A DNA stretch of 64,000 nt, taken from NCBI RefSeq assembly GCF_017305435.1, contig NZ_JAFKIP010000004.1, forward strand, positions 310,001 through 374,000, in the 5' to 3' direction. The notes beneath the pieces are model-generated. The model made no database searches. It was given only the letters and a program-made list of their open reading frames with translations, and was not told where the DNA came from. The first letter of the stretch is position 1; every line of letters begins with the position of its first letter. This DNA is from Microbacterium sp. (GTDB lineage Bacteria > Actinomycetota > Actinomycetes > Actinomycetales > Microbacteriaceae). Below, one piece after another: positions 1 through 64,000 of this stretch. Made by a program: the position numbers and the translations under genes.

Positions 1-301
1 GCAGGTCCGTCGAGCGGACGCGCGTGTCGACGCGGCGATACCACGCGAGCACCGGGAAGACGGCGTGCGTGCCCGGCCCGAGGACGACGACCTCGCCCGC
101 GTCGTTTCCGCCGCGGGTGCGGCGCCGGATGATCGGTCGCCCGTTGCGGGTGCGGATCGCGGCTTCACCCTCGTCGATCGTCACGACGAGCAGCTTGAAC
201 AGGGCCGGCACGACAAGCAGGACGGTCAGCACCGCGCCGCCGGTCTTGATGAGCGCATTCATGCTGCTCGTGCCGAACATCGACGTGAAAGCCTCGATCA
301 C
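1..301 (-). CDS. SPFH/Band 7 domain protein, N-terminal part (cut by window edge)
   Basis: Only the first 100 codons lie in the window. The reading shows a short N-terminus, one hydrophobic segment (about residues 20-38), then a stretch typical of the start of stomatin/flotillin-type SPFH proteins (TIDEGEAAIRTRNGRPIIRR, then a GPGTHAVFPVLAWYRRVDTR-like stretch). Such proteins are membrane-anchored scaffolds that oligomerise on the cytoplasmic face. The start is uncertain: GTG at 301, ATG at 280 and ATG at 262 are all in frame. GTG 301 has GAGGG too close to it, and ATG 280 has GAGG about 11 nt upstream. The family call rests on a short fragment. Confidence 0.55.
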   Translation of the reverse strand, partial: MIEAFTSMFGTSSMNALIKTGGAVLTVLLVVPALFKLLVVTIDEGEAAIRTRNGRPIIRRRTRGGNDAGEVVVLGPGTHAVFPVLAWYRRVDTRVRSTDL

Positions 302-421
302 ACCCTCAGGATGCCGTGTCGCGCAGCGTGGATCCGCCGATTCGCACGCCGCGCGGGGAGTGTTCCGCCGCGCGTCACCGATTGTTCGTCGTCGCGTGTC
401 CGGGAGAGACGGAAGACGCGA

Positions 422-460
422 ACGGGATCGGATGCCGCGCGCTGCGGCATCCGATCCCGT
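422..460 (-). terminator. Perfect 17-bp hairpin downstream of the fatty-acid oxidation operon
   Basis: Arms at 422-438 and 444-460 are exact reverse complements around a 5-nt loop. The hairpin lies 54 bp past the stop of the minus-strand fadB-type gene, in the gap before the SPFH gene. It has no T-tract, as is usual for GC-rich actinobacterial terminators. Each arm contains the GGATGCC/GGCATCC word that is frequent across this window. Confidence 0.6.
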
Positions 461-513
461 CGCGATCGTGCGAATCCGGCGCGTGGGCGCTCAGCCGCCG
501 ATGCCGCGGGTCC

Positions 514-2652
514 TTAAATCCCCTTGATCACGGGGTGGTGGAACGTGTCGCCGAAGGCGCGCTCCGACGCCCCCTCGCGGTCGAGGTAGGGCGACGCACC
601 GCCGTCGATGAACGGCCACCCGGCACCGAGGATGAGGCACAGGTCGATGTCCTCGACCTCGGGCACGACGCCCTCGTCGAGCATCAGCTTGATCTCGGTG
701 GCGAGGCCGTCCTGCACACGCCGCAGGATCGTGTCGGCGGATGCAGGGGCGGACCCCGCGGCATCCTTCACGATCTTCTGCGCGGCCTTCGTGAAGCCGG
801 TGACGCGGCCGCCCTTGTCCTTCTCGACGACCTCCGGGAGCTCTGCGAGACGGTGGAAGTTCTCGTTCGCGTAGAAGCGATCGGGGAACGCGTGCACCAT
901 CGTGTCCTGGACGTGCGCGGCCACCTTCCAGCCGACCAGGTCGATGAGCTGGAACGGGCCCATCGGCAGCCCGAGCGGAGCGAAGGCCTTCTCCACGTCA
1001 GCGACGGGGGTGCCTTCATAGACGGCACGGGCGGCTTCGCCCATGACCTTCGCGAGGAGGCGGTTGACCACGAACCCCGGCGCGTCGGCGGTGAGGACCG
1101 CGTTCTTGCCGAGCCCGCGGGCCACGACGAACGCCGTCGACAGCGCTGCCTCCGTCGTGACGGGCGTCTTGACGATCTCGATGAGCGGCATGACGGCGAC
1201 CGGGTTGAAGAAGTGGAAGCCGACGAGGCGCTCGGGGTGGGCGAGCTTCGAGCCGATCTCCTCGACCGACAGCGACGAGGTATTCGTCGCGAGGATCGTG
1301 TCCTCGGCGACGATCTTCTCGATCTCGCCGAACACGGCCTGCTTGACGCCGACCTCTTCGAAGACCGCCTCGATGACGAAGTCGCAGTCGGCGTAGAGGG
1401 TCTTGTCGGTCGTTCCCGTGATCAGTGCGCGCAGCTCGTTCGCCGTGTCGCCGTCGAGGCGTCCCTTCTGCTCGAGCTTGCCGATCTCGTCGCGGATGTA
1501 GGCCACGCCCTTGTCGACACGAGCCTGGTCGAGGTCGGTGATGAGGACGGGAACCCGGAGCTTTCGCACGAACAGCAGCGCGAACTGGCTCGCCATGAGC
1601 CCCGCTCCGATGATGCCGACCTTCGTGACCTTCTTCGCGAGGGCCTTGTCGGGCGCTCCGACGGGGCGCTTGGCGCGCTTCTGCACGAGGTCGAACGCGT
1701 ACATGGATGCCGCGAACTGGTCACCCGTGACGAGGTCGGCGAGCGCATCGTCCTCGCGCGCGAAGCCCTCCTCCTTCGTGCCGGAGCGTGCCTTGTCGAG
1801 GAGGTCGAGCGCGACGTACGGGGAGCGGGGCACGGTGCCGATCTTCGACTCGAGCATCCCACGCGCCATCTTGATCGCGACCGGCCACTTGACCGTCCGC
1901 TCGATCTTGCCGGGCTGGTTCTTCCGCTCGACCTTGATCCTGCCGGTCAGCACACCGTCGGCCCACGCGAGGGAGCTCTCGAGGAACGTCGCGGCGGGGA
2001 AGATCGCGTCCATGATGCCCAGGTCGAACGCCTGCTGCGGCTTCAGCATGCGGTTCTGCTTGAGCGGGTTCGAGATGACGACCTCGAGCGCATTCTCGAT
2101 GCCGATGAGGTTCGGCAGCAGGTATGCGCCGCCCCAGCCGGGGATGATGCCGAGGAAGACCTCCGGCAGCGCGATCGCCGCTGCCGAGGCATCCACCGTG
2201 CGGTAGTCGGAGTTGAGGCCGATCTCGAGACCGCCGCCGAGAGCGAGGCCGTTCACGAAGGCGAACGTCGGCACGCCGATCTTCTCGAGCGTGCCGAACA
2301 CCTTGTGGCCGAGCTGCGCGACGAGCTTCGCGTTCGCCTTCGAGCCGACCTTCGTGATGTCGGACAGGTCGGCACCGGCGGCGAGGATGTACTGCTTGCC
2401 GGTGATGCCGACGGCCTGGATCTCGCCGGCTGCAGCGCGAGCCTTGAGGGCGTCGAGCGTCTCGCCGAACGCCGTCATCGTGGCGGGGCCGAGCGTGTTC
2501 GGACGGGTGTGGTCGCGCCCGTTGTCGAGCGTGATGAGCGCCAGAACCTTGCCCGAGGGCAGCGTGATGTCGCGGACGCGGGAGTGGGTGATGACCTCGC
2601 CCTCGGTGAGCGCGGTGATGGGGGAGAAGTCGATCTCGTCGTAGTTCGTCAT
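514..2652 (-). CDS. Multifunctional fatty-acid oxidation protein: enoyl-CoA hydratase / 3-hydroxyacyl-CoA dehydrogenase
   Basis: This 712-residue protein catalyses two steps of beta-oxidation: hydration of trans-2-enoyl-CoA, then NAD-dependent oxidation of the 3-hydroxyacyl-CoA. The crotonase half comes first, with the oxyanion-hole segment AAGADLSDI near 91 and two glutamates matching the catalytic pair at 143 (GGGLEIG) and 164 (LPEVFLG). The dehydrogenase half has a Rossmann motif VGIIGAGLMAS near 346-355 and the HFFNP catalytic-histidine motif further on. The start is ATG 2652, 5 bp after the thiolase stop, with a GGAAAG ribosome-binding stretch inside the thiolase end. The reading frame is open to 3984, but the part beyond 2652 lies antisense-frame over the thiolase and is not coding. 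It forms an operon with the thiolase, as in FadBA-type complexes. Confidence 0.95.
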   Translation of the reverse strand: MTNYDEIDFSPITALTEGEVITHSRVRDITLPSGKVLALITLDNGRDHTRPNTLGPATMTAFGETLDALKARAAAGEIQAVGITGKQYILAAGADLSDITKVGSKANAKLVAQLGHKVFGTLEKIGVPTFAFVNGLALGGGLEIGLNSDYRTVDASAAAIALPEVFLGIIPGWGGAYLLPNLIGIENALEVVISNPLKQNRMLKPQQAFDLGIMDAIFPAATFLESSLAWADGVLTGRIKVERKNQPGKIERTVKWPVAIKMARGMLESKIGTVPRSPYVALDLLDKARSGTKEEGFAREDDALADLVTGDQFAASMYAFDLVQKRAKRPVGAPDKALAKKVTKVGIIGAGLMASQFALLFVRKLRVPVLITDLDQARVDKGVAYIRDEIGKLEQKGRLDGDTANELRALITGTTDKTLYADCDFVIEAVFEEVGVKQAVFGEIEKIVAEDTILATNTSSLSVEEIGSKLAHPERLVGFHFFNPVAVMPLIEIVKTPVTTEAALSTAFVVARGLGKNAVLTADAPGFVVNRLLAKVMGEAARAVYEGTPVADVEKAFAPLGLPMGPFQLIDLVGWKVAAHVQDTMVHAFPDRFYANENFHRLAELPEVVEKDKGGRVTGFTKAAQKIVKDAAGSAPASADTILRRVQDGLATEIKLMLDEGVVPEVEDIDLCLILGAGWPFIDGGASPYLDREGASERAFGDTFHHPVIKGI

Positions 2653-2657
2653 GACGC

Positions 2658-3860
2658 TCAGCGCTTCTTTCCGTTGTAGTGCGGGTTCTCCCAGATGACC
2701 GAGCCGCCCTGGCCGAGACCGACGCACATCGCCGTGAGGCCGTAGCGGACGTCCGGACGCTCGGCGAACTGCGCCGCGAGCTGGATCATGAGGCGGACAC
2801 CGGATGCCGCCAGCGGGTGCCCGAGCGCGATCGCACCGCCCCACTGGTTGACGCGCGGGTCGTCGTCGGCGATGCCGAAGTGATCGAGGAGCGAAAGGAC
2901 CTGCACCGCGAAGGCCTCGTTCAACTCGAACAGGCCGATGTCGCCGATGGTGAGGCCCGCCTTCTTGAGGGCCTTCTCGGTCGAGGGGATCGGCCCGATG
3001 CCCATGATCTCGGGCTGGACGCCCGCGAAGGCGAACGAGACCATGCGCATCTTCGGTGCGAGGCCGAGTTCCTTGACGGCGGCGCCGCCCGCGAGCAGCG
3101 ACATCGTCGCGCCGTCGGTCAGGGGCGACGAGGTGCCCGCCGTCACGCGCCCGTGCGGGCGGAACGGGGTCTTCAGCGCGGCGAGGTCCTCCATCGTCGT
3201 CTGAGGGCGGCGGCCCTCGTCCTCCGTGGCGAGGCCCCAGGTGCCCTCGGCGTCCTTGATCGCGACCGAGACGAGGTCCGGCTGGAACCTTCCCGCCTCG
3301 TAGGCCGCCTCCGCCTTGTGCTGGCTGAGCATGCCGAACCGGTCGCTGCGCTCCTTCGTGAGCTGCGGGAAGCGATCGAAGATGCGCTCGGCCGTGACGC
3401 CCATGTTGAGGGCGCCCGGGTCGACCATCCGCTCCGCGACGAAGCGGGGGTTCGGGTCGGCGTTGCCGCCGATCGGGTAGTGGCCCATGTGCTCGACGCC
3501 GCCGGCGAGGGCGATGTCGTACATGCCGGAGCCGATCGATGCCCCCATCATGGCGACGCTCGTCATCGCGCCCGCGCACATGCGGTCGATCGCGAAGCCG
3601 GGAACCGTCTGCGGCAGCCCTGCGAGGATCGCGACCGAGCGGCCGAGCGTCAGGCCCTGTTCGCCCGTCTGACTCGTCGCTGCGATGGCGACGTCGTCGA
3701 CGCGGTCGGCCGGGACGTTCGTGTTCCGCGCCATGAGCCCGATCGTCGCCTTGACGGCGAGGTCGTCCGCGCGGGTGTTCCAGTACATGCCCTTCTCGCC
3801 GGCGCGCCCGAACGGGGTGCGCATGCCGTCGACGAAGTAGACGTCCGAGATCTCGGCCAC
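2658..3860 (-). CDS. Acetyl-CoA acyltransferase (thiolase), FadA type
   Basis: This 400-residue thiolase performs the last beta-oxidation step, CoA-dependent cleavage of 3-ketoacyl-CoA to acetyl-CoA and a shortened acyl-CoA. The nucleophilic cysteine is C95 in DRMCAGAM. NEAFAVQ, the histidine motif GGAIALGHPLAASG and the C-terminal acid/base cysteine in CVGLGQGG are all present, so the enzyme looks intact. The start is GTG 3860, preceded by TTGGAGG at good spacing. It is the first gene of the operon with the hydratase/dehydrogenase gene, probably the beta-subunit partner of that protein. A -10-like TAGGCT lies about 30 bp upstream. Length and motifs fit the degradative rather than the biosynthetic thiolases. 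Confidence 0.95.
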   Translation of the reverse strand: MAEISDVYFVDGMRTPFGRAGEKGMYWNTRADDLAVKATIGLMARNTNVPADRVDDVAIAATSQTGEQGLTLGRSVAILAGLPQTVPGFAIDRMCAGAMTSVAMMGASIGSGMYDIALAGGVEHMGHYPIGGNADPNPRFVAERMVDPGALNMGVTAERIFDRFPQLTKERSDRFGMLSQHKAEAAYEAGRFQPDLVSVAIKDAEGTWGLATEDEGRRPQTTMEDLAALKTPFRPHGRVTAGTSSPLTDGATMSLLAGGAAVKELGLAPKMRMVSFAFAGVQPEIMGIGPIPSTEKALKKAGLTIGDIGLFELNEAFAVQVLSLLDHFGIADDDPRVNQWGGAIALGHPLAASGVRLMIQLAAQFAERPDVRYGLTAMCVGLGQGGSVIWENPHYNGKKR

Positions 3861-3890
3861 ACTGCCTCCAAGGTAAGTGAGATTGAGTAC

Positions 3891-3896
3891 AGCCTA
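3891..3896 (-). promoter_or_regulatory. -10 box of the thiolase operon
   Basis: TAGGCT on the minus strand, placed so that transcription would start about 23-25 nt before the GTG at 3860, leaving room for the TTGGAGG ribosome-binding site. No good -35 match was seen. Confidence 0.45.
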
Positions 3897-3934
3897 ACGT
3901 GACACTCAGTCTCGCGAAATCGCTTGGTTCGATT

Positions 3935-5131
3935 CTACGAGACGGCACCCGCGTCGTCGCCGGTCGGCTGAACGGACTCGACAAAGGCGACAGCGATCTC
4001 CGGTGCGGTCGCGGCGATCTGCCACGGTCGTGCGCCGTGCGCAGCGAGTACGGCGGCGATGGATGCCTCGTCGGTCGGGGCCGGCGGAGCCCAGGCGACG
4101 CGCCGCAGCGTCTCCGGCGTGAGCAGGTTCTCGACCGGCATGCCGAGATCGGCGGCCACCTGGTCGACGCGAGGCTTGGCGGCTTTCAACCGTGCGTCGG
4201 CCTCGGGGTTGCGGTCGACCCAGGCGCGCACCGGCGGCAGGCCTTCGCTCGGGAGACGCTCGGGGGGAAGGGCGGTGTCAGCGCGGCCGGACTCGATCGC
4301 GGCCCACCAGCGATCGAGCTGAGTGCGGCTCGCGCGGCCGGTGAACTCCCTCACCTGGGCCAGATCGTGCTTGCTCTTCGGATCGGCGAGGACGGCGGCG
4401 ATGAGCGCCCGATCGGGAACGAGGCGCCCGGGAGCGGTGTCCTCCGCGCGGGCGAAGTCCTCGCGCGCCTGCCACAGCGACCGGGCCACGGCGAGTGCGC
4501 GGCGTCCGCGGACGGTGTGCAGGCCGCTGAGCCGTCGCCACGGCTCTTCGCGCGGCGGCTTGTCGGGCCGCGTGCGCACGGCCTCGAACTCCTGCGTCGC
4601 GATCTCGGTCTTGTGCTGCTCCTCGAGCTCTGCGCGGAGCACCTCGAACACGTCGACGAGATGCAGCACGTCGAGCACCGCATACTCGAGCCACGGCTGG
4701 GGGAGCGGGCGCGTCGACCAGTCCGCAGCAGAGTGCGCCTTGGCCAACGTGATGCCGAGGGCGTCTTCGACGACCGCGCCCAGCCCGACCCGCTCGTGCC
4801 CGAGCAGACGCGCCGCGAGCTCGGTGTCGAAGATCGACGGCGGATCGAGGTGCAGTTCGCGGAGCGAGGGGAGGTCCTGGCTGGCTGCGTGCAGGATCCA
4901 CTCCTCGCCGCCGATCGCGTCCTGGAGAACGGTCATGTCGCCCAGGGCGGGCGGGTCGAAGAGGAACGCGCCCGCTTCTCGCCGGTACACCTGTACGAGA
5001 TAGGCGCGCTGCGAATAGCGGAAGCCCGACGCCCGCTCGACGTCGACCGCGACGGGGCCGACGCCGGAGGCCAACGCGTGCGACGCTGACGCGAGCTCTC
5101 CAGGGTCGGTGATGACGTGGTACTCAGGCAC
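3935..5131 (-). CDS. rnd: Ribonuclease D (DEDD 3'-5' exonuclease with HRDC domain)
   Basis: A 3'-5' exoribonuclease family protein that trims structured RNAs such as tRNA precursors. From the chosen start the DxE motif of the DEDD exonuclease is D30/E32 (VAVDVERA). The second motif lies in LHAASQDLPSLREL and the third in the YAVLDVLHLVDVF segment. The C-terminal half carries an HRDC region (near WRRLSGLHTVRGRRALA), a nucleic-acid-binding domain usual in RNase D. An ATG at 5161 opens the frame, but GTG 5131 has AGGA six bases upstream and gives the usual family N-terminus, so it is preferred. It overlaps the DUF3000 stop by 8 bp, implying translational coupling. DUF3000-RNase D-thiolase is a recurrent actinobacterial order. 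Confidence 0.9.
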   Translation of the reverse strand: MPEYHVITDPGELASASHALASGVGPVAVDVERASGFRYSQRAYLVQVYRREAGAFLFDPPALGDMTVLQDAIGGEEWILHAASQDLPSLRELHLDPPSIFDTELAARLLGHERVGLGAVVEDALGITLAKAHSAADWSTRPLPQPWLEYAVLDVLHLVDVFEVLRAELEEQHKTEIATQEFEAVRTRPDKPPREEPWRRLSGLHTVRGRRALAVARSLWQAREDFARAEDTAPGRLVPDRALIAAVLADPKSKHDLAQVREFTGRASRTQLDRWWAAIESGRADTALPPERLPSEGLPPVRAWVDRNPEADARLKAAKPRVDQVAADLGMPVENLLTPETLRRVAWAPPAPTDEASIAAVLAAHGARPWQIAATAPEIAVAFVESVQPTGDDAGAVS

Positions 5132-5714
5132 GCGGCATCCTGTGCGATCCGAACACGGCAATCCCTTCCGACCCCGGCGGCAGTCCCGCCAGCATGCATA
5201 CCAATTCTGCCCACGCGTCGATGTGGGCGGTGAGCTCTCCCGCCGGCGACCACGAGGCGCGCAACTCGATCTGCGCGCCGTCGCCCTCGTCGGCGAGGCT
5301 CCCGAACCCCTTCGACAGCGTCTTGGTGGCGGTTCCGGATGCCGAGTGGAACCCGGCGCCCCGCGCCTCGAGCGCGTCCATCATCCATGACCAGGCTACG
5401 TCGGCGAGGAGGGGGTCGGTGCCGATCTCGGGTTCGAGCGGAGCCTGTGCGAAGCAGACGATCCGCCACGGGCCGTTCCACGCGTCGGGTTCGGACGGAT
5501 CGTGGAGCAGGACGAGCCGGCCCGTTCCGTAGGTGGAGTCGATCCCCTCCGTCTCCGGGCGGACGTCGCCCGCGATCGCGTACGCGTGCGGCGCGAGGCT
5601 CGCCGGCTCGGGGATCTCACGCACGGCGAAGTCGGCGCGGAACGACATCTCGCGCACGGCATCGACCACCGCACGGAACGCCTCGGGCGCTGACGTCGCG
5701 CGGGGTTCATCCAC
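5124..5714 (-). CDS. DUF3000 family protein
   Basis: A 196-residue soluble protein of unknown function, recognised by overall sequence (for example the segment REIPEPASLAPHAYAI and the WNGPWRIVCFAQAPLEP core). The family is restricted to actinobacteria and usually sits immediately upstream of RNase D, as here. The start is GTG 5714. On the minus strand TAGTCT (5721-5726) ends exactly six bases before this GTG, which indicates a leaderless transcript, and no ribosome-binding site is seen. The gene is divergent from the hydrolase at 5740 with only 25 bp between the two starts, so the two -10 boxes overlap. Confidence 0.85.
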   Translation of the reverse strand: MDEPRATSAPEAFRAVVDAVREMSFRADFAVREIPEPASLAPHAYAIAGDVRPETEGIDSTYGTGRLVLLHDPSEPDAWNGPWRIVCFAQAPLEPEIGTDPLLADVAWSWMMDALEARGAGFHSASGTATKTLSKGFGSLADEGDGAQIELRASWSPAGELTAHIDAWAELVCMLAGLPPGSEGIAVFGSHRMPRA

Positions 5715-5739
5715 GCAGTCAGACTAGAATGCAGGGACG
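5715..5739. promoter_or_regulatory. Compact divergent promoter with overlapping -10 boxes
   Basis: The whole gap between two divergent genes is 25 bp. Minus strand: TAGTCT at 5721-5726, six bases before GTG 5714. Plus strand: TAGAAT at 5725-5730, nine bases before ATG 5740. The hexamers share two bases, so RNA polymerase can open only one at a time. Confidence 0.6.
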
Positions 5740-6999
5740 ATGAAGGCATCCAGGCGCGCCGTCGCCCCCGGCGCACGAGCCGCCCGCGACGCACGAAGCG
5801 GCCGGCCGCCCGCGTTCCGCACGGCGCTCGGGGCGACCGCCGTCGGACTGGCGTCGGCTCTCGTCGCGGTGACCGCCGGGCTCGCCTTCGTCACGGTGCG
5901 CGTCGCGCGTCGGGTCGTGATGCCCGCTCGCCGCGCAGCCGACACGCGCATCCTCGATGTCGACGTCGCCGCGCAGACGATCACGCTGGGTCGCACACCG
6001 GACACTGCCCTGCCCGGGAGGTACGGCCTGTTCACGACCGGCGCGACCGACTACCTGAAGATCGGCTCGGTCCTCGCGAGCGATGCGGGCTCGGTCAAGC
6101 GGAAGCTCCTCACGGAGGTCGAGGGGGATATGCACCTCGCGCCGGAGGCCGCGTTCAGCGGCTGGTACTTCCACCGGCCGGACGAGCTGCACCTCCCATA
6201 TACGCAGGAGTACGTCCCGTCGGCGCTCGGCCCGTGTCCCGCGTGGCTCTTCCCTGCCGGGCCGGACGGTGACGCCGGCGACCACTGGGTGATCCAGATC
6301 CACGGGCGCGGCACGACACGAGCGGAGTGCCTGCGCGCCGTCCCGGTGTTCCATGCGCTCGGCATCACCTCCCTCATCGTTTCCTATCGCAACGACGGCG
6401 ATGCGCCGCGCACCCGATCCGGCACGTACGCGCTCGGCGCGACGGAGTGGCGCGACGTCGATGCGGCGATCACGTGGGCGCATCGACGGGGCGCGCGTCG
6501 CATCCTCCTCATGGGCTGGTCGATGGGCGGGGCGATCGCCCTCCAGGTCGCGCTCGGGTCTGCGCATCGCGAGGAGATCGTCGGCGTCGTCCTCGACTCG
6601 CCGGTCGTCGACTGGCGCACCGTGCTGAACTATCAGGGGCACGAGCTCGGCCTGCCCGCCCCCGTGACGGAGCTGGCGATCGGGACCCTCGGCACCGAGT
6701 GGGCCTCGCCGGCGACGGGAGCCGACGGCGCGATCCCCTTCGACCGGCTGGACATGGTGGCGCGGGCCGCGGAGCTGCGGCATCCCGTCCTCATCCTGCA
6801 CAGCGACGACGACGGCTTCGTTCCCTCCAGCGCGTCGCACGCTCTCGCCGCGGCGCGTCCCGACCTCGTCGAGCTGCAGAGCTTCACGACCGCGCGGCAC
6901 ACGAAGCTGTGGAACTACGACCAGCAGCGCTGGACAGATGCGATCGAGGACTGGCTGCGCCGGCACGATCCGACCTTCGCCGAGGAGAACGCGCCGTGA
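5740..6999 (+). CDS. Membrane-anchored alpha/beta hydrolase
   Basis: A 419-residue serine hydrolase-fold protein. An Arg/Ala-rich N-terminus precedes one hydrophobic segment (about 31-53), so the catalytic domain is probably outside the cytoplasm, tethered to the membrane. The nucleophile elbow is GWSMGG with S261. The acid is probably in the ILHSDDDGFVP segment and the catalytic histidine in TARHTKLWN near the C-terminus, so the triad looks complete. The oxyanion-side motif IQIHGRGTTR is near 186-195. The substrate is unknown; the family includes peptidases and esterases. It reads directly into zapE, whose GTG overlaps its stop. It is divergent from DUF3000. Confidence 0.85.
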   Translation: MKASRRAVAPGARAARDARSGRPPAFRTALGATAVGLASALVAVTAGLAFVTVRVARRVVMPARRAADTRILDVDVAAQTITLGRTPDTALPGRYGLFTTGATDYLKIGSVLASDAGSVKRKLLTEVEGDMHLAPEAAFSGWYFHRPDELHLPYTQEYVPSALGPCPAWLFPAGPDGDAGDHWVIQIHGRGTTRAECLRAVPVFHALGITSLIVSYRNDGDAPRTRSGTYALGATEWRDVDAAITWAHRRGARRILLMGWSMGGAIALQVALGSAHREEIVGVVLDSPVVDWRTVLNYQGHELGLPAPVTELAIGTLGTEWASPATGADGAIPFDRLDMVARAAELRHPVLILHSDDDGFVPSSASHALAAARPDLVELQSFTTARHTKLWNYDQQRWTDAIEDWLRRHDPTFAEENAP

Positions 7000-8012
7000 G
7001 CTCGCCCGTGCACCTGATCGACCGTTCGCCGCAGGTCTCCGGCGCCGAGATGGTCGCCGCGCTCGTCCCTCCGCCGCAGTTCGACGACGCGACCTTCGAG
7101 ACGTACCGTGCCGACCCCGACTACCCGTCGCAGCAGGAGACGAAGGACCTCCTGATCGCGTTCAGCCGCGGTGGCGCGCCCGCGGAGCGCGGCGGGCTCT
7201 TCCGCCGCCCCAAGAAGGCGCCCGAGATGAAGCCCGGCGTCTACCTCGACGGCGGGTTCGGTGTCGGCAAGACCCACCTCCTGGCATCCGTGTATCACGC
7301 CATGCCGGCCCGTCGGAAGTACTTCGGTTCGTTCATCGAGTACACCGCGCTCGTCGGCGCGCTCGGATATCAGAAGACGGTGGAGCTGTTCCGCGGTGCG
7401 GATCTCCTCTGCATCGACGAGTTCGAGCTCGACGATCCGGGCGACACGATGGTCATGACGCGTCTCCTGGGCGAGCTCGTCCCGACGGGCACGAAGCTCG
7501 CGGCGACGTCCAACACCCCCCCGAACGCGCTCGGCGAGGGTCGATTCGCCGCGCAGGACTTCCTGCGCGAGATCCATGCCATGGCGTCGAGCTTCGAGAC
7601 GCTGCGCATCGACGGCACCGACTACCGGCAGCGCGCGATCGACGGGCATGCGATCGCGCTGGATGAGGCGACCTACGCGCGGGAGCTCGCGGATGCCGCG
7701 GCGCGCGGCACCGTCTCCGACGACGACTTCTCAGCGCTGATCCGACACCTGGCATCCGTGCACCCCTCGCGTTACATCCGCGTGATCGACGGGATCACGA
7801 CGATCGGCCTGCGGGACGTCTCCCAGCTCGAGGACCAGTCCGCGGCGTTGCGGTTCGTGGCATTCGTGGATCGCGCGTACGACGCGCAGATCCCGGTGCG
7901 CGCGACCGGCCGCCCGCTCGACGAGGTGTTCGCGCCCGAGATGCTGGGCGGCGGGTACCGCAAGAAGTACCTGCGCGCGATCTCGCGCCTGAACGCGCTG
8001 ACGCATTCCTGA
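6996..8012 (+). CDS. zapE: Cell division protein ZapE (AFG1-like P-loop ATPase)
   Basis: An ATPase of the AFG1/ZapE family. In Escherichia coli ZapE binds the Z-ring and modulates FtsZ during constriction; mitochondrial AFG1 homologues help remove damaged proteins. The protein is 338 residues from GTG 6996. The P-loop is GGFGVGKTHLL (about 86-96) and Walker B is LLCIDEFELDD (137-147); a sensor-like AATSNTPPN follows. The frame is open further upstream, but GTG 6996 has GAGGAGAA just before it, overlaps the hydrolase stop (GTGA) and gives the usual family length. It is probably co-transcribed with the hydrolase. Confidence 0.9.
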   Translation: MSSPVHLIDRSPQVSGAEMVAALVPPPQFDDATFETYRADPDYPSQQETKDLLIAFSRGGAPAERGGLFRRPKKAPEMKPGVYLDGGFGVGKTHLLASVYHAMPARRKYFGSFIEYTALVGALGYQKTVELFRGADLLCIDEFELDDPGDTMVMTRLLGELVPTGTKLAATSNTPPNALGEGRFAAQDFLREIHAMASSFETLRIDGTDYRQRAIDGHAIALDEATYARELADAAARGTVSDDDFSALIRHLASVHPSRYIRVIDGITTIGLRDVSQLEDQSAALRFVAFVDRAYDAQIPVRATGRPLDEVFAPEMLGGGYRKKYLRAISRLNALTHS

Positions 8013-8043
8013 CGCCGCGCCGGGCTGCCCGCCGCGCACCCGC

Positions 8044-8113
8044 GAAACGTGATGTTCACACGCACGCAGGTCTCGTAACGCCTCGGAAACACGACCTGCA
8101 CGCCGCAGGAAAC
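8044..8113. promoter_or_regulatory. GlnR-like operator region upstream of amtB
   Basis: GTAAC-N6-GAAAC at 8075-8090 is an exact match to the actinobacterial GlnR pattern gTnAc-n6-GaAAc. Further GAAAC half-sites stand at 8044-8048 and 8109-8113, and another just beyond at 8155-8159. The 8086 and 8109 half-sites are 23 bp apart, near two helical turns. The region lies 92-161 bp before the amtB start. GlnR control is inferred from motif and target only. Confidence 0.55.
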
Positions 8114-8204
8114 GCCACGTGGTCACACTGGGACTCGCCTCGACCCGGCGTCCCGAAACGCTCAGGGAGGGGAATCGAGTAACACAACCCCGAGTGAGGA
8201 TCTC

Positions 8205-9428
8205 ATGGACAGCGGAAACCTCGCGTGGTCTGTCGCGGCGACAGCCCTCGTACTTTTTATGACGCCCGGCGTGGCGTTCTTCTACGGCGGGCTCGTCAAG
8301 GCCAAGAGCGTCGTCAGCATGATGATGCTGAGCTTCGGCGCGATGGGCCTGGTCGGCGTGCTCTGGATCCTCTATGGATTCAACATGTCCGCAATCAGCG
8401 ACGGTCCGACCTGGCTCGCCGGCAACCCCTTCTCGGACTTCGGTCTGGGCAGTGCTGACAGCGACACGCTCGTGGGAGCCACCTTCGGGGCGACCTTCGC
8501 GATCATCACCGTCGCGCTCATCTCGGGTGCCATCGCCGACCGCGCGAAGTTCGGCTCCTGGATGATCTTCGCCGGCATCTGGGCGACGGTGGTCTACTTC
8601 CCGGTGGCCGCATGGGTCTGGGGCGGCGGCTGGATCATGGAGCTCGGCGCGACCTTCGGCTGGGATGTCTCGGTCATCGACTACGCCGGCGGCACCGCCG
8701 TCCACATCAACGCCGGTGCAGCAGCTCTGGCTCTCGCCCTCGTCCTCGGCAAGCGCGTCGGCTTCCAGAAGGGCATCCACAAGCCGCACAACGTGCCGCT
8801 CGTCATGCTCGGTGCGGCCATTCTGTGGTTCGGCTGGTTCGGGTTCAACGCCGGCGCCGAAGGCACCACCGGAGCGCTCGGCACGGACGGATCGGTGGTC
8901 GGCCTCATCATCGTCAACACGCTGGGGGCCACGGCGGCTGCCATCCTCGGCTGGGTGGTCGTCGAGAAGCTCAAGGACGGCAAGTCGACCTCGGTGGGCG
9001 CCGCCTCCGGCGCCGTCGCGGGTCTCGTCGCGATCACGCCCTCCTGCGCCAACCTCGCTCCGGGCTGGGCTCTGCTGCTCGGCCTGATCGCCGGCGCCGT
9101 CTGCGCCCTGGCGATCGAGCTCAAGTGGAAGCTCGGCTACGACGACTCGCTCGACGTCGTGGGTGTCCACCTCGTCGGCGGTCTGATCGGTACGCTCTAC
9201 CTCGGCTTCTTCGCCACCGACACCGGCCTGTTCCTCGGTGGTGGCTTCGAGCAGCTCGTCGTCCAGTTCATCGCGGCGTTCGCCGTCCTGATCTTCTCCT
9301 TCGTCGTCGCCTACGTCCTGGGCCTCGCGATCGAGAAGACGATCGGGTTCCGCGTCAAGAACGAGGACGAGATCGCCGGCATCGACACCGTCGTGCACGG
9401 TGAAGAGGGCTACGCGCTCGTCGACTGA
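8205..9428 (+). CDS. amtB: Ammonium transporter (Amt family)
   Basis: A trimeric inner-membrane channel for ammonium/ammonia uptake. The 407-residue protein is hydrophobic throughout with about eleven membrane spans. The two pore histidines are present: H167 in GGTAVHINAG and H322 in VVGVHLVGG. Other family signatures are FFYGGLVKAKSV and WFGFNAGAE. The start is ATG 8205, preceded by a GTGAGG stretch. Upstream is a GlnR-like operator, suggesting induction on nitrogen limitation. Unlike many actinobacteria, no glnK or glnD follows: a strong hairpin at 9441 ends the unit, so it appears monocistronic. Confidence 0.95.
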   Translation: MDSGNLAWSVAATALVLFMTPGVAFFYGGLVKAKSVVSMMMLSFGAMGLVGVLWILYGFNMSAISDGPTWLAGNPFSDFGLGSADSDTLVGATFGATFAIITVALISGAIADRAKFGSWMIFAGIWATVVYFPVAAWVWGGGWIMELGATFGWDVSVIDYAGGTAVHINAGAAALALALVLGKRVGFQKGIHKPHNVPLVMLGAAILWFGWFGFNAGAEGTTGALGTDGSVVGLIIVNTLGATAAAILGWVVVEKLKDGKSTSVGAASGAVAGLVAITPSCANLAPGWALLLGLIAGAVCALAIELKWKLGYDDSLDVVGVHLVGGLIGTLYLGFFATDTGLFLGGGFEQLVVQFIAAFAVLIFSFVVAYVLGLAIEKTIGFRVKNEDEIAGIDTVVHGEEGYALVD

Positions 9429-9440
9429 CCCGTGAGCACC

Positions 9441-9472
9441 GGAGGGCGTCGGACTGCGGTCCGGCGCCCTCC
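9441..9472 (+). terminator. Rho-independent-type terminator of amtB
   Basis: A 14-bp stem with one G-U pair and the loop TGCG (arms 9441-9454 and 9459-9472), starting 13 bp after the amtB stop. There is no strong T-tract. Confidence 0.75.
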
Positions 9473-9512
9473 GTCATGTTCGGTGGACCCCGAGGGTCGT
9501 TAGGGTGGGGGC

Positions 9513-10079
9513 ATGGCAGGCAGATCGGACGGCTACCTCGCGGGGCTCCTGAAGGGCATCGTCAACGTCTTCACCGGGGGAGCGGCGGTCGTCGACGAGC
9601 AGCTCCAGCAGGCGAAGAGGCGAGAGGATGCCGCCTCGTCGACGGATTCCGCGGGCCAGCACGGGCGGACGGCGACGATCGAGATCGCGCCGCCGCGAGC
9701 CGACGGCCTGCGCATCACATACGCGCCCGAGCGAGACGGCGACCCCGACGCCGGCGAGGTCGTGTGGACCTGGGTGCCGTACGAGGAGAACGACGGGCGC
9801 GGCAAGGATCGGCCTGTTCTCGTCGTCGGCCGTCAGAGCGCCGACCGCGTCTTCGCAGTGCGGCTGACGAGCAAGGCGCACGACGGCAACCGCGATTATC
9901 TGCCGATCGGTTCGGGCGCGTGGGACTCGCAGGGGCGACCGTCCTGGGTGGACATCGAGCGGCTCTACTCCGTGCACCACGAGGGGATGCGTCGCGAGGC
10001 ATCCGCCATCGATCTGAAGCGCTTCGCCGTCGTCGCCCAGGCACTGCAGCGCCGCTACGGCTGGCAGGTCGGCGAGTAG
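9513..10079 (+). CDS. PemK/MazF-like domain protein
   Basis: A 188-residue protein whose C-terminal two thirds resemble the PemK/MazF fold: GEVVWTWVPYEE followed by KDRPVLVVGR, the usual opening strands, then VRLTSKAH. The N-terminal 60 residues are polar and unlike compact MazF toxins. MazF proteins are mRNA interferases, but no antitoxin gene is adjacent and the protein is longer than the toxins, so a toxin role is not established; actinobacterial relatives are often solitary. TAGGGT (9501-9506) ends six bases before the ATG, indicating a leaderless transcript. Its stop lies 2 bp before the first copy of the 30-bp repeat. Confidence 0.65.
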   Translation: MAGRSDGYLAGLLKGIVNVFTGGAAVVDEQLQQAKRREDAASSTDSAGQHGRTATIEIAPPRADGLRITYAPERDGDPDAGEVVWTWVPYEENDGRGKDRPVLVVGRQSADRVFAVRLTSKAHDGNRDYLPIGSGAWDSQGRPSWVDIERLYSVHHEGMRREASAIDLKRFAVVAQALQRRYGWQVGE

Positions 10080-10081
10080 CG

Positions 10082-10111
10082 GCTCATGCCTCGGTGGTCG
10101 TCGCGTGCGGC
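10082..10111. repeat. 30-bp direct repeat, copy 1
   Basis: Identical to 10831-10860. This copy reproduces the last nine codons and stop of ynfA, 2 bp downstream of the PemK-like stop codon, and is separated from the real ynfA end by the lipoprotein gene. Confidence 0.9.
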
Positions 10112-10121
10112 TCTTTCGGTG

Positions 10122-10730
10122 TCAATCGCAACCTTGATCAGCGGACATCCGCTCAGCGACCCCGGACACCAGTGACTCGAGTTCCGCCTGATCGAGTTGG
10201 TTCGTGGAAGACATCGTGATGGTCTCCAGGAGGAGGTCGCCACAGGCGGCGACCATGTTCGACATGACCCAGCTTCCCGCGTCGTCAGTGCCCGCGGCCT
10301 GGTAGGCGAACGAGTCCTCGCCGATGGCCTCGATCATCGAGCCGTTCCTCCGCGGCAACTGGCCGAGTGCGCACGGTGCGACGGACCGGCGCACCGCGTC
10401 GACGCTCGGCGCCGCGGCGCCGTCGAATCGCTTGAGGACGACCGCTACGCTCTCCCCTTCACGGTCCAAGAACTGGGAGGCGTGCGCAACGATCGTGGTG
10501 TCGGGCCATGCGAACGGAGCTCCGGTGCAGTCGGAGGATTCTCCTCCGACGTCGCCGTGGTCCGCCGTCACCGTCCAACCTGGGGCCTCCGACACGGTCA
10601 CCATCAGGCGGTCGAGCGCCGTGCCTGTGCTCTCATCGAGCGAGCGGTCCGAGAGCAGAGGCGTGCAGGCGGTCAATGAAACTGCCACGAGGAGGACCGT
10701 CAGCGCCGTCGGAAGAGAGGGGATGCGCAC
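10122..10730 (-). CDS. Putative lipoprotein of unknown function
   Basis: A 202-residue protein from GTG 10730. The N-terminus is a lipoprotein signal peptide: a short basic start, a hydrophobic core (ALTVLLVAVSLTAC) and a lipobox LTAC, so it should be exported and lipid-anchored. The mature part is acidic, has several cysteines (SSDCTG, APCALG, AACGD and the terminal CD) that could form disulfides, and no recognised domain. The frame is open to 10808, but GTG 10730 places the hydrophobic core correctly. It lies on a segment framed by a 30-bp direct repeat between convergent genes, and its codon use looks slightly less GC-rich than its neighbours, suggesting later arrival. Confidence 0.65.
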   Translation of the reverse strand: MRIPSLPTALTVLLVAVSLTACTPLLSDRSLDESTGTALDRLMVTVSEAPGWTVTADHGDVGGESSDCTGAPFAWPDTTIVAHASQFLDREGESVAVVLKRFDGAAAPSVDAVRRSVAPCALGQLPRRNGSMIEAIGEDSFAYQAAGTDDAGSWVMSNMVAACGDLLLETITMSSTNQLDQAELESLVSGVAERMSADQGCD

Positions 10731-10830
10731 GGAGTCAGCTTGCCATCCCAGGAGCAGAGAGGAGGGGAATGGACGGTGCGGGCCTCGATCGCATCGCATC
10801 GCGCCCAAGTGTGAGCATCCGCATCGGCGT

Positions 10831-10860
10831 GCTCATGCCTCGGTGGTCGTCGCGTGCGGC
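10831..10860. repeat. 30-bp direct repeat, copy 2 (3' end of ynfA)
   Basis: Identical to 10082-10111, 749 bp away. Here the sequence encodes the real C-terminus of YnfA and its stop codon. Confidence 0.9.
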
Positions 10861-11180
10861 GCGAGGATGATGATCGCGGCGCCCAGGAGCGCGACGGCGG
10901 ATCCGACGTAGTCCCAGACGGTCGGGCGGAAGCCGTCGACGACGATGCCCCACGCGAGCGAACCTGCGACGAAGACGCCGCCGTATGCGGCGAGGACGCG
11001 GCCGAAGTGCGCGTCTGGCTGGAAGGCGGCGATGAAGCCGTAGGCGCCCAGCGCGATGACGCCGAGCGCGGCGAACAGCCAGCCGCGGTTCTCCCGCACC
11101 GACTGCCAGATCAGCCACGCGCCGCCGATCTCAGCGACGGCGGCGAGGGCGAAGAGGGTGACGATGCGCAGCGTGGTCAT
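10833..11180 (-). CDS. ynfA: YnfA family (UPF0060) small membrane protein
   Basis: A 115-residue protein with four predicted membrane spans and the family motifs [33 protein letters not shown] and GSAVALLGA. YnfA proteins resemble small multidrug-resistance transporters, and a role in efflux has been proposed for some members; the substrate here is unknown. The frame is open to 11474 but includes the tRNA-Val region. ATG 11180 gives the normal length. The last nine codons plus stop are duplicated 749 bp downstream, beyond the lipoprotein gene. Confidence 0.88.
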
Positions 11181-11274
11181 GTATGCCAGTCTGCCGAACC
11201 CGTGTTTCCGCGTCGTGACGGGCCATGCGAGGAGAGGCGCGCGAATGAAAAGACCCCCGCCGAGGCGCGGGATG

Positions 11275-11350
11275 TGGTGGGCGATACCAGACTCGAACTG
11301 ATGACCTCTTCCGTGTGAAGGAAGCGCGCTACCAACTGCGCCAATCGCCC
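11275..11350 (-). tRNA. tRNA-Val (CAC)
   Basis: A 76-nt cloverleaf including an encoded CCA. The acceptor stem GGGCGAT pairs with ATCGCCC, the anticodon loop TTCACAC lies between CTTCC and GGAAG, and the T arm contains GTTCGA. The anticodon CAC reads valine GUG codons. It lies alone on the minus strand opposite the Gly-Cys-Val cluster. Confidence 0.95.
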
Positions 11351-11461
11351 GTGATCCGTGAGGACCGAGATCCGATGCTACCGGATGCCGGGCGCCCCGC
11401 CCAATCGACGCGCGTGACACGCGCGGGGGCGCACCGGTTTTGCGCTCGCGCGATCGTCGGC

Positions 11462-11467
11462 TAAAGT
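11462..11467 (+). promoter_or_regulatory. -10 box of the Gly-Cys-Val tRNA operon
   Basis: TAAAGT, with TTGCGC 16 bp upstream (11440-11445) as a possible -35. The predicted transcription start near 11474 is about 27 nt before the first tRNA. Confidence 0.5.
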
Positions 11468-11500
11468 CATTCAAGTGCTCAGGGGAACCGGAGTGCGAAT

Positions 11501-11573
11501 GCGGATGTAGCGCAGTTGGTAGCGCATCACCTTGCCAAGGTGAGGGTCGCGAGTTCGAGTCTCGTCATCCGCT
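11501..11573 (+). tRNA. tRNA-Gly (GCC)
   Basis: A 73-nt cloverleaf. The acceptor GCGGATG pairs with CATCCGC, the anticodon loop has GCC between CACCT and AGGTG, and the T arm has GTTCGAG. CCA is not encoded. First of a Gly-Cys-Val cluster. Confidence 0.96.
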
Positions 11574-11628
11574 CGAGTGCGGGGATCTCTTTTCGAAGGG
11601 GTCACTCCACGTGGGTCGAACCCCACAC

Positions 11629-11699
11629 GGTGGCGTGGCCGAGCGGCTAGGCACCGGCCTGCAAAGCCGTTTACACGGGTTCGAATCCCGTCGCCACCT
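11629..11699 (+). tRNA. tRNA-Cys (GCA)
   Basis: A 71-nt cloverleaf. The acceptor GGTGGCG pairs with CGCCACC, anticodon GCA in CTGCAAA, T arm GGTTCGAATCC. CCA is not encoded. The spacer before it contains a short GTGGG/CCCAC hairpin resembling a T-arm fragment. Confidence 0.95.
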
Positions 11700-11726
11700 C
11701 GCCTCATAACTGAATAGCCTGTTTAG

Positions 11727-11798
11727 GCGCGATTGGCGCAGCGGTAGCGCGCTTCCCTGACACGGAAGAGGTCACTGGTTCGATCCCAGTATCGCGCA
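11727..11798 (+). tRNA. tRNA-Val (GAC)
   Basis: A 72-nt cloverleaf. The acceptor GCGCGAT pairs with ATCGCGC, anticodon GAC, T arm GGTTCGATCC. It shares most of its D and anticodon arms with the tRNA-Val (CAC) on the other strand. Last gene of the cluster, followed by a terminator. Confidence 0.96.
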
Positions 11799-11804
11799 CT
11801 CCTC

Positions 11805-11832
11805 AAAACCCCTGATGATTCAGGGGTTTTTT
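11805..11832 (+). terminator. Rho-independent terminator of the tRNA cluster
   Basis: A perfect 11-bp stem (AAAACCCCTGA with TCAGGGGTTTT), a 4-nt loop and a T-run of six, 7 bp after tRNA-Val. It is the only classical T-tailed terminator noted in the window. Confidence 0.92.
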
Positions 11833-11960
11833 GCGTTTCCAGGACAATGATCCGCCGGCTGTGCCGTCCACGTGCGATTCCGGGGCTTCTCAAAGGAACA
11901 CCCGCCAAGATGGGAGCGGCGCTGCGCGTGCATCGCTTCATCGACCAGGGGGAGAGGCCA

Positions 11961-12377
11961 ATGGCATCCGAGGAGTTCGCCGGTCCTATCGACTACATCG
12001 TGTTCGCACTCGACGAGGGCGCTGACCTCAGCGCGGGTCTCGCCGCGATTCTCGAACGCGTCGACCAGGGCATCGTCGAGATCCTAGACATCGAGCTGAT
12101 CGCGCGCGACGTGGACGGCCACCCCATGCGCCGCCATCTGGAGTCGACGGACTTCGACGGCGCGGAGAGTGACATCCTGGACGACGAGGATCTCGCCGGC
12201 ATCGCGGATGCCCTCGGGGAGGGGCAGGTCGCTCTCGCGATCGTCTACGAGGACCGCTCACTCGCCTCGGCGGCCGCGGCCTTCCGCGCGCTCGGCGGAA
12301 TGGAGCTCTTCTCCGGCGGGATCGCGGTCGACGACCTCGAGCGGAACCTCGATCGCGCCACCGCGGCGACGGCCTGA
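11961..12377 (+). CDS. DUF6325 family protein
   Basis: A 138-residue acidic soluble protein of unknown function, recognised from overall sequence (IDYIVFALDEGADLSAGL at the start and an ALAIVYEDRSLASAAAAFRA segment). Members are commonly followed by a SHOCT-domain gene, as here. The start is ATG 11961 with GGGGGAGAGG ahead of it. The frame extends upstream, but this start has the best ribosome-binding site. The clustering of DUF6325 with SHOCT proteins suggests an envelope- or stress-related role, which is inference only. Confidence 0.7.
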   Translation: MASEEFAGPIDYIVFALDEGADLSAGLAAILERVDQGIVEILDIELIARDVDGHPMRRHLESTDFDGAESDILDDEDLAGIADALGEGQVALAIVYEDRSLASAAAAFRALGGMELFSGGIAVDDLERNLDRATAATA

Positions 12378-12425
12378 TCGCCCGCACCTCTTCTCGCCCG
12401 CCTCGTCACGATTGAGATACAGACC

Positions 12426-12710
12426 ATGAGCCTTCTCCGCACCGCCGCCCGCGCCCACGTCGCCACGCGCGTCATCGGGAGCACCCATCGCCGTCAGCAG
12501 CAGCGCTGGGCTGCGCAAGATGCCGCAGCCGCACAGACCGCACACGCCGCACCCCCGGCGACGCCCGCCCCGTCGGCAGAACCCGTTCCCGCACCCGCTC
12601 AGGGCTCGATGCTCGACCAGCTCGCGCAGCTCGGTCAGCTGCGCGACGCCGGCGTGCTGACGGCGCAGGAGTTCGAGACCCAGAAGCAGCGCATCCTCGC
12701 GGCAGGCTGA
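12426..12710 (+). CDS. SHOCT domain-containing protein
   Basis: 94 residues: a basic N-terminus, an Ala/Pro-rich linker (about 36-60), and a C-terminal SHOCT motif (DQLAQLGQLRDAGVLTAQEF, then the QKQRIL stretch). SHOCT is a short helical module thought to mediate oligomerisation or anchoring. It lies 48 bp after the DUF6325 gene and is probably in the same transcript. Confidence 0.82.
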   Translation: MSLLRTAARAHVATRVIGSTHRRQQQRWAAQDAAAAQTAHAAPPATPAPSAEPVPAPAQGSMLDQLAQLGQLRDAGVLTAQEFETQKQRILAAG

Positions 12711-12738
12711 GACGCGCCGCGAGGGCTAGGCTCACGGC

Positions 12739-13254
12739 ATGGCTCAGCTCGTACTCACCGTCGTCGGCGACGATCGCGCCGGACTCGTCTCCGCCCTCGC
12801 CGAGCGGGTCTCCGCCGCAGGTGCGAACTGGGAGCAGAGCGAGCTCGCAGAACTCGCCGGCGCGTTCGCCGGCATCGTGCTCGTGAGCGTGCCCGACGAC
12901 CGTGTCGCCGAGCTCACCGCCTCCCTGCGGTCCCTCGACGGTCTGTTGAACGTCGCGGTGCACAGCGGGAGCGCCGTCGAGGGACGTCAGAGCGAACAAG
13001 CGCGCACCCTCGAGATCACCGTCCTCGGCAACGACCGCCCCGGGATCGTGCGCGATGTCACTTCGGCCATCGCCGCGCACGCGCTCTCGATCGACACGTT
13101 CCGCAGTCGCACCCTCGAGGCGCCTATGGCGGGTGGAACGCTGTTCGAGGCGACAGCTGGCATCCAGCTTCCGCACGATGCGGATGCCACCCAGATCGCC
13201 CGAGCGCTGGAAGCCCTCGCCGGCGAGATCCAGGTCGATCTCACGATCGCGTGA
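12739..13254 (+). CDS. Double ACT-domain protein (glycine cleavage repressor GcvR-like)
   Basis: 171 residues made of two ACT-like modules, each opening with an amino-acid-binding type motif: VLTVVGDDRAGLVSALAERV (residues 5-24) and ITVLGNDRPGIVRDVTSAI (about 92-110). This layout matches GcvR-like regulators, in which ACT domains bind a small ligand such as an amino acid; no DNA-binding domain is present, so it probably acts by protein contact. TAGGCT (12727-12732) ends six bases before the ATG, indicating leaderless transcription. The alkD start overlaps its stop. Confidence 0.8.
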   Translation: MAQLVLTVVGDDRAGLVSALAERVSAAGANWEQSELAELAGAFAGIVLVSVPDDRVAELTASLRSLDGLLNVAVHSGSAVEGRQSEQARTLEITVLGNDRPGIVRDVTSAIAAHALSIDTFRSRTLEAPMAGGTLFEATAGIQLPHDADATQIARALEALAGEIQVDLTIA

Positions 13255-13940
13255 TGACCGGCGACGCGACGGACGGTGACGAGGTCGGTCGCCTCGCCTC
13301 CGCGATCAGAGCGGACCTGCGCGCACACGCCGATCCGCTGCGCGCCCCGGGCCAGCAGGCGTACATGAAGTCCGCGATGCCCTTCCTCGGCGTGAGCGTG
13401 CCCGTCGCACGGCGGATCGCTCGCACGCACGCGCGTCACGTGCGGCCCGAGGTCCTGCGGCGGACGGCGGGTGTGCTGTGGGATGAGGCATCCCAGAGGG
13501 AGGAACGGTACGCCGCGCTGGCGCTCCTCGGCCTCGACGGGCTGCGAGGCGACCCGGAGACGGTTCCGCTCATCGAGCACATGGTGACGACGGGCCGCTG
13601 GTGGGACATCACCGACGAGCTCGCCCATCGGGTCGCGGACCTGCTCGACGCCGATCCGCTCCCGGCCGCCGCGCTCGTCCGCGCCTGGAGCGTGGACAAC
13701 GACCTCTGGCTCCGCCGGCTCGCGATCATCTCCCAGCTCGGGCGGCGCGACGACCTCGATCGCGACCTCCTCACGGATGTCGTCGAGCAGAATGTGGACG
13801 ATCCCGAGTTCTTCATCCGGAAGGCGATCGGCTGGGCTCTGCGCGACGCCGCCCGTGCGCACCCGGACTGGGTGCGCGAATTCGTCGCCACGCACACGCT
13901 CAGCCCCCTGAGCGTGCGGGAGGCGACCAAGCACCTGTGA
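13254..13940 (+). CDS. DNA alkylation repair protein (AlkD-like HEAT-repeat glycosylase)
   Basis: 228 residues of helical HEAT-like repeats, as in AlkC/AlkD DNA glycosylases, which remove N3- and N7-alkylated purines. Family signatures are FLGVSVPVARRIAR near the start, WWDITDELAHRV, DNDLWLRRLAIISQL, and the conserved end of FFIRKAIGWALRDAARAHPD followed by LSVREATKHL. ATG 13254 overlaps the previous stop (TGATG); a GTG at 13251 would add one residue. It is translationally coupled to the ACT-domain gene. Confidence 0.88.
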   Translation: MTGDATDGDEVGRLASAIRADLRAHADPLRAPGQQAYMKSAMPFLGVSVPVARRIARTHARHVRPEVLRRTAGVLWDEASQREERYAALALLGLDGLRGDPETVPLIEHMVTTGRWWDITDELAHRVADLLDADPLPAAALVRAWSVDNDLWLRRLAIISQLGRRDDLDRDLLTDVVEQNVDDPEFFIRKAIGWALRDAARAHPDWVREFVATHTLSPLSVREATKHL

Positions 13941-13955
13941 TCGGCGCGGCCCGTA

Positions 13956-15116
13956 TCAGCGGAGCGCGAGCGGAACCACGGCGGCGGCCACGATGACGGG
14001 CGCGGCGACGAGTCCGGCCAGCACGTACCGGCCCCACGGCACCTCGATGTCGAGCGCGCGGAGCCGTTCGTGCCACAGCAGGGTCGCCAAGGACGCCCAC
14101 GGGCTCACGAGGGGACCGGCGCCGACGCCGATGAGCAGAGCGGCGAGGCGCACGGGCGAATCGGCGACGGATTCGAGCGCCAGGTATGCGGGGAGGTTGT
14201 TGACGACGTTCGCCGCGACCGCGCCGACACCCGCGAGCCGCCACAGCTCGAGGAGGCCGTCACCGGTGCCGGTGGCGGCGCTGAGGAGGGCCGGCAGCCC
14301 CCAGGCCTCGAGCGCGCCGACGGCGAGGAAGAGTCCCGAGGCGAAGACGACGAGCTGCCAGGGCAGGAGCGCGAATCGAAGGAATCGGGGCGAGCGCCAT
14401 GCGAACACGAGGGCGAGGGCGACGGCCGCGCCGACGGCCGGAATCCAGGGCGGGATGCCGCTGACGAGGAGCGGCAGCATCACGACGAGGACTCCCGCCG
14501 CCCACCGCAGGAGGACCGGGTCGCTCACGCGGGGCGCCCGGGCCACGGTGAAGCGGCCACGCAGGGCACGGCGATGCCAGATCCACAGCAGGGCGACCGT
14601 CACCACGACCGCGACCACCGCGGACGGGCCGAGCAGGGCGAGGAACGCTCCGGCACCGCCCCCGAGCCGATGGTCGGCGAGGAGGTTCGTGAGGTTGGAC
14701 ACCGGGAGGAAGAGGGATGCCGCGTTCGCGAGCCAGACCGTCGCGAACGCGAACGGAAGCGGCGGCAACCGGTTCGACCGCGCGACGGCGACGACGACGG
14801 GGGTGAGAAGGACAGCCGTCGTGTCGAGGGAGAGGAACGCCGTCACCACGACGGCGAACACGACGATCGAGAGCCACAGCACGACGACGCGGCCGCGCGA
14901 CAGACGCGCGAGACGCGCGGCCACGAGATCGAACACGCCCGCGTGGGCCGCGAGCTCGGCGACGACGGTGACCGCCACCACGAACAGCAGGATCGGCCAG
15001 ACGCGGTCGGCGATCGCGAGCGCGTCGGCGCCCGGGAGCACACCGAAGACGACGGCGCCGCCTCCGAACAGCAGCAGCGTCGCTCCGATCACGGCCTGCA
15101 TCACGGCATCCATCAT
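13956..15116 (-). CDS. Ion transporter superfamily membrane protein (SLC13/ArsB/NhaD-like)
   Basis: A 386-residue, strongly hydrophobic protein with about ten to eleven membrane spans. Motifs such as LSLDTTAVLLTPVVVAVARS, ANAASLFLPVSNLTN and VANVVNNLPAYLALE are typical of the Arsenite/SLC13 (IT) superfamily, where two internally related re-entrant regions with Asn-rich motifs bind the substrate. The substrate cannot be told from sequence: arsenite, citrate-like anions or sodium are all possible. No ars genes are nearby. The frame is open to 15314, but that part overlaps the thrS leader, so ATG 15116 is chosen; ATG 15113 is equally plausible. Confidence 0.75.
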   Translation of the reverse strand: MMDAVMQAVIGATLLLFGGGAVVFGVLPGADALAIADRVWPILLFVVAVTVVAELAAHAGVFDLVAARLARLSRGRVVVLWLSIVVFAVVVTAFLSLDTTAVLLTPVVVAVARSNRLPPLPFAFATVWLANAASLFLPVSNLTNLLADHRLGGGAGAFLALLGPSAVVAVVVTVALLWIWHRRALRGRFTVARAPRVSDPVLLRWAAGVLVVMLPLLVSGIPPWIPAVGAAVALALVFAWRSPRFLRFALLPWQLVVFASGLFLAVGALEAWGLPALLSAATGTGDGLLELWRLAGVGAVAANVVNNLPAYLALESVADSPVRLAALLIGVGAGPLVSPWASLATLLWHERLRALDIEVPWGRYVLAGLVAAPVIVAAAVVPLALR

Positions 15117-15133
15117 GGACCGTGCCGCGGCGA

Positions 15134-15139
15134 TAGACT
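15134..15139 (+). promoter_or_regulatory. -10 box of the thrS transcript
   Basis: TAGACT ending six bases before an ATG at 15146, the same geometry as the other leaderless promoters here. Transcription would start at or next to 15146 and give a leader of about 153 nt before thrS. Confidence 0.55.
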
Positions 15140-15145
15140 GGCGAT

Positions 15146-15232
15146 ATGGGACAGAGCCGGATGATCGATGTCGCGTCCCGTATGCGAACGTCGGGCACGC
15201 GGACGCCCGGTGCACGAACGATCCGGGCCTGA
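15146..15232 (+). CDS. Candidate thrS leader peptide (28 codons, Thr/Arg-rich)
   Basis: A short open frame beginning with the ATG that lies six bases after the TAGACT box and ending in TGA 67 bp before thrS. It encodes 28 residues, with four threonines clustered at codons 15, 18, 20 and 25 (all ACG) in a run reading RTSGTRTPGART. Control codons of this kind in front of an aminoacyl-tRNA synthetase gene are what ribosome-mediated attenuation would need: slow decoding when charged tRNA-Thr is scarce. ACG and CGN codons are common in GC-rich DNA by chance, so the Thr count alone is weak; the leaderless start geometry and the alternative hairpins (15191-15256) are what make it credible. Too short for standard gene finders. 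Confidence 0.45.
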   Translation: MGQSRMIDVASRMRTSGTRTPGARTIRA

Positions 15233-15256
15233 GCGGGCGGGGCGCGGCAGCGCCCG
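15191..15256 (+). promoter_or_regulatory. Possible attenuator with mutually exclusive hairpins before thrS
   Basis: Four segments can pair in sequence. Segment 1 CGGGC (15192-15196) pairs with segment 2 GCCCG (15205-15209). Segment 2 GCCCGG (15205-15210) also pairs with segment 3 CCGGGC (15223-15228). Segment 3 can pair with segment 4 GCCCG (15252-15256). A local hairpin GGGCGC-GGCA-GCGCCC (15240-15255) is also perfect. This is the 1:2/3:4 versus 2:3 logic of attenuators. There is no T-run, so termination without U-tail or masking of the ribosome site would be needed. GC-rich sequence makes such pairings easy by chance. Confidence 0.35.
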
Positions 15257-15298
15257 AAGCTGAGCATCCCATCCGATCCATCCTCTGGAGACCCTCCC

Positions 15299-17317
15299 TT
15301 GACTGACGTCTCACCCGCGGCGGACGTGACCTACCCCGCCGACGGCTTCACCCTGTTCCCCGACCGCTCCGTCATCGCACTGCGCGTGAACGGCGACCTC
15401 AAGGACCTCGCGACGCTCGTCGCGGAAGGCGACACGGTCGAGCCCGTCACGGTGTCGAGCCCCGATGGACTCGCGATCCTGCGGCACTCGACGGCACATG
15501 TGCTCGCCCAGGCCGTCCAACGCATCCGGCCGCAGGCGAACCTCGGCATCGGCCCGCCCATCACCGACGGCTTCTACTACGACTTCGGCGTCGCCGACCC
15601 CTTCACACCGGAAGACCTCAAGGCGATCAAGAAGGAGATGGAGCGGATCGTCCGCGAGAACCAGCGGTTCGTCCGTCGGGTCGTCACGGAGGACGAGGCG
15701 CGCGCCGAGATGGCGGACGAGCCGTTCAAGCTCGAGCTCATCGACCTCGCGGGCGGCCCGGGTTCGGGCGCGAACGCCGCCGAGGGTGCGTCGGCCGAGA
15801 TCGGCGCGGGCGAGCTGACGGTCTACGACAACGTCACCCGTGACGGCGAGACCGCGTGGCGCGACCTGTGCCGCGGCCCGCACGTGCCGTCGACGCGCCT
15901 GGTCGGCAACGGCTGGGATCTCACCCGCATCGCCGGCGCCTATTGGCGCGGCAGTGAGAAGAACCCGCAGCTGCAGCGCATCTACGGCACCGCATGGCCG
16001 ACGAAGGACGAACTGCGCGCGTACCAGCAGCGTCTCGAGAAGGCCGCCAAGCGCGACCATCGCAAGCTCGGCAAGGAGCTCGACCTGTTCTCGTTCCCCG
16101 ACGAGATCGGGTCGGGACTCAGCGTCTGGCATCCCAAGGGCGGCATCGTCCGCGGCGAGATGGAGCAGCACGCGCGTCGCCGTCACATCGCGGGCGGCTA
16201 CACCTACGTGTACACGCCGCACATCTCGAAGGAGGATCTCTTCCTCACGTCGAACCACCTCGTGACGTACAAGGAGGGCATGTTCCCCCCGATCGTCATG
16301 GACGAGGAACGGGATGCCGAAGGCAACGTCACGAAGCAGGGTCAGGACTACTACCTGAAGCCCATGAACTGCCCGATGCACATCCTCATCTACAAGGAGC
16401 GCGCGCGCAGCTACCGGGATCTGCCCATGCGGCTCGCAGAGAACGGCACGGTGTACCGCAACGAGCTCTCCGGAGCTCTGCACGGCCTGACCCGCGTCCG
16501 CGGCTTCACGCAGGACGACTCGCACCTGTTCGTCACCGAGGATCAGCTCGAGACCGAAGCGACCCGTGTGCTGGAATTCGTCATCTCGATGCTGCGCGAC
16601 TTCGGACTCGACGACTTCGAGCTCGAGCTCTCGATGCGCGACGACGAGAAGAGCAAGTGGATCGGCTCGGACGAGTTCTGGGAGTACTCGACCAACGCCC
16701 TCCGCAACGTCGCCGTGGCATCTGGCCTCAAGCTCACCGAGGTTCCCGGCGAGGCGGCGTTCTACGGGCCGAAGATCGACCTGAAGACCCGCGACGCGAT
16801 CGGACGCACGTGGCAGCTGTCGACCGTGCAGGTCGACCCGAACCTGCCTGAGCGTTTCGGTCTGGAGTACACCGGTCCCGACGGCGAGAAGCACCGGCCG
16901 ATCATGATCCACCGGGCGCTGTTCGGTTCGATCGAGCGCTTCTTCGCGATCCTGCTCGAGCACTACGCGGGCGCGTTCCCGGTGTGGCTCGCGCCGGTGC
17001 AGGTCGTCGGGATCCCGGTCGCAGACGACTTCGCGCCGTACCTCGACGACATCGTGGAGCGCCTGCGCGCGCGCGGAGTGCGTGCCGAAGTCGACCACTC
17101 CGCCGATCGGATGCCGAAGAAGATCCGCACCCACACGACGCAGAAGGTGCCCCTGCAGCTCATCGCGGGGGAGCAGGACCGCTCCGCCGGCACGGTGTCG
17201 TTCCGCTTCCGCGACGGGTCGCAGACCAACGGCATCCCCGTCGACGAGGCGATCGAGAAGATCGTCGGAGCGATCGCGGCGCACGCCCTCGTCAACACCG
17301 CGGAGGATCTCGCGTGA
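15299..17317 (+). CDS. thrS: Threonine--tRNA ligase
   Basis: This 672-residue class II synthetase charges tRNA-Thr. A TGS-like N-terminus leads into the editing domain with the HSTAH motif (63-67) and the later CRGPHVPST cysteine. The catalytic core follows, with the zinc cysteine in [10 protein letters not shown], class II motif 2 around [20 protein letters not shown], and motif 3 near [16 protein letters not shown]. The C-terminal anticodon domain is complete. It starts with TTG at 15299, preceded by GGAG at 8 nt spacing; a TTG start is unusual for a housekeeping gene and may lower initiation. A candidate leader peptide and attenuator precede it. It overlaps the HIT gene by 4 bp. Confidence 0.97.
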
Positions 17318-17880
17318 CCGACCGGGACGCCCGCGACACGCCCTGCCCCGACCTCGAGCAGGCGGCCGAGTTCGCGGGCGTCCCGGACGGCTTCCAGCGG
17401 CTGTGGACGCCGCATCGCATGGCGTACATCAACACGGGCGCGGATGCGCTCCGGGGGACCGGATGCCCCTTCTGCGCGGCGCCGCAGAAGTCAGATGCCG
17501 ACGGACTGATCGTGTACCGGGGTGTCACGTCGTACGCGTTGCTGAACCTGTTCCCGTACAATTCCGGGCACCTCCTCGTCTGCCCGTACCGTCACATCGC
17601 GACGTACGACCAGGCAAGCGCCGAGGAGGTCGCCGAGATCGGCGCGATCACCCAGACCGCGATGCGGGTGCTGCGCCAGGTGAGCAACTGTGACGGCTTC
17701 AACATCGGCATGAACCAGGGCGCCGTCGCCGGTGCCGGCGTCGACGAGCATCTGCACCAGCACATCGTGCCGCGGTGGGGGAGCGACGCGAACTTCTTCC
17801 CGATCATCGCGCGGACGAAGGCCCTGCCACAGCTGCTCGGCGAGGTGCGCGAAGCCGTGGCATCCGCCTGGCCCGCCTGA
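17314..17880 (+). CDS. HIT domain protein
   Basis: 188 residues. HIT proteins are nucleotide hydrolases or transferases acting on dinucleoside polyphosphates or nucleotidyl-amines. The histidine triad is HLHQHI in [12 protein letters not shown], preceded by [16 protein letters not shown]. The N-terminal strand motif [17 protein letters not shown] is typical of the actinobacterial HIT protein found beside thrS. The frame is open far upstream inside thrS, but GTG 17314 overlaps the thrS stop (GTGA) and gives the normal length, so the two genes are translationally coupled. Confidence 0.9.
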
Positions 17881-17892
17881 CCCCCCCCGCGC

Positions 17893-17995
17893 GCCGCCCT
17901 CTCCGACCGTGAGACCGCACTGGCGCGCCGAGACAGCTGCCCCCGGCTGCAGTCTCGGGGCAGCACTGCGGTCTCGCGGGTGGGAGAGGGGGCGT
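17893..17995. repeat. Complex palindromic region between convergent genes (possible bidirectional terminator)
   Basis: Between the convergent HIT and pdxY genes. Nested arms are visible: GAGACCGCA (17911-17919) with TGCGGTCTC (17967-17975); CCGAGAC (17928-17934) with GTCTCGG (17952-17958); and GCTGCCCC (from 17936) with GGGGCAGC (17957-17964). The last two pairs are interleaved, so only one can form at a time. Outer CCCTCTCC/GGGAGAGGG arms extend it. No T-tract. Confidence 0.55.
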
Positions 17996-18861
17996 CAGCG
18001 CACGCGAGTGACGGGGAACTGCTCGCGCGGGTGGGCGTAGAACTCCTGCGCCTCGACAAGCTGCAGCTCGCGCTGCCCCGAGTCGTAGGTGAGCTGCAGC
18101 AGGTCGTAGACGCTCGAGACCGTCTTGGACAGTGCGGATGCCGCATCGCCCGACGCGCGGTAGTGCGCCGTGAACAGGGCCGCCGTGACGTCGCCCGACC
18201 CGTTCGCCTTCATCGGGATGTGCGGGGTCTGCACCATCCACGCCCCGTCGTCGTCGACGGCGAGCATCTCGATCGTCTCGCGGCCGTCGTCCAGCGTGGG
18301 GCGGTCGGGGCGCTCGACGCTCGTGACGAGCACCGTCCGCGGTCCCATCGCCCGTGCGGCGTCCGCCGAGGCGAGCGTCGAGTGGAGATCGCCGGGCTCC
18401 GTGTCGGTGAGAAAGCCCAGCTCGAACTGGTTCGGCGTGATGATGTCGGCGTGCGGGACGACGCGTTCGCGAAGCAGGATCGGGATCGCCGGGGCGACGA
18501 AGCATCCGCTCTTGGCGTTCCCCATGACGGGGTCGCACGAGTACACGGCATCCGGGTTCGCCGACTTCACCCGCGCGACGGCGTCCAGGATCACGTCGCC
18601 GATGCCGTCGCTGCCCTGATATCCCGAGAGGACGACGTCGATCTCGCCGAGCACGCCGCGCTCCTCGATACCGGTGATGACGTCGCGGACGTCGTCCGGC
18701 GAGATGAGCGGTCCACGCCACGCGCCGTACCCGGTGTGGTTCGAGAAGTTCACGGTGTACACGGGGAGCACTTCGACGCCGATGCGCTGCAGGGGGAAGA
18801 CGGCGGCCGAGTTGCCGACGTGACCGTAGGCGACGGCGGACTGGATCGAGAGGATCTTCAT
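17995..18861 (-). CDS. pdxY: Pyridoxal kinase
   Basis: A 288-residue ribokinase-fold enzyme that phosphorylates pyridoxal (vitamin B6 salvage). Family motifs: the N-terminal SIQSAVAYGHVGNSAAVFPL, YSCDPVMGN, the ITPNQFELGFLT segment and the anion-hole/catalytic aspartate motif MKANGSGDVTAALF. ATG 18861 is chosen because AGGA lies eight bases upstream; ATG 18870, three codons earlier, lacks a spaced ribosome site. The frame stays open to 19809 over pdxR but is not coding there. It starts just past the pdxR stop in the same transcript, so salvage and its regulator are made together. Confidence 0.92.
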   Translation of the reverse strand: MKILSIQSAVAYGHVGNSAAVFPLQRIGVEVLPVYTVNFSNHTGYGAWRGPLISPDDVRDVITGIEERGVLGEIDVVLSGYQGSDGIGDVILDAVARVKSANPDAVYSCDPVMGNAKSGCFVAPAIPILLRERVVPHADIITPNQFELGFLTDTEPGDLHSTLASADAARAMGPRTVLVTSVERPDRPTLDDGRETIEMLAVDDDGAWMVQTPHIPMKANGSGDVTAALFTAHYRASGDAASALSKTVSSVYDLLQLTYDSGQRELQLVEAQEFYAHPREQFPVTRVR

Positions 18862-18866
18862 CGGGA

Positions 18867-20192
18867 TCATCCTGCTTTCGTGAGGGTGGCCGCGCGGACG
18901 GCGTCGGCCAGGTCGGATGCCAGACGCTCGAGATCGGCGTCGGTGAGATCGTGCACCGTGAGGCGCAGGTGATGGGCGGCGGCGGGATCGCTCAGGACGA
19001 ACTCGTCGCCCGGGCGGGCGAGCCACCCACGGCGCATGAGCTGTTCCGAGACGGCGCGGGCGGGGGCAGTGAGGGGGACCCACAGGCTCAGGCCGTCGCG
19101 CGCGACGGTCGGAACCCCCGCTGCGGTCAGCGCCGCCGCAGCAAAGGCGTTCCGTAGCGAGTAGTGCTCGGCGGCGGCCGCGACCGCCGCGCGGGCGTGC
19201 GGATCGGTGAGCAGCTCGAGCCCCAGTCGCTGCAGCAGGTGGCTGACCCACTGCGAACCCGGATTGAGGCGGCGGGCGAGACGTTCGGCCGTGTCGGGGT
19301 CGGAGGCGGTGACGGCGAGGCACATGTCCGGGCCGAGGAACTTCGACACCGACCGGATGAGCGCCCAGCGCTGGTGATCGGGTCCGATGACCGAGTGGAA
19401 GGGCTGTGACGACAGGAGCGAGAAGTGATCGTCCTCGATCACGAGCACGTAGGGGTGGTCGGCCAGCACCGCGCGGAGCTCTGCGGCGCGCCGCGCGCTG
19501 AGGCTCGCGCCCGTCGGGTTCTGCGCGCGCGGCGTGCACACGACCGCTCGCGCCCCGGCATCCAGTGCGGCCTCGAGCCCCGCGACCGTCATTCCCTCCG
19601 CGTCGACGGGCACCGGAATCGGACGGTATCCGCCGAGACGCACGGTATTGAGACTCGCGAGGAAGCAGGGGTCCTCGAGCGCGACGGCGTCGTCGCGGGT
19701 GAGCGTCTGCGCGAGGAGGCGCTCGATCGCGTCGGAGGCGCCGCCGGTGACGGTGAGGCGCAGCGGGCGCTCGTCGGCGACCGCCTCGCGCATCCACGCG
19801 GTCGCCCACTCCGCGAGGTCGGGGTCGATGACGGGCTCTCCGTAGAGGACGGGCCGAGACGCGATGCGGCCGAGGGCGGCGCCCGCGTCGGGGATGAGCG
19901 CGGCGTCGGGGTTGCCCGTGCCGAGGTCACGCAGAACCGTGCCGCGGGCGAACCCCTCCTGGGCGACGAGGGTGCGTGCCGCCACGCGTGTGCCCGCGCG
20001 TCCGCGTGCCTCGACGAGGCCGGCCTGGGTGAGATGACGGTAGGCGGCGACGACGGTGTTGCGGTTGACCTGCAGCTCGTCCGCGAGCGCACGCACCGGG
20101 GGCAGCGCGTCGCCGGGTGCGAGCTCGGCGCGCTCGATCTGCTGCCGCACGCTGTCGGCGATCTCGGTCGCCGTGGCGCCGATGATGAGCAT
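18867..20192 (-). CDS. pdxR: MocR/PdxR-type transcriptional regulator of vitamin B6 synthesis
   Basis: 441 residues: a GntR-type winged helix-turn-helix (about 5-72, including LPPVRALADELQVNRNTVVA) fused to a fold-type I aminotransferase-like domain. The PLP-binding lysine is in RSVSKFLGPDM. Other conserved pieces are NPTGASLSARR and IEDDHFSLLS. MocR proteins of this type sense PLP through the aminotransferase domain; PdxR activates pdxST in several Gram-positives. Here it is divergent from pdxS and co-directional with pdxY, strongly supporting control of both. ATG 20192 has a GAGGGGGG ribosome site; TAGGAT at 20215-20220 (minus) is a likely -10. Confidence 0.9.
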   Translation of the reverse strand: MLIIGATATEIADSVRQQIERAELAPGDALPPVRALADELQVNRNTVVAAYRHLTQAGLVEARGRAGTRVAARTLVAQEGFARGTVLRDLGTGNPDAALIPDAGAALGRIASRPVLYGEPVIDPDLAEWATAWMREAVADERPLRLTVTGGASDAIERLLAQTLTRDDAVALEDPCFLASLNTVRLGGYRPIPVPVDAEGMTVAGLEAALDAGARAVVCTPRAQNPTGASLSARRAAELRAVLADHPYVLVIEDDHFSLLSSQPFHSVIGPDHQRWALIRSVSKFLGPDMCLAVTASDPDTAERLARRLNPGSQWVSHLLQRLGLELLTDPHARAAVAAAAEHYSLRNAFAAAALTAAGVPTVARDGLSLWVPLTAPARAVSEQLMRRGWLARPGDEFVLSDPAAAHHLRLTVHDLTDADLERLASDLADAVRAATLTKAG

Positions 20193-20214
20193 TCATCCCC
20201 CCTCGTCGGCGTCC

Positions 20215-20265
20215 ATCCTATGTGACAGGTCATGCTACGTTTTGGCCTAGGTCAAATGCTGGCCT
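20215..20265. promoter_or_regulatory. pdxR-pdxS intergenic control region with PdxR half-sites
   Basis: Minus-strand TAGGAT (20215-20220) would drive pdxR; plus-strand TACGTT (20236-20241) could drive pdxS. Four AGGYCA-like half-sites flank and overlap these: 20227-20232 (direct), 20242-20247 (inverted), 20249-20254 (direct) and 20260-20265 (inverted). The middle two form a 14-bp near-palindrome, TTGGCCTAGGTCAA. Mixed direct and inverted half-sites are usual for MocR regulators. Binding is inferred. Confidence 0.55.
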
Positions 20266-20303
20266 TGTGTTCTGATCAGTCCCCGTCGGCAAGGAGCCCC
20301 GCG

Positions 20304-21194
20304 ATGTCCACGTCCACCACCGGATCCTCCCGCGTCAAGCGCGGCCTCGCCGAGATGCTCAAGGGCGGCGTCATCATGGACGTCGTCACGCCCGACCAGG
20401 CGAAGATCGCCGAGGATGCCGGTGCCGTCGCGGTCATGGCGCTCGAGCGCGTGCCCGCGGACATCCGCGCGCAGGGCGGCGTGTCGCGCATGAGCGACCC
20501 GGACATGATCGACGGGATCATCGACGCCGTCTCGATCCCCGTCATGGCCAAGGCGCGCATCGGCCACTTCGTCGAGGCGCAGGTGCTGCAGGAGCTCGGC
20601 GTCGACTACATCGACGAGTCCGAGGTCCTCTCGCCCGCCGACTACGTCAACCACATCGACAAGTGGAGCTTCACCGTGCCGTTCGTGTGCGGTGCGACGA
20701 ACCTCGGCGAGGCGCTGCGCCGTATCACCGAAGGGGCCGCGATGATCCGCTCGAAGGGCGAGGCCGGCACGGGCGATGTCTCCGAGGCGATGAAGCACAT
20801 CCGCAAGATCCGCGGGGAGGTCGCGGCTCTCGCCGCGCTTCCGAAGGACGAGCTCTTCGTCGCGGCGAAGGAGCTCCAGGCTCCGTACGGGCTCGTCGCC
20901 GAAATCGCCGAGACGGGAACTCTGCCGGTCGTCATGTTCGTGGCAGGCGGCGTCGCGACGCCGGCGGATGCCGCGATGATGATGCAGCTGGGTGCGGACG
21001 GGGTGTTCGTCGGCTCCGGCATCTTCAAGAGCGGCAACCCCGCCGCGCGCGCCGCGGCGATCGTGAAGGCGACGACCTTCTTCGACGACGCGAAGGTCAT
21101 CGCGGAGGTCTCGCGCGGACTCGGTGAGGCGATGGTCGGCATCAACGTCACCGATCTGCCCGCCCCGCACCGCCTCGCCGAGCGCGGCTGGTGA
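20304..21194 (+). CDS. pdxS: Pyridoxal 5'-phosphate synthase, PdxS subunit
   Basis: This 296-residue synthase subunit makes PLP from ribose 5-phosphate, glyceraldehyde 3-phosphate and ammonia delivered by PdxT. The family signature is complete: [19 protein letters not shown], the lysine in [11 protein letters not shown], the second lysine in [12 protein letters not shown], and [14 protein letters not shown]. The frame is open to 20232, but ATG 20304 has AAGGAG seven bases upstream and gives the usual N-terminus. It is transcribed away from pdxR, whose half-sites fill the gap. Confidence 0.97.
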
Positions 21195-21297
21195 CCCTCG
21201 TCGTCGGATCGGTGGGGCGGATGGATACTCGTGCGCGCCGCGAGGCGGCTTCACCCCCACGGCTCCGACGTCCGGCGCGACCACCGCGGGCCGCGGC

Positions 21298-21879
21298 ATG
21301 AACCGGGTGGGTGTCCTCGCCCTGCAGGGCGACGTGCGCGAGCATGCGCGGATGCTGACGGCGCTCGGCGCGCAGGTCACGCTCGTGCGGCGGCCCGATG
21401 AGCTGGCCTCGGTGCGGGGCCTCGTGCTGCCGGGCGGCGAGTCGAGCGTCATCGACAAGCTCGCGCGAGCGTTCGGGCTGCAGCAGCCGATCCGTCGCGC
21501 CATCGCCGCCGGCATGCCCGTCTACGGCACCTGCGCGGGTCTCATCCTGCTCGCCGAGCGCGTCGTCGACGGCATCGCCGGCCAGGAGAGCTTCGGCGGT
21601 CTCGATGTGACGGTGCAGCGCAACGCCTTCGGCGGTCAGGTGGAGTCGTTCGAGACCGAGCTGACCGTCGAGGGCTTCGACAGCCCGACCCACGCGACAT
21701 TCATCCGGGCGCCCCGGGTCGTCGAGGTCGGCCCTGCCGCCCGCCCGATCGCGGCGCTCCCGGACGGAACGGTCGTCGCCGTGCGGCAGGAGCACCTGCT
21801 CGGTACCGCCTTCCACCCGGAGGTGACGGGGGAGCCACGGTTCCATGAGCTCTTCCTCGACGCCGTCCGCTCGGCATAG
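21298..21879 (+). CDS. pdxT: Pyridoxal 5'-phosphate synthase glutaminase subunit PdxT
   Basis: A 193-residue class I glutaminase feeding ammonia to PdxS. The triad is C79 (YGTCAGLIL), H173 and E175 (AFHPEVTG). GVLALQGDVREH and VLPGGESSV are family signatures. It follows pdxS after a 103-bp gap, longer than the near-contact usual for pdxST, and lacks a good ribosome site before the ATG, so the spacing may hold an extra control or simply be decayed sequence. No promoter was recognised in the gap. Confidence 0.95.
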   Translation: MNRVGVLALQGDVREHARMLTALGAQVTLVRRPDELASVRGLVLPGGESSVIDKLARAFGLQQPIRRAIAAGMPVYGTCAGLILLAERVVDGIAGQESFGGLDVTVQRNAFGGQVESFETELTVEGFDSPTHATFIRAPRVVEVGPAARPIAALPDGTVVAVRQEHLLGTAFHPEVTGEPRFHELFLDAVRSA

Positions 21880-21915
21880 GCCGCTCGTGTCGGTGCCAGG
21901 CTGTAGCGTGCTGGC

Positions 21916-22449
21916 ATGACGACCTGGGTAGCGCTCCTCCGCGGAGTGAACGTCGGCGGCATCACGATCCGGAGCGCCGACCTCGGGGCGCTCTTCCGCG
22001 ACCTCGGCTTCGACGGCGTGAGAACCGTGCTCGCGAGCGGGAACGTGCGGTTCGAGGCGGATGCCGAGGCATCCGCCCGCGCGGAGCTGAAGACCCGGAT
22101 CGAGGCGGGTCTGCGCGAGCGCTTCGGCTACGAGGCCTGGATCGTCCTCGTGACGCTCGACGAGCTGCAGCAAGCGATCGACGACTTCCCGTTCGATGCG
22201 ACCGATGCCGCGCGGCAGCCCTACGTCGTGTTCACGAGCGACGACGCCGTCCGCGACGAGCTCGTCGCGGCGATCACGGATCTCGACTTGGGCATCGACC
22301 CGGCCCGAGCCGGCATCGCTGTCGTCTACTGGCACCCCGCGAAGGGCTCCTCGACCGATACTCCGTACGCCAAGCTGCTCGCGAAGGCGCGGTTCGCGGC
22401 ATCCACGACGACCCGCAACCTCCGCACCCTCGCGAAGATCACGGGCTGA
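21916..22449 (+). CDS. DUF1697 family protein
   Basis: 177 residues starting with the family hallmark [15 protein letters not shown] and containing [18 protein letters not shown]. Function unknown; DUF1697 proteins are small soluble alpha/beta proteins widespread in bacteria. TAGCGT (21904-21909) ends six bases before the ATG, indicating a leaderless transcript separate from pdxT. The conserved C-terminal segment around [20 protein letters not shown] supports a full-length gene. Confidence 0.85.
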
Positions 22450-22468
22450 TCACCGTAAACTGGCCTGT

Positions 22469-23227
22469 ATGTCCGGACACTCCAAATGGGCCACGACCAA
22501 GCACAAGAAGGCCGTCATCGACTCGCGCCGTGCCAAGTCGTGGGCGAAGCTCATCAAGAACATCGAAGTCGCCGCGAAGCTCGGCGGCCCCGACCTGCAG
22601 GGCAACCCGACCCTCTTCGACGCCGTTCTGAAGGCGAAGAAGACCTCTGTCCCGAAGGACAACATCGACCGCGCGATCAAGCGCGGGGCGGGCATCGGCG
22701 GCGAGTCGGTCGAGTACACCTCCATCATGTATGAGGGCTACGGCCCGAACGGCGTCGCCCTCCTGATCGAGTGTCTGACCGACAACAAGAACCGCGCCGC
22801 CGCAGAGGTGCGTACGGCGCTCTCGCGCAACGGCGGCACGCTGGCCGATCCGGGTTCGGTCGCGTACAACTTCAGCCGCAAGGGCGTCATCGTCGTCTCG
22901 GGCGAGGGGACGACCGAGGACGACGTCATGATGGCGGCGCTCGAGGCGGGGGCTGAGGAGATCGAGCCGCACGCCGACGGGTTCGAGGTCGTCACAGAGG
23001 CATCCGATCTCGTCGCCGTCCGTTCGGCGCTCGTGGATGCGGGCATCGAGTACGACTCCGCCGACGTCGAGTTCGTGCCGAACCTCAAGGTCGAGATCGA
23101 CGCCGACACGGCGCGCAAGATCTTCCGGCTGATCGACGCGCTGGAAGACAGCGACGACGTCCAGAACGTCTTCAGCAACTTCGACCTGTCCGCCGACGTC
23201 CAGGCGGAGCTCGAAGAGGACGACTGA
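22469..23227 (+). CDS. YebC/PmpR family DNA-binding regulatory protein
   Basis: A 252-residue member of the TACO1/YebC family, described as transcriptional regulators and more recently implicated in helping ribosomes through difficult motifs. The hallmark N-terminus [20 protein letters not shown] is intact, followed by [20 protein letters not shown] and [25 protein letters not shown] (22456-22461) ends seven bases before the ATG: a leaderless start. It stands in the conserved pdxT-yebC-ruvC order. The frame is open upstream to 22196 but overlaps DUF1697. Confidence 0.93.
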
Positions 23228-23282
23228 CCCGCACCGCGTTTCGCAGCGCGGGTCCGCCGGGTCGGGCCCCTAGCGTGGAACG

Positions 23283-23855
23283 GTGACATCCGCTCTCCGC
23301 GTCCTCGGCATCGACCCCGGCCTCACCCGCTGCGGTGTCGGCGTCGTCGATGTGCGGGCGGACCGGGCGGCCTCGCTCGTGCACGTCGGAGTGATCCGGT
23401 CGGACACCGACCTGCCGATCGGGGAACGTCTCGCCGTCATCGCGGCAGGCCTGCGCGCCGTCCTCGCCGAGCACCGTCCCCATGTCGTCGCGGTCGAGCG
23501 CGTGTTCGCCCAGCAGAACCGCGCGACCGTGATGGGTACGGCTCAGGCCAGCGGCGTCGCCCTGCTCCTCGCCGCCGAGCACGGGCTGCCGGCGGCGACG
23601 CACACGCCGTCCGAGGTGAAGGCCGCCATCACCGGTTACGGGTCGGCTGAGAAGCTGCAGGTGCAGACGATGGTCGCGCGGGTCCTGCGCCTCGACGCGC
23701 TCCCTCAGCCGGCGGATGCCGCGGATGCGCTCGCGATCGCGCTGTGCCACGCCTGGCGACGCGGCGCACCGCAGGCGGGCGCGGCCGCAGACGGGGCGCT
23801 GACGCCGGCGCAGCGCGCGTGGGCGCAGGCGGAGAAGGCGGCGGCGCGCCGCTGA
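23283..23855 (+). CDS. ruvC: Crossover junction endodeoxyribonuclease RuvC
   Basis: The Holliday-junction resolvase, 190 residues. The acidic catalytic residues are visible in LGIDPGLTRCG, VAVERVFAQQN and the C-terminal DAADALAIALCH; HTPSEVKAAITG is conserved. It starts with GTG 23283, with TAGCGT (23271-23276) six bases upstream, so it has its own leaderless promoter although it follows yebC in a conserved order. The Ala-rich tail after residue 165 is variable in the family. Confidence 0.95.
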   Translation: MTSALRVLGIDPGLTRCGVGVVDVRADRAASLVHVGVIRSDTDLPIGERLAVIAAGLRAVLAEHRPHVVAVERVFAQQNRATVMGTAQASGVALLLAAEHGLPAATHTPSEVKAAITGYGSAEKLQVQTMVARVLRLDALPQPADAADALAIALCHAWRRGAPQAGAAADGALTPAQRAWAQAEKAAARR

Positions 23856-23935
23856 TCCGGCCCGGCGCGTGGCGTGGATCCGCGCCGATGCGTGTCGCTC
23901 GAACAAACGTCCGAAGCCGCCCGTAGGGTGGGGAC

Positions 23936-24562
23936 ATGATCTCCTCCCTCCGCGGTGTCGTGCTGCATTCGGACGCCGACTCGGTGATCGTCGAGGTCGG
24001 CGGCGTGGGGTTCTCCGTCGCGGTACCCGTCGATGTCGCGCGCGGTCTGCGCGCGGGCGACGACACGTTGCTGCACACGAATCTCGTCGTGCGCGAGGAC
24101 GCCCTGTCGCTGTTCGGGTTCGCCGCACGCGACGAGCTCGACACGTTCACCCTGCTCCTCAGCGTCTCAGGCGTCGGGCCGAAGTCTGCCCTCGGAGTCC
24201 TGTCGGCGCTGAGCGTCGCGCAGATCGCCGAGGCGGTCGCGAACGAGGACGACGCCCCGTTCCGCCGCGTGTCGGGGATCGGGCCGAAGACGGCGAAGCT
24301 GATCGTCGTCCAACTCGCCGGCAAGCTCCATGCTCCGGTCTCGCTCACCGCGGGCGCTGCGCCCGGCGTCGCGCCCGCCGCCGTCAGTGCGAAGGTGGTC
24401 GCCGCCCTCATCGCCCTCGGCTGGAGCGAACGCGTGAGCACCGAGACGGTGCACGAGATCGCCGGGACGGCGGCGGCATCCGATCTCGGCTCCGTGCCCG
24501 CCCTGCTGAAGCTCGCGCTCGCGCAGCTCGGCCCGAGCAGGACGGAGCGGACGAGTGTCTGA
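23936..24562 (+). CDS. ruvA: Holliday junction branch migration protein RuvA
   Basis: 208 residues. The tetrameric RuvA cradles the Holliday junction and docks RuvB. The N-terminal OB-fold ([20 protein letters not shown]), the two helix-hairpin-helix motifs ([19 protein letters not shown] and [17 protein letters not shown]) and the C-terminal RuvB-binding three-helix domain ([13 protein letters not shown]) are all present. TAGGGT (23924-23929) lies six bases before the ATG: a leaderless start. The gene overlaps ruvB by 8 bp. Confidence 0.96.
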
Positions 24563-25589
24563 CGATCCAGCCCGAGATCCGGGATTCGTCGAGGACGAGA
24601 CGGAGCTCGCCGTCGAAGGCGCCCTGCGTCCGACGTCGCTCGCCGAATTCGTCGGGCAGCAGAAGGTGCGCGGTCAGCTCCAGCTGCTGCTGGATGCCGC
24701 GAGGATCCAGCAGCGTCCCCCCGACCACATCCTGCTGTCGGGCCCGCCCGGGCTCGGCAAGACGACGCTCGCGATGATCGTCGCCCACGAGAGCGAGCGG
24801 CCGCTGCGACTCTCCAGCGGACCGGCGATCCAGCACGCGGGCGACCTCGCCGCGCTCCTGTCGAGCCTCGTCCCCGGCGAAGTGCTGTTCATCGACGAGA
24901 TCCATCGCATGGCGCGGTCCGCGGAGGAGATGCTGTACCTCGCCATGGAGGACTTCCGCATCGACATCATGGTCGGGAAGGGCGCGGGCGCGACGAGCAT
25001 CCCGCTCGACCTCGCCCCGTTCACGCTCGTCGGCGCGACGACGCGGTCGGGACTGCTCCCGAACCCGCTTCGCGATCGCTTCGGCTTCACGGCGCACCTG
25101 GAGTACTACGAGCCGGAGGAACTGGAGCGCGTCGTCGCGCGGTCGGCGGGCTTCCTCGGTGTCGACGTCCCAGCCGCCGCCCGTGACGAGATCTCACGGC
25201 GCTCGCGCGGCACACCGCGCATCGCCAACCGACTGCTGCGGCGGGTGCGTGACTACGTCATCGTGCACGGGGCGGGGGAGAGCGCGACCGAGGCGGACGT
25301 GTCGGCCGCGCTCGAGCTCTACGACGTGGACGCGATCGGTCTCGACCGCCTCGATCGTGCGGTGCTGGATGCCGTCGTGCGTCGCTTCCGCGGCGGCCCG
25401 GTCGGCCTCTCCACGCTGGCCGTGACGGTCGGCGAGGAAGCCGAGACGATCGAATCGGTCGTCGAGCCGTATCTCGTCCGGATCGGATTCCTCGGTCGCA
25501 CGCCGCGGGGGCGCGTCGCGACGCCGGAGGCGTATGCGCATCTGCGCGTGCCCCAGCCGGGGGAGCCCGCGATCTTCGATGACCTATAA
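24555..25589 (+). CDS. ruvB: Holliday junction branch migration helicase RuvB
   Basis: A 344-residue AAA+ motor that drives branch migration with RuvA. Walker A is [11 protein letters not shown], Walker [10 protein letters not shown], sensor 1 [11 protein letters not shown] and the arginine-finger region PLRDRFGF; the C-terminal winged helix ends with [19 protein letters not shown]. It starts with GTG 24555 inside the ruvA end, so translation is coupled. A perfect TATAAT (25585-25590) spans its stop codon. Confidence 0.97.
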
Positions 25590-25590
25590 T
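25585..25590 (+). promoter_or_regulatory. Consensus -10 box (TATAAT) before yajC
   Basis: An exact consensus hexamer overlapping the ruvB stop codon, 82 bp before yajC. It would give yajC-secD-secF their own promoter with a leader that contains the REP-like sequence at 25599-25621. No good -35 was found. Confidence 0.4.
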
Positions 25591-25598
25591 CTCTGAAG

Positions 25599-25621
25599 GT
25601 CGGTTCCTGAGCCTGTCGAAG
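25599..25621. repeat. REP-like dispersed repeat
   Basis: Contains GGTTCCTGAGCCTGTCGAAG, a sequence I recall as a scattered intergenic repeat in several GC-rich bacterial genomes. Single copy in this window, between ruvB and yajC. Confidence 0.45.
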
Positions 25622-25671
25622 GCCTGCCGCGCTTCTTCGCGCATCTCGCGCGCACCCGAAAGGTCGTACCC

Positions 25672-26133
25672 ATGGATTGGATCCTGCTCGTCGCGATGGC
25701 GGCGCTGCTCATCTTCATGTTCTGGAGCTCGCGTCGTCGCGCTGCCCGCATGAAGGCCGAGCAGGAGGCGAAGGCACGGGCCATGCTCCCCGGCGTCAAG
25801 GTGCTGCTGCAGGGCGGTCTCTACGGCACACTCGTCCAGTACGACGGCGATGATCTGTCGAAGGCTGCGCGCGTAGAGCTGGCCCCGGGCGTCGAGGTCG
25901 AGGTGCACAGCCAGGCGATCCTCCGCGTCGTCGACGAGGAAGAGGGCACCGTCACCGAGGACGAGTTCATCGAGGCCGAATCCGACGCGGCCGAGTACGT
26001 CGCGGACGTCGCCGACGGCGAGATCACGTCGATCAGCGACGATGCGCAGAACGCTCACGCCGCCGCCGAGAAGAAGGTCGCCGAGAAGAACATCGCCGAC
26101 GGCACCGAGCCCGGCGACAAGCCGCAGGCCTGA
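25672..26133 (+). CDS. yajC: Preprotein translocase subunit YajC
   Basis: A 153-residue accessory subunit of the SecDF translocon. One N-terminal membrane span (about 2-19, ILLVAMAALLIFMFWSS), the RRRAARMK basic cytoplasmic flank, and the beta-strand domain with GVKVLLQGGLYGTLVQY, a slightly altered form of the usual VxTxGGxxGxV motif. The C-terminal half is acidic and low-complexity, longer than in E. coli YajC. It stands directly before secD and secF. Confidence 0.92.
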   Translation: MDWILLVAMAALLIFMFWSSRRRAARMKAEQEAKARAMLPGVKVLLQGGLYGTLVQYDGDDLSKAARVELAPGVEVEVHSQAILRVVDEEEGTVTEDEFIEAESDAAEYVADVADGEITSISDDAQNAHAAAEKKVAEKNIADGTEPGDKPQA

Positions 26134-26186
26134 TACACCGCTTCCCACCACCGCTGCGCGGTATCGACGAAGAAAGCTGACCCTCC

Positions 26187-27911
26187 GTGGCCACACCCAC
26201 CCCTGTGCGTCATGCCTGGCGCGCACTGACCGGCCTGCTCGCGATCGTCGTGGTGCTCTTCGGCGTCAACGCGCTCGGCGTCTACGCGTTCGGCAAGAGC
26301 TCGTGGACGCCCGAGCTCGCCCTCGACCTGCAGGGCGGCACGCAGATCATCCTCTCGGCCAAGACGCCCGACGGCGCGGCGCCCACGACGGAACAGATGA
26401 ACCAGGCGGCCGCGATCATCCGGCAGCGCGTCGATGCCTCGGGCGTCGGTGAGACCGACATCACGACCCAGGCCGGCAACCAGATCGTCGTGCAGATCCC
26501 CGGTCCCGCCGACGACGAGACCCGCGACCGCATCGCGGCATCCGCCCAGATGCAGCTGCGCGCCGTGCTGTACACGACCGCGGCATCCACGTCCTACGTC
26601 GGGGAGGACGGCAACCAGACGCCGTACCCGACGCCGGACCCGAGCCTCGTCGCGACGCCCACCGCGTCGCCGACGAACGGCAGCGACCTCAACTGGGTGA
26701 CCCCGGCGCTGCAGGCGCAGTTCCTCGCGTACGACTGCAGCAACCCCGCGAACGACCCGGCGAACGCTCCGAAGGATCAGCCGGTCATCGCGTGCGACCC
26801 GGCAGGCACAGCGAAGTACATCCTCGGCCCCGTCGAGCTCGACGGCTCATCGATCACGGATGCCACCGCGGGCATGAACACGCAGAACGGCCAGTGGGTC
26901 GTCAACGTCGTGTTCGACGCGGACGGTGCGAAAACGTTCGGCGAGGTCAGCCAGCGCCTCTACGCGTTCACGCAGGCGGGCCAGACACCGCAGAACCAGT
27001 TCGCGTTCGTGCTCGACGGCGCCGTCATCTCCGCCCCGTCGATGAACGGCGTGATCCTCGACGGCAAGCCGCAGATCTCCGGCTCGTTCACGCAGGAGAG
27101 CTCCAAGACGCTCGCGGACCAGCTGAAGTACGGCGCACTGCCGCTCAGCTTCGAGGTGCAGAGCACCAACTCGATCTCGGCGACGCTCGGCTCTCAGCAG
27201 CTCCAGATCGGCCTCATCGCGGGCCTCATCGGTCTCGCGCTCGTCGCGCTGTACTCGTTGATCGTCTATCGCGCGCTCGGCTTCGTCATCATCGCGTCGC
27301 TCGCGGTCATGGGCATCCTGACCTACATCACGCTGTGCATCCTCGCGTGGCGCATGGGCTTCCGCCTGTCGCTCGCCGGTGTCGCAGGCCTGATCGTGAC
27401 GATCGGCTTCACAGCCGACTCGTTCATCGTGTACTTCGAGCGCATCCGCGACGAGCTGCGCGACGGCAAGTCGATCACGGGCGCCGTCGAGGACGGCTGG
27501 GGCCGCGCGAAGCGCACGATCTACATCTCGAAGTCGATCAACATCCTCGCGGCCGTCGTGCTCTACATCCTCGCGGATGCCACGGTGAAGGGCTTCGCCT
27601 TCACCCTCGGGCTCACGACGCTGATTGACATCCTGATCTTCATCCTGTTCACCCATCCCGTGATGCAGCTGCTCGCGCGAACACGATTCTTCGGCGGGGG
27701 CCATCCTCTGTCCGGCCTCGATCCCGAGGCCCTCGGCGCGGTCTACCGCGGCCGCGCGCAGTTCCGCGCTCCGGTCGCCGAGACCGCCCAGGGCGGCGCC
27801 GCACGACGCGCGAAGCGCTCGCGTGGTGAGGCCGAGCGCCGCCAGACGATCGCGGAGCGCAAGCAGGCGGAGCTCTCGAGTAGCCGCTCGACGACGGAGG
27901 GGGACGACTGA
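26187..27911 (+). CDS. secD: Protein translocase subunit SecD
   Basis: 574 residues. SecD with SecF uses the proton motive force to help complete export through SecYEG. One N-terminal span (about 14-33), the large extracytoplasmic P1 region beginning LALDLQGGTQIIL with a second conserved part (FVLDGAVISAPSMNGVI), then five C-terminal spans with GLIVTIGFTADSFIVYFERIRDE carrying the membrane aspartate. An insert rich in Pro/Thr/Ser sits at about 145-170. The C-terminus has a basic tail absent from E. coli SecD. GTG start; TGATG overlap with secF. Confidence 0.96.
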   Translation: MATPTPVRHAWRALTGLLAIVVVLFGVNALGVYAFGKSSWTPELALDLQGGTQIILSAKTPDGAAPTTEQMNQAAAIIRQRVDASGVGETDITTQAGNQIVVQIPGPADDETRDRIAASAQMQLRAVLYTTAASTSYVGEDGNQTPYPTPDPSLVATPTASPTNGSDLNWVTPALQAQFLAYDCSNPANDPANAPKDQPVIACDPAGTAKYILGPVELDGSSITDATAGMNTQNGQWVVNVVFDADGAKTFGEVSQRLYAFTQAGQTPQNQFAFVLDGAVISAPSMNGVILDGKPQISGSFTQESSKTLADQLKYGALPLSFEVQSTNSISATLGSQQLQIGLIAGLIGLALVALYSLIVYRALGFVIIASLAVMGILTYITLCILAWRMGFRLSLAGVAGLIVTIGFTADSFIVYFERIRDELRDGKSITGAVEDGWGRAKRTIYISKSINILAAVVLYILADATVKGFAFTLGLTTLIDILIFILFTHPVMQLLARTRFFGGGHPLSGLDPEALGAVYRGRAQFRAPVAETAQGGAARRAKRSRGEAERRQTIAERKQAELSSSRSTTEGDD

Positions 27912-28912
27912 TGCGCTCCATGAACCAGCTCGGCAACGACCTCTACACCGGAAAGACCTCGTTCCCGTTCGTCGGGCGCCGACGTCTGTGGTTCATCATC
28001 GCGGCGATCCTCGTGATCGGCGCGGCGCTCGTGCCGCTGTTCCGCCCGATCCAGTTCTCGATCGAGTTCACCGGCGGTTCGCAGTTCACGGTGAGCGGCA
28101 TCAGTGCGCCCGACCAGGCCCTCGCGACGAGCGCTGTGCAGTCGGTGGTGCCCGGCACCACGACGAAGGTCACGACGATCGGCGCCGCCGACGGCGAACA
28201 GTCCATCCGCGTGCAGACCGATCAGATGACCGACGAGGAGACCCGCGCGGTCTCCGCCGCCCTCGCCGAGGCGTACAGCGTGTCGGCGGACGAGGTGAGC
28301 TCGTCGTTCATCGGCCCCAGCTGGGGTCAGGACGTGACACGCCAGTCGCTGTGGGGCCTCGCGATCTTCCTCGCGCTCACGTTCATCATCCTCGCGGTGT
28401 ACTTCCGCACCTGGAAGATGTCCGTTGCGGCCATCGTCGGGCTCGTGGACGTGCTCGTGGTGACGGTCGGCGTCTATGCGCTGTTCGGCTTCGAGATCTC
28501 GCCCGCGGCCGTCATCGGCTTCCTGACGATCCTCTCCTACTCGCTCTATGACACGACGGTCGTCTTCGACAAGATCCGCGAGAACACGCGAGAGGACGGC
28601 GAGGGATCGGGGCGCACGTTCGGCGAATCGGTGAACCTCGCGGTGAACCAGACGCTGATCCGCTCGATCAACACGACGGTCGTGGCGGCGATTCCGACGG
28701 GGGCGATCCTCTTCATCGGCGCGCTCTGGCTCGGCGCGCAGACGCTTACGGACATCTCGCTGTCGATCTTCGTCGGAACGATCGTCGCGGCCTACTCGAC
28801 GCTGTTCGTCGCCGCTCCGCTGTTCTCGCTCCTGCGCGAGAACGAGCCGGCCATCAAGGCTCGCGATGCCCGTGCCCTTGCAGCGCGCGAGCGGGCCGCC
28901 GTGGCGGCGTGA
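27911..28912 (+). CDS. secF: Protein translocase subunit SecF
   Basis: A 333-residue partner of SecD. First span about 20-42, extracytoplasmic part beginning QFSIEFTGGSQFTV, then five spans with the conserved LTILSYSLYDTTVVFDKIRE segment (charged residues of the proton path) and LIRSINTTVVAAIP. ATG 27911 overlaps the secD stop, so production is coupled to SecD. The gene is complete at both ends. Confidence 0.96.
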   Translation: MRSMNQLGNDLYTGKTSFPFVGRRRLWFIIAAILVIGAALVPLFRPIQFSIEFTGGSQFTVSGISAPDQALATSAVQSVVPGTTTKVTTIGAADGEQSIRVQTDQMTDEETRAVSAALAEAYSVSADEVSSSFIGPSWGQDVTRQSLWGLAIFLALTFIILAVYFRTWKMSVAAIVGLVDVLVVTVGVYALFGFEISPAAVIGFLTILSYSLYDTTVVFDKIRENTREDGEGSGRTFGESVNLAVNQTLIRSINTTVVAAIPTGAILFIGALWLGAQTLTDISLSIFVGTIVAAYSTLFVAAPLFSLLRENEPAIKARDARALAARERAAVAA

Positions 28913-28979
28913 CCTGCGCATAGTGAGCGCATAGCCAGCGCTTCACCGACGCATGATCAGTGGGCACCTGCCCCGGGCG

Positions 28980-28985
28980 TAGGAT
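28980..28985 (+). promoter_or_regulatory. -10 box of rel
   Basis: TAGGAT, about 30 bp before the rel ATG. It would give a leader of roughly 24 nt containing the GCGGAGGTGAG ribosome-binding site. Confidence 0.45.
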
Positions 28986-29015
28986 TGTGGGATTGCTTCG
29001 AGCGGAGGTGAGCGG

Positions 29016-31292
29016 ATGACCGAGACGGTGCCCGCCGCCGCCCCTGGAGCGACACCGCCGCCGCAGAGTTCCTCTCTGCGGCGGCTCGTTCCGCGCATCT
29101 TCTCCCGCGCCCCATCGCGCGACGGCGTGGAACCGCTGATCCGCACGGTCCGCACGCATCACCCCAAGGGCGACACGTCGATCATCGAGCGGGCCTATCA
29201 GGTCGCAGCACGCGCCCACGCGACGCAGAAGCGCCAGAGCGGCGAGCCGTACATCACGCACCCGCTGGCGGTCGCACAGATCCTCGCCGATCTGGGGCTG
29301 GGTCCGCGTGCGATCGCGGCGGCGCTGCTGCACGACACCGTCGAGGACACCGACTACAGCCTCGATCAGCTGACCGCCGACTTCGGCGACGAGGTCGCGA
29401 TGCTCGTCGACGGCGTCACGAAGCTCGACAAGGTCAAGTACGGGGATGCCGCGCAGGCCGAGACCGTGCGGAAGATGATCGTCGCGATGTCGAAGGACAT
29501 CCGCGTCCTCCTCATCAAGCTCGCCGACCGCCTCCACAACGCCCGCACCTGGGGGTTCGTCCCTCCGGAGAAGGCGGCGAAGAAGGCCACCGAGACCCTG
29601 GAGATCTACGCTCCGCTCGCGCATCGCCTCGGCATCCAGGCGGTCAAGAGCGAACTGGAGGATCTCTCCTTCGCGGTCATGCACCCCAAGCTCTACGCCG
29701 AGATCGATTCCCTCGTCAAGCAGCGCACTCCGCAGCGCGAGGAGTACGTGCACACCGTCATCGATGCCGTCGAATCCGATCTGCGCGAGCTCCGCATCCG
29801 CGGACGGGTCATGGGGCGTCCCAAGCAGCTGTACTCGGTGTACCAGAAGATGGTCGTGCGCGGGCGCGAGTTCGACGACATCTACGACCTCATCGGCATC
29901 CGCGTCCTCGTCGGGACGGTGCGCGACTGCTACGCGGTGCTGGGCTCGATCCACGCGCGCTGGACGCCCATCCCCGGGCGATTCAAGGACTACATCGCGA
30001 CGCCGAAGTTCAACCTCTACCAGTCGCTGCACACCACGGTGATCGGACCGGGCGGCCGGACCGTCGAGATCCAGATCCGCACGAACGAGATGCACCAGCA
30101 GGCCGAGTACGGCGTCGCGGCGCACTGGAAGTACAAGGAGCGGATGGCGGGGAAGACCCCCGACGCGAAGTCCGTCGACGCCGATATGGCGTGGCTCGCG
30201 CACATCTCCGACTGGCAGGCCGAGACTGCCGATCCGGGCGAGTTCCTCGACTCCCTGCGCTTCGAGATCGGCGCGAAGGAGGTCTACGTCTTCACCCCCA
30301 AGGGGCGCGTGATCGGCCTCCCGGCGGGGGGGACCCCCGTGGACTTCGCCTACGCGGTGCACACCGAGGTCGGCCACCGCACGATGGGTGCGAAGGTCAA
30401 CGGACGCCTCGTGCCGCTCGAGACCCCGCTGGGCTCGGGTGACGTCGTCGAGGTGTTCACGTCCAAGAACCCCGATGCCGGCCCCAGCCAGGACTGGCTG
30501 ACCTTCGTCAAGTCCACGCGCGCGCGCAGCAAGATCCGCGGCTGGTTCACGAAGGAGCGTCGCGAGGAGGCCGTCGAGCAGGGCAAGGATGCCATCGCGC
30601 GGGCGATGCGCCGGCAGAACCTGCCGCTGCAGCGCCTGATGAATCAGGACTCGTTCACCGAGGTCGCCCATCAGCTCCGCTACGAGGATGTGACAGCGCT
30701 CTACGCCGCCGTCGGTGAAGGACACGTCTCCACGCAGTCGGTCATCGAGAAGGTGACCGCGCTCGTGAGCTCGGAGGAGGATACCTCCACGGGCCCCATC
30801 GAGATCCCGCACGTCGGGCGCTCGCGCGCGCCTCGCGGGGGCGACTCCGGCGTCCTCGTGCGCGGCGCGCCGGACATCCTCGTGAAGCTCGCGAAGTGCT
30901 GCACCCCCGTTCCCGGCGACGAGATCGTCGGCTTCGTGACGCGGGGCAGCGGCGTGTCGGTGCACCGCGCAGACTGCACCAACGTGAAGTCGCTCCTCGG
31001 CGATCCGGAGCGCATGATCGAGGTGTCCTGGGCGCCGACGACGAAGAGCGTCTTCCTCGTACAGATCCAAGTCGAGGCGCTCGACCGCTCGGGGCTGCTC
31101 AGCGACATCACGCGTGTGCTGAGCGAGCACCACGTCAACATCCTCTCGGCGTCGGTGCAGACGACGAACGACCGGCTGGCGCTCAGCCGCTACGTCTTCG
31201 AGATGGGCGACATCGTGCATCTGGATCGTGTGCTCAACGCGGTGCGTCGCATCGACGCCGTGTACGACGTCTACCGGGTCACCTCGTCCTGA
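29016..31292 (+). CDS. rel: Bifunctional (p)ppGpp synthetase/hydrolase (Rel)
   Basis: The 758-residue stringent-response enzyme. Hydrolase domain first, with an intact HD motif (H82 in [11 protein letters not shown]106-D107 in LLHDTVEDT). The synthetase domain follows, with [12 protein letters not shown] and RFKD (322-325), the charge pattern of bifunctional Rel rather than RelA. The TGS domain is [20 protein letters not shown], then the helical and zinc-finger region ([19 protein letters not shown]) and a C-terminal ACT domain. All catalytic motifs are present. Conserved position after secDF. Its end overlaps the convergent AbiEi-like gene by 14 bp. Confidence 0.97.
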
Positions 31293-31872
31293 TCCCGACC
31301 CCGTCCGGGGGAGACCCGGACCGGGCGCGACGGCGTAGCTCGGTCATGGCGGGGCGCTTGAAGCGCAATCCGCGTGTTCGCGTGAGGACCTCGAGCGCAT
31401 CCGTCGCGAGGCCCGGGTGAGCGGCGAGCATCGCGTCGATCGCCCTGTCGACATCCTCGCCGTCCGGGCGCAGCCGGACGAGGTCGGCGAGGGTGCGTGC
31501 GGGGGTCGAGACCCAGACGCCGCCGATGCACTCGAGGTCGTCGCTCGACACGGGCTGCTCCCGGCACACGAGCCTCAGATCGACGGGAGGGCTGCCGCGG
31601 GCTCCTCCCGCACGGCGCTGCACGGTGTGCCGCGTCGGCGGCTCGGCGAGCGCGCCGTGCACCCATGCGGCACTCTGCCGAATCACCGCAAGTGCGTCCG
31701 ACACGTACGCCGTGAGCGAGGCGGCACGCAGTTCGCGCGTCTCGACGGCGTCGGCCGGCATATAGGCGTCGCCGATCTCGACGAGGTCGCCGTCGAGACG
31801 CGCGGAGGCGAGTTCCGCGATCGAGAGGCGATCGCCGGCGAAGTAGAGGAAGGGCGACGGCATGTCCGGCAT
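31279..31872 (-). CDS. AbiEi-like antitoxin/transcriptional regulator-type protein
   Basis: About 197 residues. The N-terminus ([20 protein letters not shown]) and the IGDAYMPAD and [13 protein letters not shown] motifs resemble actinobacterial proteins annotated as type IV toxin-antitoxin AbiEi-family or DUF559-type proteins, with an N-terminal winged-helix-like part and a beta-rich middle. No AbiEii toxin gene and no nuclease domain are present, so it is at most an orphan. The start is uncertain (ATG 31872 or 31863); the frame runs upstream to 32091 over the DUF349 gene and is not credible there. The basic C-terminus overlaps the end of rel. Confidence 0.45.
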
Positions 31873-31895
31873 CGTGTCATGCGAGCCCGACGACG

Positions 31896-31943
31896 GAGGG
31901 CCGGTTCCGCACATCTGTGGATGGATGCGCGGAACCGGCCCTC
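31896..31943 (-). terminator. Hairpin terminator of the DUF349 gene
   Basis: A perfect 15-bp stem (31896-31910 with 31929-31943) with an 18-nt loop, 21 bp beyond the minus-strand DUF349 stop. Confidence 0.7.
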
Positions 31944-31963
31944 TGTGGACAGCGGGATGTCGC

Positions 31964-33325
31964 TCAGCCGCCGAGGGCCTTGAGCCACCCCTTGCGTGCT
32001 TCGAGAGCGTCGGTCGCGCGCGCGATCGCCCCCTTGTCCTTCGACGCCTTCGCCTTCTCGAGGTCGGCCTCGAGGCCCGCGATCGCGTCACGGAGCTGGC
32101 TCGTCATATCGTTCTGACGGGCCTTCGTCTCCGGGTTGTTCGCCTTCCAGTCGGCATCCTCCCGCGACTTCAGACCCTGCTCGATCTTGCGGAGCTCGTC
32201 ATCGAGCGAGCGCTCGGCCTCGCGGGGGAAGATCCGACCGATCTCATCCCACTGGCGCTGGATGCCGGTGAGCAGAGCCCGCGCCTTGGCGTTGTCCTTC
32301 TCCTTCGGCACCGCTGCCGCCTCGACGAGCAGCGCGCGTTTCGCCTCGATCTTCTCTTTCGACGCCTCGGCATCGGCCTGCTCACGGCCCGCGCGCGCGG
32401 CGTACAGGGCGTCGCCGGCCGCTTTGAAGCGCGCCCACAGCGCGTCGTCGGCCTTCTTGCCCGCACGACCGGAGGTCTTCCACTGGTCGAGGAGCGAGCG
32501 GTAGTCGCCGATGGCGTCCTCTCCGCGAGAGACGAGGGCTTCGGCGCGATCGACGAGACGCGCCTTGGTGTCACGCGCCGACTTGTGCTGTTCGTCGAGG
32601 CCGGCGTAGAACTCACGACGGTGCTTGTCGAGCGTGGCGCGCGCGTCGCGGAAACGCTTCCAGAGCTGCTGACCGGTGTTCTTGGGGAGGCGCGGGCCGG
32701 TCGTCTGGTGGCTCTGCCACTGCTCGAACAGCGCGGTGACCTCTTGCGAGGTCTGCTTCCACTGGATCGACTTCGGATCGCGGGCGGCGATCGCCTCGAT
32801 GCTCTCGACGAGCGCCGTGCGCTCGGCGATCGCCGCGTCGACGGCCGCGCGCTGGGCCTGCGCCTCTTCCGCGGATGCCTCGGAGAGGGTCGCGTCGAGG
32901 GCGTCGAGCCGCGCCACGAGGGCGGCGAGATCGCCGACGGCGGCCGCGCCCACGATGCGCTCACGGACGGTGGCCGACGTCGAGCGCAGGTCGGATGCCG
33001 ACGCGCCTCCCGAGCGGTGACGCGTCTCGAGGAGCGTCACCTCACCGGCGAGATCGGCGTACTTGCGCTCGAAGTAGGCGAGAGCCTCGGCGGGCGTCCC
33101 GTCGGGGTACTGTCCGACGACGCGCCACTCGTCGCCCTCGCGCACGGAGACGGTGCCGTCGTCCTCGACACGTCCGAACGGCTCGGCGGACACCGACGGA
33201 GCTGGCGCGACCGCGGGACGGGTCGCGGGCGGCCGCGGCACCGGGATGCGCGCAGGCGTGGGAACGGGAGCGGGCGTCGGGACCTCGGGGGTCTCGTCGG
33301 CCGGGGTTTCGGTGGCGTCAGTCAC
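31964..33325 (-). CDS. DUF349 domain-containing coiled protein
   Basis: 453 residues. A Pro/Thr/Ala-rich N-terminus (about 1-55) is followed by a small beta segment (GRVEDDGTVSVREGDEWRVV) and several DUF349 helical repeats, recognisable by repeats of the type LWKRFRDARATLDKHR, LWARFKAAGDALYAARA and QRQWDEIGRIFPREAER. The charge pattern predicts long helical bundles. Function is unknown; the family is cytoplasmic and common in actinobacteria. The start is GTG 33325 with GAGGTG six bases upstream; the frame opens at 33376. Confidence 0.85.
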   Translation of the reverse strand: MTDATETPADETPEVPTPAPVPTPARIPVPRPPATRPAVAPAPSVSAEPFGRVEDDGTVSVREGDEWRVVGQYPDGTPAEALAYFERKYADLAGEVTLLETRHRSGGASASDLRSTSATVRERIVGAAAVGDLAALVARLDALDATLSEASAEEAQAQRAAVDAAIAERTALVESIEAIAARDPKSIQWKQTSQEVTALFEQWQSHQTTGPRLPKNTGQQLWKRFRDARATLDKHRREFYAGLDEQHKSARDTKARLVDRAEALVSRGEDAIGDYRSLLDQWKTSGRAGKKADDALWARFKAAGDALYAARAGREQADAEASKEKIEAKRALLVEAAAVPKEKDNAKARALLTGIQRQWDEIGRIFPREAERSLDDELRKIEQGLKSREDADWKANNPETKARQNDMTSQLRDAIAGLEADLEKAKASKDKGAIARATDALEARKGWLKALGG

Positions 33326-33413
33326 GGATAGCACCTCGTCGCGGCGCACGCCGCATGGGGGTTTCGGTCGGCTCACAGCCTATACGGCACGCGCCGCCGA
33401 CTGGTGGGAGGGG

Positions 33414-33737
33414 TCAGGGCGCCGTCGGCGTCGGCGTGGGCGCCGGGTCCTCCGGCGTGGAGGAGCTCGTGGGCTGAGGCGCCCCCGGGATCGTCGGTGC
33501 GACCGTCGGGGTCGCCGTCGGCGTCGGGGACGGCAGCGGGGCGCCCGGGCCCGTCGTGAAGTAGAGCACCTGCCCGCCGATGATGGCGAGGATGAGGATG
33601 CCGCCGGCGAGGCCGGCGACGAGGTTGTCGCGCCGCCTCCGGGCCGTCAGGCCGTCGTGGAACTCCTGGCGCGCGCGGTACAGCCGCGTGCGCTCCTTCG
33701 CCTCGCGCGATTGCTTCTTGCCTGCACCCGTCGCCAC
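33414..33737 (-). CDS. Small single-span membrane protein with Pro/Thr-rich tail
   Basis: 107 residues: a basic cytoplasmic N-terminus (KKQSREAKERTRLYRARQEF), one membrane span (about 40-62, NLVAGLAGGILILAIIGGQV) and an outside tail of about 45 residues of Pro, Thr, Ser and Ala that probably spans or touches the cell wall. No known domain. It lies between DUF349 and the divergent rarA gene. The equivalent position is often occupied by a similar small protein in related genomes, so a conserved but unknown envelope role is likely. Confidence 0.65.
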   Translation of the reverse strand: MATGAGKKQSREAKERTRLYRARQEFHDGLTARRRRDNLVAGLAGGILILAIIGGQVLYFTTGPGAPLPSPTPTATPTVAPTIPGAPQPTSSSTPEDPAPTPTPTAP

Positions 33738-33850
33738 GGGAACCTCCCTCAGATCCCGATGAGCCGGGCCGTAGGCATCCTAACCGGTGGCGCCGCGGCG
33801 GCCGGTGCGGGGCGCGCCCCGGTGTCGCAGGCGACGACTAGCCTGGACGG

Positions 33851-35161
33851 ATGTCCTCGGCATCCGCTCTCTTCCAGGGTCAGACCCCGTTGGCGGTCCG
33901 GATGCGGCCGACCTCTCTCGATGAGGTCGCCGGGCAGTCGCACCTGCTCCGCCCGGGCTCGCCGCTCGTCGCCCTCGCCGACTCCGCACAGGGAGCGGCC
34001 GGCGCGGTCTCGGTGATCCTGTGGGGCCCGCCGGGAACCGGCAAGACGACCCTCGCGCAGGCGATCGCACGGACGTCCGGGCGTCGATTCGTGGAGCTCT
34101 CCGCGGTGACGGCGGGGGTCAAGGACGTCCGCGAGGTCATGCAGGACGCGCTCGACCAGCGCGATCTGTACGGCGCCTCGACGATCCTCTTCCTCGATGA
34201 GATCCATCGCTTCACGAAGGCGCAGCAGGACGCGCTGCTGCCGGGGGTGGAGAACGGCTGGGTGATCCTCATCGCGGCGACGACCGAGAACCCGTCGTTC
34301 TCCGTCATCTCGCCGCTGCTGTCGCGCTCGCTGCTGCTGACGCTGAAGACCCTCACCGACGACGACCTCGCGATGCTCCTCGAGCGCGCGGTCGCGGACC
34401 CGCGCGGACTCGACGGCGCCATCGAGCTCTCGCCGGAGGCGCGCACCGCGCTCGTCCAACTCGCCTCCGGCGACGCGCGGCGCGCCCTCACCTCGCTCGA
34501 AGCCGCGGCGGCCGTCGCGGGCGACGCCGGCGCCATCACCGCCGATCACGTCGCGCAGGCGGTCGACCGCGCGCTGCTGCGCTACGACCGCCAAGGCGAC
34601 GAGCACTACGACGTCATCAGTGCGTTCATCAAGTCCATCCGCGGGTCCGACGTGGATGCCGCGATGCACTACCTCGCGCGCATGATCGAAGCGGGGGAGG
34701 ACCCGCGCTTCATCGCGCGCCGACTCGTCATCTCGGCATCCGAGGACATCGGGCTCGCCGACCCGCAGGCGCTCGTCATCGCGACCGCGGCCGCCGATGC
34801 AGTGGCCTTCATCGGCATGCCGGAGGGGCGCATCCCGCTTGCGGAGGCGACGGCGTACCTCGCCACGACGGCGAAGTCGAACGCGGCCTACCTCGCGATC
34901 GACCAGGCCATCGCGGATGTGCGCGCCGGCGGCATCGGGCGAGTGCCGATCCATCTCCGGGACGCCCACTACCCGGGCGCGAAGCGACTCGGGCACGGCA
35001 AGGGCTACGTGTATCCGCACGACCTCGAGGTCGGCGTCGCGACGCAGCAGTACTTGCCGGACGAGCTGCGCGGGCGCCGCTACTACGAGCCCACCGGGCG
35101 CGGCCTCGAGCGCGACATCGCGGCGCGCGTCGAGAAGATCCGGAAGATCCTGGGGGAGTGA
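33851..35161 (+). CDS. rarA: Replication-associated recombination protein A (RarA/MgsA)
   Basis: A 436-residue clamp-loader-like AAA+ ATPase that acts at stalled replication forks. Walker A is [12 protein letters not shown], Walker [19 protein letters not shown], sensor [12 protein letters not shown] and arginine finger LLSRS. The C-terminal tetramerisation part contains [17 protein letters not shown] and the conserved [17 protein letters not shown] end. TAGCCT (33839-33844) ends six bases before the ATG: leaderless start. Four-base contact with the following TPR-Nudix gene suggests an operon. Confidence 0.95.
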
Positions 35162-35166
35162 CACCG

Positions 35167-36072
35167 ATGAGTGAGGATCGGACGACGCCGCCACACGACG
35201 GGGACGAACGGTTCGACGCCTTCTGGGCGGACGTCGATCTCGTCGATGCGGATGCCGCACGCCGAGCGCTCGCCTCTCTGCTGGCCGAGCGCGGTCTGGA
35301 TGACGCCCGTGCCGCCTACGAGCGCGGTTCGCTGCACGATTCGCTCGGTGAGGAGGCCGAGGCCGTGCCGCTGTACCGTGCGGCTCTGGCCGAAGGCCTC
35401 GACCCGAGCCTGCAGACGCAGGCGACGATCCAGCTCGCGAGTACGCTGCGCAATCTGGGCGACGCGTCCGGCGCGATCGCGCTGCTGCAGGCGATCCCGG
35501 CGGACGATCCTCTGACTGATGCGGCGCGCGCCTTCCTCGCGCTCGCGCTGTTCGATGACGGCAAGCCCGCCCCCGCTCTCCGGACCGCGTTGCAGACACT
35601 CGCGCCCCGCCTTCCGCGCTATCAGCGTGCGGTCGGCGCCTATGCGGGGGAACTGCAGAACCCCGACCGGATCCGTGCCATCGCCGTCGGCCTGCTCGTG
35701 CAGGACGGCTGGGTGCTCGCGGAGGAGTATGCCGGGTCCGCTCAGAGCGGGTCGTTCCTGCGGGCTCCAGGCGGCGGCGTCGAGTTCGGCGAGCGCGCGG
35801 ACGACGCCGTCCGGCGCGAGTTCGCGGAGGAGCTCGGCGTGACGCTCGACGAGGCGCGACTGCTCGGCGTCACGGAGAACATCTTCGATGCGCACGGCAA
35901 GCGCGGTCACGAGATCGTCTCCGTCTACGGCATCCGCTGCGCCGAGCTCGAAGCGCTGCCGAGGGGCGCGCGGCTCGATGTGCAGGATGCCGACACGAGC
36001 GTCGGCTGGTATCGGATCGACGCACTGCCCGCACCGTTCTACCCGGTGGGATGCCTCCAACTGGCCGTCTGA
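35167..36072 (+). CDS. TPR-like / Nudix hydrolase fusion protein
   Basis: 301 residues in two parts. Residues 1-165 form a helical tetratricopeptide-like domain (RGSLHDSLGEEAEAVPLYRAAL, LASTLRNLGDASGAIALLQAI). Residues about 170-301 are a Nudix hydrolase with a complete box: G-x5-E-x7-REFAEELGV, in GGGVEFGERADDAVRREF. Nudix enzymes cleave nucleoside diphosphates linked to another moiety; the substrate is unknown. Both domains are in one uninterrupted frame. GTG 35158 opens the frame, but ATG 35167 has GGGGGAG eight bases upstream. It follows rarA in the same transcript. Confidence 0.8.
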   Translation: MSEDRTTPPHDGDERFDAFWADVDLVDADAARRALASLLAERGLDDARAAYERGSLHDSLGEEAEAVPLYRAALAEGLDPSLQTQATIQLASTLRNLGDASGAIALLQAIPADDPLTDAARAFLALALFDDGKPAPALRTALQTLAPRLPRYQRAVGAYAGELQNPDRIRAIAVGLLVQDGWVLAEEYAGSAQSGSFLRAPGGGVEFGERADDAVRREFAEELGVTLDEARLLGVTENIFDAHGKRGHEIVSVYGIRCAELEALPRGARLDVQDADTSVGWYRIDALPAPFYPVGCLQLAV

Positions 36073-36078
36073 TAAGCT
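36073..36078 (+). promoter_or_regulatory. -10 box of rpsD with a long leader
   Basis: TAAGCT immediately after the Nudix gene stop. The predicted start near 36085 leaves a leader of about 145 nt before rpsD, with a small CCGG-CTCGAAA-CCGG hairpin near its 5' end. Confidence 0.4.
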
Positions 36079-36229
36079 TGACCGGCTCGAAACCGGAGTT
36101 TTCGGGCATCCCCCTCTTCTGACGAAGACCCCTCGGCATGCCCCGGCGTGCAGTCCGAGCGGGGCGAGGAGCGGGAGATACGTCCGCGAGCCGTGACAGA
36201 CACGGCCGCGTCACCAGAAGGAGAGCTTC

Positions 36230-36859
36230 GTGGCAACGAAGTCCCAGGACCGCCGCAAGGTGCGCCTCTCGCGCGCTCTCGGCGTCGCCCTCACCCCCAA
36301 GGCCGCCCGCTACCTCGAGAAGCGTCCCTACGCTCCCGGTGAGCACGGCCGCACCAAGCGCAAGCAGGACAGCGACTTCGCCGTCCGCCTGCGCGAGAAG
36401 CAGCGTCTGCGCGAGCAGTACGGCATCCGCGAGAAGCAGATGCGCAACACGTTCAACGAGGCCCGTCGCAAGGACGGCCTGACCGGTGAGAACCTGGTCG
36501 AGCTCCTCGAGATGCGTCTCGACGCCCTCGTGCTGCGCGCCGGCTTCGCCCGTACCACGGCGCAGGCCCGCCAGCTCGTCGTGCACCGTCACATCCTCGT
36601 CGACGGTCAGCTCGTGGACCGCCCGTCCTTCCGCGTGAAGCCGGGTCAGCTCATCCACGTCAAGCCCAAGAGCGAGGCGCTCGAGCCGTTCCAGGTCGCT
36701 GCGGCCGGCGGTCACGCCGAGGTGCTGCCGAACGTTCCGGCGTACCTCGAGGTCGAGCTCGACAAGCTCCAGGCGAAGCTCGCGCGTCGTCCCAAGCGCG
36801 CCGAGGTGCCCGTCACGTGTGACGTGCAGCTCGTCGTCGAGTACTACGCGGCGCGCTAA
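36230..36859 (+). CDS. rpsD: 30S ribosomal protein S4 (zinc-free form)
   Basis: A 209-residue primary 16S rRNA-binding protein. The N-terminus (VRLSRALGVALTPKAARYLE) has no cysteine pair, so this is the zinc-independent C-minus type. The S4 RNA-binding domain follows with VELLEMRLDALVLRAGFA and VHRHILVDGQLVDRPSFRV, and the C-terminal VELDKLQA/VVEYYAAR end is normal. GTG start with AGAAGGAGAG just upstream. It stands alone, away from the alpha operon, as is usual when rpsD precedes alaS in these genomes. A terminator follows. Confidence 0.97.
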   Translation: MATKSQDRRKVRLSRALGVALTPKAARYLEKRPYAPGEHGRTKRKQDSDFAVRLREKQRLREQYGIREKQMRNTFNEARRKDGLTGENLVELLEMRLDALVLRAGFARTTAQARQLVVHRHILVDGQLVDRPSFRVKPGQLIHVKPKSEALEPFQVAAAGGHAEVLPNVPAYLEVELDKLQAKLARRPKRAEVPVTCDVQLVVEYYAAR

Positions 36860-36879
36860 ATCCAGGTCTGCATGCGATC

Positions 36880-36910
36880 GAAGGGCGTCGGGGTCTCCCC
36901 GGCGCCCTTC
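36880..36910 (+). terminator. Terminator of rpsD
   Basis: A 14-bp stem with one G-U pair (36880-36893 with 36897-36910) and a 3-nt loop, 21 bp after the stop. It is very like the amtB terminator in the base composition of its stem. No T-tract. Confidence 0.75.
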
Positions 36911-36935
36911 GGCGTTTGCACCTAACATGGACAGC

Positions 36936-37154
36936 ATGAAGAGCGTGCTGTGGTTCGTCCTGGGTCTTGCGGGAGGCTTCGTCGCCGCCCACATCATCGA
37001 CAAGGATCCGCGCGGACACGACGCCCTCGCCGAGGTCGACGCACGGATCACCGAGTTCACCGACCGCATCGGCGAGGCGTACCGTGCGCAGGAGGCGAAG
37101 ATCGACGGCATCGCCGCGTCGGTCAAAGACGCCGCCGCCCAGATCGCCGACTGA
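36936..37154 (+). CDS. Small single-span membrane protein
   Basis: 72 residues: a membrane span at the N-terminus (residues 3-20, SVLWFVLGLAGGFVAAHI) followed by an amphipathic helical region (ALAEVDARITEFTDRIGEAY). TAACAT (36923-36928) ends seven bases before ATG 36936, supporting a leaderless start there; an in-frame ATG at 36927 overlaps the -10 and is less likely. Found between rpsD and alaS; unknown function. Its helix could dimerise. Confidence 0.7.
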   Translation: MKSVLWFVLGLAGGFVAAHIIDKDPRGHDALAEVDARITEFTDRIGEAYRAQEAKIDGIAASVKDAAAQIAD

Positions 37155-37226
37155 CCCGACCCGTCGCTCCGCCGCGCGCCCTCCGGCGCGGGCGTACACG
37201 CACCTGCTTTCGCCCGAGGAACCCAC

Positions 37227-39890
37227 ATGAAGACCGCCGAGATCGCCCAGCGCTACCTGGACTACTTCGAGAAGAACGGGCACACGATCGTGCCCTCGGC
37301 ATCCCTCGTCTCGCCCGACCCGGCGCTTCTGTTCGTGATCGCGGGCATGGTGCCGTTCATCCCGTATCTGTCCGGCGACGTGCCTGCGCCGTATCCGCGC
37401 GCGGCCGACAACCAGAAGTGCATCCGCACGAACGACATCGAAGAGGTCGGCAAGACCCCCCGGCACGGCACCTTCTTCCAGATGCTCGGCAACTGGTCGT
37501 TCGGCGACTACTTCAAAGAGGGCGCGATCCGGTACGCGTGGGAGCTGCTGACCTCCTCCGAAGCGGACGGCGGGCTCGGCTTCGACCCGAAGGACCTGTG
37601 GGTCACCGTCTACGAAGAGGACGACGAGGCGCACGACCTGTGGCGCGAGATCGCGGGCCTGCCGGAAGAGCGCATCCAGCGCCTCGGCAAGGACACGAAC
37701 TACTGGTCGACGGGGCTTCCGGGCCCGGCGGGACCCTGCTCCGAGATCTTCTTCGACCGCGGCCCGGCGTACGGCATCGACGGGGGACCGGCGACCGATG
37801 ACGACCGCTACGTCGAGATCTGGAACCTCGTGTTCATGCAGTACGAGATCACCGACGTGAAGAGCAAGTACGACTTCACGATCGTCGGCGAGCTGCCCGC
37901 CAAGAACGTCGACACCGGCATGGGTCTCGAGCGCATCGCGTTCCTCAAGCAGGGCGTCGACAACATGTACGAGACCGATCAGGTGCGTCCCGTGCTCGAC
38001 AAGGCGGTGGCGCTCTCCGGCAAGACCTACGGCGAGAACCACGAGGATGACGTGCGCTTCCGCGTCGTCGCTGATCACGTGCGCTCCTCGCTCATGCTGA
38101 TGAGCGACGGCGTCACGCCGTCGAACGAGGGGCGCGGGTACATCCTCCGCCGCCTCATGCGCCGCGTCATCCGCGCGATGCGCCTGCTCGGCGTCGACGC
38201 CCCGACGTTCGCCGAGCTGTTCGCGACATCGCGGGATGCCATGAAGGACGCGTATCCCGAGGTCGCGACGGACTACGCGCGAATCTCGCAGTACGCCCTC
38301 GCCGAGGAGGCGACCTTCCTGCGCACGCTCGCGGCGGGCTCGGAGAACCTCGACGCGTCGATCGCGGCGGCGAAGGCCTCCGGAGCGACCGGCATCGGCG
38401 GCGCGGAGGCGTTCCTCCTGCACGACACCTACGGGTTCCCGATCGACCTGACCCTCGAGATCGCCGAAGAGGCGGGTCTCACGGTCGACCGGGGCGCGTT
38501 CGACACCCTCATGTCCGAGCAGCGCGCCCGCGCCAAGGCCGATGCCCGTTCGCGCAAGCGCCAGCTTGCCGACACGAGCGTCTACCGCGACCTCCGCGCG
38601 AAGGGCGAGACGGTCTTCACCGGCTACACCGACCTCGAGACGGAGTCGACGGTCCTCGGCATCCTCGCCGAGGGACACCCCGTCGCGAGCGCCGGTGCCG
38701 GCCGGATCGTCGAGGTCATCCTCGCCGAGACCGCGCTGTACGCCGAGAGCGGCGGCCAGGTGGCCGACAAGGGCGTCATCGTCGGACCGGGCTACGAGCT
38801 CGAAGTGCTCGACGTGCAGCGTCCCGTGCCCGGCCTCGTCAGCCACACGGTCGAGGTGACGACCGGAGAGGTCGCCGTCGACCAGCCCGCGACGACGGTG
38901 GTGGATGCCGCGAACCGCCGCGCCGCGCAGCAGGCACACTCGGCGACGCACCTCGTGCACGCGGCTCTGCGCGACACGCTCGGCAAGACGGCGACGCAGG
39001 CCGGCTCGCTCAATCGCGCGGGGTACCTGCGCTTCGACTTCACGTGGGGCCAGGCGCTGTCCGACGCGACGAAGACGGAGATCGAGGAGATCGCCAACAA
39101 CGCCGTCCGCGACAACCTGGACGTGACCACGCGAGTCCTCTCGCTCGATGAGGCGAAGGCGGCCGGGGCCATGGCGCTGTTCGGCGAGAAGTACGGCGAG
39201 ACCGTGCGGATGGTCGACATCGGCGGCCCGTGGTCGCGCGAGCTCTGCGGTGGCACGCATGTCGCCTCGAGCGCCGAGGTCGGGCTCGTGAGCCTCGTCG
39301 GCGAGTCGTCCGTCGGCGCCTCGAACCGCCGCGTCGAGGCCCTCGTCGGGCTCGACGCGTTCCGCGAGCTCGCCGCCGAGCGCGCGATCGTGTCACAGCT
39401 CACCTCGTCGCTCAAGACGCCCAAGGACCAGCTCGCCACGAAGATCGCCGAGCTCTCCGCGAGCCTCAAGTCCGCCGAGAAGCGCATCGCCCAGTTCGAG
39501 GCGAAGGCGCTCGAGGGGCGCATCCCCGCCCTCGCGGGCGCGGCCACGGCGGTCGGATCGTTCCGCCTTGTCGCCGAGTCGCTCGGCGTCGCGGCGTCCG
39601 CCGACGACGTACGCTCGCTCGCCCTCCAGGTGCGCGAGCGGGTCGGCGCGGGTGCGGTCGTCGCGCTCGGCGCGGAGGTCGCGGGGCGCCCGGTCGTCAT
39701 CGTCGCCACGGACGACGCCGCCCGTGTCGCCGGTGCGAAGGCCGGTCAGCTCGCCAAGGCCGCCGCATCTGCGCTCGGCGGCGGCGGCGGCGGACGCGAC
39801 GACGTCGCACAGGGCGGCGGAACGGATGCCGCGGCGCTGCCCAGCGCACTGCGCGCCGTGCGGCAGGCGCTGGAGGCGGCGACCGCGTGA
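37227..39890 (+). CDS. alaS: Alanine--tRNA ligase
   Basis: 887 residues, full length. The class II aminoacylation domain starts EIAQRYLDYFEKNGHTIVPS and contains the HGTFFQMLGNWSFGDYFKE motif and the MGLERIAFLKQG segment. The editing domain carries the zinc-binding HSATHLVHAALR and CGGTHVAS motifs, so deacylation of mischarged Ser/Gly-tRNA should work. The C-terminal oligomerisation/C-Ala region ends in a glycine-rich GGGGGRDDVAQGGG stretch. ATG start with GAGGA upstream. The last four bases overlap ruvX. Confidence 0.97.
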   Translation: MKTAEIAQRYLDYFEKNGHTIVPSASLVSPDPALLFVIAGMVPFIPYLSGDVPAPYPRAADNQKCIRTNDIEEVGKTPRHGTFFQMLGNWSFGDYFKEGAIRYAWELLTSSEADGGLGFDPKDLWVTVYEEDDEAHDLWREIAGLPEERIQRLGKDTNYWSTGLPGPAGPCSEIFFDRGPAYGIDGGPATDDDRYVEIWNLVFMQYEITDVKSKYDFTIVGELPAKNVDTGMGLERIAFLKQGVDNMYETDQVRPVLDKAVALSGKTYGENHEDDVRFRVVADHVRSSLMLMSDGVTPSNEGRGYILRRLMRRVIRAMRLLGVDAPTFAELFATSRDAMKDAYPEVATDYARISQYALAEEATFLRTLAAGSENLDASIAAAKASGATGIGGAEAFLLHDTYGFPIDLTLEIAEEAGLTVDRGAFDTLMSEQRARAKADARSRKRQLADTSVYRDLRAKGETVFTGYTDLETESTVLGILAEGHPVASAGAGRIVEVILAETALYAESGGQVADKGVIVGPGYELEVLDVQRPVPGLVSHTVEVTTGEVAVDQPATTVVDAANRRAAQQAHSATHLVHAALRDTLGKTATQAGSLNRAGYLRFDFTWGQALSDATKTEIEEIANNAVRDNLDVTTRVLSLDEAKAAGAMALFGEKYGETVRMVDIGGPWSRELCGGTHVASSAEVGLVSLVGESSVGASNRRVEALVGLDAFRELAAERAIVSQLTSSLKTPKDQLATKIAELSASLKSAEKRIAQFEAKALEGRIPALAGAATAVGSFRLVAESLGVAASADDVRSLALQVRERVGAGAVVALGAEVAGRPVVIVATDDAARVAGAKAGQLAKAAASALGGGGGGRDDVAQGGGTDAAALPSALRAVRQALEAATA

Positions 39891-40360
39891 GCGGCTTCCG
39901 CCGCGGAGTCCGGCTCGGCATCGATGTGGGAAAGGCCCGCGTCGGCGTCGCGCGCTGCGACCCCGACGGGCTGCTGGCGGTGCCCGTCGAGACCGTGCCG
40001 CGCAGCGAGGCATCCGTCGCGCGCATCGCCGCGCTCGCGTCGGAGTACGAGGCGTTCGAGCTCCTCGTCGGCCTGCCGGTGAGCCTGTCGGGCGGAGATA
40101 CGGCATCCACCGCGGATGCGCGCGACGTCGCCGCCGACCTCGCTGCCGCGACGGGCCTGCCGGTCCGCCTCGTCGACGAGCGGCTGAGCACGGTGTCGGC
40201 ACACGCCGCGCTGCGGGATGCCGGAAGATCCCAGAGATCTTCTCGTAGGATTATCGACCAGGTCGCCGCGGTGGTGCTGCTCCAGCAGGCCATCGACGTC
40301 GAGAAGGGCACCGGTACCCCGGCCGGCGCTCTGCTTTCCGGATCGCAGGAGAACCCCTGA
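39887..40360 (+). CDS. ruvX: Holliday junction resolvase-like RNase RuvX (YqgF)
   Basis: 157 residues, RNase H fold. Motifs: the first acidic strand VRLGIDVGKARVGVARCD, the central LLVGLPVSLSGG, and the C-terminal VRLVDERLSTVSAH and IDQVAAVVLLQQAID. YqgF proteins take part in 16S rRNA 3'-end maturation and may resolve junctions. The start is GTG 39887 overlapping the alaS stop (GTGA); the frame upstream is inside alaS. The ATG of mltG touches its stop. Conserved alaS-ruvX-mltG order. Confidence 0.92.
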   Translation: MSGFRRGVRLGIDVGKARVGVARCDPDGLLAVPVETVPRSEASVARIAALASEYEAFELLVGLPVSLSGGDTASTADARDVAADLAAATGLPVRLVDERLSTVSAHAALRDAGRSQRSSRRIIDQVAAVVLLQQAIDVEKGTGTPAGALLSGSQENP

Positions 40361-41883
40361 TGCCCGACACCCCGCCGAACGACGATCCGTTCGCGGACCT
40401 CTTCCAGAAGCTGCCGACGCCCGCGTCGACACCGGCTCCGAACCCGGCGCCCCGGTCCGTGACGCCCCCCGCCGCCGTGCCCGGCAGCCGTCGCGCGGCG
40501 CGCGAGGCGGCGGAAGCCGAGCGTACGCACGAGGATGCCGCGGCCCCCGCAGCCCCCGTCGCCTCGGCTCCGACGCCGCAGCGATCGGCGGAGACTGTGG
40601 AGACTCCGGAACCCGCGGCGCCGCGGGGTGCGGGCTCCCCGAGGGTGACCCGCGGTCTGCTCGACGATCCGGAACCCGCGGTCGATCCCGCTCCCGTCGC
40701 TGCGCCGCGTGCGACGCAGGGCGTCGAGGCGCTCTTCGCCGCCGACACCCACCACGACGACGATCGCGCCCGCATCGAGCGTCACCAGCGAGATCGGCGC
40801 AAGAGCCGCATCGCCGGGTGGGTCGTGTTCGCGGTGATCCTCGCGATCCTCGGTGGCATCGTCGGCGGCGGCTTCTACGTCTGGACGACGTACGAGGACA
40901 AGATCCGCGCCTTCATGGGTTGGGAGGAGCCGAAGGACTACGAGGACGGCATCGCGGAAGGCGATGTGAGCGTGACCATCGTGTCGGGCGACACCGGCTC
41001 GTCGATCTCGACGACGCTCTTCCAGTCCGGGGTCACGAAGACCGACAGCGCGTTCTACGACTACCTCATCAAGACCGCTCAGAACCCCACCTTCCAGCCG
41101 GGGGTGTACGCCCTTCAGCAGAAGATGTCCTCCGCGGCTGCGCTGAAGGCCCTCCAGGACCCCGCGAACCGCCGCGAGAACACGGCGCAGCTGCCCGAGG
41201 GGTTGACGCTCGAGTCGACTCTCGCGCGAGTCGCCGACGGGACCGGCACCCCGCTCGCCGATCTCCAGGCCGCCGTCGCGGACCCATCGGTGTACGGCGT
41301 CGCCGCGTCGTCGCTCGAAGGCTGGCTGTTCCCCGCCACGTACACCTTCGACCCGGGGACGACGCCGCAGCAGATGATCCAGACGATGGTTGACCGCACG
41401 GTGCAGTCGCTGGATGCCGCCGGGGTGCCGGTCGACCAGCGCGAGCGCATTCTCACGATCGCTTCGATCATCCAGCGCGAGGCGCGCTTCACCGCGGACT
41501 TCTACAAGGTGTCGCGTGTGATCGAGAACCGCCTCGACCCGGACAACGAGGAGACTCACGGCCTCCTGCAGATGGATTCCACGGCGCAGTACGGGTACAA
41601 CGAGATCAACAAGGGGACGGCGAGCTCGTCCGCCGAGGCGCTCGAGAACGACAATCCCTGGAACACCTACCTGCATCCGGGCCTCCCCATCGGGCCGATC
41701 GCGAACCCGGGCGACGTCGCGATCGACGCGGCCATGCACCCTGCCGACGGACCGTGGCTGTACTTCGTGACCGTGAACCTCGAGACGGGCGAGACCGTCT
41801 TCTCGACGACGTACGCCGAGCACGAGAAGGCCGTCGCGCAGTGGCAGGAGTGGTGCTCGGCCAATGACAGCGATGACTGCTGA
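40360..41883 (+). CDS. mltG: Endolytic transglycosylase MltG
   Basis: 507 residues. MltG cuts nascent peptidoglycan strands and is thought to set glycan chain length. A long Pro/Ala-rich cytoplasmic N-terminus (about 1-145), one membrane span (about 150-175) and the extracytoplasmic YceG/LysM-like catalytic domain. The catalytic glutamate is E374 in IASIIQREAR; other motifs are EGWLFPATYTFDP, LQMDSTAQYGYNE and PWNTYLHPGLPIGPIANPG. The cytoplasmic extension is far longer than in E. coli, as in other actinobacteria. Overlaps both neighbours. Confidence 0.93.
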   Translation: MPDTPPNDDPFADLFQKLPTPASTPAPNPAPRSVTPPAAVPGSRRAAREAAEAERTHEDAAAPAAPVASAPTPQRSAETVETPEPAAPRGAGSPRVTRGLLDDPEPAVDPAPVAAPRATQGVEALFAADTHHDDDRARIERHQRDRRKSRIAGWVVFAVILAILGGIVGGGFYVWTTYEDKIRAFMGWEEPKDYEDGIAEGDVSVTIVSGDTGSSISTTLFQSGVTKTDSAFYDYLIKTAQNPTFQPGVYALQQKMSSAAALKALQDPANRRENTAQLPEGLTLESTLARVADGTGTPLADLQAAVADPSVYGVAASSLEGWLFPATYTFDPGTTPQQMIQTMVDRTVQSLDAAGVPVDQRERILTIASIIQREARFTADFYKVSRVIENRLDPDNEETHGLLQMDSTAQYGYNEINKGTASSSAEALENDNPWNTYLHPGLPIGPIANPGDVAIDAAMHPADGPWLYFVTVNLETGETVFSTTYAEHEKAVAQWQEWCSANDSDDC

Positions 41884-42721
41884 GGTCGCGGACCGCCCGA
41901 GATTCGAGGTATGGGGCGATCCCATCGCGCACAGCCTCTCGCCGCGGATCCACTCGGCGGCGTACGAGCGGCTCGGCTGGGACTGGGCCTACGGGCGTCG
42001 ACAGGTCGCCGCGGCCGCGTTCGGCGGTGAGCTCGAGCGAACCGAGACATCCCTCCGCGGGCTCTCGATCACCTTTCCGCTCAAGACGGAGGCCCACCGT
42101 GCGGCGACGAGCCGCGACGGTACCGCCGAGCTCACCGGGGCGGTGAACACACTCGTCCTCGCAGAGGGGCGGCGCCTCGGCTTCAACACCGATGTCGGCG
42201 GCATCGTCGCCGACGTGCGATCGCTCGGGATCGAGACCGCCGAGATCGCCAGGATCGTGGGTGCGGGAGCGACCGCGACGTCCGCCCTCGTGGCCCTCGC
42301 GCACCTCGGCGCCCGCGCGGTCGATGTCGTCGCGCGGCGCCCGGACGCGGCGGCGCATCTCGTGGCGCTGGGGAAGCGGCTCGCGGTGGCGGTCGCGGTC
42401 GTCCCGCCCGAGACGGCGGCCGCGGCATCCGTGCCGCTGACGATCTCGACGCTGCCGGGGGGTGCCGTGCTGCCCGCGGAGGCGGCCGATCGGCTCGCGG
42501 CGGGGGGTGGTCTGCTGTACGACGTCGTGTACGGACATTGGCCCACGCCGCTCGCAGAGGCGTGGGGGCGCGCGGGGGCGCCGGCTGTCGACGGGCGCGG
42601 GATGCTGCTGCGGCAGGCCGTGCTGCAGATCCGTGCGTTCGCGACGGGCGAGGTCACCCAGCCTCTCCCCGACGAAGAGGACGTCGTGGCCGTCATGCGC
42701 TCCGCGCTCATGGGAGACTAG
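41864..42721 (+). CDS. aroE: Shikimate dehydrogenase (biosynthetic)
   Basis: 285 residues. NADP-dependent reduction of 3-dehydroshikimate. Substrate site [20 protein letters not shown], catalytic lysine in [28 protein letters not shown], and a Rossmann segment [15 protein letters not shown]. It overlaps the mltG end by 20 bp (an alternative ATG is at 41873). It is one of two dehydrogenases of this family in the window; its place at the head of aroECKB marks it as the biosynthetic one, in contrast to 47100-47996. Confidence 0.92.
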
Positions 42722-42725
42722 AGGG

Positions 42726-43937
42726 ATGCTCCGCGTGCTCACGGCCGGCGAATCGCACGGCCCCGAACTCGTCGCCTTCATGGAGGGTCTGCCGTCCGGC
42801 GTCCCGATCTCCCGAGCGGCCATCCAGGCCGACCTCGCGCGTCGCAAGCTCGGCTATGGTCGCGGCTCGCGGATGAAGTTCGAAGAGGATGACCTCACCA
42901 TCTCCGCAGGCGTCCGCCACGGCTTCTCCATCGGCAGCCCGATCGCCCTGCGCGTGGGCAACACCGAGTGGCCCAAGTGGACCGAGGTCATGAGCGCGGA
43001 GCCCGTCGAGCTCACCGACCGCTCGCGTGGTCGCGGGGCGGCGCTGACCCGTCCGCGGCCCGGTCACGCCGACCTCGTCGGCATGCAGAAGTACGGGTTC
43101 GACGAGGCTCGCCCGATCCTCGAGCGCGCGAGTGCGCGCGAGACAGCGGCGCGCGTCGCGCTCGGCGCCATCGCCCGGTCATTCCTCGCTGAGCTCGGCA
43201 TCCGTCTGGTGTCGCACACGCTCTCGATCGGGCCCGTCCAGGTCCCGGCCGGGCGCCCGGTGCCGACTCCCGACGACGTCGACGCGCTGGATGCCGATCC
43301 GCTGCGCTGCTTCGACGCCGAGACCTCCGCGGCCATGGTCGCCGAGGTGGATGCCGCGAAGCGCGACGGCGACACGCTGGGGGGCATCGTCGAGGTACTC
43401 GCGTACGGCCTGCCGCCGGGCCTCGGCTCTCACGTGCAGTGGGACCGACGCCTCGACGGACGGCTCGCGCAGGCGCTGATGTCGATCCAGGCGATCAAGG
43501 GTGTGGAGGTCGGTGACGGGTTCGAGACGACGCGTCGCCGCGGTTCGGTCGCGCACGACGAGCTGTTCGCGACGGACGAGGGCATCACGCGCTCCTCCGA
43601 CCGCGCCGGCGGCACCGAAGGCGGCATGTCCACGGGCACCGTGCTGCGCGTCCGCGCCGGCATGAAGCCGATCGCGACCGTGCCGCACGCGCTGCGCACG
43701 ATCGACGTCGCGAGCGGAGAGACCGCGACCGCGCACCACCAGCGCTCCGACGTCTGCGCCGTGCCGGCGGCCGGCGTCGTCGCCGAGGCGATGGTCGCGA
43801 TCGTCCTCGCCGGCGAAGTGCTGGAGAAGTTCGGCGGCGACGCGGTCGCGGAGACGCGCCGGAACCTCGAGTCGTACCTCGCCACGATCCCGTCCGCGCT
43901 CCGGAGCGCGGCGGACAGCGACGACGCGCTCGGATGA
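42726..43937 (+). CDS. aroC: Chorismate synthase
   Basis: 403 residues. Converts 5-enolpyruvylshikimate 3-phosphate to chorismate with reduced FMN. Signatures: [75 protein letters not shown] and the late [16 protein letters not shown]. The frame opens at 42462 inside aroE, but ATG 42726, four bases after the aroE stop with GAGGG ahead, gives the standard N-terminus. ATG of aroK overlaps its stop. Confidence 0.97.
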
Positions 43938-44467
43938 CCGAGCGCGCGATCGTCCTCATCGGGCCGATGGGGGCGGGGAAGACGAGCGTGGGTCGACGCG
44001 TCGCGCGCGCCCTCCAACGTCCCTTCTCGGACACCGACAAGATCGTCGTCCGCGACCACGGACCGATCCCGGAGCTCTTCCTCGCCCACGGGGAAGGGCA
44101 TTTCCGCGCGCTCGAACGTGCCGCGGTGCGTGAGGCCCTGGCATCCGGCGGTGTCGTCGCGCTGGGCGGCGGCGCGGTGCTCGACGCCGACACGCGTGCG
44201 GACCTGCGGCGTCATCGCGTGGTCCTGCTGACGGTGCAGCCCCACATCGTCGGCTCGCGGATCGGCGGCACCGATCGCCCCCTGCTGGCCGGCGAAGACC
44301 CCGTGGCGCGGTGGATCCGCATCTACGAGGAGCGCCGCGCACTCTACGAAGAGGCTGCCGATCTCGCGCTGGACGCGTCCACCGGCCCGCTGGCGGACAT
44401 CGTGACGCGCATCGTGGAGTGGGTCGGCGACGACGCCCGCGACGACAACGAAGGAGAGCACTCGTGA
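43934..44467 (+). CDS. aroK: Shikimate kinase
   Basis: 177 residues, NMP-kinase fold. The P-loop is [11 protein letters not shown] (10-20). The shikimate-binding aspartate is in [14 protein letters not shown], and ALGGGAVLD supplies the GGG motif; the lid region is [12 protein letters not shown]. It overlaps aroC (ATGA) and aroB (GTGA), so the whole aroECKB run is translationally coupled. The first strand of the shikimate site reads DTDKIV where many relatives have DTD and a following EE motif. Confidence 0.94.
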
Positions 44468-45549
44468 CCGACACGACGATCATCCGCGTCGAGGGCGACG
44501 CGCCCTACGACGTGCGCGTCGGCCGCGGCATCCTCGGTGACGTCGCCGCGGCCCTCCCCGAATCGGCGCGCAAGGTGCTCGTCGTGCACCCGCCCACGCT
44601 CACCGCACAGGCGACGGCCCTGCGCGACAGCCTCGTCGCATCGGGCGACCGGCAGGTCCTCCTCGCCGAGATCCCGGACGCCGAATCCGGCAAGCGCGTC
44701 GAGGTCGCCGCGTTCTGCTGGCAGGTCATGGGCCAGGCGGACTTCACCCGCAGCGACGCCGTCATCGGCTTCGGCGGGGGAGCGGTCACGGACCTCGCCG
44801 GATTCGTCGCCGCGACGTGGTTGCGCGGTGTCGCCGTCGTCCAGGTGCCGACGACCGTGCTCGGGATGGTGGATGCCGCTGTCGGCGGCAAGACCGGCAT
44901 CAACACCAACGAGGGCAAGAACCTCGTCGGCGCCTTCTGGCCGCCGCGCGCGGTGATCTGCGACCTCGACCTGCTCGACACCCTCAGCCGCAACGAGCGG
45001 GTCGCGGGGTTCGCCGAGGTCGTGAAGGCCGGCTTCATCTGGTACCCCGAGATCCTCGATCTCATCGAAGCGGACCCCGAGGCCGTCGTCGATCCGCGCA
45101 GCCCCGCGTTCCGTCGCTGCATCGAGCTCGCGATCGAAATGAAGGCGCGCGTCGTCGGCGAGGACCTGCGTGAGGCGGGGCTGCGCGAGGTGCTGAACTA
45201 CGGCCACACGCTCGGGCACGCGATCGAGCATGCGGAGCGCTACCAATGGCGCCACGGCGCGGCGATCTCGATCGGCATGCTGTTCGCCGCCGAGCTCTCC
45301 CGACTCGCGGGGCGCCTGTCGGATGCCGCCGCTCAGCGCCATCGCGACATCCTCGAGCTGCTCGGGCTGCCGACGAGCTACCGCGCGGGCGCCTTTTCGC
45401 AGCTCTTCGCTACGATGCAGCGCGACAAGAAGACCCGCGGATCCATGCTGCGGTTCATCGTCCTCGACGAGATCGGCAAGCCCACGGTGCTGCAAGCCCC
45501 CGACGAGTCGCTCCTGTTCGCCGCCTACCAAGAGGTCGCCTCCGCCTGA
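44464..45549 (+). CDS. aroB: 3-Dehydroquinate synthase
   Basis: 361 residues. Makes 3-dehydroquinate from DAHP using NAD and a divalent metal. NAD site GFGGGAVTDLAGFVAATWLRG, QVPTTVLGMVDAAVGGKTGI, and the metal ligands in REVLNYGHTLGHAIEH. GTG 44464 overlaps the aroK stop. The last codons run into a 9-bp tandem repeat whose first unit supplies the TGA stop. In related genomes aroQ follows directly; here about 5 kb of quinate/shikimate catabolic genes intervene. Confidence 0.96.
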   Translation: MTDTTIIRVEGDAPYDVRVGRGILGDVAAALPESARKVLVVHPPTLTAQATALRDSLVASGDRQVLLAEIPDAESGKRVEVAAFCWQVMGQADFTRSDAVIGFGGGAVTDLAGFVAATWLRGVAVVQVPTTVLGMVDAAVGGKTGINTNEGKNLVGAFWPPRAVICDLDLLDTLSRNERVAGFAEVVKAGFIWYPEILDLIEADPEAVVDPRSPAFRRCIELAIEMKARVVGEDLREAGLREVLNYGHTLGHAIEHAERYQWRHGAAISIGMLFAAELSRLAGRLSDAAAQRHRDILELLGLPTSYRAGAFSQLFATMQRDKKTRGSMLRFIVLDEIGKPTVLQAPDESLLFAAYQEVASA

Positions 45550-45588
45550 GCGGCCTGAGCGGCCTGAGCGGCCTGAGCGGCCTGAGCC
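45544..45588 (+). repeat. Five tandem 9-bp units at the aroB stop
   Basis: Four exact copies of GCCTGAGCG and a fifth ending in C. Because the unit is three codons long, the aroB stop codon TGA is repeated in frame five times. Confidence 0.9.
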
Positions 45589-45618
45589 CACGCGCTGCTC
45601 GTCCCACTTACGGCACCG

Positions 45619-45673
45619 CATGTCCCAATGGTGGTCGGTTTCCGAGGGGGAAACCGACCACCATTGGGACATG
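45619..45673. terminator. 25-bp-arm perfect palindrome between convergent aroB and MHS transporter genes
   Basis: Arms 45619-45643 and 45649-45673 are exact reverse complements around the 5-nt loop GAGGG. It lies 70 bp after aroB and 45 bp after the transporter stop, so it could end transcription from both sides. The arms are less GC-rich than the surroundings and no T-tract follows. Confidence 0.7.
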
Positions 45674-45717
45674 GTCAGGGGTGGGCGGGTTGTGTGGGGC
45701 GCGGCATCCGCCTCGCC

Positions 45718-47037
45718 TCAGGCGTCGACGAGCTGACGCTCCTGGGTCCGCAGGCCGAGCTCCGCGGTCGGGATGTCCTTCGTCTCGCGGGCGGTGGCGG
45801 CGCTCACGATCGCGATCAGGGCGATGACGGCGGTGAACACGGAGATCACGACCCAGCCGCCGGGTGCGACGCCGCCCAGGGCGGTGACGATCGACGGCGC
45901 GAAACCGGCCATCAGGAACCCCAGCTGCGTCCCGATCGCCATGCCCGAGAAACGTACGCGGGTGGAGAACATCTCGCCGTAGAACGACGGCCATACGGCA
46001 TTGGCGGCGGCGTAGCCGAACGAGAACGTGAGCACCGCGAGCGCGAACGTCAGGATGGTGTTCCCGCTGCTCATCGACAACATGTAGAACGGCATCAACA
46101 CCGCGGACGCCGCCGCGCCGTAGATGAAGACCGGCTTGCGTCCGATCCGGTCGGCGAGCTTTCCGAACACCGGCTGGGTGCCCAGGGCCACGATGTTCGC
46201 GACGACCACGAGCCACAGAGTGAGGCTCTCGGCGAGACCCACCTGCTTGCCGTAGGCCAGAGCGAGATTGCCGAACACGGTCGACACCGCGGCGATGAAC
46301 GCGCAGAAGATGACGCGCAGCACGTCACGCCAATGATCGCGCAACAGTGGGATGAGAGGCATCCGCGCGATCTTGCCTTCGGCCTTGGCATCCTCGAACT
46401 CCGGCGTCTCGTGCAGCGAGCGGCGGATGAAATAGGCGACGAGCACGACGATGGCGCTCAGCCAGAACGGGATGCGCCAGCCCCACGTGTACTTGATGTC
46501 GTCGGGCAGCGCGACGACGGGGATGAAGATGAGCGCCGCGAGGATCTGGCCGCCCTGCGTCCCGGTCAGTGTCCACGAGGTGAAGAAGGAACGACGGTCG
46601 TCAGGCGCGTGCTCGAGAGTGAGCGACGATGCGCCGGCCTGCTCGCCGGCCGCGGAGAGCCCCTGCATCAGGCGGCAGAGCACGAGGAGCGCGGGGGCGG
46701 CCCATCCGATCTGGGCGAAGCCGGGCAGGCAGCCGATGATGAACGTCGACAGCCCCATCAGGACGAGTGTGAACATCAGCACCTTCTGGCGGCCGATGCG
46801 GTCACCGAAGTGACCGAGAATCACGGCGCCGACGGGGCGGGCGATGTAGGCGAAGCCGAACGTGGCGAACGACATCACGAGCGCGGCCTGATCTCCGGAG
46901 GGGAAGAAGACGGTCGGGAAGATCAGCGCGGCGGCCGAGCCGAACAGGAAGAAGTCGTAGTACTCGACGGCACTGCCCATGAAAGAGGCGACGGCGGCCT
47001 TCACGGGTGTTTTCCGCGTCGTTGCGGTGGCGGACAT
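45718..47037 (-). CDS. MHS-family MFS transporter, probably for shikimate/quinate
   Basis: 439 residues with twelve predicted membrane spans, of the metabolite:H+ symporter type (SVEYYDFFLFGSAAALIF-like first span, GHFGDRIGRQKVL motif between spans 2 and 3, LADRIGRKPVFI in the second half). ShiA of E. coli and related shikimate/quinate/protocatechuate importers belong here. Substrate assignment comes from the neighbours: a quinate/shikimate dehydrogenase 62 bp upstream on the same strand and a dehydroshikimate dehydratase across the regulator. Probably co-transcribed with the dehydrogenase; functionally equivalent to qsuA of Corynebacterium glutamicum. Confidence 0.82.
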   Translation of the reverse strand: MSATATTRKTPVKAAVASFMGSAVEYYDFFLFGSAAALIFPTVFFPSGDQAALVMSFATFGFAYIARPVGAVILGHFGDRIGRQKVLMFTLVLMGLSTFIIGCLPGFAQIGWAAPALLVLCRLMQGLSAAGEQAGASSLTLEHAPDDRRSFFTSWTLTGTQGGQILAALIFIPVVALPDDIKYTWGWRIPFWLSAIVVLVAYFIRRSLHETPEFEDAKAEGKIARMPLIPLLRDHWRDVLRVIFCAFIAAVSTVFGNLALAYGKQVGLAESLTLWLVVVANIVALGTQPVFGKLADRIGRKPVFIYGAAASAVLMPFYMLSMSSGNTILTFALAVLTFSFGYAAANAVWPSFYGEMFSTRVRFSGMAIGTQLGFLMAGFAPSIVTALGGVAPGGWVVISVFTAVIALIAIVSAATARETKDIPTAELGLRTQERQLVDA

Positions 47038-47052
47038 GGTGGCATTTCTCCT

Positions 47053-47114
47053 TCAGTGGGTGAGGCCTTCGGTGGGTGGGGCCTTCAGCGGGTGGGGGTT
47101 CAGCGGGTGAGGAT
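47053..47114. repeat. Degenerate tandem repeat of about 15-16 bp, four units
   Basis: Units of the type CTTCAGTGGGTGAGG with small variations. The last one overlaps the 3' end of the dehydrogenase gene. It fills the gap between the dehydrogenase and the transporter on the minus strand. Confidence 0.75.
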
Positions 47115-47996
47115 CTCGTGGTCGGCGCCGACGAGGGTGTGGAAGTGTGCGGACATGCGGTCGGGGTCGGGGTGGACCCCGGTGATGAGGGCGAAGGCAT
47201 CGACGGCCTGGAACACGGCCATCCGCCCGCCGTCGAGCGTGCGCGCTCCGACGGCGCGGGCGGCGCGGAGCAGTTCGGTCTCGAACGGGCGATACACGAT
47301 GTCGGCGACCCAGAGTTCCGGGCGCAGCAGCTGCGCCGAGAACGGGATGCCGGGATGCTCCGCCATCCCGGTGGGCGTGCAGTGCACGACGCCGTCGGCG
47401 GCGTCGAGAAGCGTCGACAGGTCGGGGAGGGCGCCGGCGACGACGCGCTCCCCGCCGTGACGGCCCCCCAGATCCGCCGCGAGCTCGGCGGCGCGCCGCG
47501 CGTCGACGTCGACGATCGTGAGCCGGCCGACGCCGATGCGCAGGAGGGCGTCCGCGACGGCGGATCCGGCGCCGCCGGCGCCCAGCTGGACGACGCGGTC
47601 GGTCGCGGCGTCGGGCAGGCCCGTCACGAATCCGGCGGCGAAGCCCGTCGTGTCGGTGTTGAACCCGACCCGCCCCTCGGGGGTCAGCAGCACGGTGTTG
47701 ACCGCGCCGAGCGCTGCCGCGACCGGATCGACGCGATCGAGGTAGTCGAGTACGAGCCGCTTGCACGGGTGCGTGATGTTGAGGGCGTCGAATCCGAGAT
47801 GCTCGGCCCAGTGGAGGACGTCCCCGATGGTGTCGGGGGAGAGGCCCAGCGCCGTGAGGTCGATCGGGCGGTACACGTAGGGGATGCCGAGGGCCTGCGC
47901 TTCGGCCATGTGCATCGGCGGTGTCAGGGACGGCGTGACGCCGTTGCCGACGAGCCCCACGAGGTACGGGCGGTCGCTCGGGCGAGCATCGGCCAT
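47100..47996 (-). CDS. Quinate/shikimate dehydrogenase (catabolic)
   Basis: 298 residues of the shikimate dehydrogenase superfamily, in the class with SLTPPMH in place of SLSP. The catalytic lysine is in NITHPCKRLV; AVNTVLLTPEGRVGFNTDTTGF and the Rossmann motif LGAGGAGSAVADALL are intact. Such enzymes oxidise quinate or shikimate to 3-dehydroquinate or 3-dehydroshikimate, mostly with NAD. The catabolic role is inferred from the transporter downstream and the dehydratase across the TetR gene; the biosynthetic enzyme is aroE at 41864. AAGGAG lies seven bases before ATG 47996, and a GTAC-type palindromic operator lies just upstream. Equivalent to qsuD. Confidence 0.88.
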   Translation of the reverse strand: MADARPSDRPYLVGLVGNGVTPSLTPPMHMAEAQALGIPYVYRPIDLTALGLSPDTIGDVLHWAEHLGFDALNITHPCKRLVLDYLDRVDPVAAALGAVNTVLLTPEGRVGFNTDTTGFAAGFVTGLPDAATDRVVQLGAGGAGSAVADALLRIGVGRLTIVDVDARRAAELAADLGGRHGGERVVAGALPDLSTLLDAADGVVHCTPTGMAEHPGIPFSAQLLRPELWVADIVYRPFETELLRAARAVGARTLDGGRMAVFQAVDAFALITGVHPDPDRMSAHFHTLVGADHEILTR

Positions 47997-48017
47997 GGTG
48001 GTACTCCTTCGTACGAT

Positions 48018-48039
48018 CCAGTTATGTACTAACTGGTAC
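48018..48039. promoter_or_regulatory. TetR operator O1 before the dehydrogenase-transporter unit
   Basis: GTAC-N6-GTAC at 48026-48039 (GTACTAACTGGTAC), overlapping a perfect CCAGTTA-TGTAC-TAACTGG palindrome at 48018-48036. It matches operator O2 (48781-48810) in TGTAC, CTGGTAC and spacing. It lies 22-43 bp before ATG 47996, where the promoter must be. Confidence 0.7.
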
Positions 48040-48105
48040 GTTCAGAGTGAAGCATGGATGCCTTCGCGACGTCAAGAGATTTTTCACGGCCCTGCCGCGC
48101 GGTGG

Positions 48106-48726
48106 TCAGAGGGCGCTGAGCCAGGAGACGACGACGTCGCCGATGAGCGCACGCAGATGCGCGCGACGAGCGTCGAAATCGACGTCGAAGAGGTAGCCGA
48201 ACGTGTGCCGGTTCGCCACCTGGAAGACGCAGTACGCGCTGATCACGAGGTGGACGTCGAGTGCATCGACATCGGTGCGGAAGACGCCCGCCGAGCGCCC
48301 GCGATCGAGAATGCCCTCGAGTATCGTCATCGCCGGCTGGCCGAGCGTGCGTAGGGAGTCGATGCGGCGGATGAACTCGCCGCGGTGGATGTTCTCGATG
48401 GAGACGAGACGGATGAAGTCGTCGTGTGTGACGTGGTGGTCGAAGGTCAGCTCGGCGAGTTCGCGGATCGCTGCGCGCGGGTCGGTGTGAGCGACGTCGA
48501 TCGCACGCTCGGCCTCGCGGATGCCGCGATACGCGTTCTCGAGGACGGCGAGATAGAGACCTTCCTTGCTGCCGAAGTAGTAGTAGATCATCCGCTTCGT
48601 CGTGCGGGTGCGCTCCGCGATGATGTCGACGCGCGCTCCCGAATAGCCGTCTTCGGCGAAGACCTCCGTCGCGACGGCGAGGAGTTCTGCTCGGGTGCGC
48701 TCCGCGTCGCGTTGCTGGCTGGCCAC
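48106..48726 (-). CDS. TetR-family regulator of the quinate/shikimate genes
   Basis: 206 residues. The N-terminal helix-turn-helix reads RTRAELLAVATEVFAEDGYS, then VDIIAERTRTTKRMIYYYFGSKEGLYLAV, followed by a ligand-binding helical domain. The start is GTG 48726; minus-strand TATCCT (48734-48739) ends seven bases upstream, indicating a leaderless transcript. The frame to 49146 overlaps the dehydratase and is not coding. It stands between the dehydrogenase operon and the divergent dehydratase, and matching GTAC palindromes lie before both, so it very probably controls them. C. glutamicum uses a LysR-type regulator (QsuR) for the same pathway. Confidence 0.88.
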   Translation of the reverse strand: MASQQRDAERTRAELLAVATEVFAEDGYSGARVDIIAERTRTTKRMIYYYFGSKEGLYLAVLENAYRGIREAERAIDVAHTDPRAAIRELAELTFDHHVTHDDFIRLVSIENIHRGEFIRRIDSLRTLGQPAMTILEGILDRGRSAGVFRTDVDALDVHLVISAYCVFQVANRHTFGYLFDVDFDARRAHLRALIGDVVVSWLSAL

Positions 48727-48780
48727 GAGAGTCAGGATATCGATGCGGGAGAGAGCCTTCGGGAGGCGCGACGCTCTTCC

Positions 48781-48810
48781 GCGGCAATGTACCACCTGGT
48801 ACATTGCCGC
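48781..48810. promoter_or_regulatory. TetR operator O2 at the dehydratase promoter
   Basis: A perfect palindrome with 14-bp arms (48781-48794 and 48797-48810) around CC, containing GTACCACCTGGTAC. The -10-like TACATT (48800-48805) is inside the right arm and ends six bases before ATG 48812. A bound repressor would cover both -10 box and start site. Confidence 0.8.
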
Positions 48811-48811
48811 C

Positions 48812-50653
48812 ATGAGAACCTCGATCGCCACGGTGTGCGTGAGTGGAACGCTCGTCGACAAGCTCCACGCATGCGCCGCCGCCGGTTTCGACGGGGTCGA
48901 GGTCTTCGAGCCGGACCTCATCGCCGCCCCCGAGAGCCCGGACGAGATCCGCGCCGTCGCCGAGCGCCTCGGGCTCACTCTCGATCTCTTCCAGCCGTTG
49001 CGCGATGTGGAAGGGGTGGATGCCGAGGAGTTCGCGCGCGTCCTCCGCCGCGCCGACGCGAAGTTCGCCCTCGCGGCGCGGATGGGGATCGGCACGGTGC
49101 TGTGCTGCAGCAACGTCGCCACTGCGACGATCGATGACGACGACACGAGCGCGGCGCAGCTGCGTGCTTTGGGAGACGCTGCGGCGCGGCATGGCGTCCG
49201 AATCGCGTTCGAAGCCCTCGCGTGGGGCCGCTACATCGACGACTATCGCCGTGCGTGGCGCGTCGTCGAGCTCGCCGCCCACCCCGCCGTCGGGGTGTGC
49301 CTCGACTCGTTCCACATTCTCTCGCGCGGGCACGATCCAGCGGCGATCCGCGACATCCCGGGGGAGAGGATCTTCTTCCTGCAGCTCGCCGACGCGCCGC
49401 GACTCGAGCTCGACGTGCTCTCGTGGAGCCGCCATCACCGCCTCTTCCCGGGCGAGGGCAGCTTCGATCTCGTCGACTTCATGGGGCACGTGCTGCACGC
49501 GGGGTACACGGGGCCGTGGTCGCTCGAGGTCTTCAACGACACCTTCCGGCAGACCGACGCGGCGCGCACGGCGCAGCATGCGCACCGTGCGCTGCAGTGG
49601 CTCGAGGATGCCGTCGCGCGCGCGTTCCCGGACCTCCCGGGCCTGTCGATGCTGCCGGACTCCGCTGCGCCGTCGGGCGTCGACTTCGTCGAGATCAAGG
49701 CCGAGGACACCTCGGCGATCGAAGTGCAATTGGCGCAGCTCGGATTCACCTCCCGCGGTCGGCACCGCACGAAGCCGGTGACCCTGTGGACGTCGGGGCG
49801 GGCACGCATCGTGCTGAACGAGCAGCACGCGCGCGGCGCGGTCCCGCACCTCGCCGCGATCGGATTCGAAGTGGATGACGCGGCCGCCGTCTCGCGGCGC
49901 CTCGCGCAGCTGGGCGCACCGCGCGCATGGCGGAGGACGTACGCCAGCGAGGAGCGCCTCGACGCCGCGGTCGCTCCGGGTGGCACCGAGGTGTTCTGGA
50001 CGCAGGCATCCGACGCCGGCGATCCCGCGTGGACGGCGGAGTTCGAGCATGGCGAGCAGCTTCGACCGCCCGTCGTCAGGGGCGTCGACCACGTGAGCAT
50101 GACCCAGCCGTGGCAGGAGATCGACGAGACCGTGCTCTTCTACACGGCCGCCTTCGGGTTGCGCGCCGAGAGCGCGACGGAGGTCCCGAGCCCGGATGGC
50201 CTCGTGCAGAGCCGCGTCCTCGCGGGGCCGCCGAGCGCGATGGGTGATCGCGTACGACTGCCGCTCAACGTCGCGCCGCCCGCACTTGCCGGCCACGGTG
50301 ACAACGGCGCGTTGCCGCAGCACATCGCGTTCACGTGCGACAACGTGCGGGCGCTGGTGCGTGGCGCGCGGGAGCGCGGGCTCGACACGCTGCGGATGCC
50401 GCCGAACTACTACGACGACCTCGAGGCGCGGTTCGATCTGGATCCCGCGTTCCTCGCGGAGCTGCGTGACCTGTCGATCGCCTACGACCGCGACGGGGAT
50501 GGCGAGTACCTGCAGGCGTACACCGCGACCGTCGGGCAGGTGTTCTGGGAGTTCGTGGAGCGGCGCGGTGCGTACGACGGCTTCGGCGCCGGCAATGCGG
50601 GCATCCGCCTCACCGCGCAGCGCGGCTCGCGGCAGGCGGGCGCGGGGCGCTGA
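48812..50653 (+). CDS. 3-Dehydroshikimate dehydratase / HPPD-like two-domain protein (QsuB type)
   Basis: 613 residues. The N-terminal half (about 1-290) is a sugar-isomerase-type TIM barrel with metal-ligand-like motifs (FEALAWGRYIDDY, GVCLDSFHILSRG, SLEVFNDTF), as in bacterial dehydroshikimate dehydratases that make protocatechuate. The C-terminal half (about 295-613) has two vicinal-oxygen-chelate modules like 4-hydroxyphenylpyruvate dioxygenase (HLAAIGFEVDD; GVDHVSMTQPW, then QHIAFTCDN and a VFWEFVERRGAYDGFGAGN end). This fusion is known from QsuB of C. glutamicum. ATG 48812 stands 1 bp after operator O2 with no ribosome site, so the mRNA should be leaderless. Product would be protocatechuate; no protocatechuate genes are in the window. 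Confidence 0.85.
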   Translation: MRTSIATVCVSGTLVDKLHACAAAGFDGVEVFEPDLIAAPESPDEIRAVAERLGLTLDLFQPLRDVEGVDAEEFARVLRRADAKFALAARMGIGTVLCCSNVATATIDDDDTSAAQLRALGDAAARHGVRIAFEALAWGRYIDDYRRAWRVVELAAHPAVGVCLDSFHILSRGHDPAAIRDIPGERIFFLQLADAPRLELDVLSWSRHHRLFPGEGSFDLVDFMGHVLHAGYTGPWSLEVFNDTFRQTDAARTAQHAHRALQWLEDAVARAFPDLPGLSMLPDSAAPSGVDFVEIKAEDTSAIEVQLAQLGFTSRGRHRTKPVTLWTSGRARIVLNEQHARGAVPHLAAIGFEVDDAAAVSRRLAQLGAPRAWRRTYASEERLDAAVAPGGTEVFWTQASDAGDPAWTAEFEHGEQLRPPVVRGVDHVSMTQPWQEIDETVLFYTAAFGLRAESATEVPSPDGLVQSRVLAGPPSAMGDRVRLPLNVAPPALAGHGDNGALPQHIAFTCDNVRALVRGARERGLDTLRMPPNYYDDLEARFDLDPAFLAELRDLSIAYDRDGDGEYLQAYTATVGQVFWEFVERRGAYDGFGAGNAGIRLTAQRGSRQAGAGR

Positions 50654-50666
50654 TAAGGTGCCGACC

Positions 50667-51125
50667 GTGACCACGCCGCGCCGCCTCCTGCTCGTCAACG
50701 GGCCCAACCTCAACCTGCTCGGAATCCGCGAGCCCGCCACGTATGGACACGACACGCTCGCCGATGTCGAGCGCCTCGTGACGGATGCCGCCGCTGCACG
50801 CGGGTTCGAGGTCACCGCGGTACAGAGCAACCACGAGGGGGTGCTGCTCGATGCGATCCACGCCGCGCGCACGGCGTGCGCGGGGATCGTCATCAATCCG
50901 GGCGGTCTGACGCATACCTCCGTGGTCCTGCGCGACGCGCTGTCCGGCGTCGCGCTACCCGTCGCGGAGGTCCACATCTCGAACGTGTACGAACGGGAGG
51001 AGTTCCGTCACCACTCGTACGTGCACGATGTCGCCGCCGTGCACGTGATCGGGGAGGGCATCGCGGGCTACGCCCGCGCCGTCGGCCTGCTCATCGACGT
51101 GATCGCGGGGCGCGCGGAAGGCTGA
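50667..51125 (+). CDS. aroQ: 3-Dehydroquinate dehydratase, type II
   Basis: 152 residues, the dodecameric type II enzyme. Active-site tyrosine and loop in NGPNLNLLGIREPATYG, QSNHEGVLLD, NPGGLTHTSVVLRDAL, the histidine in EVHISNVYEREEFRHHSY. TAAGGT (50654-50659) ends seven bases before GTG 50667, so a leaderless start is likely; GTG 50658 overlaps the -10 box. It serves chorismate synthesis but also the first step from dehydroquinate in the catabolic route, and its position right after the dehydratase fits both. Its end overlaps the convergent efflux gene by 35 bp. Confidence 0.94.
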   Translation: MTTPRRLLLVNGPNLNLLGIREPATYGHDTLADVERLVTDAAAARGFEVTAVQSNHEGVLLDAIHAARTACAGIVINPGGLTHTSVVLRDALSGVALPVAEVHISNVYEREEFRHHSYVHDVAAVHVIGEGIAGYARAVGLLIDVIAGRAEG

Positions 51126-52560
51126 CCGCTTCGGCGGACGGGGGAGACGGCGGCTTCGAGGGGAGTGCGAAGCACACCGCGATCGCGACGACGGTGAAGC
51201 CGACCGCCCACCAGAAGGCGACGTCGAAACCGTCGGCGAGTGCGTTCAGATCGGTCGCGCCGGCCACGGCGGAGTCGAGGATGACCGCGAGCAGCGCGGT
51301 CCCGAAGGCGCCGCCGAGCTGCTGCGCGAGCCTCGTGAGGATGCTCGCGTGCGGCACCTCCTCCCGGGTGAGACCCACGAAGCCGACCGACATCACGGGG
51401 ATCATGACGGCGCCCATGCCGAAGCCGCGCAACCCCAGGACGACGGCCAGCCACCATGGGTTCGTCGAGGCGTCGGCGAGCGCGAAGGGCGCGGTCGCGG
51501 CGCCCATCACGACGAAGCCGGCGACCGCGACGATTTTCGCCCCGATCGCATCGGTGAGCCGCCCGGCGAGCGTGCGGCTGAGCAGTGCACCCACGCCCTG
51601 CGGGATCAGGAGGAGCGCCGCGCCGAGGGCATCGACTCCGTGCACGACCTGGAAGAACAGCGGAAGCAGCAGCATCGACCCGTAGAGGGATGCTCCGGAG
51701 AGGAACATCACTGCCGAGGCGCTTCCGACGGAGCGTCGCCGGAGCAGGCTCACATCGATCAGGCCCGTGCGGGCGGTGCGAGTCTCGAAGAGGACGAACG
51801 CGACCGTGAGGACGAGCCCCGCCGCGAGCGGTGCCCACACGTCGGCGCGCCCGAAGCCGCCGTCCTGGCTGACGTTCGAGAGCCCGTAGAGGATGCCGAC
51901 GAGCCCGGGTGAGACCAGGAGCAGGCCGATCCCGTCCAGCCGCACGCGGTCGTGCGGCGGATCTGCGGGGATGAGTTTCCAGGCGAGCAGCAGCCCGATC
52001 ACGCAGAAGGGCACGTTCACCCAGAACAGCCAGCGCCAGTCCGCCCACGCGAGGATCAGTCCGCCGACGACCGGGCCGAGGATCGGGCCGAGCGCCGCGG
52101 GCAGGCTGACGGTGGCCATCAGCCTGCCGAGGTTCGCGCCGCGCGGCACCTGCTGGATCGCCAGCGTCGCCATGAGCGGCATCATGAGTCCGCCGCCCAG
52201 GCCCTGGACGATGCGGAACGCGATGAGACTCGTGGCATCCCACGAGAGCGAGCAGGCGATGGATGCCAGGAGGAAGATCGTCAGCGCGATCATCCACAGC
52301 CGCTTGCCGCCGAGCCGCGACTGAGCCCAGCCCACCACGGGGATCGCGACGCCGAGGGCCAGAAGATATCCGGTGGTGACCCACTGGATCGTGGTGATCG
52401 GGACGTCGAGGTCGGCCGCGAGCGTCTTCAGCGCGATGCTCATGATGGTCGAGTCGAAGATCACGGCGAGGCCGCCGACCACGAGCACGAGGGCTGTGAC
52501 GATCGCGCTCCGGGGTACGGCGGCTGTGGAGTCGGACGAGGCGACGGGGTTCACCGACAT
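51091..52560 (-). CDS. DHA2-type MFS multidrug efflux transporter
   Basis: 489 residues with about fourteen membrane spans, the drug:H+ antiporter-2 (EmrB/QacA) type. Motif A-like VGWAQSRLGGKRLW follows span 2, the span-5 motif C is GPILGPVVGGLILAWADWRW, and FQVVHGVDALGAALLLIPQG is typical of the second half. ATG 52560 is chosen: AAGAAGGA stands five bases upstream; the frame opens at 52629, which lies on the divergent TetR start. A divergent TetR gene is the usual local repressor, so expression is probably induced by its substrate. The C-terminal 35 bp overlap aroQ tail to tail. Confidence 0.88.
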   Translation of the reverse strand: MSVNPVASSDSTAAVPRSAIVTALVLVVGGLAVIFDSTIMSIALKTLAADLDVPITTIQWVTTGYLLALGVAIPVVGWAQSRLGGKRLWMIALTIFLLASIACSLSWDATSLIAFRIVQGLGGGLMMPLMATLAIQQVPRGANLGRLMATVSLPAALGPILGPVVGGLILAWADWRWLFWVNVPFCVIGLLLAWKLIPADPPHDRVRLDGIGLLLVSPGLVGILYGLSNVSQDGGFGRADVWAPLAAGLVLTVAFVLFETRTARTGLIDVSLLRRRSVGSASAVMFLSGASLYGSMLLLPLFFQVVHGVDALGAALLLIPQGVGALLSRTLAGRLTDAIGAKIVAVAGFVVMGAATAPFALADASTNPWWLAVVLGLRGFGMGAVMIPVMSVGFVGLTREEVPHASILTRLAQQLGGAFGTALLAVILDSAVAGATDLNALADGFDVAFWWAVGFTVVAIAVCFALPSKPPSPPSAEAVSLPRAPRSRR

Positions 52561-52584
52561 GGCATCCTTCTTAAGGTGCATTGA

Positions 52585-52626
52585 TGTATCTAATTGCGGG
52601 AGTCTACGCCGGTGAAATAAGATACA
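52585..52626. promoter_or_regulatory. Divergent control region of efflux pump and TetR gene
   Basis: Inverted arms TGTATCT (52585-52591) and AGATACA (52620-52626) 28 bp apart. TAAGAT (52618-52623), overlapping the right arm, ends six bases before ATG 52630 (leaderless TetR). TAGATA on the minus strand overlaps the left arm. This region is AT-rich for this genome. Confidence 0.5.
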
Positions 52627-52629
52627 CAA

Positions 52630-53241
52630 ATGGATCTTGACAACCCCGCAAAACGCCGACGCGGCCGCCAGCTCGAAGAGGCGATCCTCGACGCAGGCTG
52701 GCAGCAGCTGCTCGACGCCGGTTACGCCGGGTTCACGATCGACGCCGTCGCCGAGCGCGCAGGCACGAGCCGCTCAGTGCTCTACCGGCGCTGGCCCGAC
52801 CGCGACGCGCTGCTGCGCGCGACGCTGAAGCACGGACTGAACCAGGGGCGGCGAGACCCCGAAGACACGGGATCGCTGCGCGGGGACATGCTCGCGGCGC
52901 TGCGGCAGGCGAACTCGACGCGCAGCACTGTCGCACCGCTGTTGAGCGTGTTCATGGGCGCCTACTACGCCGAGTCCGGGCGGACCTTCGCCGATGTGCG
53001 CGCGGACGCGTTCGGCGAGGTCGCCGGGCGCAGCGTCGACATCATCCTCGAGCGCGGGATCATCCGCGGCGAGGCCGATCCCGCCCGCCTCACCGCGCGA
53101 GTGCGCACGGTGGCGATGGATCTGTTCCGACACGATCTGCTGATGACGGCGGCGGCGCTGCCCGACGAGGACCTCGTGGCGATCGTGGACGAGGTGTTCC
53201 TGCCGCTGGTGCGCCCCGCGGGTGAGACGGGCTTCGCGTAA
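52630..53241 (+). CDS. TetR/AcrR-family regulator, probable repressor of the efflux pump
   Basis: 203 residues. DNA-binding part RGRQLEEAILDAGWQQLLDA followed by FTIDAVAERAGTSRSVLYRRWPDRDALLRA (about 12-66), then a TetR C-terminal domain with LTARVRTVAMDLFRHDLL. Leaderless start predicted from TAAGAT six bases before the ATG. Divergent from the DHA2 transporter with 69 bp between; inverted TGTATCT arms flank both promoters. The stop codon overlaps a TAAGAT box that probably drives efp. Confidence 0.88.
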   Translation: MDLDNPAKRRRGRQLEEAILDAGWQQLLDAGYAGFTIDAVAERAGTSRSVLYRRWPDRDALLRATLKHGLNQGRRDPEDTGSLRGDMLAALRQANSTRSTVAPLLSVFMGAYYAESGRTFADVRADAFGEVAGRSVDIILERGIIRGEADPARLTARVRTVAMDLFRHDLLMTAAALPDEDLVAIVDEVFLPLVRPAGETGFA

Positions 53242-53244
53242 GAT
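53239..53244 (+). promoter_or_regulatory. -10 box of efp
   Basis: TAAGAT overlapping the TetR stop codon. The start near 53251 would give a leader of about 55 nt before efp. Confidence 0.4.
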
Positions 53245-53305
53245 AGAGCGCTGGGTCGTGCGTGCACGGGCCCGCTGACCTCACACGAACGGAAACTCCA
53301 CACTC

Positions 53306-53866
53306 ATGGCATCCACCGCAGACATCAAGAACGGCGTCGTCCTCAACATCGACGGACAGCTCTGGAGCGTCGTGGAGTTCCAGCACGTCAAGCCCGGCAA
53401 GGGCGGCGCGTTCGTGCGTACCAAGCTGAAGAACGTGCTCACCGGCAAGGTCGTCGACCGCACATTCAACGCGGGTGCAAAGGTCGAGATCGAGAGCGTC
53501 GACCGCCGCGATTTCACCTACCTCTACAACGACGGCGACAGCTTCGTCTTCATGGACGTCGACAACTACGACCAGCTGTCGGTGGGAGCGGCGACCGTGG
53601 GCGACGCGGCGAACTTCCTGCTGGAGAACCAGCAGGTGCAGATCGCGCTCAACAACGAGAACCCGCTCTACGTGGAGATACCCGCCTCGGTCGTCCTCGA
53701 GATCACCTACACCGAGCCCGGCCTCCAGGGCGACCGCTCATCGGCCGGCACCAAGCCCGCGACCGTCGAGACCGGCTACGAGATCCAGGTGCCGCTGTTC
53801 GTCGAGCAGGGCACGAAGGTCAAGGTCGACACCCGCACGGGCGACTACCTCGGCCGCGTCAACTGA
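53306..53866 (+). CDS. efp: Translation elongation factor P
   Basis: 186 residues, three-domain EF-P that relieves ribosome stalling at polyproline. N-terminal KOW-like domain with the loop [17 protein letters not shown], whose lysine is at the tRNA-contacting tip; OB domains with [13 protein letters not shown] and ending [15 protein letters not shown]. The N-terminus [20 protein letters not shown] is standard. Followed after 14 bp by nusB in the conserved efp-nusB pair. Confidence 0.97.
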
Positions 53867-53880
53867 CGCGGCGCTGACGC

Positions 53881-54291
53881 ATGAGCGCACGTTCCAAGGC
53901 GCGCAAGCGCGCCCTCGACATCCTGTACCAGTCCGACATCCGCGGCGATGAGCTCGCGGTGACCCTCGCCGCCGAGGCTAAGCGCGCCGCGAGCGAGCCG
54001 GCCCGCGAGGCGTCGTGGCTGTACGCACGTGAGATCGTCGACGGCGTCATCGACAACGGGGATGCGATCGACGAGCAGATCGTGACCCACGCCCGCGATT
54101 GGAAGCTCGAACGGATGCCGGCGGTCGATCGCGCGATCCTGCGCATCGGCGTGTGGGAGATCCTCTTCAACGACGAGGTCCCCACCGCCGTCGCGATCGA
54201 CGAGGCGGTGGAACTCGCGAAGGAGTTCTCCACCGATGACTCGGGCTCGTTCGTGCACGGCGTGCTGGCGCGCATCGATCGCGCCGGCTGA
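53881..54291 (+). CDS. nusB: Transcription antitermination factor NusB
   Basis: A 136-residue all-helical protein that with NusE/S10 binds boxA RNA in rRNA antitermination. The RNA-binding N-terminus ARSKARKRALDILYQSDIRG, and the motifs AVDRAILRIGVWEILF and VPTAVAIDEAVELAKEFSTDDSGSFVHGVL, are intact. ATG follows efp closely. In related genomes pyrR often follows nusB; here about 8 kb intervene (54316-62626). Confidence 0.96.
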   Translation: MSARSKARKRALDILYQSDIRGDELAVTLAAEAKRAASEPAREASWLYAREIVDGVIDNGDAIDEQIVTHARDWKLERMPAVDRAILRIGVWEILFNDEVPTAVAIDEAVELAKEFSTDDSGSFVHGVLARIDRAG

Positions 54292-54315
54292 GTCGTCGCC
54301 GCCTCTTTACGGGGC

Positions 54316-55356
54316 TCAGGGCAGCGCGTCGAACACGCCGCCCGCGATGTCGAGCGCATCGCCCCCGGCACCGATGAGGTCGCCGACGGCGAACCCGATC
54401 TCGACGAGCCCGCCGAGCGCGTCCGCGACCTGGAGGATGTCGAGGGTGCTGGCAGCGACCTCGCCGAGCGCGCTGAGGCTCGTGGCATCCAGCTCGTCGT
54501 AGGCGATCTTCAGGTGGGCGAGCCATGCGCGCTCGACGCCGAACACGACGGCCCACGGCAGCAGCTTCTCGTGCAGGAGGAACGTCTCGACGGGTCCCTG
54601 ACGGGTCAGCGCACCGCTCGGTGACTGCAGCACGCGCAGGCGATCCGTCTCGGCGAGCGTCAGGTACTGGCGGAGACCGTCCAGGTGCGTGCGCCGCGGC
54701 TCGGCATCGGGAGTCGGTGCGCGCCGTTCGCCGGGCGGCACGATCCACAACGCGAGTGCGAGCAGGAGGACGGCGAGCGCGCACACGATGCCCGGCGCCC
54801 AGACGCCGGCGACGAGCGTGAGGGCCGCGGCGGGGACGGCGATCATGAGCAGCAGGACGGCGGCGACCCGCACGGTGAGGCGGGCACGGGTGACACGGGG
54901 GCTCAGCAGTCCGCGCCGCGCGAGGACGGCGGCGCGGCGGTCGACGTACGCGCGCACCCGGCGGGCGACGGCGCGACGGTCCTTCGAGAAGCGGCGGACC
55001 CTCTCACGGGGATGCCCCGGGCCGAACAGCGCCTCGAGCAGCTCCGCTCCGGCAGGGGTGAGGTCGGCGCCGTCGACGAGTTCCACGCCGACGGCGGCGC
55101 GTCCGCGCGGCCCGGTGTCGGCGACGAGGCGCACCGCGCCCGTCGTCGCGAGCTGGAGCAGGCCCGCCGCGACGGCGCGCCGCTCTCGCCCCGCGAGGAT
55201 CGCGTCGTCCACGACATCGGCGGATCGCGCCGGCGGCTGGATCGGCGAGTACTCGACGACGATCGATCGTGGCAGGGCCGTCGCGCGGACGCGTGCGACG
55301 AGCGCGCAGACGAGCAGTACGGCGGCGATGAGGGCGAGCGCGGTCGCGATGAGCAC
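54316..55356 (-). CDS. Membrane protein related to the C-terminal part of DUF2207 proteins
   Basis: 346 residues. One span at the N-terminus (about 2-23, LIATALALIAAVLLVCALVA), a cytoplasmic winged-helix-like stretch (EYSPIQPPARSADVVDDAIL, GLLQLATTGAVRLV), two central spans (about 168-215) and the motif LRQYLTLAETDRLRVLQSP with HEKLLPWAVVFGVERAWLAHL, which is the typical DUF2207 C-terminus. The N-terminal extracytoplasmic DUF2207 domain and signal peptide are missing, so this is a short form. Start GTG 55356: minus-strand TACACT (55363-55368) is six bases upstream (leaderless). The usual Gly-rich tail is also lacking. Function unknown. Confidence 0.65.
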   Translation of the reverse strand: MLIATALALIAAVLLVCALVARVRATALPRSIVVEYSPIQPPARSADVVDDAILAGRERRAVAAGLLQLATTGAVRLVADTGPRGRAAVGVELVDGADLTPAGAELLEALFGPGHPRERVRRFSKDRRAVARRVRAYVDRRAAVLARRGLLSPRVTRARLTVRVAAVLLLMIAVPAAALTLVAGVWAPGIVCALAVLLLALALWIVPPGERRAPTPDAEPRRTHLDGLRQYLTLAETDRLRVLQSPSGALTRQGPVETFLLHEKLLPWAVVFGVERAWLAHLKIAYDELDATSLSALGEVAASTLDILQVADALGGLVEIGFAVGDLIGAGGDALDIAGGVFDALP

Positions 55357-55380
55357 CCGCCCAGTGTAGGGACGGGCAGG
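55357..55380. promoter_or_regulatory. Second compact divergent promoter with overlapping -10 boxes
   Basis: The gap between divergent starts is 24 bp. Minus strand: TACACT at 55363-55368, six bases before GTG 55356. Plus strand: TAGGGA at 55367-55372, eight bases before ATG 55381. Two bases are shared, the same layout as 5715-5739. The plus-strand hexamer lacks the final T. Confidence 0.5.
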
Positions 55381-58338
55381 ATGGATGCCATGGATTCCTG
55401 GCGCACGGTCCTGCTGCCGGCGGCTGCCGACCCCGTGCACGAGCTCGCGCTCGGTGTCGAGCTGCGCGTGCGCGAATCGGCCGCCGCGGCGCACTGGGGT
55501 GCCCGCCGGGTCCGTGTCGCGACGGCGCGCGACCTCACGGGGGACGACCCCGGAGCGGAGCTGCTCGTCGGCCTCCGGCCGCTCGCGCGGCGCGAGCAGA
55601 CCGCGGCGTGGGCGCGCTCCGGGGTCTCGTGGGACCTGCTCCGCCGCGGTGGTGGGGCATTCGCCCGCGCGCAGCGCGAGTGGTTCGTGGAGCTGTACGG
55701 GATCGCGCACGACGCCCGCCTGCTCGCGGGGCTTCGCGACGACTCCGACTGGGTCACCCTCGACGCCGTGACCTCGCCGCTCGTCTGGGCGCACCTGGAC
55801 GCGGCATCCGCGCGGGAGATCCCCATCGTCCCGGCGGGCAAGGGTCAGACGGTGCGTATGGCTGCGCAGGCGACGGCAGCGGTGCGCGTGCGCTCGGAGT
55901 CACGCGGCGCGCTGCGGCTGGAAGCGGAGATCGCGGTGGGGGAGACGGTCCTCGATCCCCGCACGGTGCATCCCGTCGGCCGCACGGGGTTCTATGCCGC
56001 GCGAGCGGAGCGCAGCGGCATCCACCTCACTCTCGCCGCCGCCGACCTCGGCGAGGGCGTGTGCGCGCTGCTCTCCGCACCGGGCGGCGTCACCGTGCCC
56101 GCCGCCGACGTGCGTGACTTCGCGCGCGAAGCGCTGCCGCGTCTGGGCAGGCAGAACACGGTCCTCCTGGGGCCCGGGGTCGTGCTCCCCGAGCCGGACC
56201 CGACGACGCTCGTCGTGACGGTCGCATTCGGGGAGGGTGACGCGCTGACGTATCGGCTGGAGTGGGTGCGCGAGGGCTCCGATCGCGAACCATGTGGTGC
56301 GGTTCGCGAGGGAGACCTGGTGGAGCGCGACCTGCGGGCCGCGGTCGCCGAGGCATGGAGCCGCGCGCCCGACATCGCCTTCGCGCCCAGCGCCGAGCTG
56401 GACGGAGTGGATGCCGCGGAGTTCGCCGCGCTCATCCTCCCCGCCGTGGAGGAGGGCGACCACGTCCGGGTGGAGACGCGCGGGCGGCGCCGCGAGTACC
56501 GTGAGCTGCGCGGCGATCCGCGCATCACCGTGAAGACGGTCGAAAGCGCAGAACCCGACTGGTTCGACCTCGGCGTCCTCGTCGAGATCGATGGGCGCAG
56601 CATCCCTTTCACGCCGCTGTTCACGGCGCTCGCCCTGCGCAAGAAGAAGCTCCTCCTCCTCGACGGGAGCTACTTCTCGCTCGCCCATCCCGCCCTCGAC
56701 CGTCTTCGCGACCTCATCGACGAGGCGACTGAACTCGCCGAGTGGGAGACGGGGCCGCGCGTCAGCCGCTATCAGGTGCCCCTGTGGGAGGCGTTCGAGG
56801 ACCTCGCGGACGAGGCGCAGCCGGCGGTCGCGTGGCGGGCCGCCGTCGAGGCGCTGCGCGCGAGCGCCCCGAGCGCGCGGACGCCCGTGCCGCGCGCGCT
56901 GACGGCGCAGCTGCGTCCCTACCAGCAGGAGGGGTTCGATCGGCTCGCGCTGTGGTGGCGTCACCGCGTCGGAGGCATCCTCGCCGATGACATGGGTCTC
57001 GGAAAGACGCTGCAGGTGCTCGCGCTCCTCGCGCACGCGCGGGAGACAGGCGAACGGAGGCCCTTCCTCGTCGTCGCGCCGACATCCGTCATGGATACGT
57101 GGCGGGCCGAGGCGGCGCGGTTCACGCCGGACGTGCGCGTCCACGTGCAGGACGCCACACTCAGGAAGGCCCGAACGCGGCTGGAGGACATCGACGCGGA
57201 GGTCATCGTCACGTCCTACGGACTGCTCCGCCTCGACGAGGACGCGTACGCAGCCCGCTCGTGGGCGCTGGTCGTGCTCGACGAGGCGCAGTTCGTGAAG
57301 AACCCCGCGACCGGCCAGCATCGCGCGGTTCAGCGGCTGCGCGCCGACACGGTCATCGCCGTCACCGGCACACCGCTGGAGAACTCGCTCACCGAGCTGT
57401 GGGCGCTCCTCTCGCTCACGTGCCCGGGTCTCTTCGCGTCCGCGCGCCGGTTCCGCGAGGACTACGTGAAACCCATCGAGCGCGGCAAGGTCCCCGAGAA
57501 CGAGGAGGGATCGAGCTACCGCGCGGCCCGACTCGCACGGCTGCGCTCGCGCCTGCGTCCCTTCGTCCTGCGGCGTACGAAGGAGCGCGTCGCCCCCGAG
57601 CTGCCGCCGCGGCAGGAGCAGGAGCTGCGCATCGAGCTCAGCGCCGCGCACCGCGCGGTGTACGACACTGTGCTGCAGCGTGAACGGCAGAAGGTTCTGG
57701 GCCTGCTCGACGACCTCGATCGCAACCGCTTCATCGTGTTCCGCTCGCTGACGCTCCTGCGCCGCCTGGCCCTCTCGCCGCTCCTCGTCGATGCCGTGGA
57801 TGCCGACGAGGCTCGCTCCCGCGGCATCCGTTCGGCCAAGCTCGACGCCTTGCGGGAGCGCCTCGTCGAGCTCGCCGCCGAAGGCCACCGCGCGCTCGTG
57901 TTCAGCCAGTTCACCTCGTTCCTCGACCTCGTGCGCGCCGATCTCGACGCGCACCACATCGCGTACTCCTCTCTCGACGGCTCGACGCGGCGGCGCGCGG
58001 AGGTCGTCGACGGCTTCCGCGACGGCGACGCGCCGGTGTTCCTGATCAGCCTCAAGGCGGGCGGGTTCGGGCTCACGCTGACGGAGGCGGACTACGTGTT
58101 CCTGTTGGATCCGTGGTGGAACCCCGCCGCCGAGGCGCAGGCCGTCGACCGGACGCATCGGATCGGCCAGACCCGCCCCGTCACGGTGTATCGGTTGATC
58201 GCGAGCGGCACGATCGAGGAGAAGGTGCTCGCGCTGCAGCAGCGCAAGGCGCGCCTCTTCCGGGCTGTCGTGGGCGACGACGACGCGCTCGCCCGCGCGC
58301 TCACGGCGGAGGACATCCGGGGGCTTCTCGAGCCGTGA
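55381..58338 (+). CDS. SNF2-family DEAD/DEAH-box ATPase (DEAQ type)
   Basis: 985 residues. The N-terminal 510 residues are a family-specific region of unknown role, including the AALILPAVEEGDHVRVETRG and LFTALALRKKKLLLLDGSYF segments. The SNF2 motor follows: motif I DDMGLGKTLQVLALL (536-543 core), motif II DEAQ (634-637), motif III VTGTPLENSLTELWALL, and helicase C-terminal domain with VFSQFTSFLDLV, LKAGGFGLTLTEADYV and QAVDRTHRIGQTRPVTVYRL. Such proteins remodel protein-DNA complexes; the role here is unknown and no restriction or DNA-phosphorothioation genes are near. The frame opens at 54685 but ATG 55381 is the plausible start, divergent from the membrane gene. Confidence 0.9.
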   Translation: MDAMDSWRTVLLPAAADPVHELALGVELRVRESAAAAHWGARRVRVATARDLTGDDPGAELLVGLRPLARREQTAAWARSGVSWDLLRRGGGAFARAQREWFVELYGIAHDARLLAGLRDDSDWVTLDAVTSPLVWAHLDAASAREIPIVPAGKGQTVRMAAQATAAVRVRSESRGALRLEAEIAVGETVLDPRTVHPVGRTGFYAARAERSGIHLTLAAADLGEGVCALLSAPGGVTVPAADVRDFAREALPRLGRQNTVLLGPGVVLPEPDPTTLVVTVAFGEGDALTYRLEWVREGSDREPCGAVREGDLVERDLRAAVAEAWSRAPDIAFAPSAELDGVDAAEFAALILPAVEEGDHVRVETRGRRREYRELRGDPRITVKTVESAEPDWFDLGVLVEIDGRSIPFTPLFTALALRKKKLLLLDGSYFSLAHPALDRLRDLIDEATELAEWETGPRVSRYQVPLWEAFEDLADEAQPAVAWRAAVEALRASAPSARTPVPRALTAQLRPYQQEGFDRLALWWRHRVGGILADDMGLGKTLQVLALLAHARETGERRPFLVVAPTSVMDTWRAEAARFTPDVRVHVQDATLRKARTRLEDIDAEVIVTSYGLLRLDEDAYAARSWALVVLDEAQFVKNPATGQHRAVQRLRADTVIAVTGTPLENSLTELWALLSLTCPGLFASARRFREDYVKPIERGKVPENEEGSSYRAARLARLRSRLRPFVLRRTKERVAPELPPRQEQELRIELSAAHRAVYDTVLQRERQKVLGLLDDLDRNRFIVFRSLTLLRRLALSPLLVDAVDADEARSRGIRSAKLDALRERLVELAAEGHRALVFSQFTSFLDLVRADLDAHHIAYSSLDGSTRRRAEVVDGFRDGDAPVFLISLKAGGFGLTLTEADYVFLLDPWWNPAAEAQAVDRTHRIGQTRPVTVYRLIASGTIEEKVLALQQRKARLFRAVVGDDDALARALTAEDIRGLLEP

Positions 58339-58445
58339 TGGTCGCGAACACACGCGCGCTATTCCCGGCCCGCCGCCAGGATCGAGCCCGGGCCGCCGCG
58401 TAGACTCGTCGTCGCTCGTCGCCCGCCCCTGCCAGGAGGTCACCC

Positions 58446-60011
58446 ATGCGCATCACAGGTCTCGGTCACGCCGGCATGTTCATCGAGACGACCGGCGGCT
58501 CGATCCTCTGCGACCCGGTGATCGGCCCCAGCTTCTTCGGCTCGTGGTTCCCGTTCCCCGACAACCGCGGCCTCGATTGGGAGCGCTTCGGGCGCGCCGA
58601 CTTCCTCTACATCTCGCACCGGCACCGTGACCACTTCGACGGGGCGCTGCTCGAGCGCTACGTGCCGAAGGACATCCGTGTGCTCCTGCCCGCGTACCCG
58701 ACGGACGATCTCGAGGTGGACATCCGCGCGCTCGGCTACGAGAACATCGTCTACACGCAACCGGGGGAGACGCTGGAGTACGAGAACGGCCTGAAGATCA
58801 TGGTGACGCCGCTGCGTGCGCCGAGCGACGGCCCGATCGGCGACTCGTCGCTCTCGGTGGACGACGGCACGGCATCCATCCTCAATCAGAACGACTCTCA
58901 CCCGCTCGATCTCGAGAAGCTGCTGAGCTTCTCGAAGCCCGATGCCTACTTCACGCAGGTGTCCGGAGCGATCTGGTGGCCGATGGTCTACGACCTCGAG
59001 CTGGCGGCGAAGCAGAACTTCGCGCAGCTCAAGCGCGACGCGCAGAACAAGCGCGCCATGTACTACATCGAGAAGGTGGATGCCGAGCACGTCTTCCCGA
59101 TGGCAGGCCCACCCATGTTCCTGCGCGAGGACCTCTTCCGCTACAACGGCCTGGGCCTGGACAACGAGTCGATCTTCACCGATCAGCGTCAGTTCCTCGC
59201 GCACATGCGCGAGGTGCGGCCGGAGCAGAAAGGGTACGAGTTCGTCCCCGGGACCCAGGTCGACATCACGGGGGGCGAGCTCACCGTCACGCAGACGCTC
59301 TACACGTCGGCGGAGATCGACCACATCTTCGACGAGAAGTGGGACTACCTGGCATCCCAGCGGGACTCGCGCCAGGGCGAGATCACGGCGGAGATTGCTC
59401 GGCGCGCCGAGGTCCTGCCCCCGGACGAGATGCTCGCGGCGATCAAGGAGTGGTGGGAGCCGTTGCTGCGACGCGCCCGCACGATCCGGATGGGCGTCGG
59501 CGGCAACGTCCGATTCCGCATCGGTGAACTCGACATGATCGTCGACTTCCCGAAGGCGAAGGTGCGGGAGTACGCGGGGGAGGAGTGCATCTACTGGTAC
59601 ACGATTCCCGCCGATCTCGTCTCGACGAACATCGCCGATCACGAGATCGACTGGTCGAACTCGATCTTCCTGTCGATGCAGTTCGAGGTGGGGCGTTCGG
59701 GCAAGTTCAACGAGTTCCTGACGACGTTCCTCAAATGCCTCTCACGCGACCGGATCGAGTACGTGGAGAACTGGTACGCCGAGCAGTCGGATCAGACCGA
59801 GGATGCCGAGATCGATGGCTGGAGCGTTCAGCGCCGGTGCCCGCATCTGCGCGCCGATCTGACGAAGACCGGGAAGATCGAGGACGGGGTGCTCACGTGC
59901 GCCCTGCACGACTGGAAGTGGGACCTCGCGTCCGGCCAATGCCTCACGACACCCGGGCACCCGATCCGCTCCTCTCGGATCGTCGAGACCGCCGCCGCGG
60001 CGGCGTCGTGA
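58446..60011 (+). CDS. Metallo-beta-lactamase fold hydrolase fused to a Rieske [2Fe-2S] domain
   Basis: 521 residues. The N-terminal two thirds have a UlaG-like metallo-beta-lactamase fold: GLGHAGMFIETTGGSILCDP and the metal motif HRHRDHFD (58-65). The C-terminal part carries a Rieske-type cluster site, C465-x-H467 and C485-x2-H488 (RCPHLRAD; CALHDWKWDL), so it should bind [2Fe-2S]. The domain pairing is like CMP-N-acetylneuraminate hydroxylase, with the Rieske domain at the other end of the protein than in the animal enzyme. Substrate unknown; an oxidoreductive or hydrolytic role on a phosphate ester is possible. TAGACT at 58400 may be its -10. A membrane protein gene follows after 7 bp. Confidence 0.82.
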   Translation: MRITGLGHAGMFIETTGGSILCDPVIGPSFFGSWFPFPDNRGLDWERFGRADFLYISHRHRDHFDGALLERYVPKDIRVLLPAYPTDDLEVDIRALGYENIVYTQPGETLEYENGLKIMVTPLRAPSDGPIGDSSLSVDDGTASILNQNDSHPLDLEKLLSFSKPDAYFTQVSGAIWWPMVYDLELAAKQNFAQLKRDAQNKRAMYYIEKVDAEHVFPMAGPPMFLREDLFRYNGLGLDNESIFTDQRQFLAHMREVRPEQKGYEFVPGTQVDITGGELTVTQTLYTSAEIDHIFDEKWDYLASQRDSRQGEITAEIARRAEVLPPDEMLAAIKEWWEPLLRRARTIRMGVGGNVRFRIGELDMIVDFPKAKVREYAGEECIYWYTIPADLVSTNIADHEIDWSNSIFLSMQFEVGRSGKFNEFLTTFLKCLSRDRIEYVENWYAEQSDQTEDAEIDGWSVQRRCPHLRADLTKTGKIEDGVLTCALHDWKWDLASGQCLTTPGHPIRSSRIVETAAAAAS

Positions 60012-60018
60012 CGTCGTC

Positions 60019-60432
60019 GTGACATCGCGCCGGCGGATGCTCGATCCGCTGCATCTCGTCGACGTCTTCGTCTACGTCATCGTGCTGAACCTCGCGGCGC
60101 AGTTCTTCCCGAGTGTCGTGAGCGAGAGCTTCGCGACGTCGCTGCTGACCGCGATCATGCTCAAGCTCGTGCTGGAGGTGATCCTGAAGGTCAAGAAGGC
60201 CGTCCTCGCGCGGCGCGCCGCGGCATCCACCCGTGCGCAGCGGGTCGTATCGCTGGTCATGCTCATCCTGATCCTGCCGGGCAGCAAGTTCGTGCTGCTG
60301 TGGCTCGAGGACGCGCTCTTCGGCGATGCCGTCAGCCTCGGCGGGTTCTGGTCGGTGACAGTGCTCGTCTTCGCGTTGACCGGGGCGCGTGCACTTGTAC
60401 GGCTCGTGCTCGAGCCCGTGCCCACCCGGTGA
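60019..60432 (+). CDS. Membrane protein of unknown function
   Basis: 137 residues with three or four hydrophobic segments (about 13-33, 38-56, 74-94 and 105-127), one short basic loop (KVKKAVLARRAAASTRAQR). No recognised domain. The start may be GTG 60019 or ATG 60037. Same strand, 7 bp after the metallo-hydrolase/Rieske gene, so likely co-transcribed and possibly a membrane partner. Followed by a tandem palindromic repeat. Confidence 0.65.
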   Translation: MTSRRRMLDPLHLVDVFVYVIVLNLAAQFFPSVVSESFATSLLTAIMLKLVLEVILKVKKAVLARRAAASTRAQRVVSLVMLILILPGSKFVLLWLEDALFGDAVSLGGFWSVTVLVFALTGARALVRLVLEPVPTR

Positions 60433-60547
60433 TCGAGTGCCAGCCGCGCAGCGGCTGCTCGACCCGGTGATCGAGTGCTTGCCGCGCAGCGGCTGTTCGA
60501 CCCGGTGATCGAGTGCCCGCCGCGCAGCGGCGGGTGTATCGAGATCA
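60429..60547. repeat. Three tandem palindromic repeats (REP-like)
   Basis: Three consecutive copies of a unit of about 45 bp, each with GTGATCGAGTG, then a GCCGCGCAGCGGC hairpin and TCGAC/TCGAG. The last copy ends with ATCGAGATCAC, the inverse of the opening. They fill the gap between the convergent membrane protein and HNH genes and could form strong hairpins ending transcription from both. Confidence 0.75.
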
Positions 60548-62032
60548 CATACGGAGCACGCGCATCTTGAGTCGCACCGGCGAGGTCGTGACCGCCCGCC
60601 ACCGGTGACCCGTGCCGTGCCACGATGGCGCCTTCACTTCGGGCACGCCCGCGTTCATCCGGATACCCCACCCATATCGGTCGAGGAACCGGTGGTGGTA
60701 CCAGCACAGGAGCACCCCGTTGTCCGTGTGAGTCGGCCCGCCGCGAGCGTGCTCGGTGACGTGGTGGATCTCGTACCACCCGGCCGGCACGCCGCAGCCG
60801 GGAATGACACACCCGCCGTCGCGCAGGGCGATGGCGCGACGTTGATGCCGGTTGAAGACCCTCTCCTCGTTCCCGATCCCAACGATCCGCCCGTTCGCTG
60901 CGGTGGTCACGCGTTGGATGACACCCGTGCACGCGATCCGACGCGCGGCGGCGATGCTGAGCGGGCTCTCGCACGCGTCGGCGTGCGCGTGTCCGAGGTC
61001 GTCGGCGAGGTCCGTCGCGTCGACCGACACGACGAGAACCGGCGCAGCCCCGCCGATGGTGGGGAGCAGACCGCTCGATGCCGCAACGGAGAGCGCGGAG
61101 GCCAGGGCGTCGTGCTGCTTCTGTGCTCTCGTCCGGTCATCCCGTGCCGGGAGGGGTACGAGCTCACCGCTCTCATCCGTCGCGTACGGGTCGTCGAAGG
61201 CGACGGCCGGAGCGAGGTGCGCGTCGAAGATCGTCTGCAACTGCGCCGCGACGTCGGGGAGCAGCATGCCCCGCACGGGCACACCGTGCTGCGTCGCGGT
61301 ACCGATAAGGAGAGACCGCTTGCGTTCCGCAGCGCGTTCGCGGGGTTCGGCGCCGTCCTGGTCGAGGGCGAGGGCCCAGGTCTGCGCATGGATCCGCAGC
61401 AGCGCTGCACACGCGGGAGGCGCTCCGTCCGGCCCTTCCCCACGCGCCTCCGCGACGACGATCGCCGCGGCTTCCTCCCGCACCTCCGCGGAGATGCGGG
61501 GCGCGGCGGCCTGGAGGGCGTCGGTGATGGCGAGGATGCCGTCGACCCCGATCGCTCCGTCGAGCATCGCTTCGCGCACCGCGGGATACTCGGCATCGAG
61601 GAGCTCGCCGGTCATGTCGGAGATCCGCGGCCGGACGGACTTCGCGGCACGCTGCCACCGGGTCACTGTCCGCGGCGCGGCAACGGTCAGCGTCTGGAGC
61701 AGTTCGGTGACGTCACGGCATCCCAGGTGCGACGTCATCCGCTCGTCGCGCACCGCGCCCTCCGAGCGGCGCTCCACTTCGCCGACCGCGTCCACCGTCA
61801 GCGCCTCGAGCAGTCGTCCGAGCCGACCGATCGCCGCCACCTGCGCCGCGAGTTCGACCTCGGTCGCACACTGCAGCGCCCGGCACGATACGCCGGTATC
61901 GAGGACCTCCGCGACCTGCGCGAGCAGGTCGTCGAGCGGAGCGGTGAGGAGGTCCATACCCTCCATTGTGACGAGGGCCTCCGACATTGAGGGCCAGGAA
62001 AAGACCAGATCGACGGACTTATCGGAGTCCAT
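60545..62032 (-). CDS. DUF222 / HNH endonuclease domain protein (13E12-repeat type)
   Basis: 495 residues. A long helical DUF222 region (about 25-370) is followed by a C-terminal HNH motif: CVIPGCGVPAGWYEIHHVTE with ARGGPTHTDNGVLLCWYHHRFL, providing the His-Asn-His metal site and the zinc cysteines. These proteins are present in many copies in actinobacterial genomes and are sometimes called REP13E12 proteins; their role, mobile or defensive, is not settled. The start is uncertain: ATG 62032 opens the frame, and ATG at 61987, 61963 or 61954 are alternatives. The repeat at 60429 touches its 3' end. Confidence 0.85.
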   Translation of the reverse strand: MDSDKSVDLVFSWPSMSEALVTMEGMDLLTAPLDDLLAQVAEVLDTGVSCRALQCATEVELAAQVAAIGRLGRLLEALTVDAVGEVERRSEGAVRDERMTSHLGCRDVTELLQTLTVAAPRTVTRWQRAAKSVRPRISDMTGELLDAEYPAVREAMLDGAIGVDGILAITDALQAAAPRISAEVREEAAAIVVAEARGEGPDGAPPACAALLRIHAQTWALALDQDGAEPRERAAERKRSLLIGTATQHGVPVRGMLLPDVAAQLQTIFDAHLAPAVAFDDPYATDESGELVPLPARDDRTRAQKQHDALASALSVAASSGLLPTIGGAAPVLVVSVDATDLADDLGHAHADACESPLSIAAARRIACTGVIQRVTTAANGRIVGIGNEERVFNRHQRRAIALRDGGCVIPGCGVPAGWYEIHHVTEHARGGPTHTDNGVLLCWYHHRFLDRYGWGIRMNAGVPEVKAPSWHGTGHRWRAVTTSPVRLKMRVLRM

Positions 62033-62137
62033 CTTGATGACACTCGCCTCATCTCCGAGAGCTGCGACCGTTCGACGATCGCGAATGGGGACGGATCCTG
62101 CCTTTGTCTTTCGACACGTTCAGACGGACTCGAGTGG

Positions 62138-62626
62138 TTGACTTGTGATGTGCATCTCGAGCTGTGCCGGGTAGTCGATGTGGGTGCGCTGACGACATTC
62201 TTGAGCGAAGTCGATCTCACCCTGAGTGGTTTGGACGCGCCGAGCGTGCGGCTTTGGATCGAGCGCGACGAGAGCGGCAGGATCGTCGGCAGCACGGGGT
62301 ACGAGATCAGTGATGATGGGTACCATGCGTTGATCCGGAGCGTGGCAGTCGCCCCGACGCGCCGGTCGCGTGGCCGAGGCAGTGCCCTCGCGAGCTTCGC
62401 GCTTGAGCGTGCGGCTGAAGAGGGTGCGATGAGAGCCTGGCTTTTCAGTCGTCGTTCTGGGCCTTTCTGGCAGAGCCTCGGTTTCGAGTCCGCTGATCGT
62501 GATGAACTCGCTGCAGCGCTGGCGGACACGCATCAGGTTCGACTGTTCCAGCAGACGGGGCAACTGGGTCGGGAAGTCGCGTGGTCGCGCGCTCTCTCGA
62601 CGAGGACTGAACTCATGCGGCGATGA
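62138..62626 (+). CDS. GNAT-family N-acetyltransferase
   Basis: 162 residues. Acetyl-CoA-dependent transferase fold: LIRSVAVAPTRRSRGRGSALA is the beta4-alpha3 pyrophosphate-binding motif (R-x-x-G-x-G/A type), with FWQSLGFE at the beta6/7 site. Similar short proteins next to arsenic genes are called ArsN2-like, but no arsenic genes are here, so the substrate is unknown. The start is uncertain: TTG 62138 or GTG 62150. Base composition is visibly less GC-rich than the neighbours, suggesting acquisition. It lies between the HNH gene and the pyr operon. Confidence 0.75.
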   Translation: MTCDVHLELCRVVDVGALTTFLSEVDLTLSGLDAPSVRLWIERDESGRIVGSTGYEISDDGYHALIRSVAVAPTRRSRGRGSALASFALERAAEEGAMRAWLFSRRSGPFWQSLGFESADRDELAAALADTHQVRLFQQTGQLGREVAWSRALSTRTELMRR

Positions 62627-62688
62627 CGTGCATTCTGCTCCTGACGATCACCAAGAAACCACCGCACCGTGACCTCGACGCGATCCGG

Positions 62689-62694
62689 TAGGCT
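62689..62694 (+). promoter_or_regulatory. -10 box of the pyr operon
   Basis: TAGGCT, placing the start near 62701 and giving a 54-nt leader that contains the PyrR site. No clear -35. Confidence 0.5.
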
Positions 62695-62714
62695 GAAGCT
62701 CGATACACCCGCAA

Positions 62715-62748
62715 CCTTTAACCCCGTCCTGTGAGGCGGAGAAGGGAG
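62715..62748 (+). promoter_or_regulatory. PyrR-binding RNA element overlapping the pyrR ribosome site
   Basis: The stretch CCTTTAACCCCGTCCTGTG followed by AGGCGGAGAAGGG matches the conserved PyrR-binding pattern of Gram-positive pyr leaders (CUUUAA, GUCC, GAGG, GGAGAAGG in order). The downstream part GAAGGGAG is also the ribosome-binding site of pyrR. Binding of PyrR with UMP would therefore block translation, as described for mycobacterial pyr operons. Confidence 0.75.
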
Positions 62749-62754
62749 CAGCGC

Positions 62755-63297
62755 ATGGTCACGCCCGAGTCAGTTCGGACAGTGATGCACGCCGCCGACA
62801 TCGCCCGTGCCCTGACTCGGATCTCCCACGAGATCCTCGAGTCCAACAAGGGGCCCGACGGCCTCGTGCTCCTCGGCATCCCGACTCGCGGCGTCACGCT
62901 CGCCGAGCGCGTCGGCGCACTCCTCGCCGAGATCTCCGGCACCGCCGTCCCGGTCGGTGCGCTCGACGTCACGATGTACCGCGACGACCTGCACCGGAAC
63001 CCGACGCGCGCGCCGCATCCGACGTCGATCCCCGCCGGCGGCATCGACGGGAAGACGGTCGTGCTCGTCGACGACGTGCTGTTCTCCGGCCGATCGATCC
63101 GCGCCGCCCTCGACGCCCTCGGCGACATCGGTCGTCCGGCCGCCGTGCGCCTCGCGATCCTCGTCGACCGCGGCCACCGCGAACTGCCGATCCGGCCCGA
63201 CTTCGTGGGCAAGAACCTGCCGTCGGCGCGCAGCGAGCGCGTCAACGTGCACCTCGCCGAGACCGACGGCATCGAGGAGGTGACGATCGCATCATGA
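62755..63297 (+). CDS. pyrR: Bifunctional pyr operon regulator / uracil phosphoribosyltransferase
   Basis: 180 residues. PyrR binds pyr mRNA when UMP is high and has uracil phosphoribosyltransferase activity. The PRPP loop is [39 protein letters not shown] and [13 protein letters not shown] are family signatures. ATG 62755 has GAAGGGAG upstream, inside the PyrR site. The frame opens at 62731, within the RNA element, and is not the likely start. ATGA overlap with pyrB. Confidence 0.95.
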
Positions 63298-64000
63298 GGC
63301 ACCTGCTCGACACCAAGACGCTCACCCGTGAGGCCGCTCTGCAGCTCCTCGACGTCGCCGAGGACATGCGCGACACGCAGTCGCGCGAGGTCAAGAAGCT
63401 CCCCACGCTGCGCGGCAAGACGGTCGTGAACCTCTTCTTCGAAGACTCCACGCGCACCCGCATCTCGTTCGAGGCCGCGGCCAAGCGGCTGTCCGCCGAC
63501 GTCATCAACTTCTCGGCGAAGGGATCGTCGGTCAGCAAGGGCGAGTCCCTCAAGGACACGGCGCAGACGTTGCAGGCGATGGGGGCGGATGCCGTCGTCA
63601 TCCGGCACGGCGCCTCCGGAGCCCCGCGCACCCTCGCGACGAGCGGCTGGATCACCGCCGGTGTCGTCAACGCCGGCGACGGCACGCACGAGCACCCGAC
63701 ACAGGCCCTCCTCGACGCGTTCACGATCCGCAAGCGCACCTTCGGCGACGACAGCCGGGGGCGCGACCTCAGCGGCATCCGCGTCACGATCGTCGGCGAC
63801 ATCCTGCACTCGCGTGTCGCGCGTTCCAACGTGTGGCTGCTCGCGACGCTCGGCGCGCACGTGAGGATCGTCGCTCCGCCCACGCTCGTGCCGCAGGACG
63901 TCTCGGCGTGGCCCGTCGAAGTCTCCTACGACCTCGACGAGGCCATCGCTGCGGGCCCCGATGCGATCATGATGCTGCGCATCCAGCTGGAGCGGATGAG
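63294..64000 (+). CDS. pyrB: Aspartate carbamoyltransferase catalytic subunit (cut by window end)
   Basis: The first 235 codons are in the window. Catalyses carbamoyl phosphate + aspartate to carbamoyl aspartate, the committed pyrimidine step. The carbamoyl phosphate site is [13 protein letters not shown], with [13 protein letters not shown] and the [12 protein letters not shown] motif. Start ATG 63294 overlaps the pyrR stop with GAGGAGG just upstream. The usual actinobacterial operon continues pyrC-carA-carB-pyrF beyond the edge. Confidence 0.96.

Follow-up and report, generated by a model that had tools for sequence, protein, structure and literature searches.

A conserved Microbacterium RNA element with a threonine-codon-rich leader peptide as the probable cis-regulatory leader of thrS

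In the thrABC leader of Escherichia coli, which controls biosynthesis, the ribosome senses threonine through a leader peptide that also contains Ile codons, and the response is executed by an intrinsic terminator with a U-run. E. coli thrS is controlled by a translational operator in which ThrRS binds tRNA-like hairpins at the Shine–Dalgarno (SD) sequence and no leader peptide takes part; T-boxes respond to tRNA charging ahead of synthetase genes. Leader peptides that lack a visible terminator are on record in Actinobacteria, and how they act is left unsettled in the passages cited (PMC1262725, PMC8079986). In Streptomyces lividans TK24, thrS is preceded by thrL, a leaderless ORF with two Thr and a hairpin lacking a uridine-rich stretch, for which termination was called unclear (PMC8079986). 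The LEU element of leuA combines a peptide of cognate codons, a conserved RNA and two alternative folds, again with no ordinary terminator (PMC1262725).

Here we describe a leader of thrS in a 64-kb stretch of Microbacterium sp. DNA (the window), whose thrS has 97% identity (best segment) to that of M. lacticum DSM 20427, the nearest named record found. With the E. coli thrABC leader it shares Thr codons in a leader peptide and, as we propose, the ribosome as sensor. Cis control of thrS would be shared with the E. coli operator, although we noticed nothing else alike. The thrL leader is a direct precedent for a leaderless thrS leader peptide: gene, leaderless short Thr ORF and hairpin without a U-run are the same, whereas the thrL peptide (MKRVRPFLETTPGFVPAR) lacks the RTxxA ending of the Microbacterium leaders and the passages considered contain no conserved RNA fold (PMC8079986). 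Cognate codons, a conserved RNA region, two folds and the lack of an ordinary terminator are common to the LEU element, which, however, belongs to another gene and amino acid and is said, in the part of the source used, to be without conserved unpaired bases (PMC1262725). Literature searches on Microbacterium leader peptides and on thrS or threonyl leaders, mostly of open-access titles and abstract beginnings, found no description of the RNA element. Nor did Rfam 15 families match positions 15050–15400 at E-values up to 1, and the absence of a T-box, already stated in the initial annotation of this DNA, was borne out by the lack of a T-box covariance-model match at the locus. The RNA family defined here can be annotated across Microbacterium genomes as one without an Rfam 15 match.

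We consider it probable that positions 15134–15264 form a cis-regulatory leader of thrS that works through Thr-tRNA-dependent stalling on a leaderless leader peptide. The locus has the following features:

15134–15139, + strand: TAGACT, −10-like box of a presumed leaderless promoter, judged by box spacing and conservation in relatives
15146–15232, + strand: leader ORF read from the sequence, 28 codons with 4 Thr, encoding MGQSRMIDVASRMRTSGTRTPGARTIRA and a stop
15166–15193, + strand: candidate hairpin of HP-A type within the leader ORF, predicted in its window form only when the ORF part is folded alone
15215–15219, + strand: CGAAC, invariant, consisting of Arg codon CGA (−5) and the first two bases of Thr codon −4 (ACG 15218–15220)
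15227–15238, + strand: HP-B, GCCU-GAGC-GGGC, separated from CGAAC by 7 nt and containing the stop codon
15229–15264, + strand: stem D, alternative to HP-B, CUGAGC (15229–15234) with GCUGAG (15259–15264), one G-G mismatch, enclosing HP-C
15240–15255, + strand: HP-C, GGGCGC-GGCA-GCGCCC, covarying stem
15256–15263, + strand: GAAGCTGA tail (GAAGCTGA in 98, GCAGCTGA in 9 and GAAAGCTGA in 1 of 108 elements)
15299–17317, + strand: thrS, threonyl-tRNA synthetase, presumed regulated gene, TTG start

The initial annotation had placed TAGACT six bases ahead of ATG 15146 and had read from this start a 28-codon frame that stops well before thrS, with ACG as codons 15, 18, 20 and 25. All of this is confirmed by the sequence, in which the ACG codons occupy 15188–15190, 15197–15199, 15203–15205 and 15218–15220, TGA 15230–15232 closes the frame and TGGAG lies upstream of the thrS start, TTG 15299. 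The short ORF ahead of the gene has codons for the cognate amino acid, as is characteristic of leader peptides. The window also contains four tRNA genes at 11278–11798, three on the + strand and one on the − strand.

We compared the DNA ahead of thrS in 118 genomes of the genus, out of 119 searched, and in 80 named relatives, two sets that overlap. Regions with an exact CCTGAGCGGGC core ≤200 nt upstream gave a first set of 55 distinct leaders after removal of 5 duplicates, from which alignments of 52 (A1, identical segments dropped) and 54 leaders (A2, L135 left out) were made. In 55/55 of these leaders, chosen by the downstream core, TANNNT stands 6–7 nt ahead of a start (ATG in 47, GTG in 8) that is read in the same frame as the core's TGA, compared with 0/55 for box and start in either other frame, even with spacings of 5–8 nt allowed. 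The peptides of this set are 17–28 aa long (the whole range of leader frames being 14–28 codons) and end alike: in 55/55 the last residue (−1) is A, preceded by T at −4 and R at −5, and 43/55 also have T at −6. Thr codons account for 229 of 1154 codons in the leader frame; the two other frames have 44 of 1099 apiece.

A further set was drawn from 70 loci with covariance-model matches (30 plus 40 fetched, 8 from genomes already used); dropping 18 duplicates left 52 that were distinct and new. Box and start were again in frame in 51/52, against 0 and 0 in the other two frames, the single exception, L360, having TAGACC in place of the box. This set is not independent of the first, with near copies present and two peptides equal to earlier ones, and its search pattern demands CGAAC-N7-core, so that the CGAAC motif itself lies outside its test. 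On the sequences compared, 55/55 and 51/52 in frame against 0 in the other frames is more than chance, and the box spacing fits a transcript that presumably starts at the leader start codon. The 106 leaders combined encode 98 distinct peptides. With the start and the final seven codons set aside, Thr makes up 208 of their 1457 codons (14.3%) versus 5.8% in 31 long ORFs of the window, the highest enrichment ratio of any residue; given the relatedness of the sequences, the binomial p for this enrichment should not be taken at face value. Seven of the 106 leaders have no Thr except the conserved one at −4. Comparison across relatives, which the initial annotation had proposed as a check, shows the Thr codon, the start and the −10 box all conserved and covariation present.

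The codon before the conserved Thr is unusual. CGA occupies −5 in 55/55 leaders, yet it constitutes 2.6% of the Arg codons in thrS of the leader-bearing loci, which suggests that what preserves its bases is their part in the RNA, their slow reading as a codon, or the two together. It could be that CGAAC is conserved for its RNA sequence and that Thr is a by-product.

The leader frame runs into the RNA element, whose consensus reads CGAAC-N7-GCCUGAGCGGGC-R, followed by the covarying 6-bp hairpin HP-C and GAAGCUGA, with a tail of the form G[AC]AGCUGA. HP-B is invariant in 52/52 rows of A1, and its pairing is kept in 54/54 aligned leaders. The pairing of HP-C is kept in 51/54, and in 103 of 108 distinct elements all 6 of its pairs are standard, around a loop of 2–8 nt. 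Its stem occurs among the 108 as GGGCGC/GCGCCC (51), GGACGC/GCGUCC (20), GAGCGC/GCGCUC (7), GGAUGC/GCAUCC (2), GCGACG/UGUCGC (1) and GCGGCG/CGCCGC (1). The covariation score of the named structure was 0.199 versus 0.129 ± 0.008 for shuffled alignments (reached by 0/500). Slid versions scored ≤0.089, a control that favours the named structure because it came from the same alignment. Both controls were also exceeded in cells paired. Weaker measures were reached more often, pairs with two-sided changes by 24/500 shuffles and further pair types by 17/500, and in a scan of all columns the top scores besides HP-A and HP-C pairs were mostly between non-pairing columns.

The inverted repeat of HP-C lies near a second TANNNT box in 22/55 relatives, which might suggest that the element acts as DNA, being the operator of a transcription factor, and not as RNA. 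The spacing of the repeat varies from 2 to 8 nt and its arm sequence changes, however, while its position in the reading frame is fixed, and we regard an operator as very improbable. As for RNA structure further upstream, an HP-A helix within the leader ORF is probable, if not sure: a GCGAC/GTCGC-type stem at codons ∼−14 to −9 is found in many relatives, with two-sided changes at all 6 pairs and 73.4% of cells paired. It is only mildly stronger than in codon-order shuffles (mean z −0.93) and is absent from the whole-leader minimum-energy fold of the window. An outer GCUUC:GAAGC stem was seen by eye in some rows only.

The initial annotation had read the locus as attenuation of thrS by tRNA charge, with four alternative hairpin arms. 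Its Thr leader peptide withstands the comparison across relatives; the attenuator anatomy does not, given unconserved arms and no U-run. Within the window the arms do complement one another, and the predicted minimum-energy fold of its leader combines the 2:3 hairpin (15205–15210 with 15223–15228) with HP-C and stem D and leaves out HP-B. As a conserved attenuator they failed, all pairs being kept in 1/54 (1:2), 5/54 (2:3) and 9/54 (3:4) leaders, and they appear to be mostly features of the clade of the window. In the window type and in L006, L007, L009 and L010 the leader tail is seemingly ∼5 codons longer (..TRTPGARTIxA), as if a T-R-T unit had been copied (window 15188–15220), and this extension would account for the GCCCGG/CCGGGC arms. 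The lack of a T-run, named by the initial annotation as a weak point, extends to the whole comparison: the window has neither a U-run nor a terminator-like site, and among the 55 leaders 4 have 5 T in 8 and none more. Classical ribosome-mediated attenuation by intrinsic terminator and antiterminator, for which the Thr codons, the complementary arms and the predicted 2:3 hairpin of the window would speak, is thus quite unlikely in view of the poorly kept arms and the missing T-run; we rejected it as lacking the hairpin with U-run that defines it.

A different pair of folds is built from conserved bases. HP-B and stem D are mutually exclusive, sharing the same invariant bases, and two near-isoenergetic pairings on shared bases would explain this invariance, which also makes a covariation test of stem D impossible. 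Five pairs of stem D are possible in 101/108 elements and four in 7, and it is predicted for the window (0.76 free). The two folds have similar energies in the window (−19.2 with HP-B, −19.6 with stem D) and differ by no more than ∼1 kcal/mol in the examples given, L148 and L342 excepted. HP-B has the lower energy in 8/108; this comparison rests on counts and example rows, the means being spoilt by one unfoldable row. Whole-leader minimum-energy folds contained HP-B in 7/55 and HP-C in 38/55. In L148 and L342, the UGA in HP-B has become CGA, replacing U.G by C-G (GCCC:GGGC), a TAG stands two codons upstream, and HP-B is favoured over stem D by nearly 5 kcal/mol, which makes these natural variants useful for testing the one fold against the other.

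Folding with ribosome-blocked bases gave no clear ribosome-driven switch. Placing a ribosome on codon −4 did not raise the predicted probability of stem D (0.18 to 0.13). For HP-B this probability was only 0.21 in the free state, and the window gave 0.00. Pairing of the thrS SD was ∼0.7 in every ribosome state. This predicted constancy differs from the LEU element, in which, according to the passages cited, the codon run pairs with the leuA SD (PMC1262725); comparable complementarity between Thr codons and SD was seen by eye in some rows only. The near invariance of CGAAC, of the HP-B loop and of GAAGCTGA, together with the lack of a terminator and of a clear switch, would suit a structured RNA bound by ThrRS or another protein, which would control thrS with the short ORF being secondary, as was argued for the LEU element in part of the source (PMC1262725). 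Against this stand the conserved start, frame and Thr enrichment, as well as L148 and L342, where the stop has moved, yet start box, CGA-ACG frame, 7-nt spacing and a stop just after are retained. No loop resembling a Thr anticodon was noticed by eye, and overall protein binding seems to us an unlikely explanation.

The reading we prefer is ribosome stalling. Comparison shows that box, start, reading frame, Thr codon and spacing are conserved, that HP-C covaries, and that the element is single-copy and stands before thrS. From these we infer the steps that follow, namely translation, stalling, the choice between HP-B and stem D, its sign and the output step. The leaderless transcript would start at or next to ATG 15146 and be translated at once into the short peptide. 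When charged tRNA-Thr is scarce, ribosomes would stall at Thr codons, above all at the ACG after the rare CGA. From the conserved Thr codon to HP-B, which begins at +13 (first base of the P-site CGA as +1), the distance is 9 nt, and the footprint of a ribosome reaches ∼+15/+16, so a ribosome awaiting Thr-tRNA would cover the 5′ strand of HP-B. Such masking would free the other bases for stem D, whereas with plentiful Thr the ribosome would move on and HP-B could form. This choice may set thrS expression, with Thr shortage raising it. The output would most likely be at transcription, through Rho or a hairpin without U-run. A Rho-dependent output is plausible by analogy with Mycobacterium tuberculosis, where the passages cited report Rho-dependent termination in a riboswitch leader bearing a uORF (PMC12810186). 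Counting against stalling are the lack of a U-run and of a clear fold switch, the weaker covariation measures, the seven leaders whose only Thr is at −4, the rarity of predicted HP-B, the preference of L148 and L342 for it, the patchy presence of the element and the second box.

Whether the leader represents a new class of amino-acid-sensing RNA is a more tentative matter, and we would put this forward as possible but doubtful. In such a class, CGA-ACN would be placed to the nucleotide so that the stalled ribosome masks HP-B and flips bases to stem D or to a pseudoknot between AGC of the HP-B loop and GCU of the tail, and the resulting fold would act on RNA polymerase or Rho with neither a U-run nor SD sequestration. 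With more than 100 distinct sequences, a fixed codon–hairpin spacing, a near-invariant core that allows two exclusive pairings, and presence and absence in close relatives, the mechanism is testable with few mutations.

Across 366 Microbacterium genomes, the covariance model built on the core gave a match at E ≤ 0.001 in 144, with a single copy per genome. A thrS match was found in the stretch for all 70 inspected loci, ∼28 of the 144 matching genomes lying outside this one-by-one check. The exact core is present in 53 of the 118 genus genomes and a variant in one more (L148); the other 64 have neither. At the family level, 26 of 249 genomes matched at E ≤ 0.1, 24 of them outside the genus with a best value of 0.006, which is about chance, in a search whose strict filters lose weak matches. 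A set of 60 class genomes gave one match (E 0.35), so that outside Microbacterium these searches found only noise-level matches. A loose exact pattern occurred in 18/58 genomes, 5 of its 20 matches being unlike the element. When 143 other thrS upstream regions were scanned for Thr-containing leaderless ORFs, we recovered copies of L036, L188 and L195, the variant L148 and the weak cases L112 and L175. Similar ORFs in the 60 class genomes had no more than 2 Thr in 23 codons, and neither a TTPG motif like that of S. lividans nor a clear match to model R1 was found there.

A thrS tree with 89 rows requires 11 changes in the presence of the element, at least 10 of these on well-supported branches, and this patchiness may reflect either gain with repeated loss or transfer. 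It would also fit a short ORF and motif that are inert remnants or arose by chance in GC-rich DNA. The covariation of HP-C, a near-invariant core in diverged species and the frame and Thr tests all argue to the contrary and leave that explanation hardly credible. By a rough pattern count, the upstream neighbours were of one type in 15 cases, of another in 2 and unclassified in 38, which suggests that the element accompanies thrS.

The second TANNNT box mentioned above lies between element and SD in 22/55 leader-bearing relatives and is absent from the window; it is likely to mark a second, leader-independent thrS promoter in those relatives. Of the 65 genomes lacking the exact core, 62 carry a TA[AGC][ACG][CA]T box in the ∼110 nt ahead of the thrS match, compared with 0, 0, 3 and 1 of 65 for stretches lying farther upstream, and in some of these genomes thrS itself looks leaderless. 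L196–L201, which have no leader, show TAGGAT, TAGAAT or TAGACT boxes ∼6 nt before a thrS GTG start. L035 (Microbacterium sp. 70-16) has a weak, apparently decayed element just before thrS at 1382–1466 (17.3 bits, E 0.31), with a proximal TAGCCT box.
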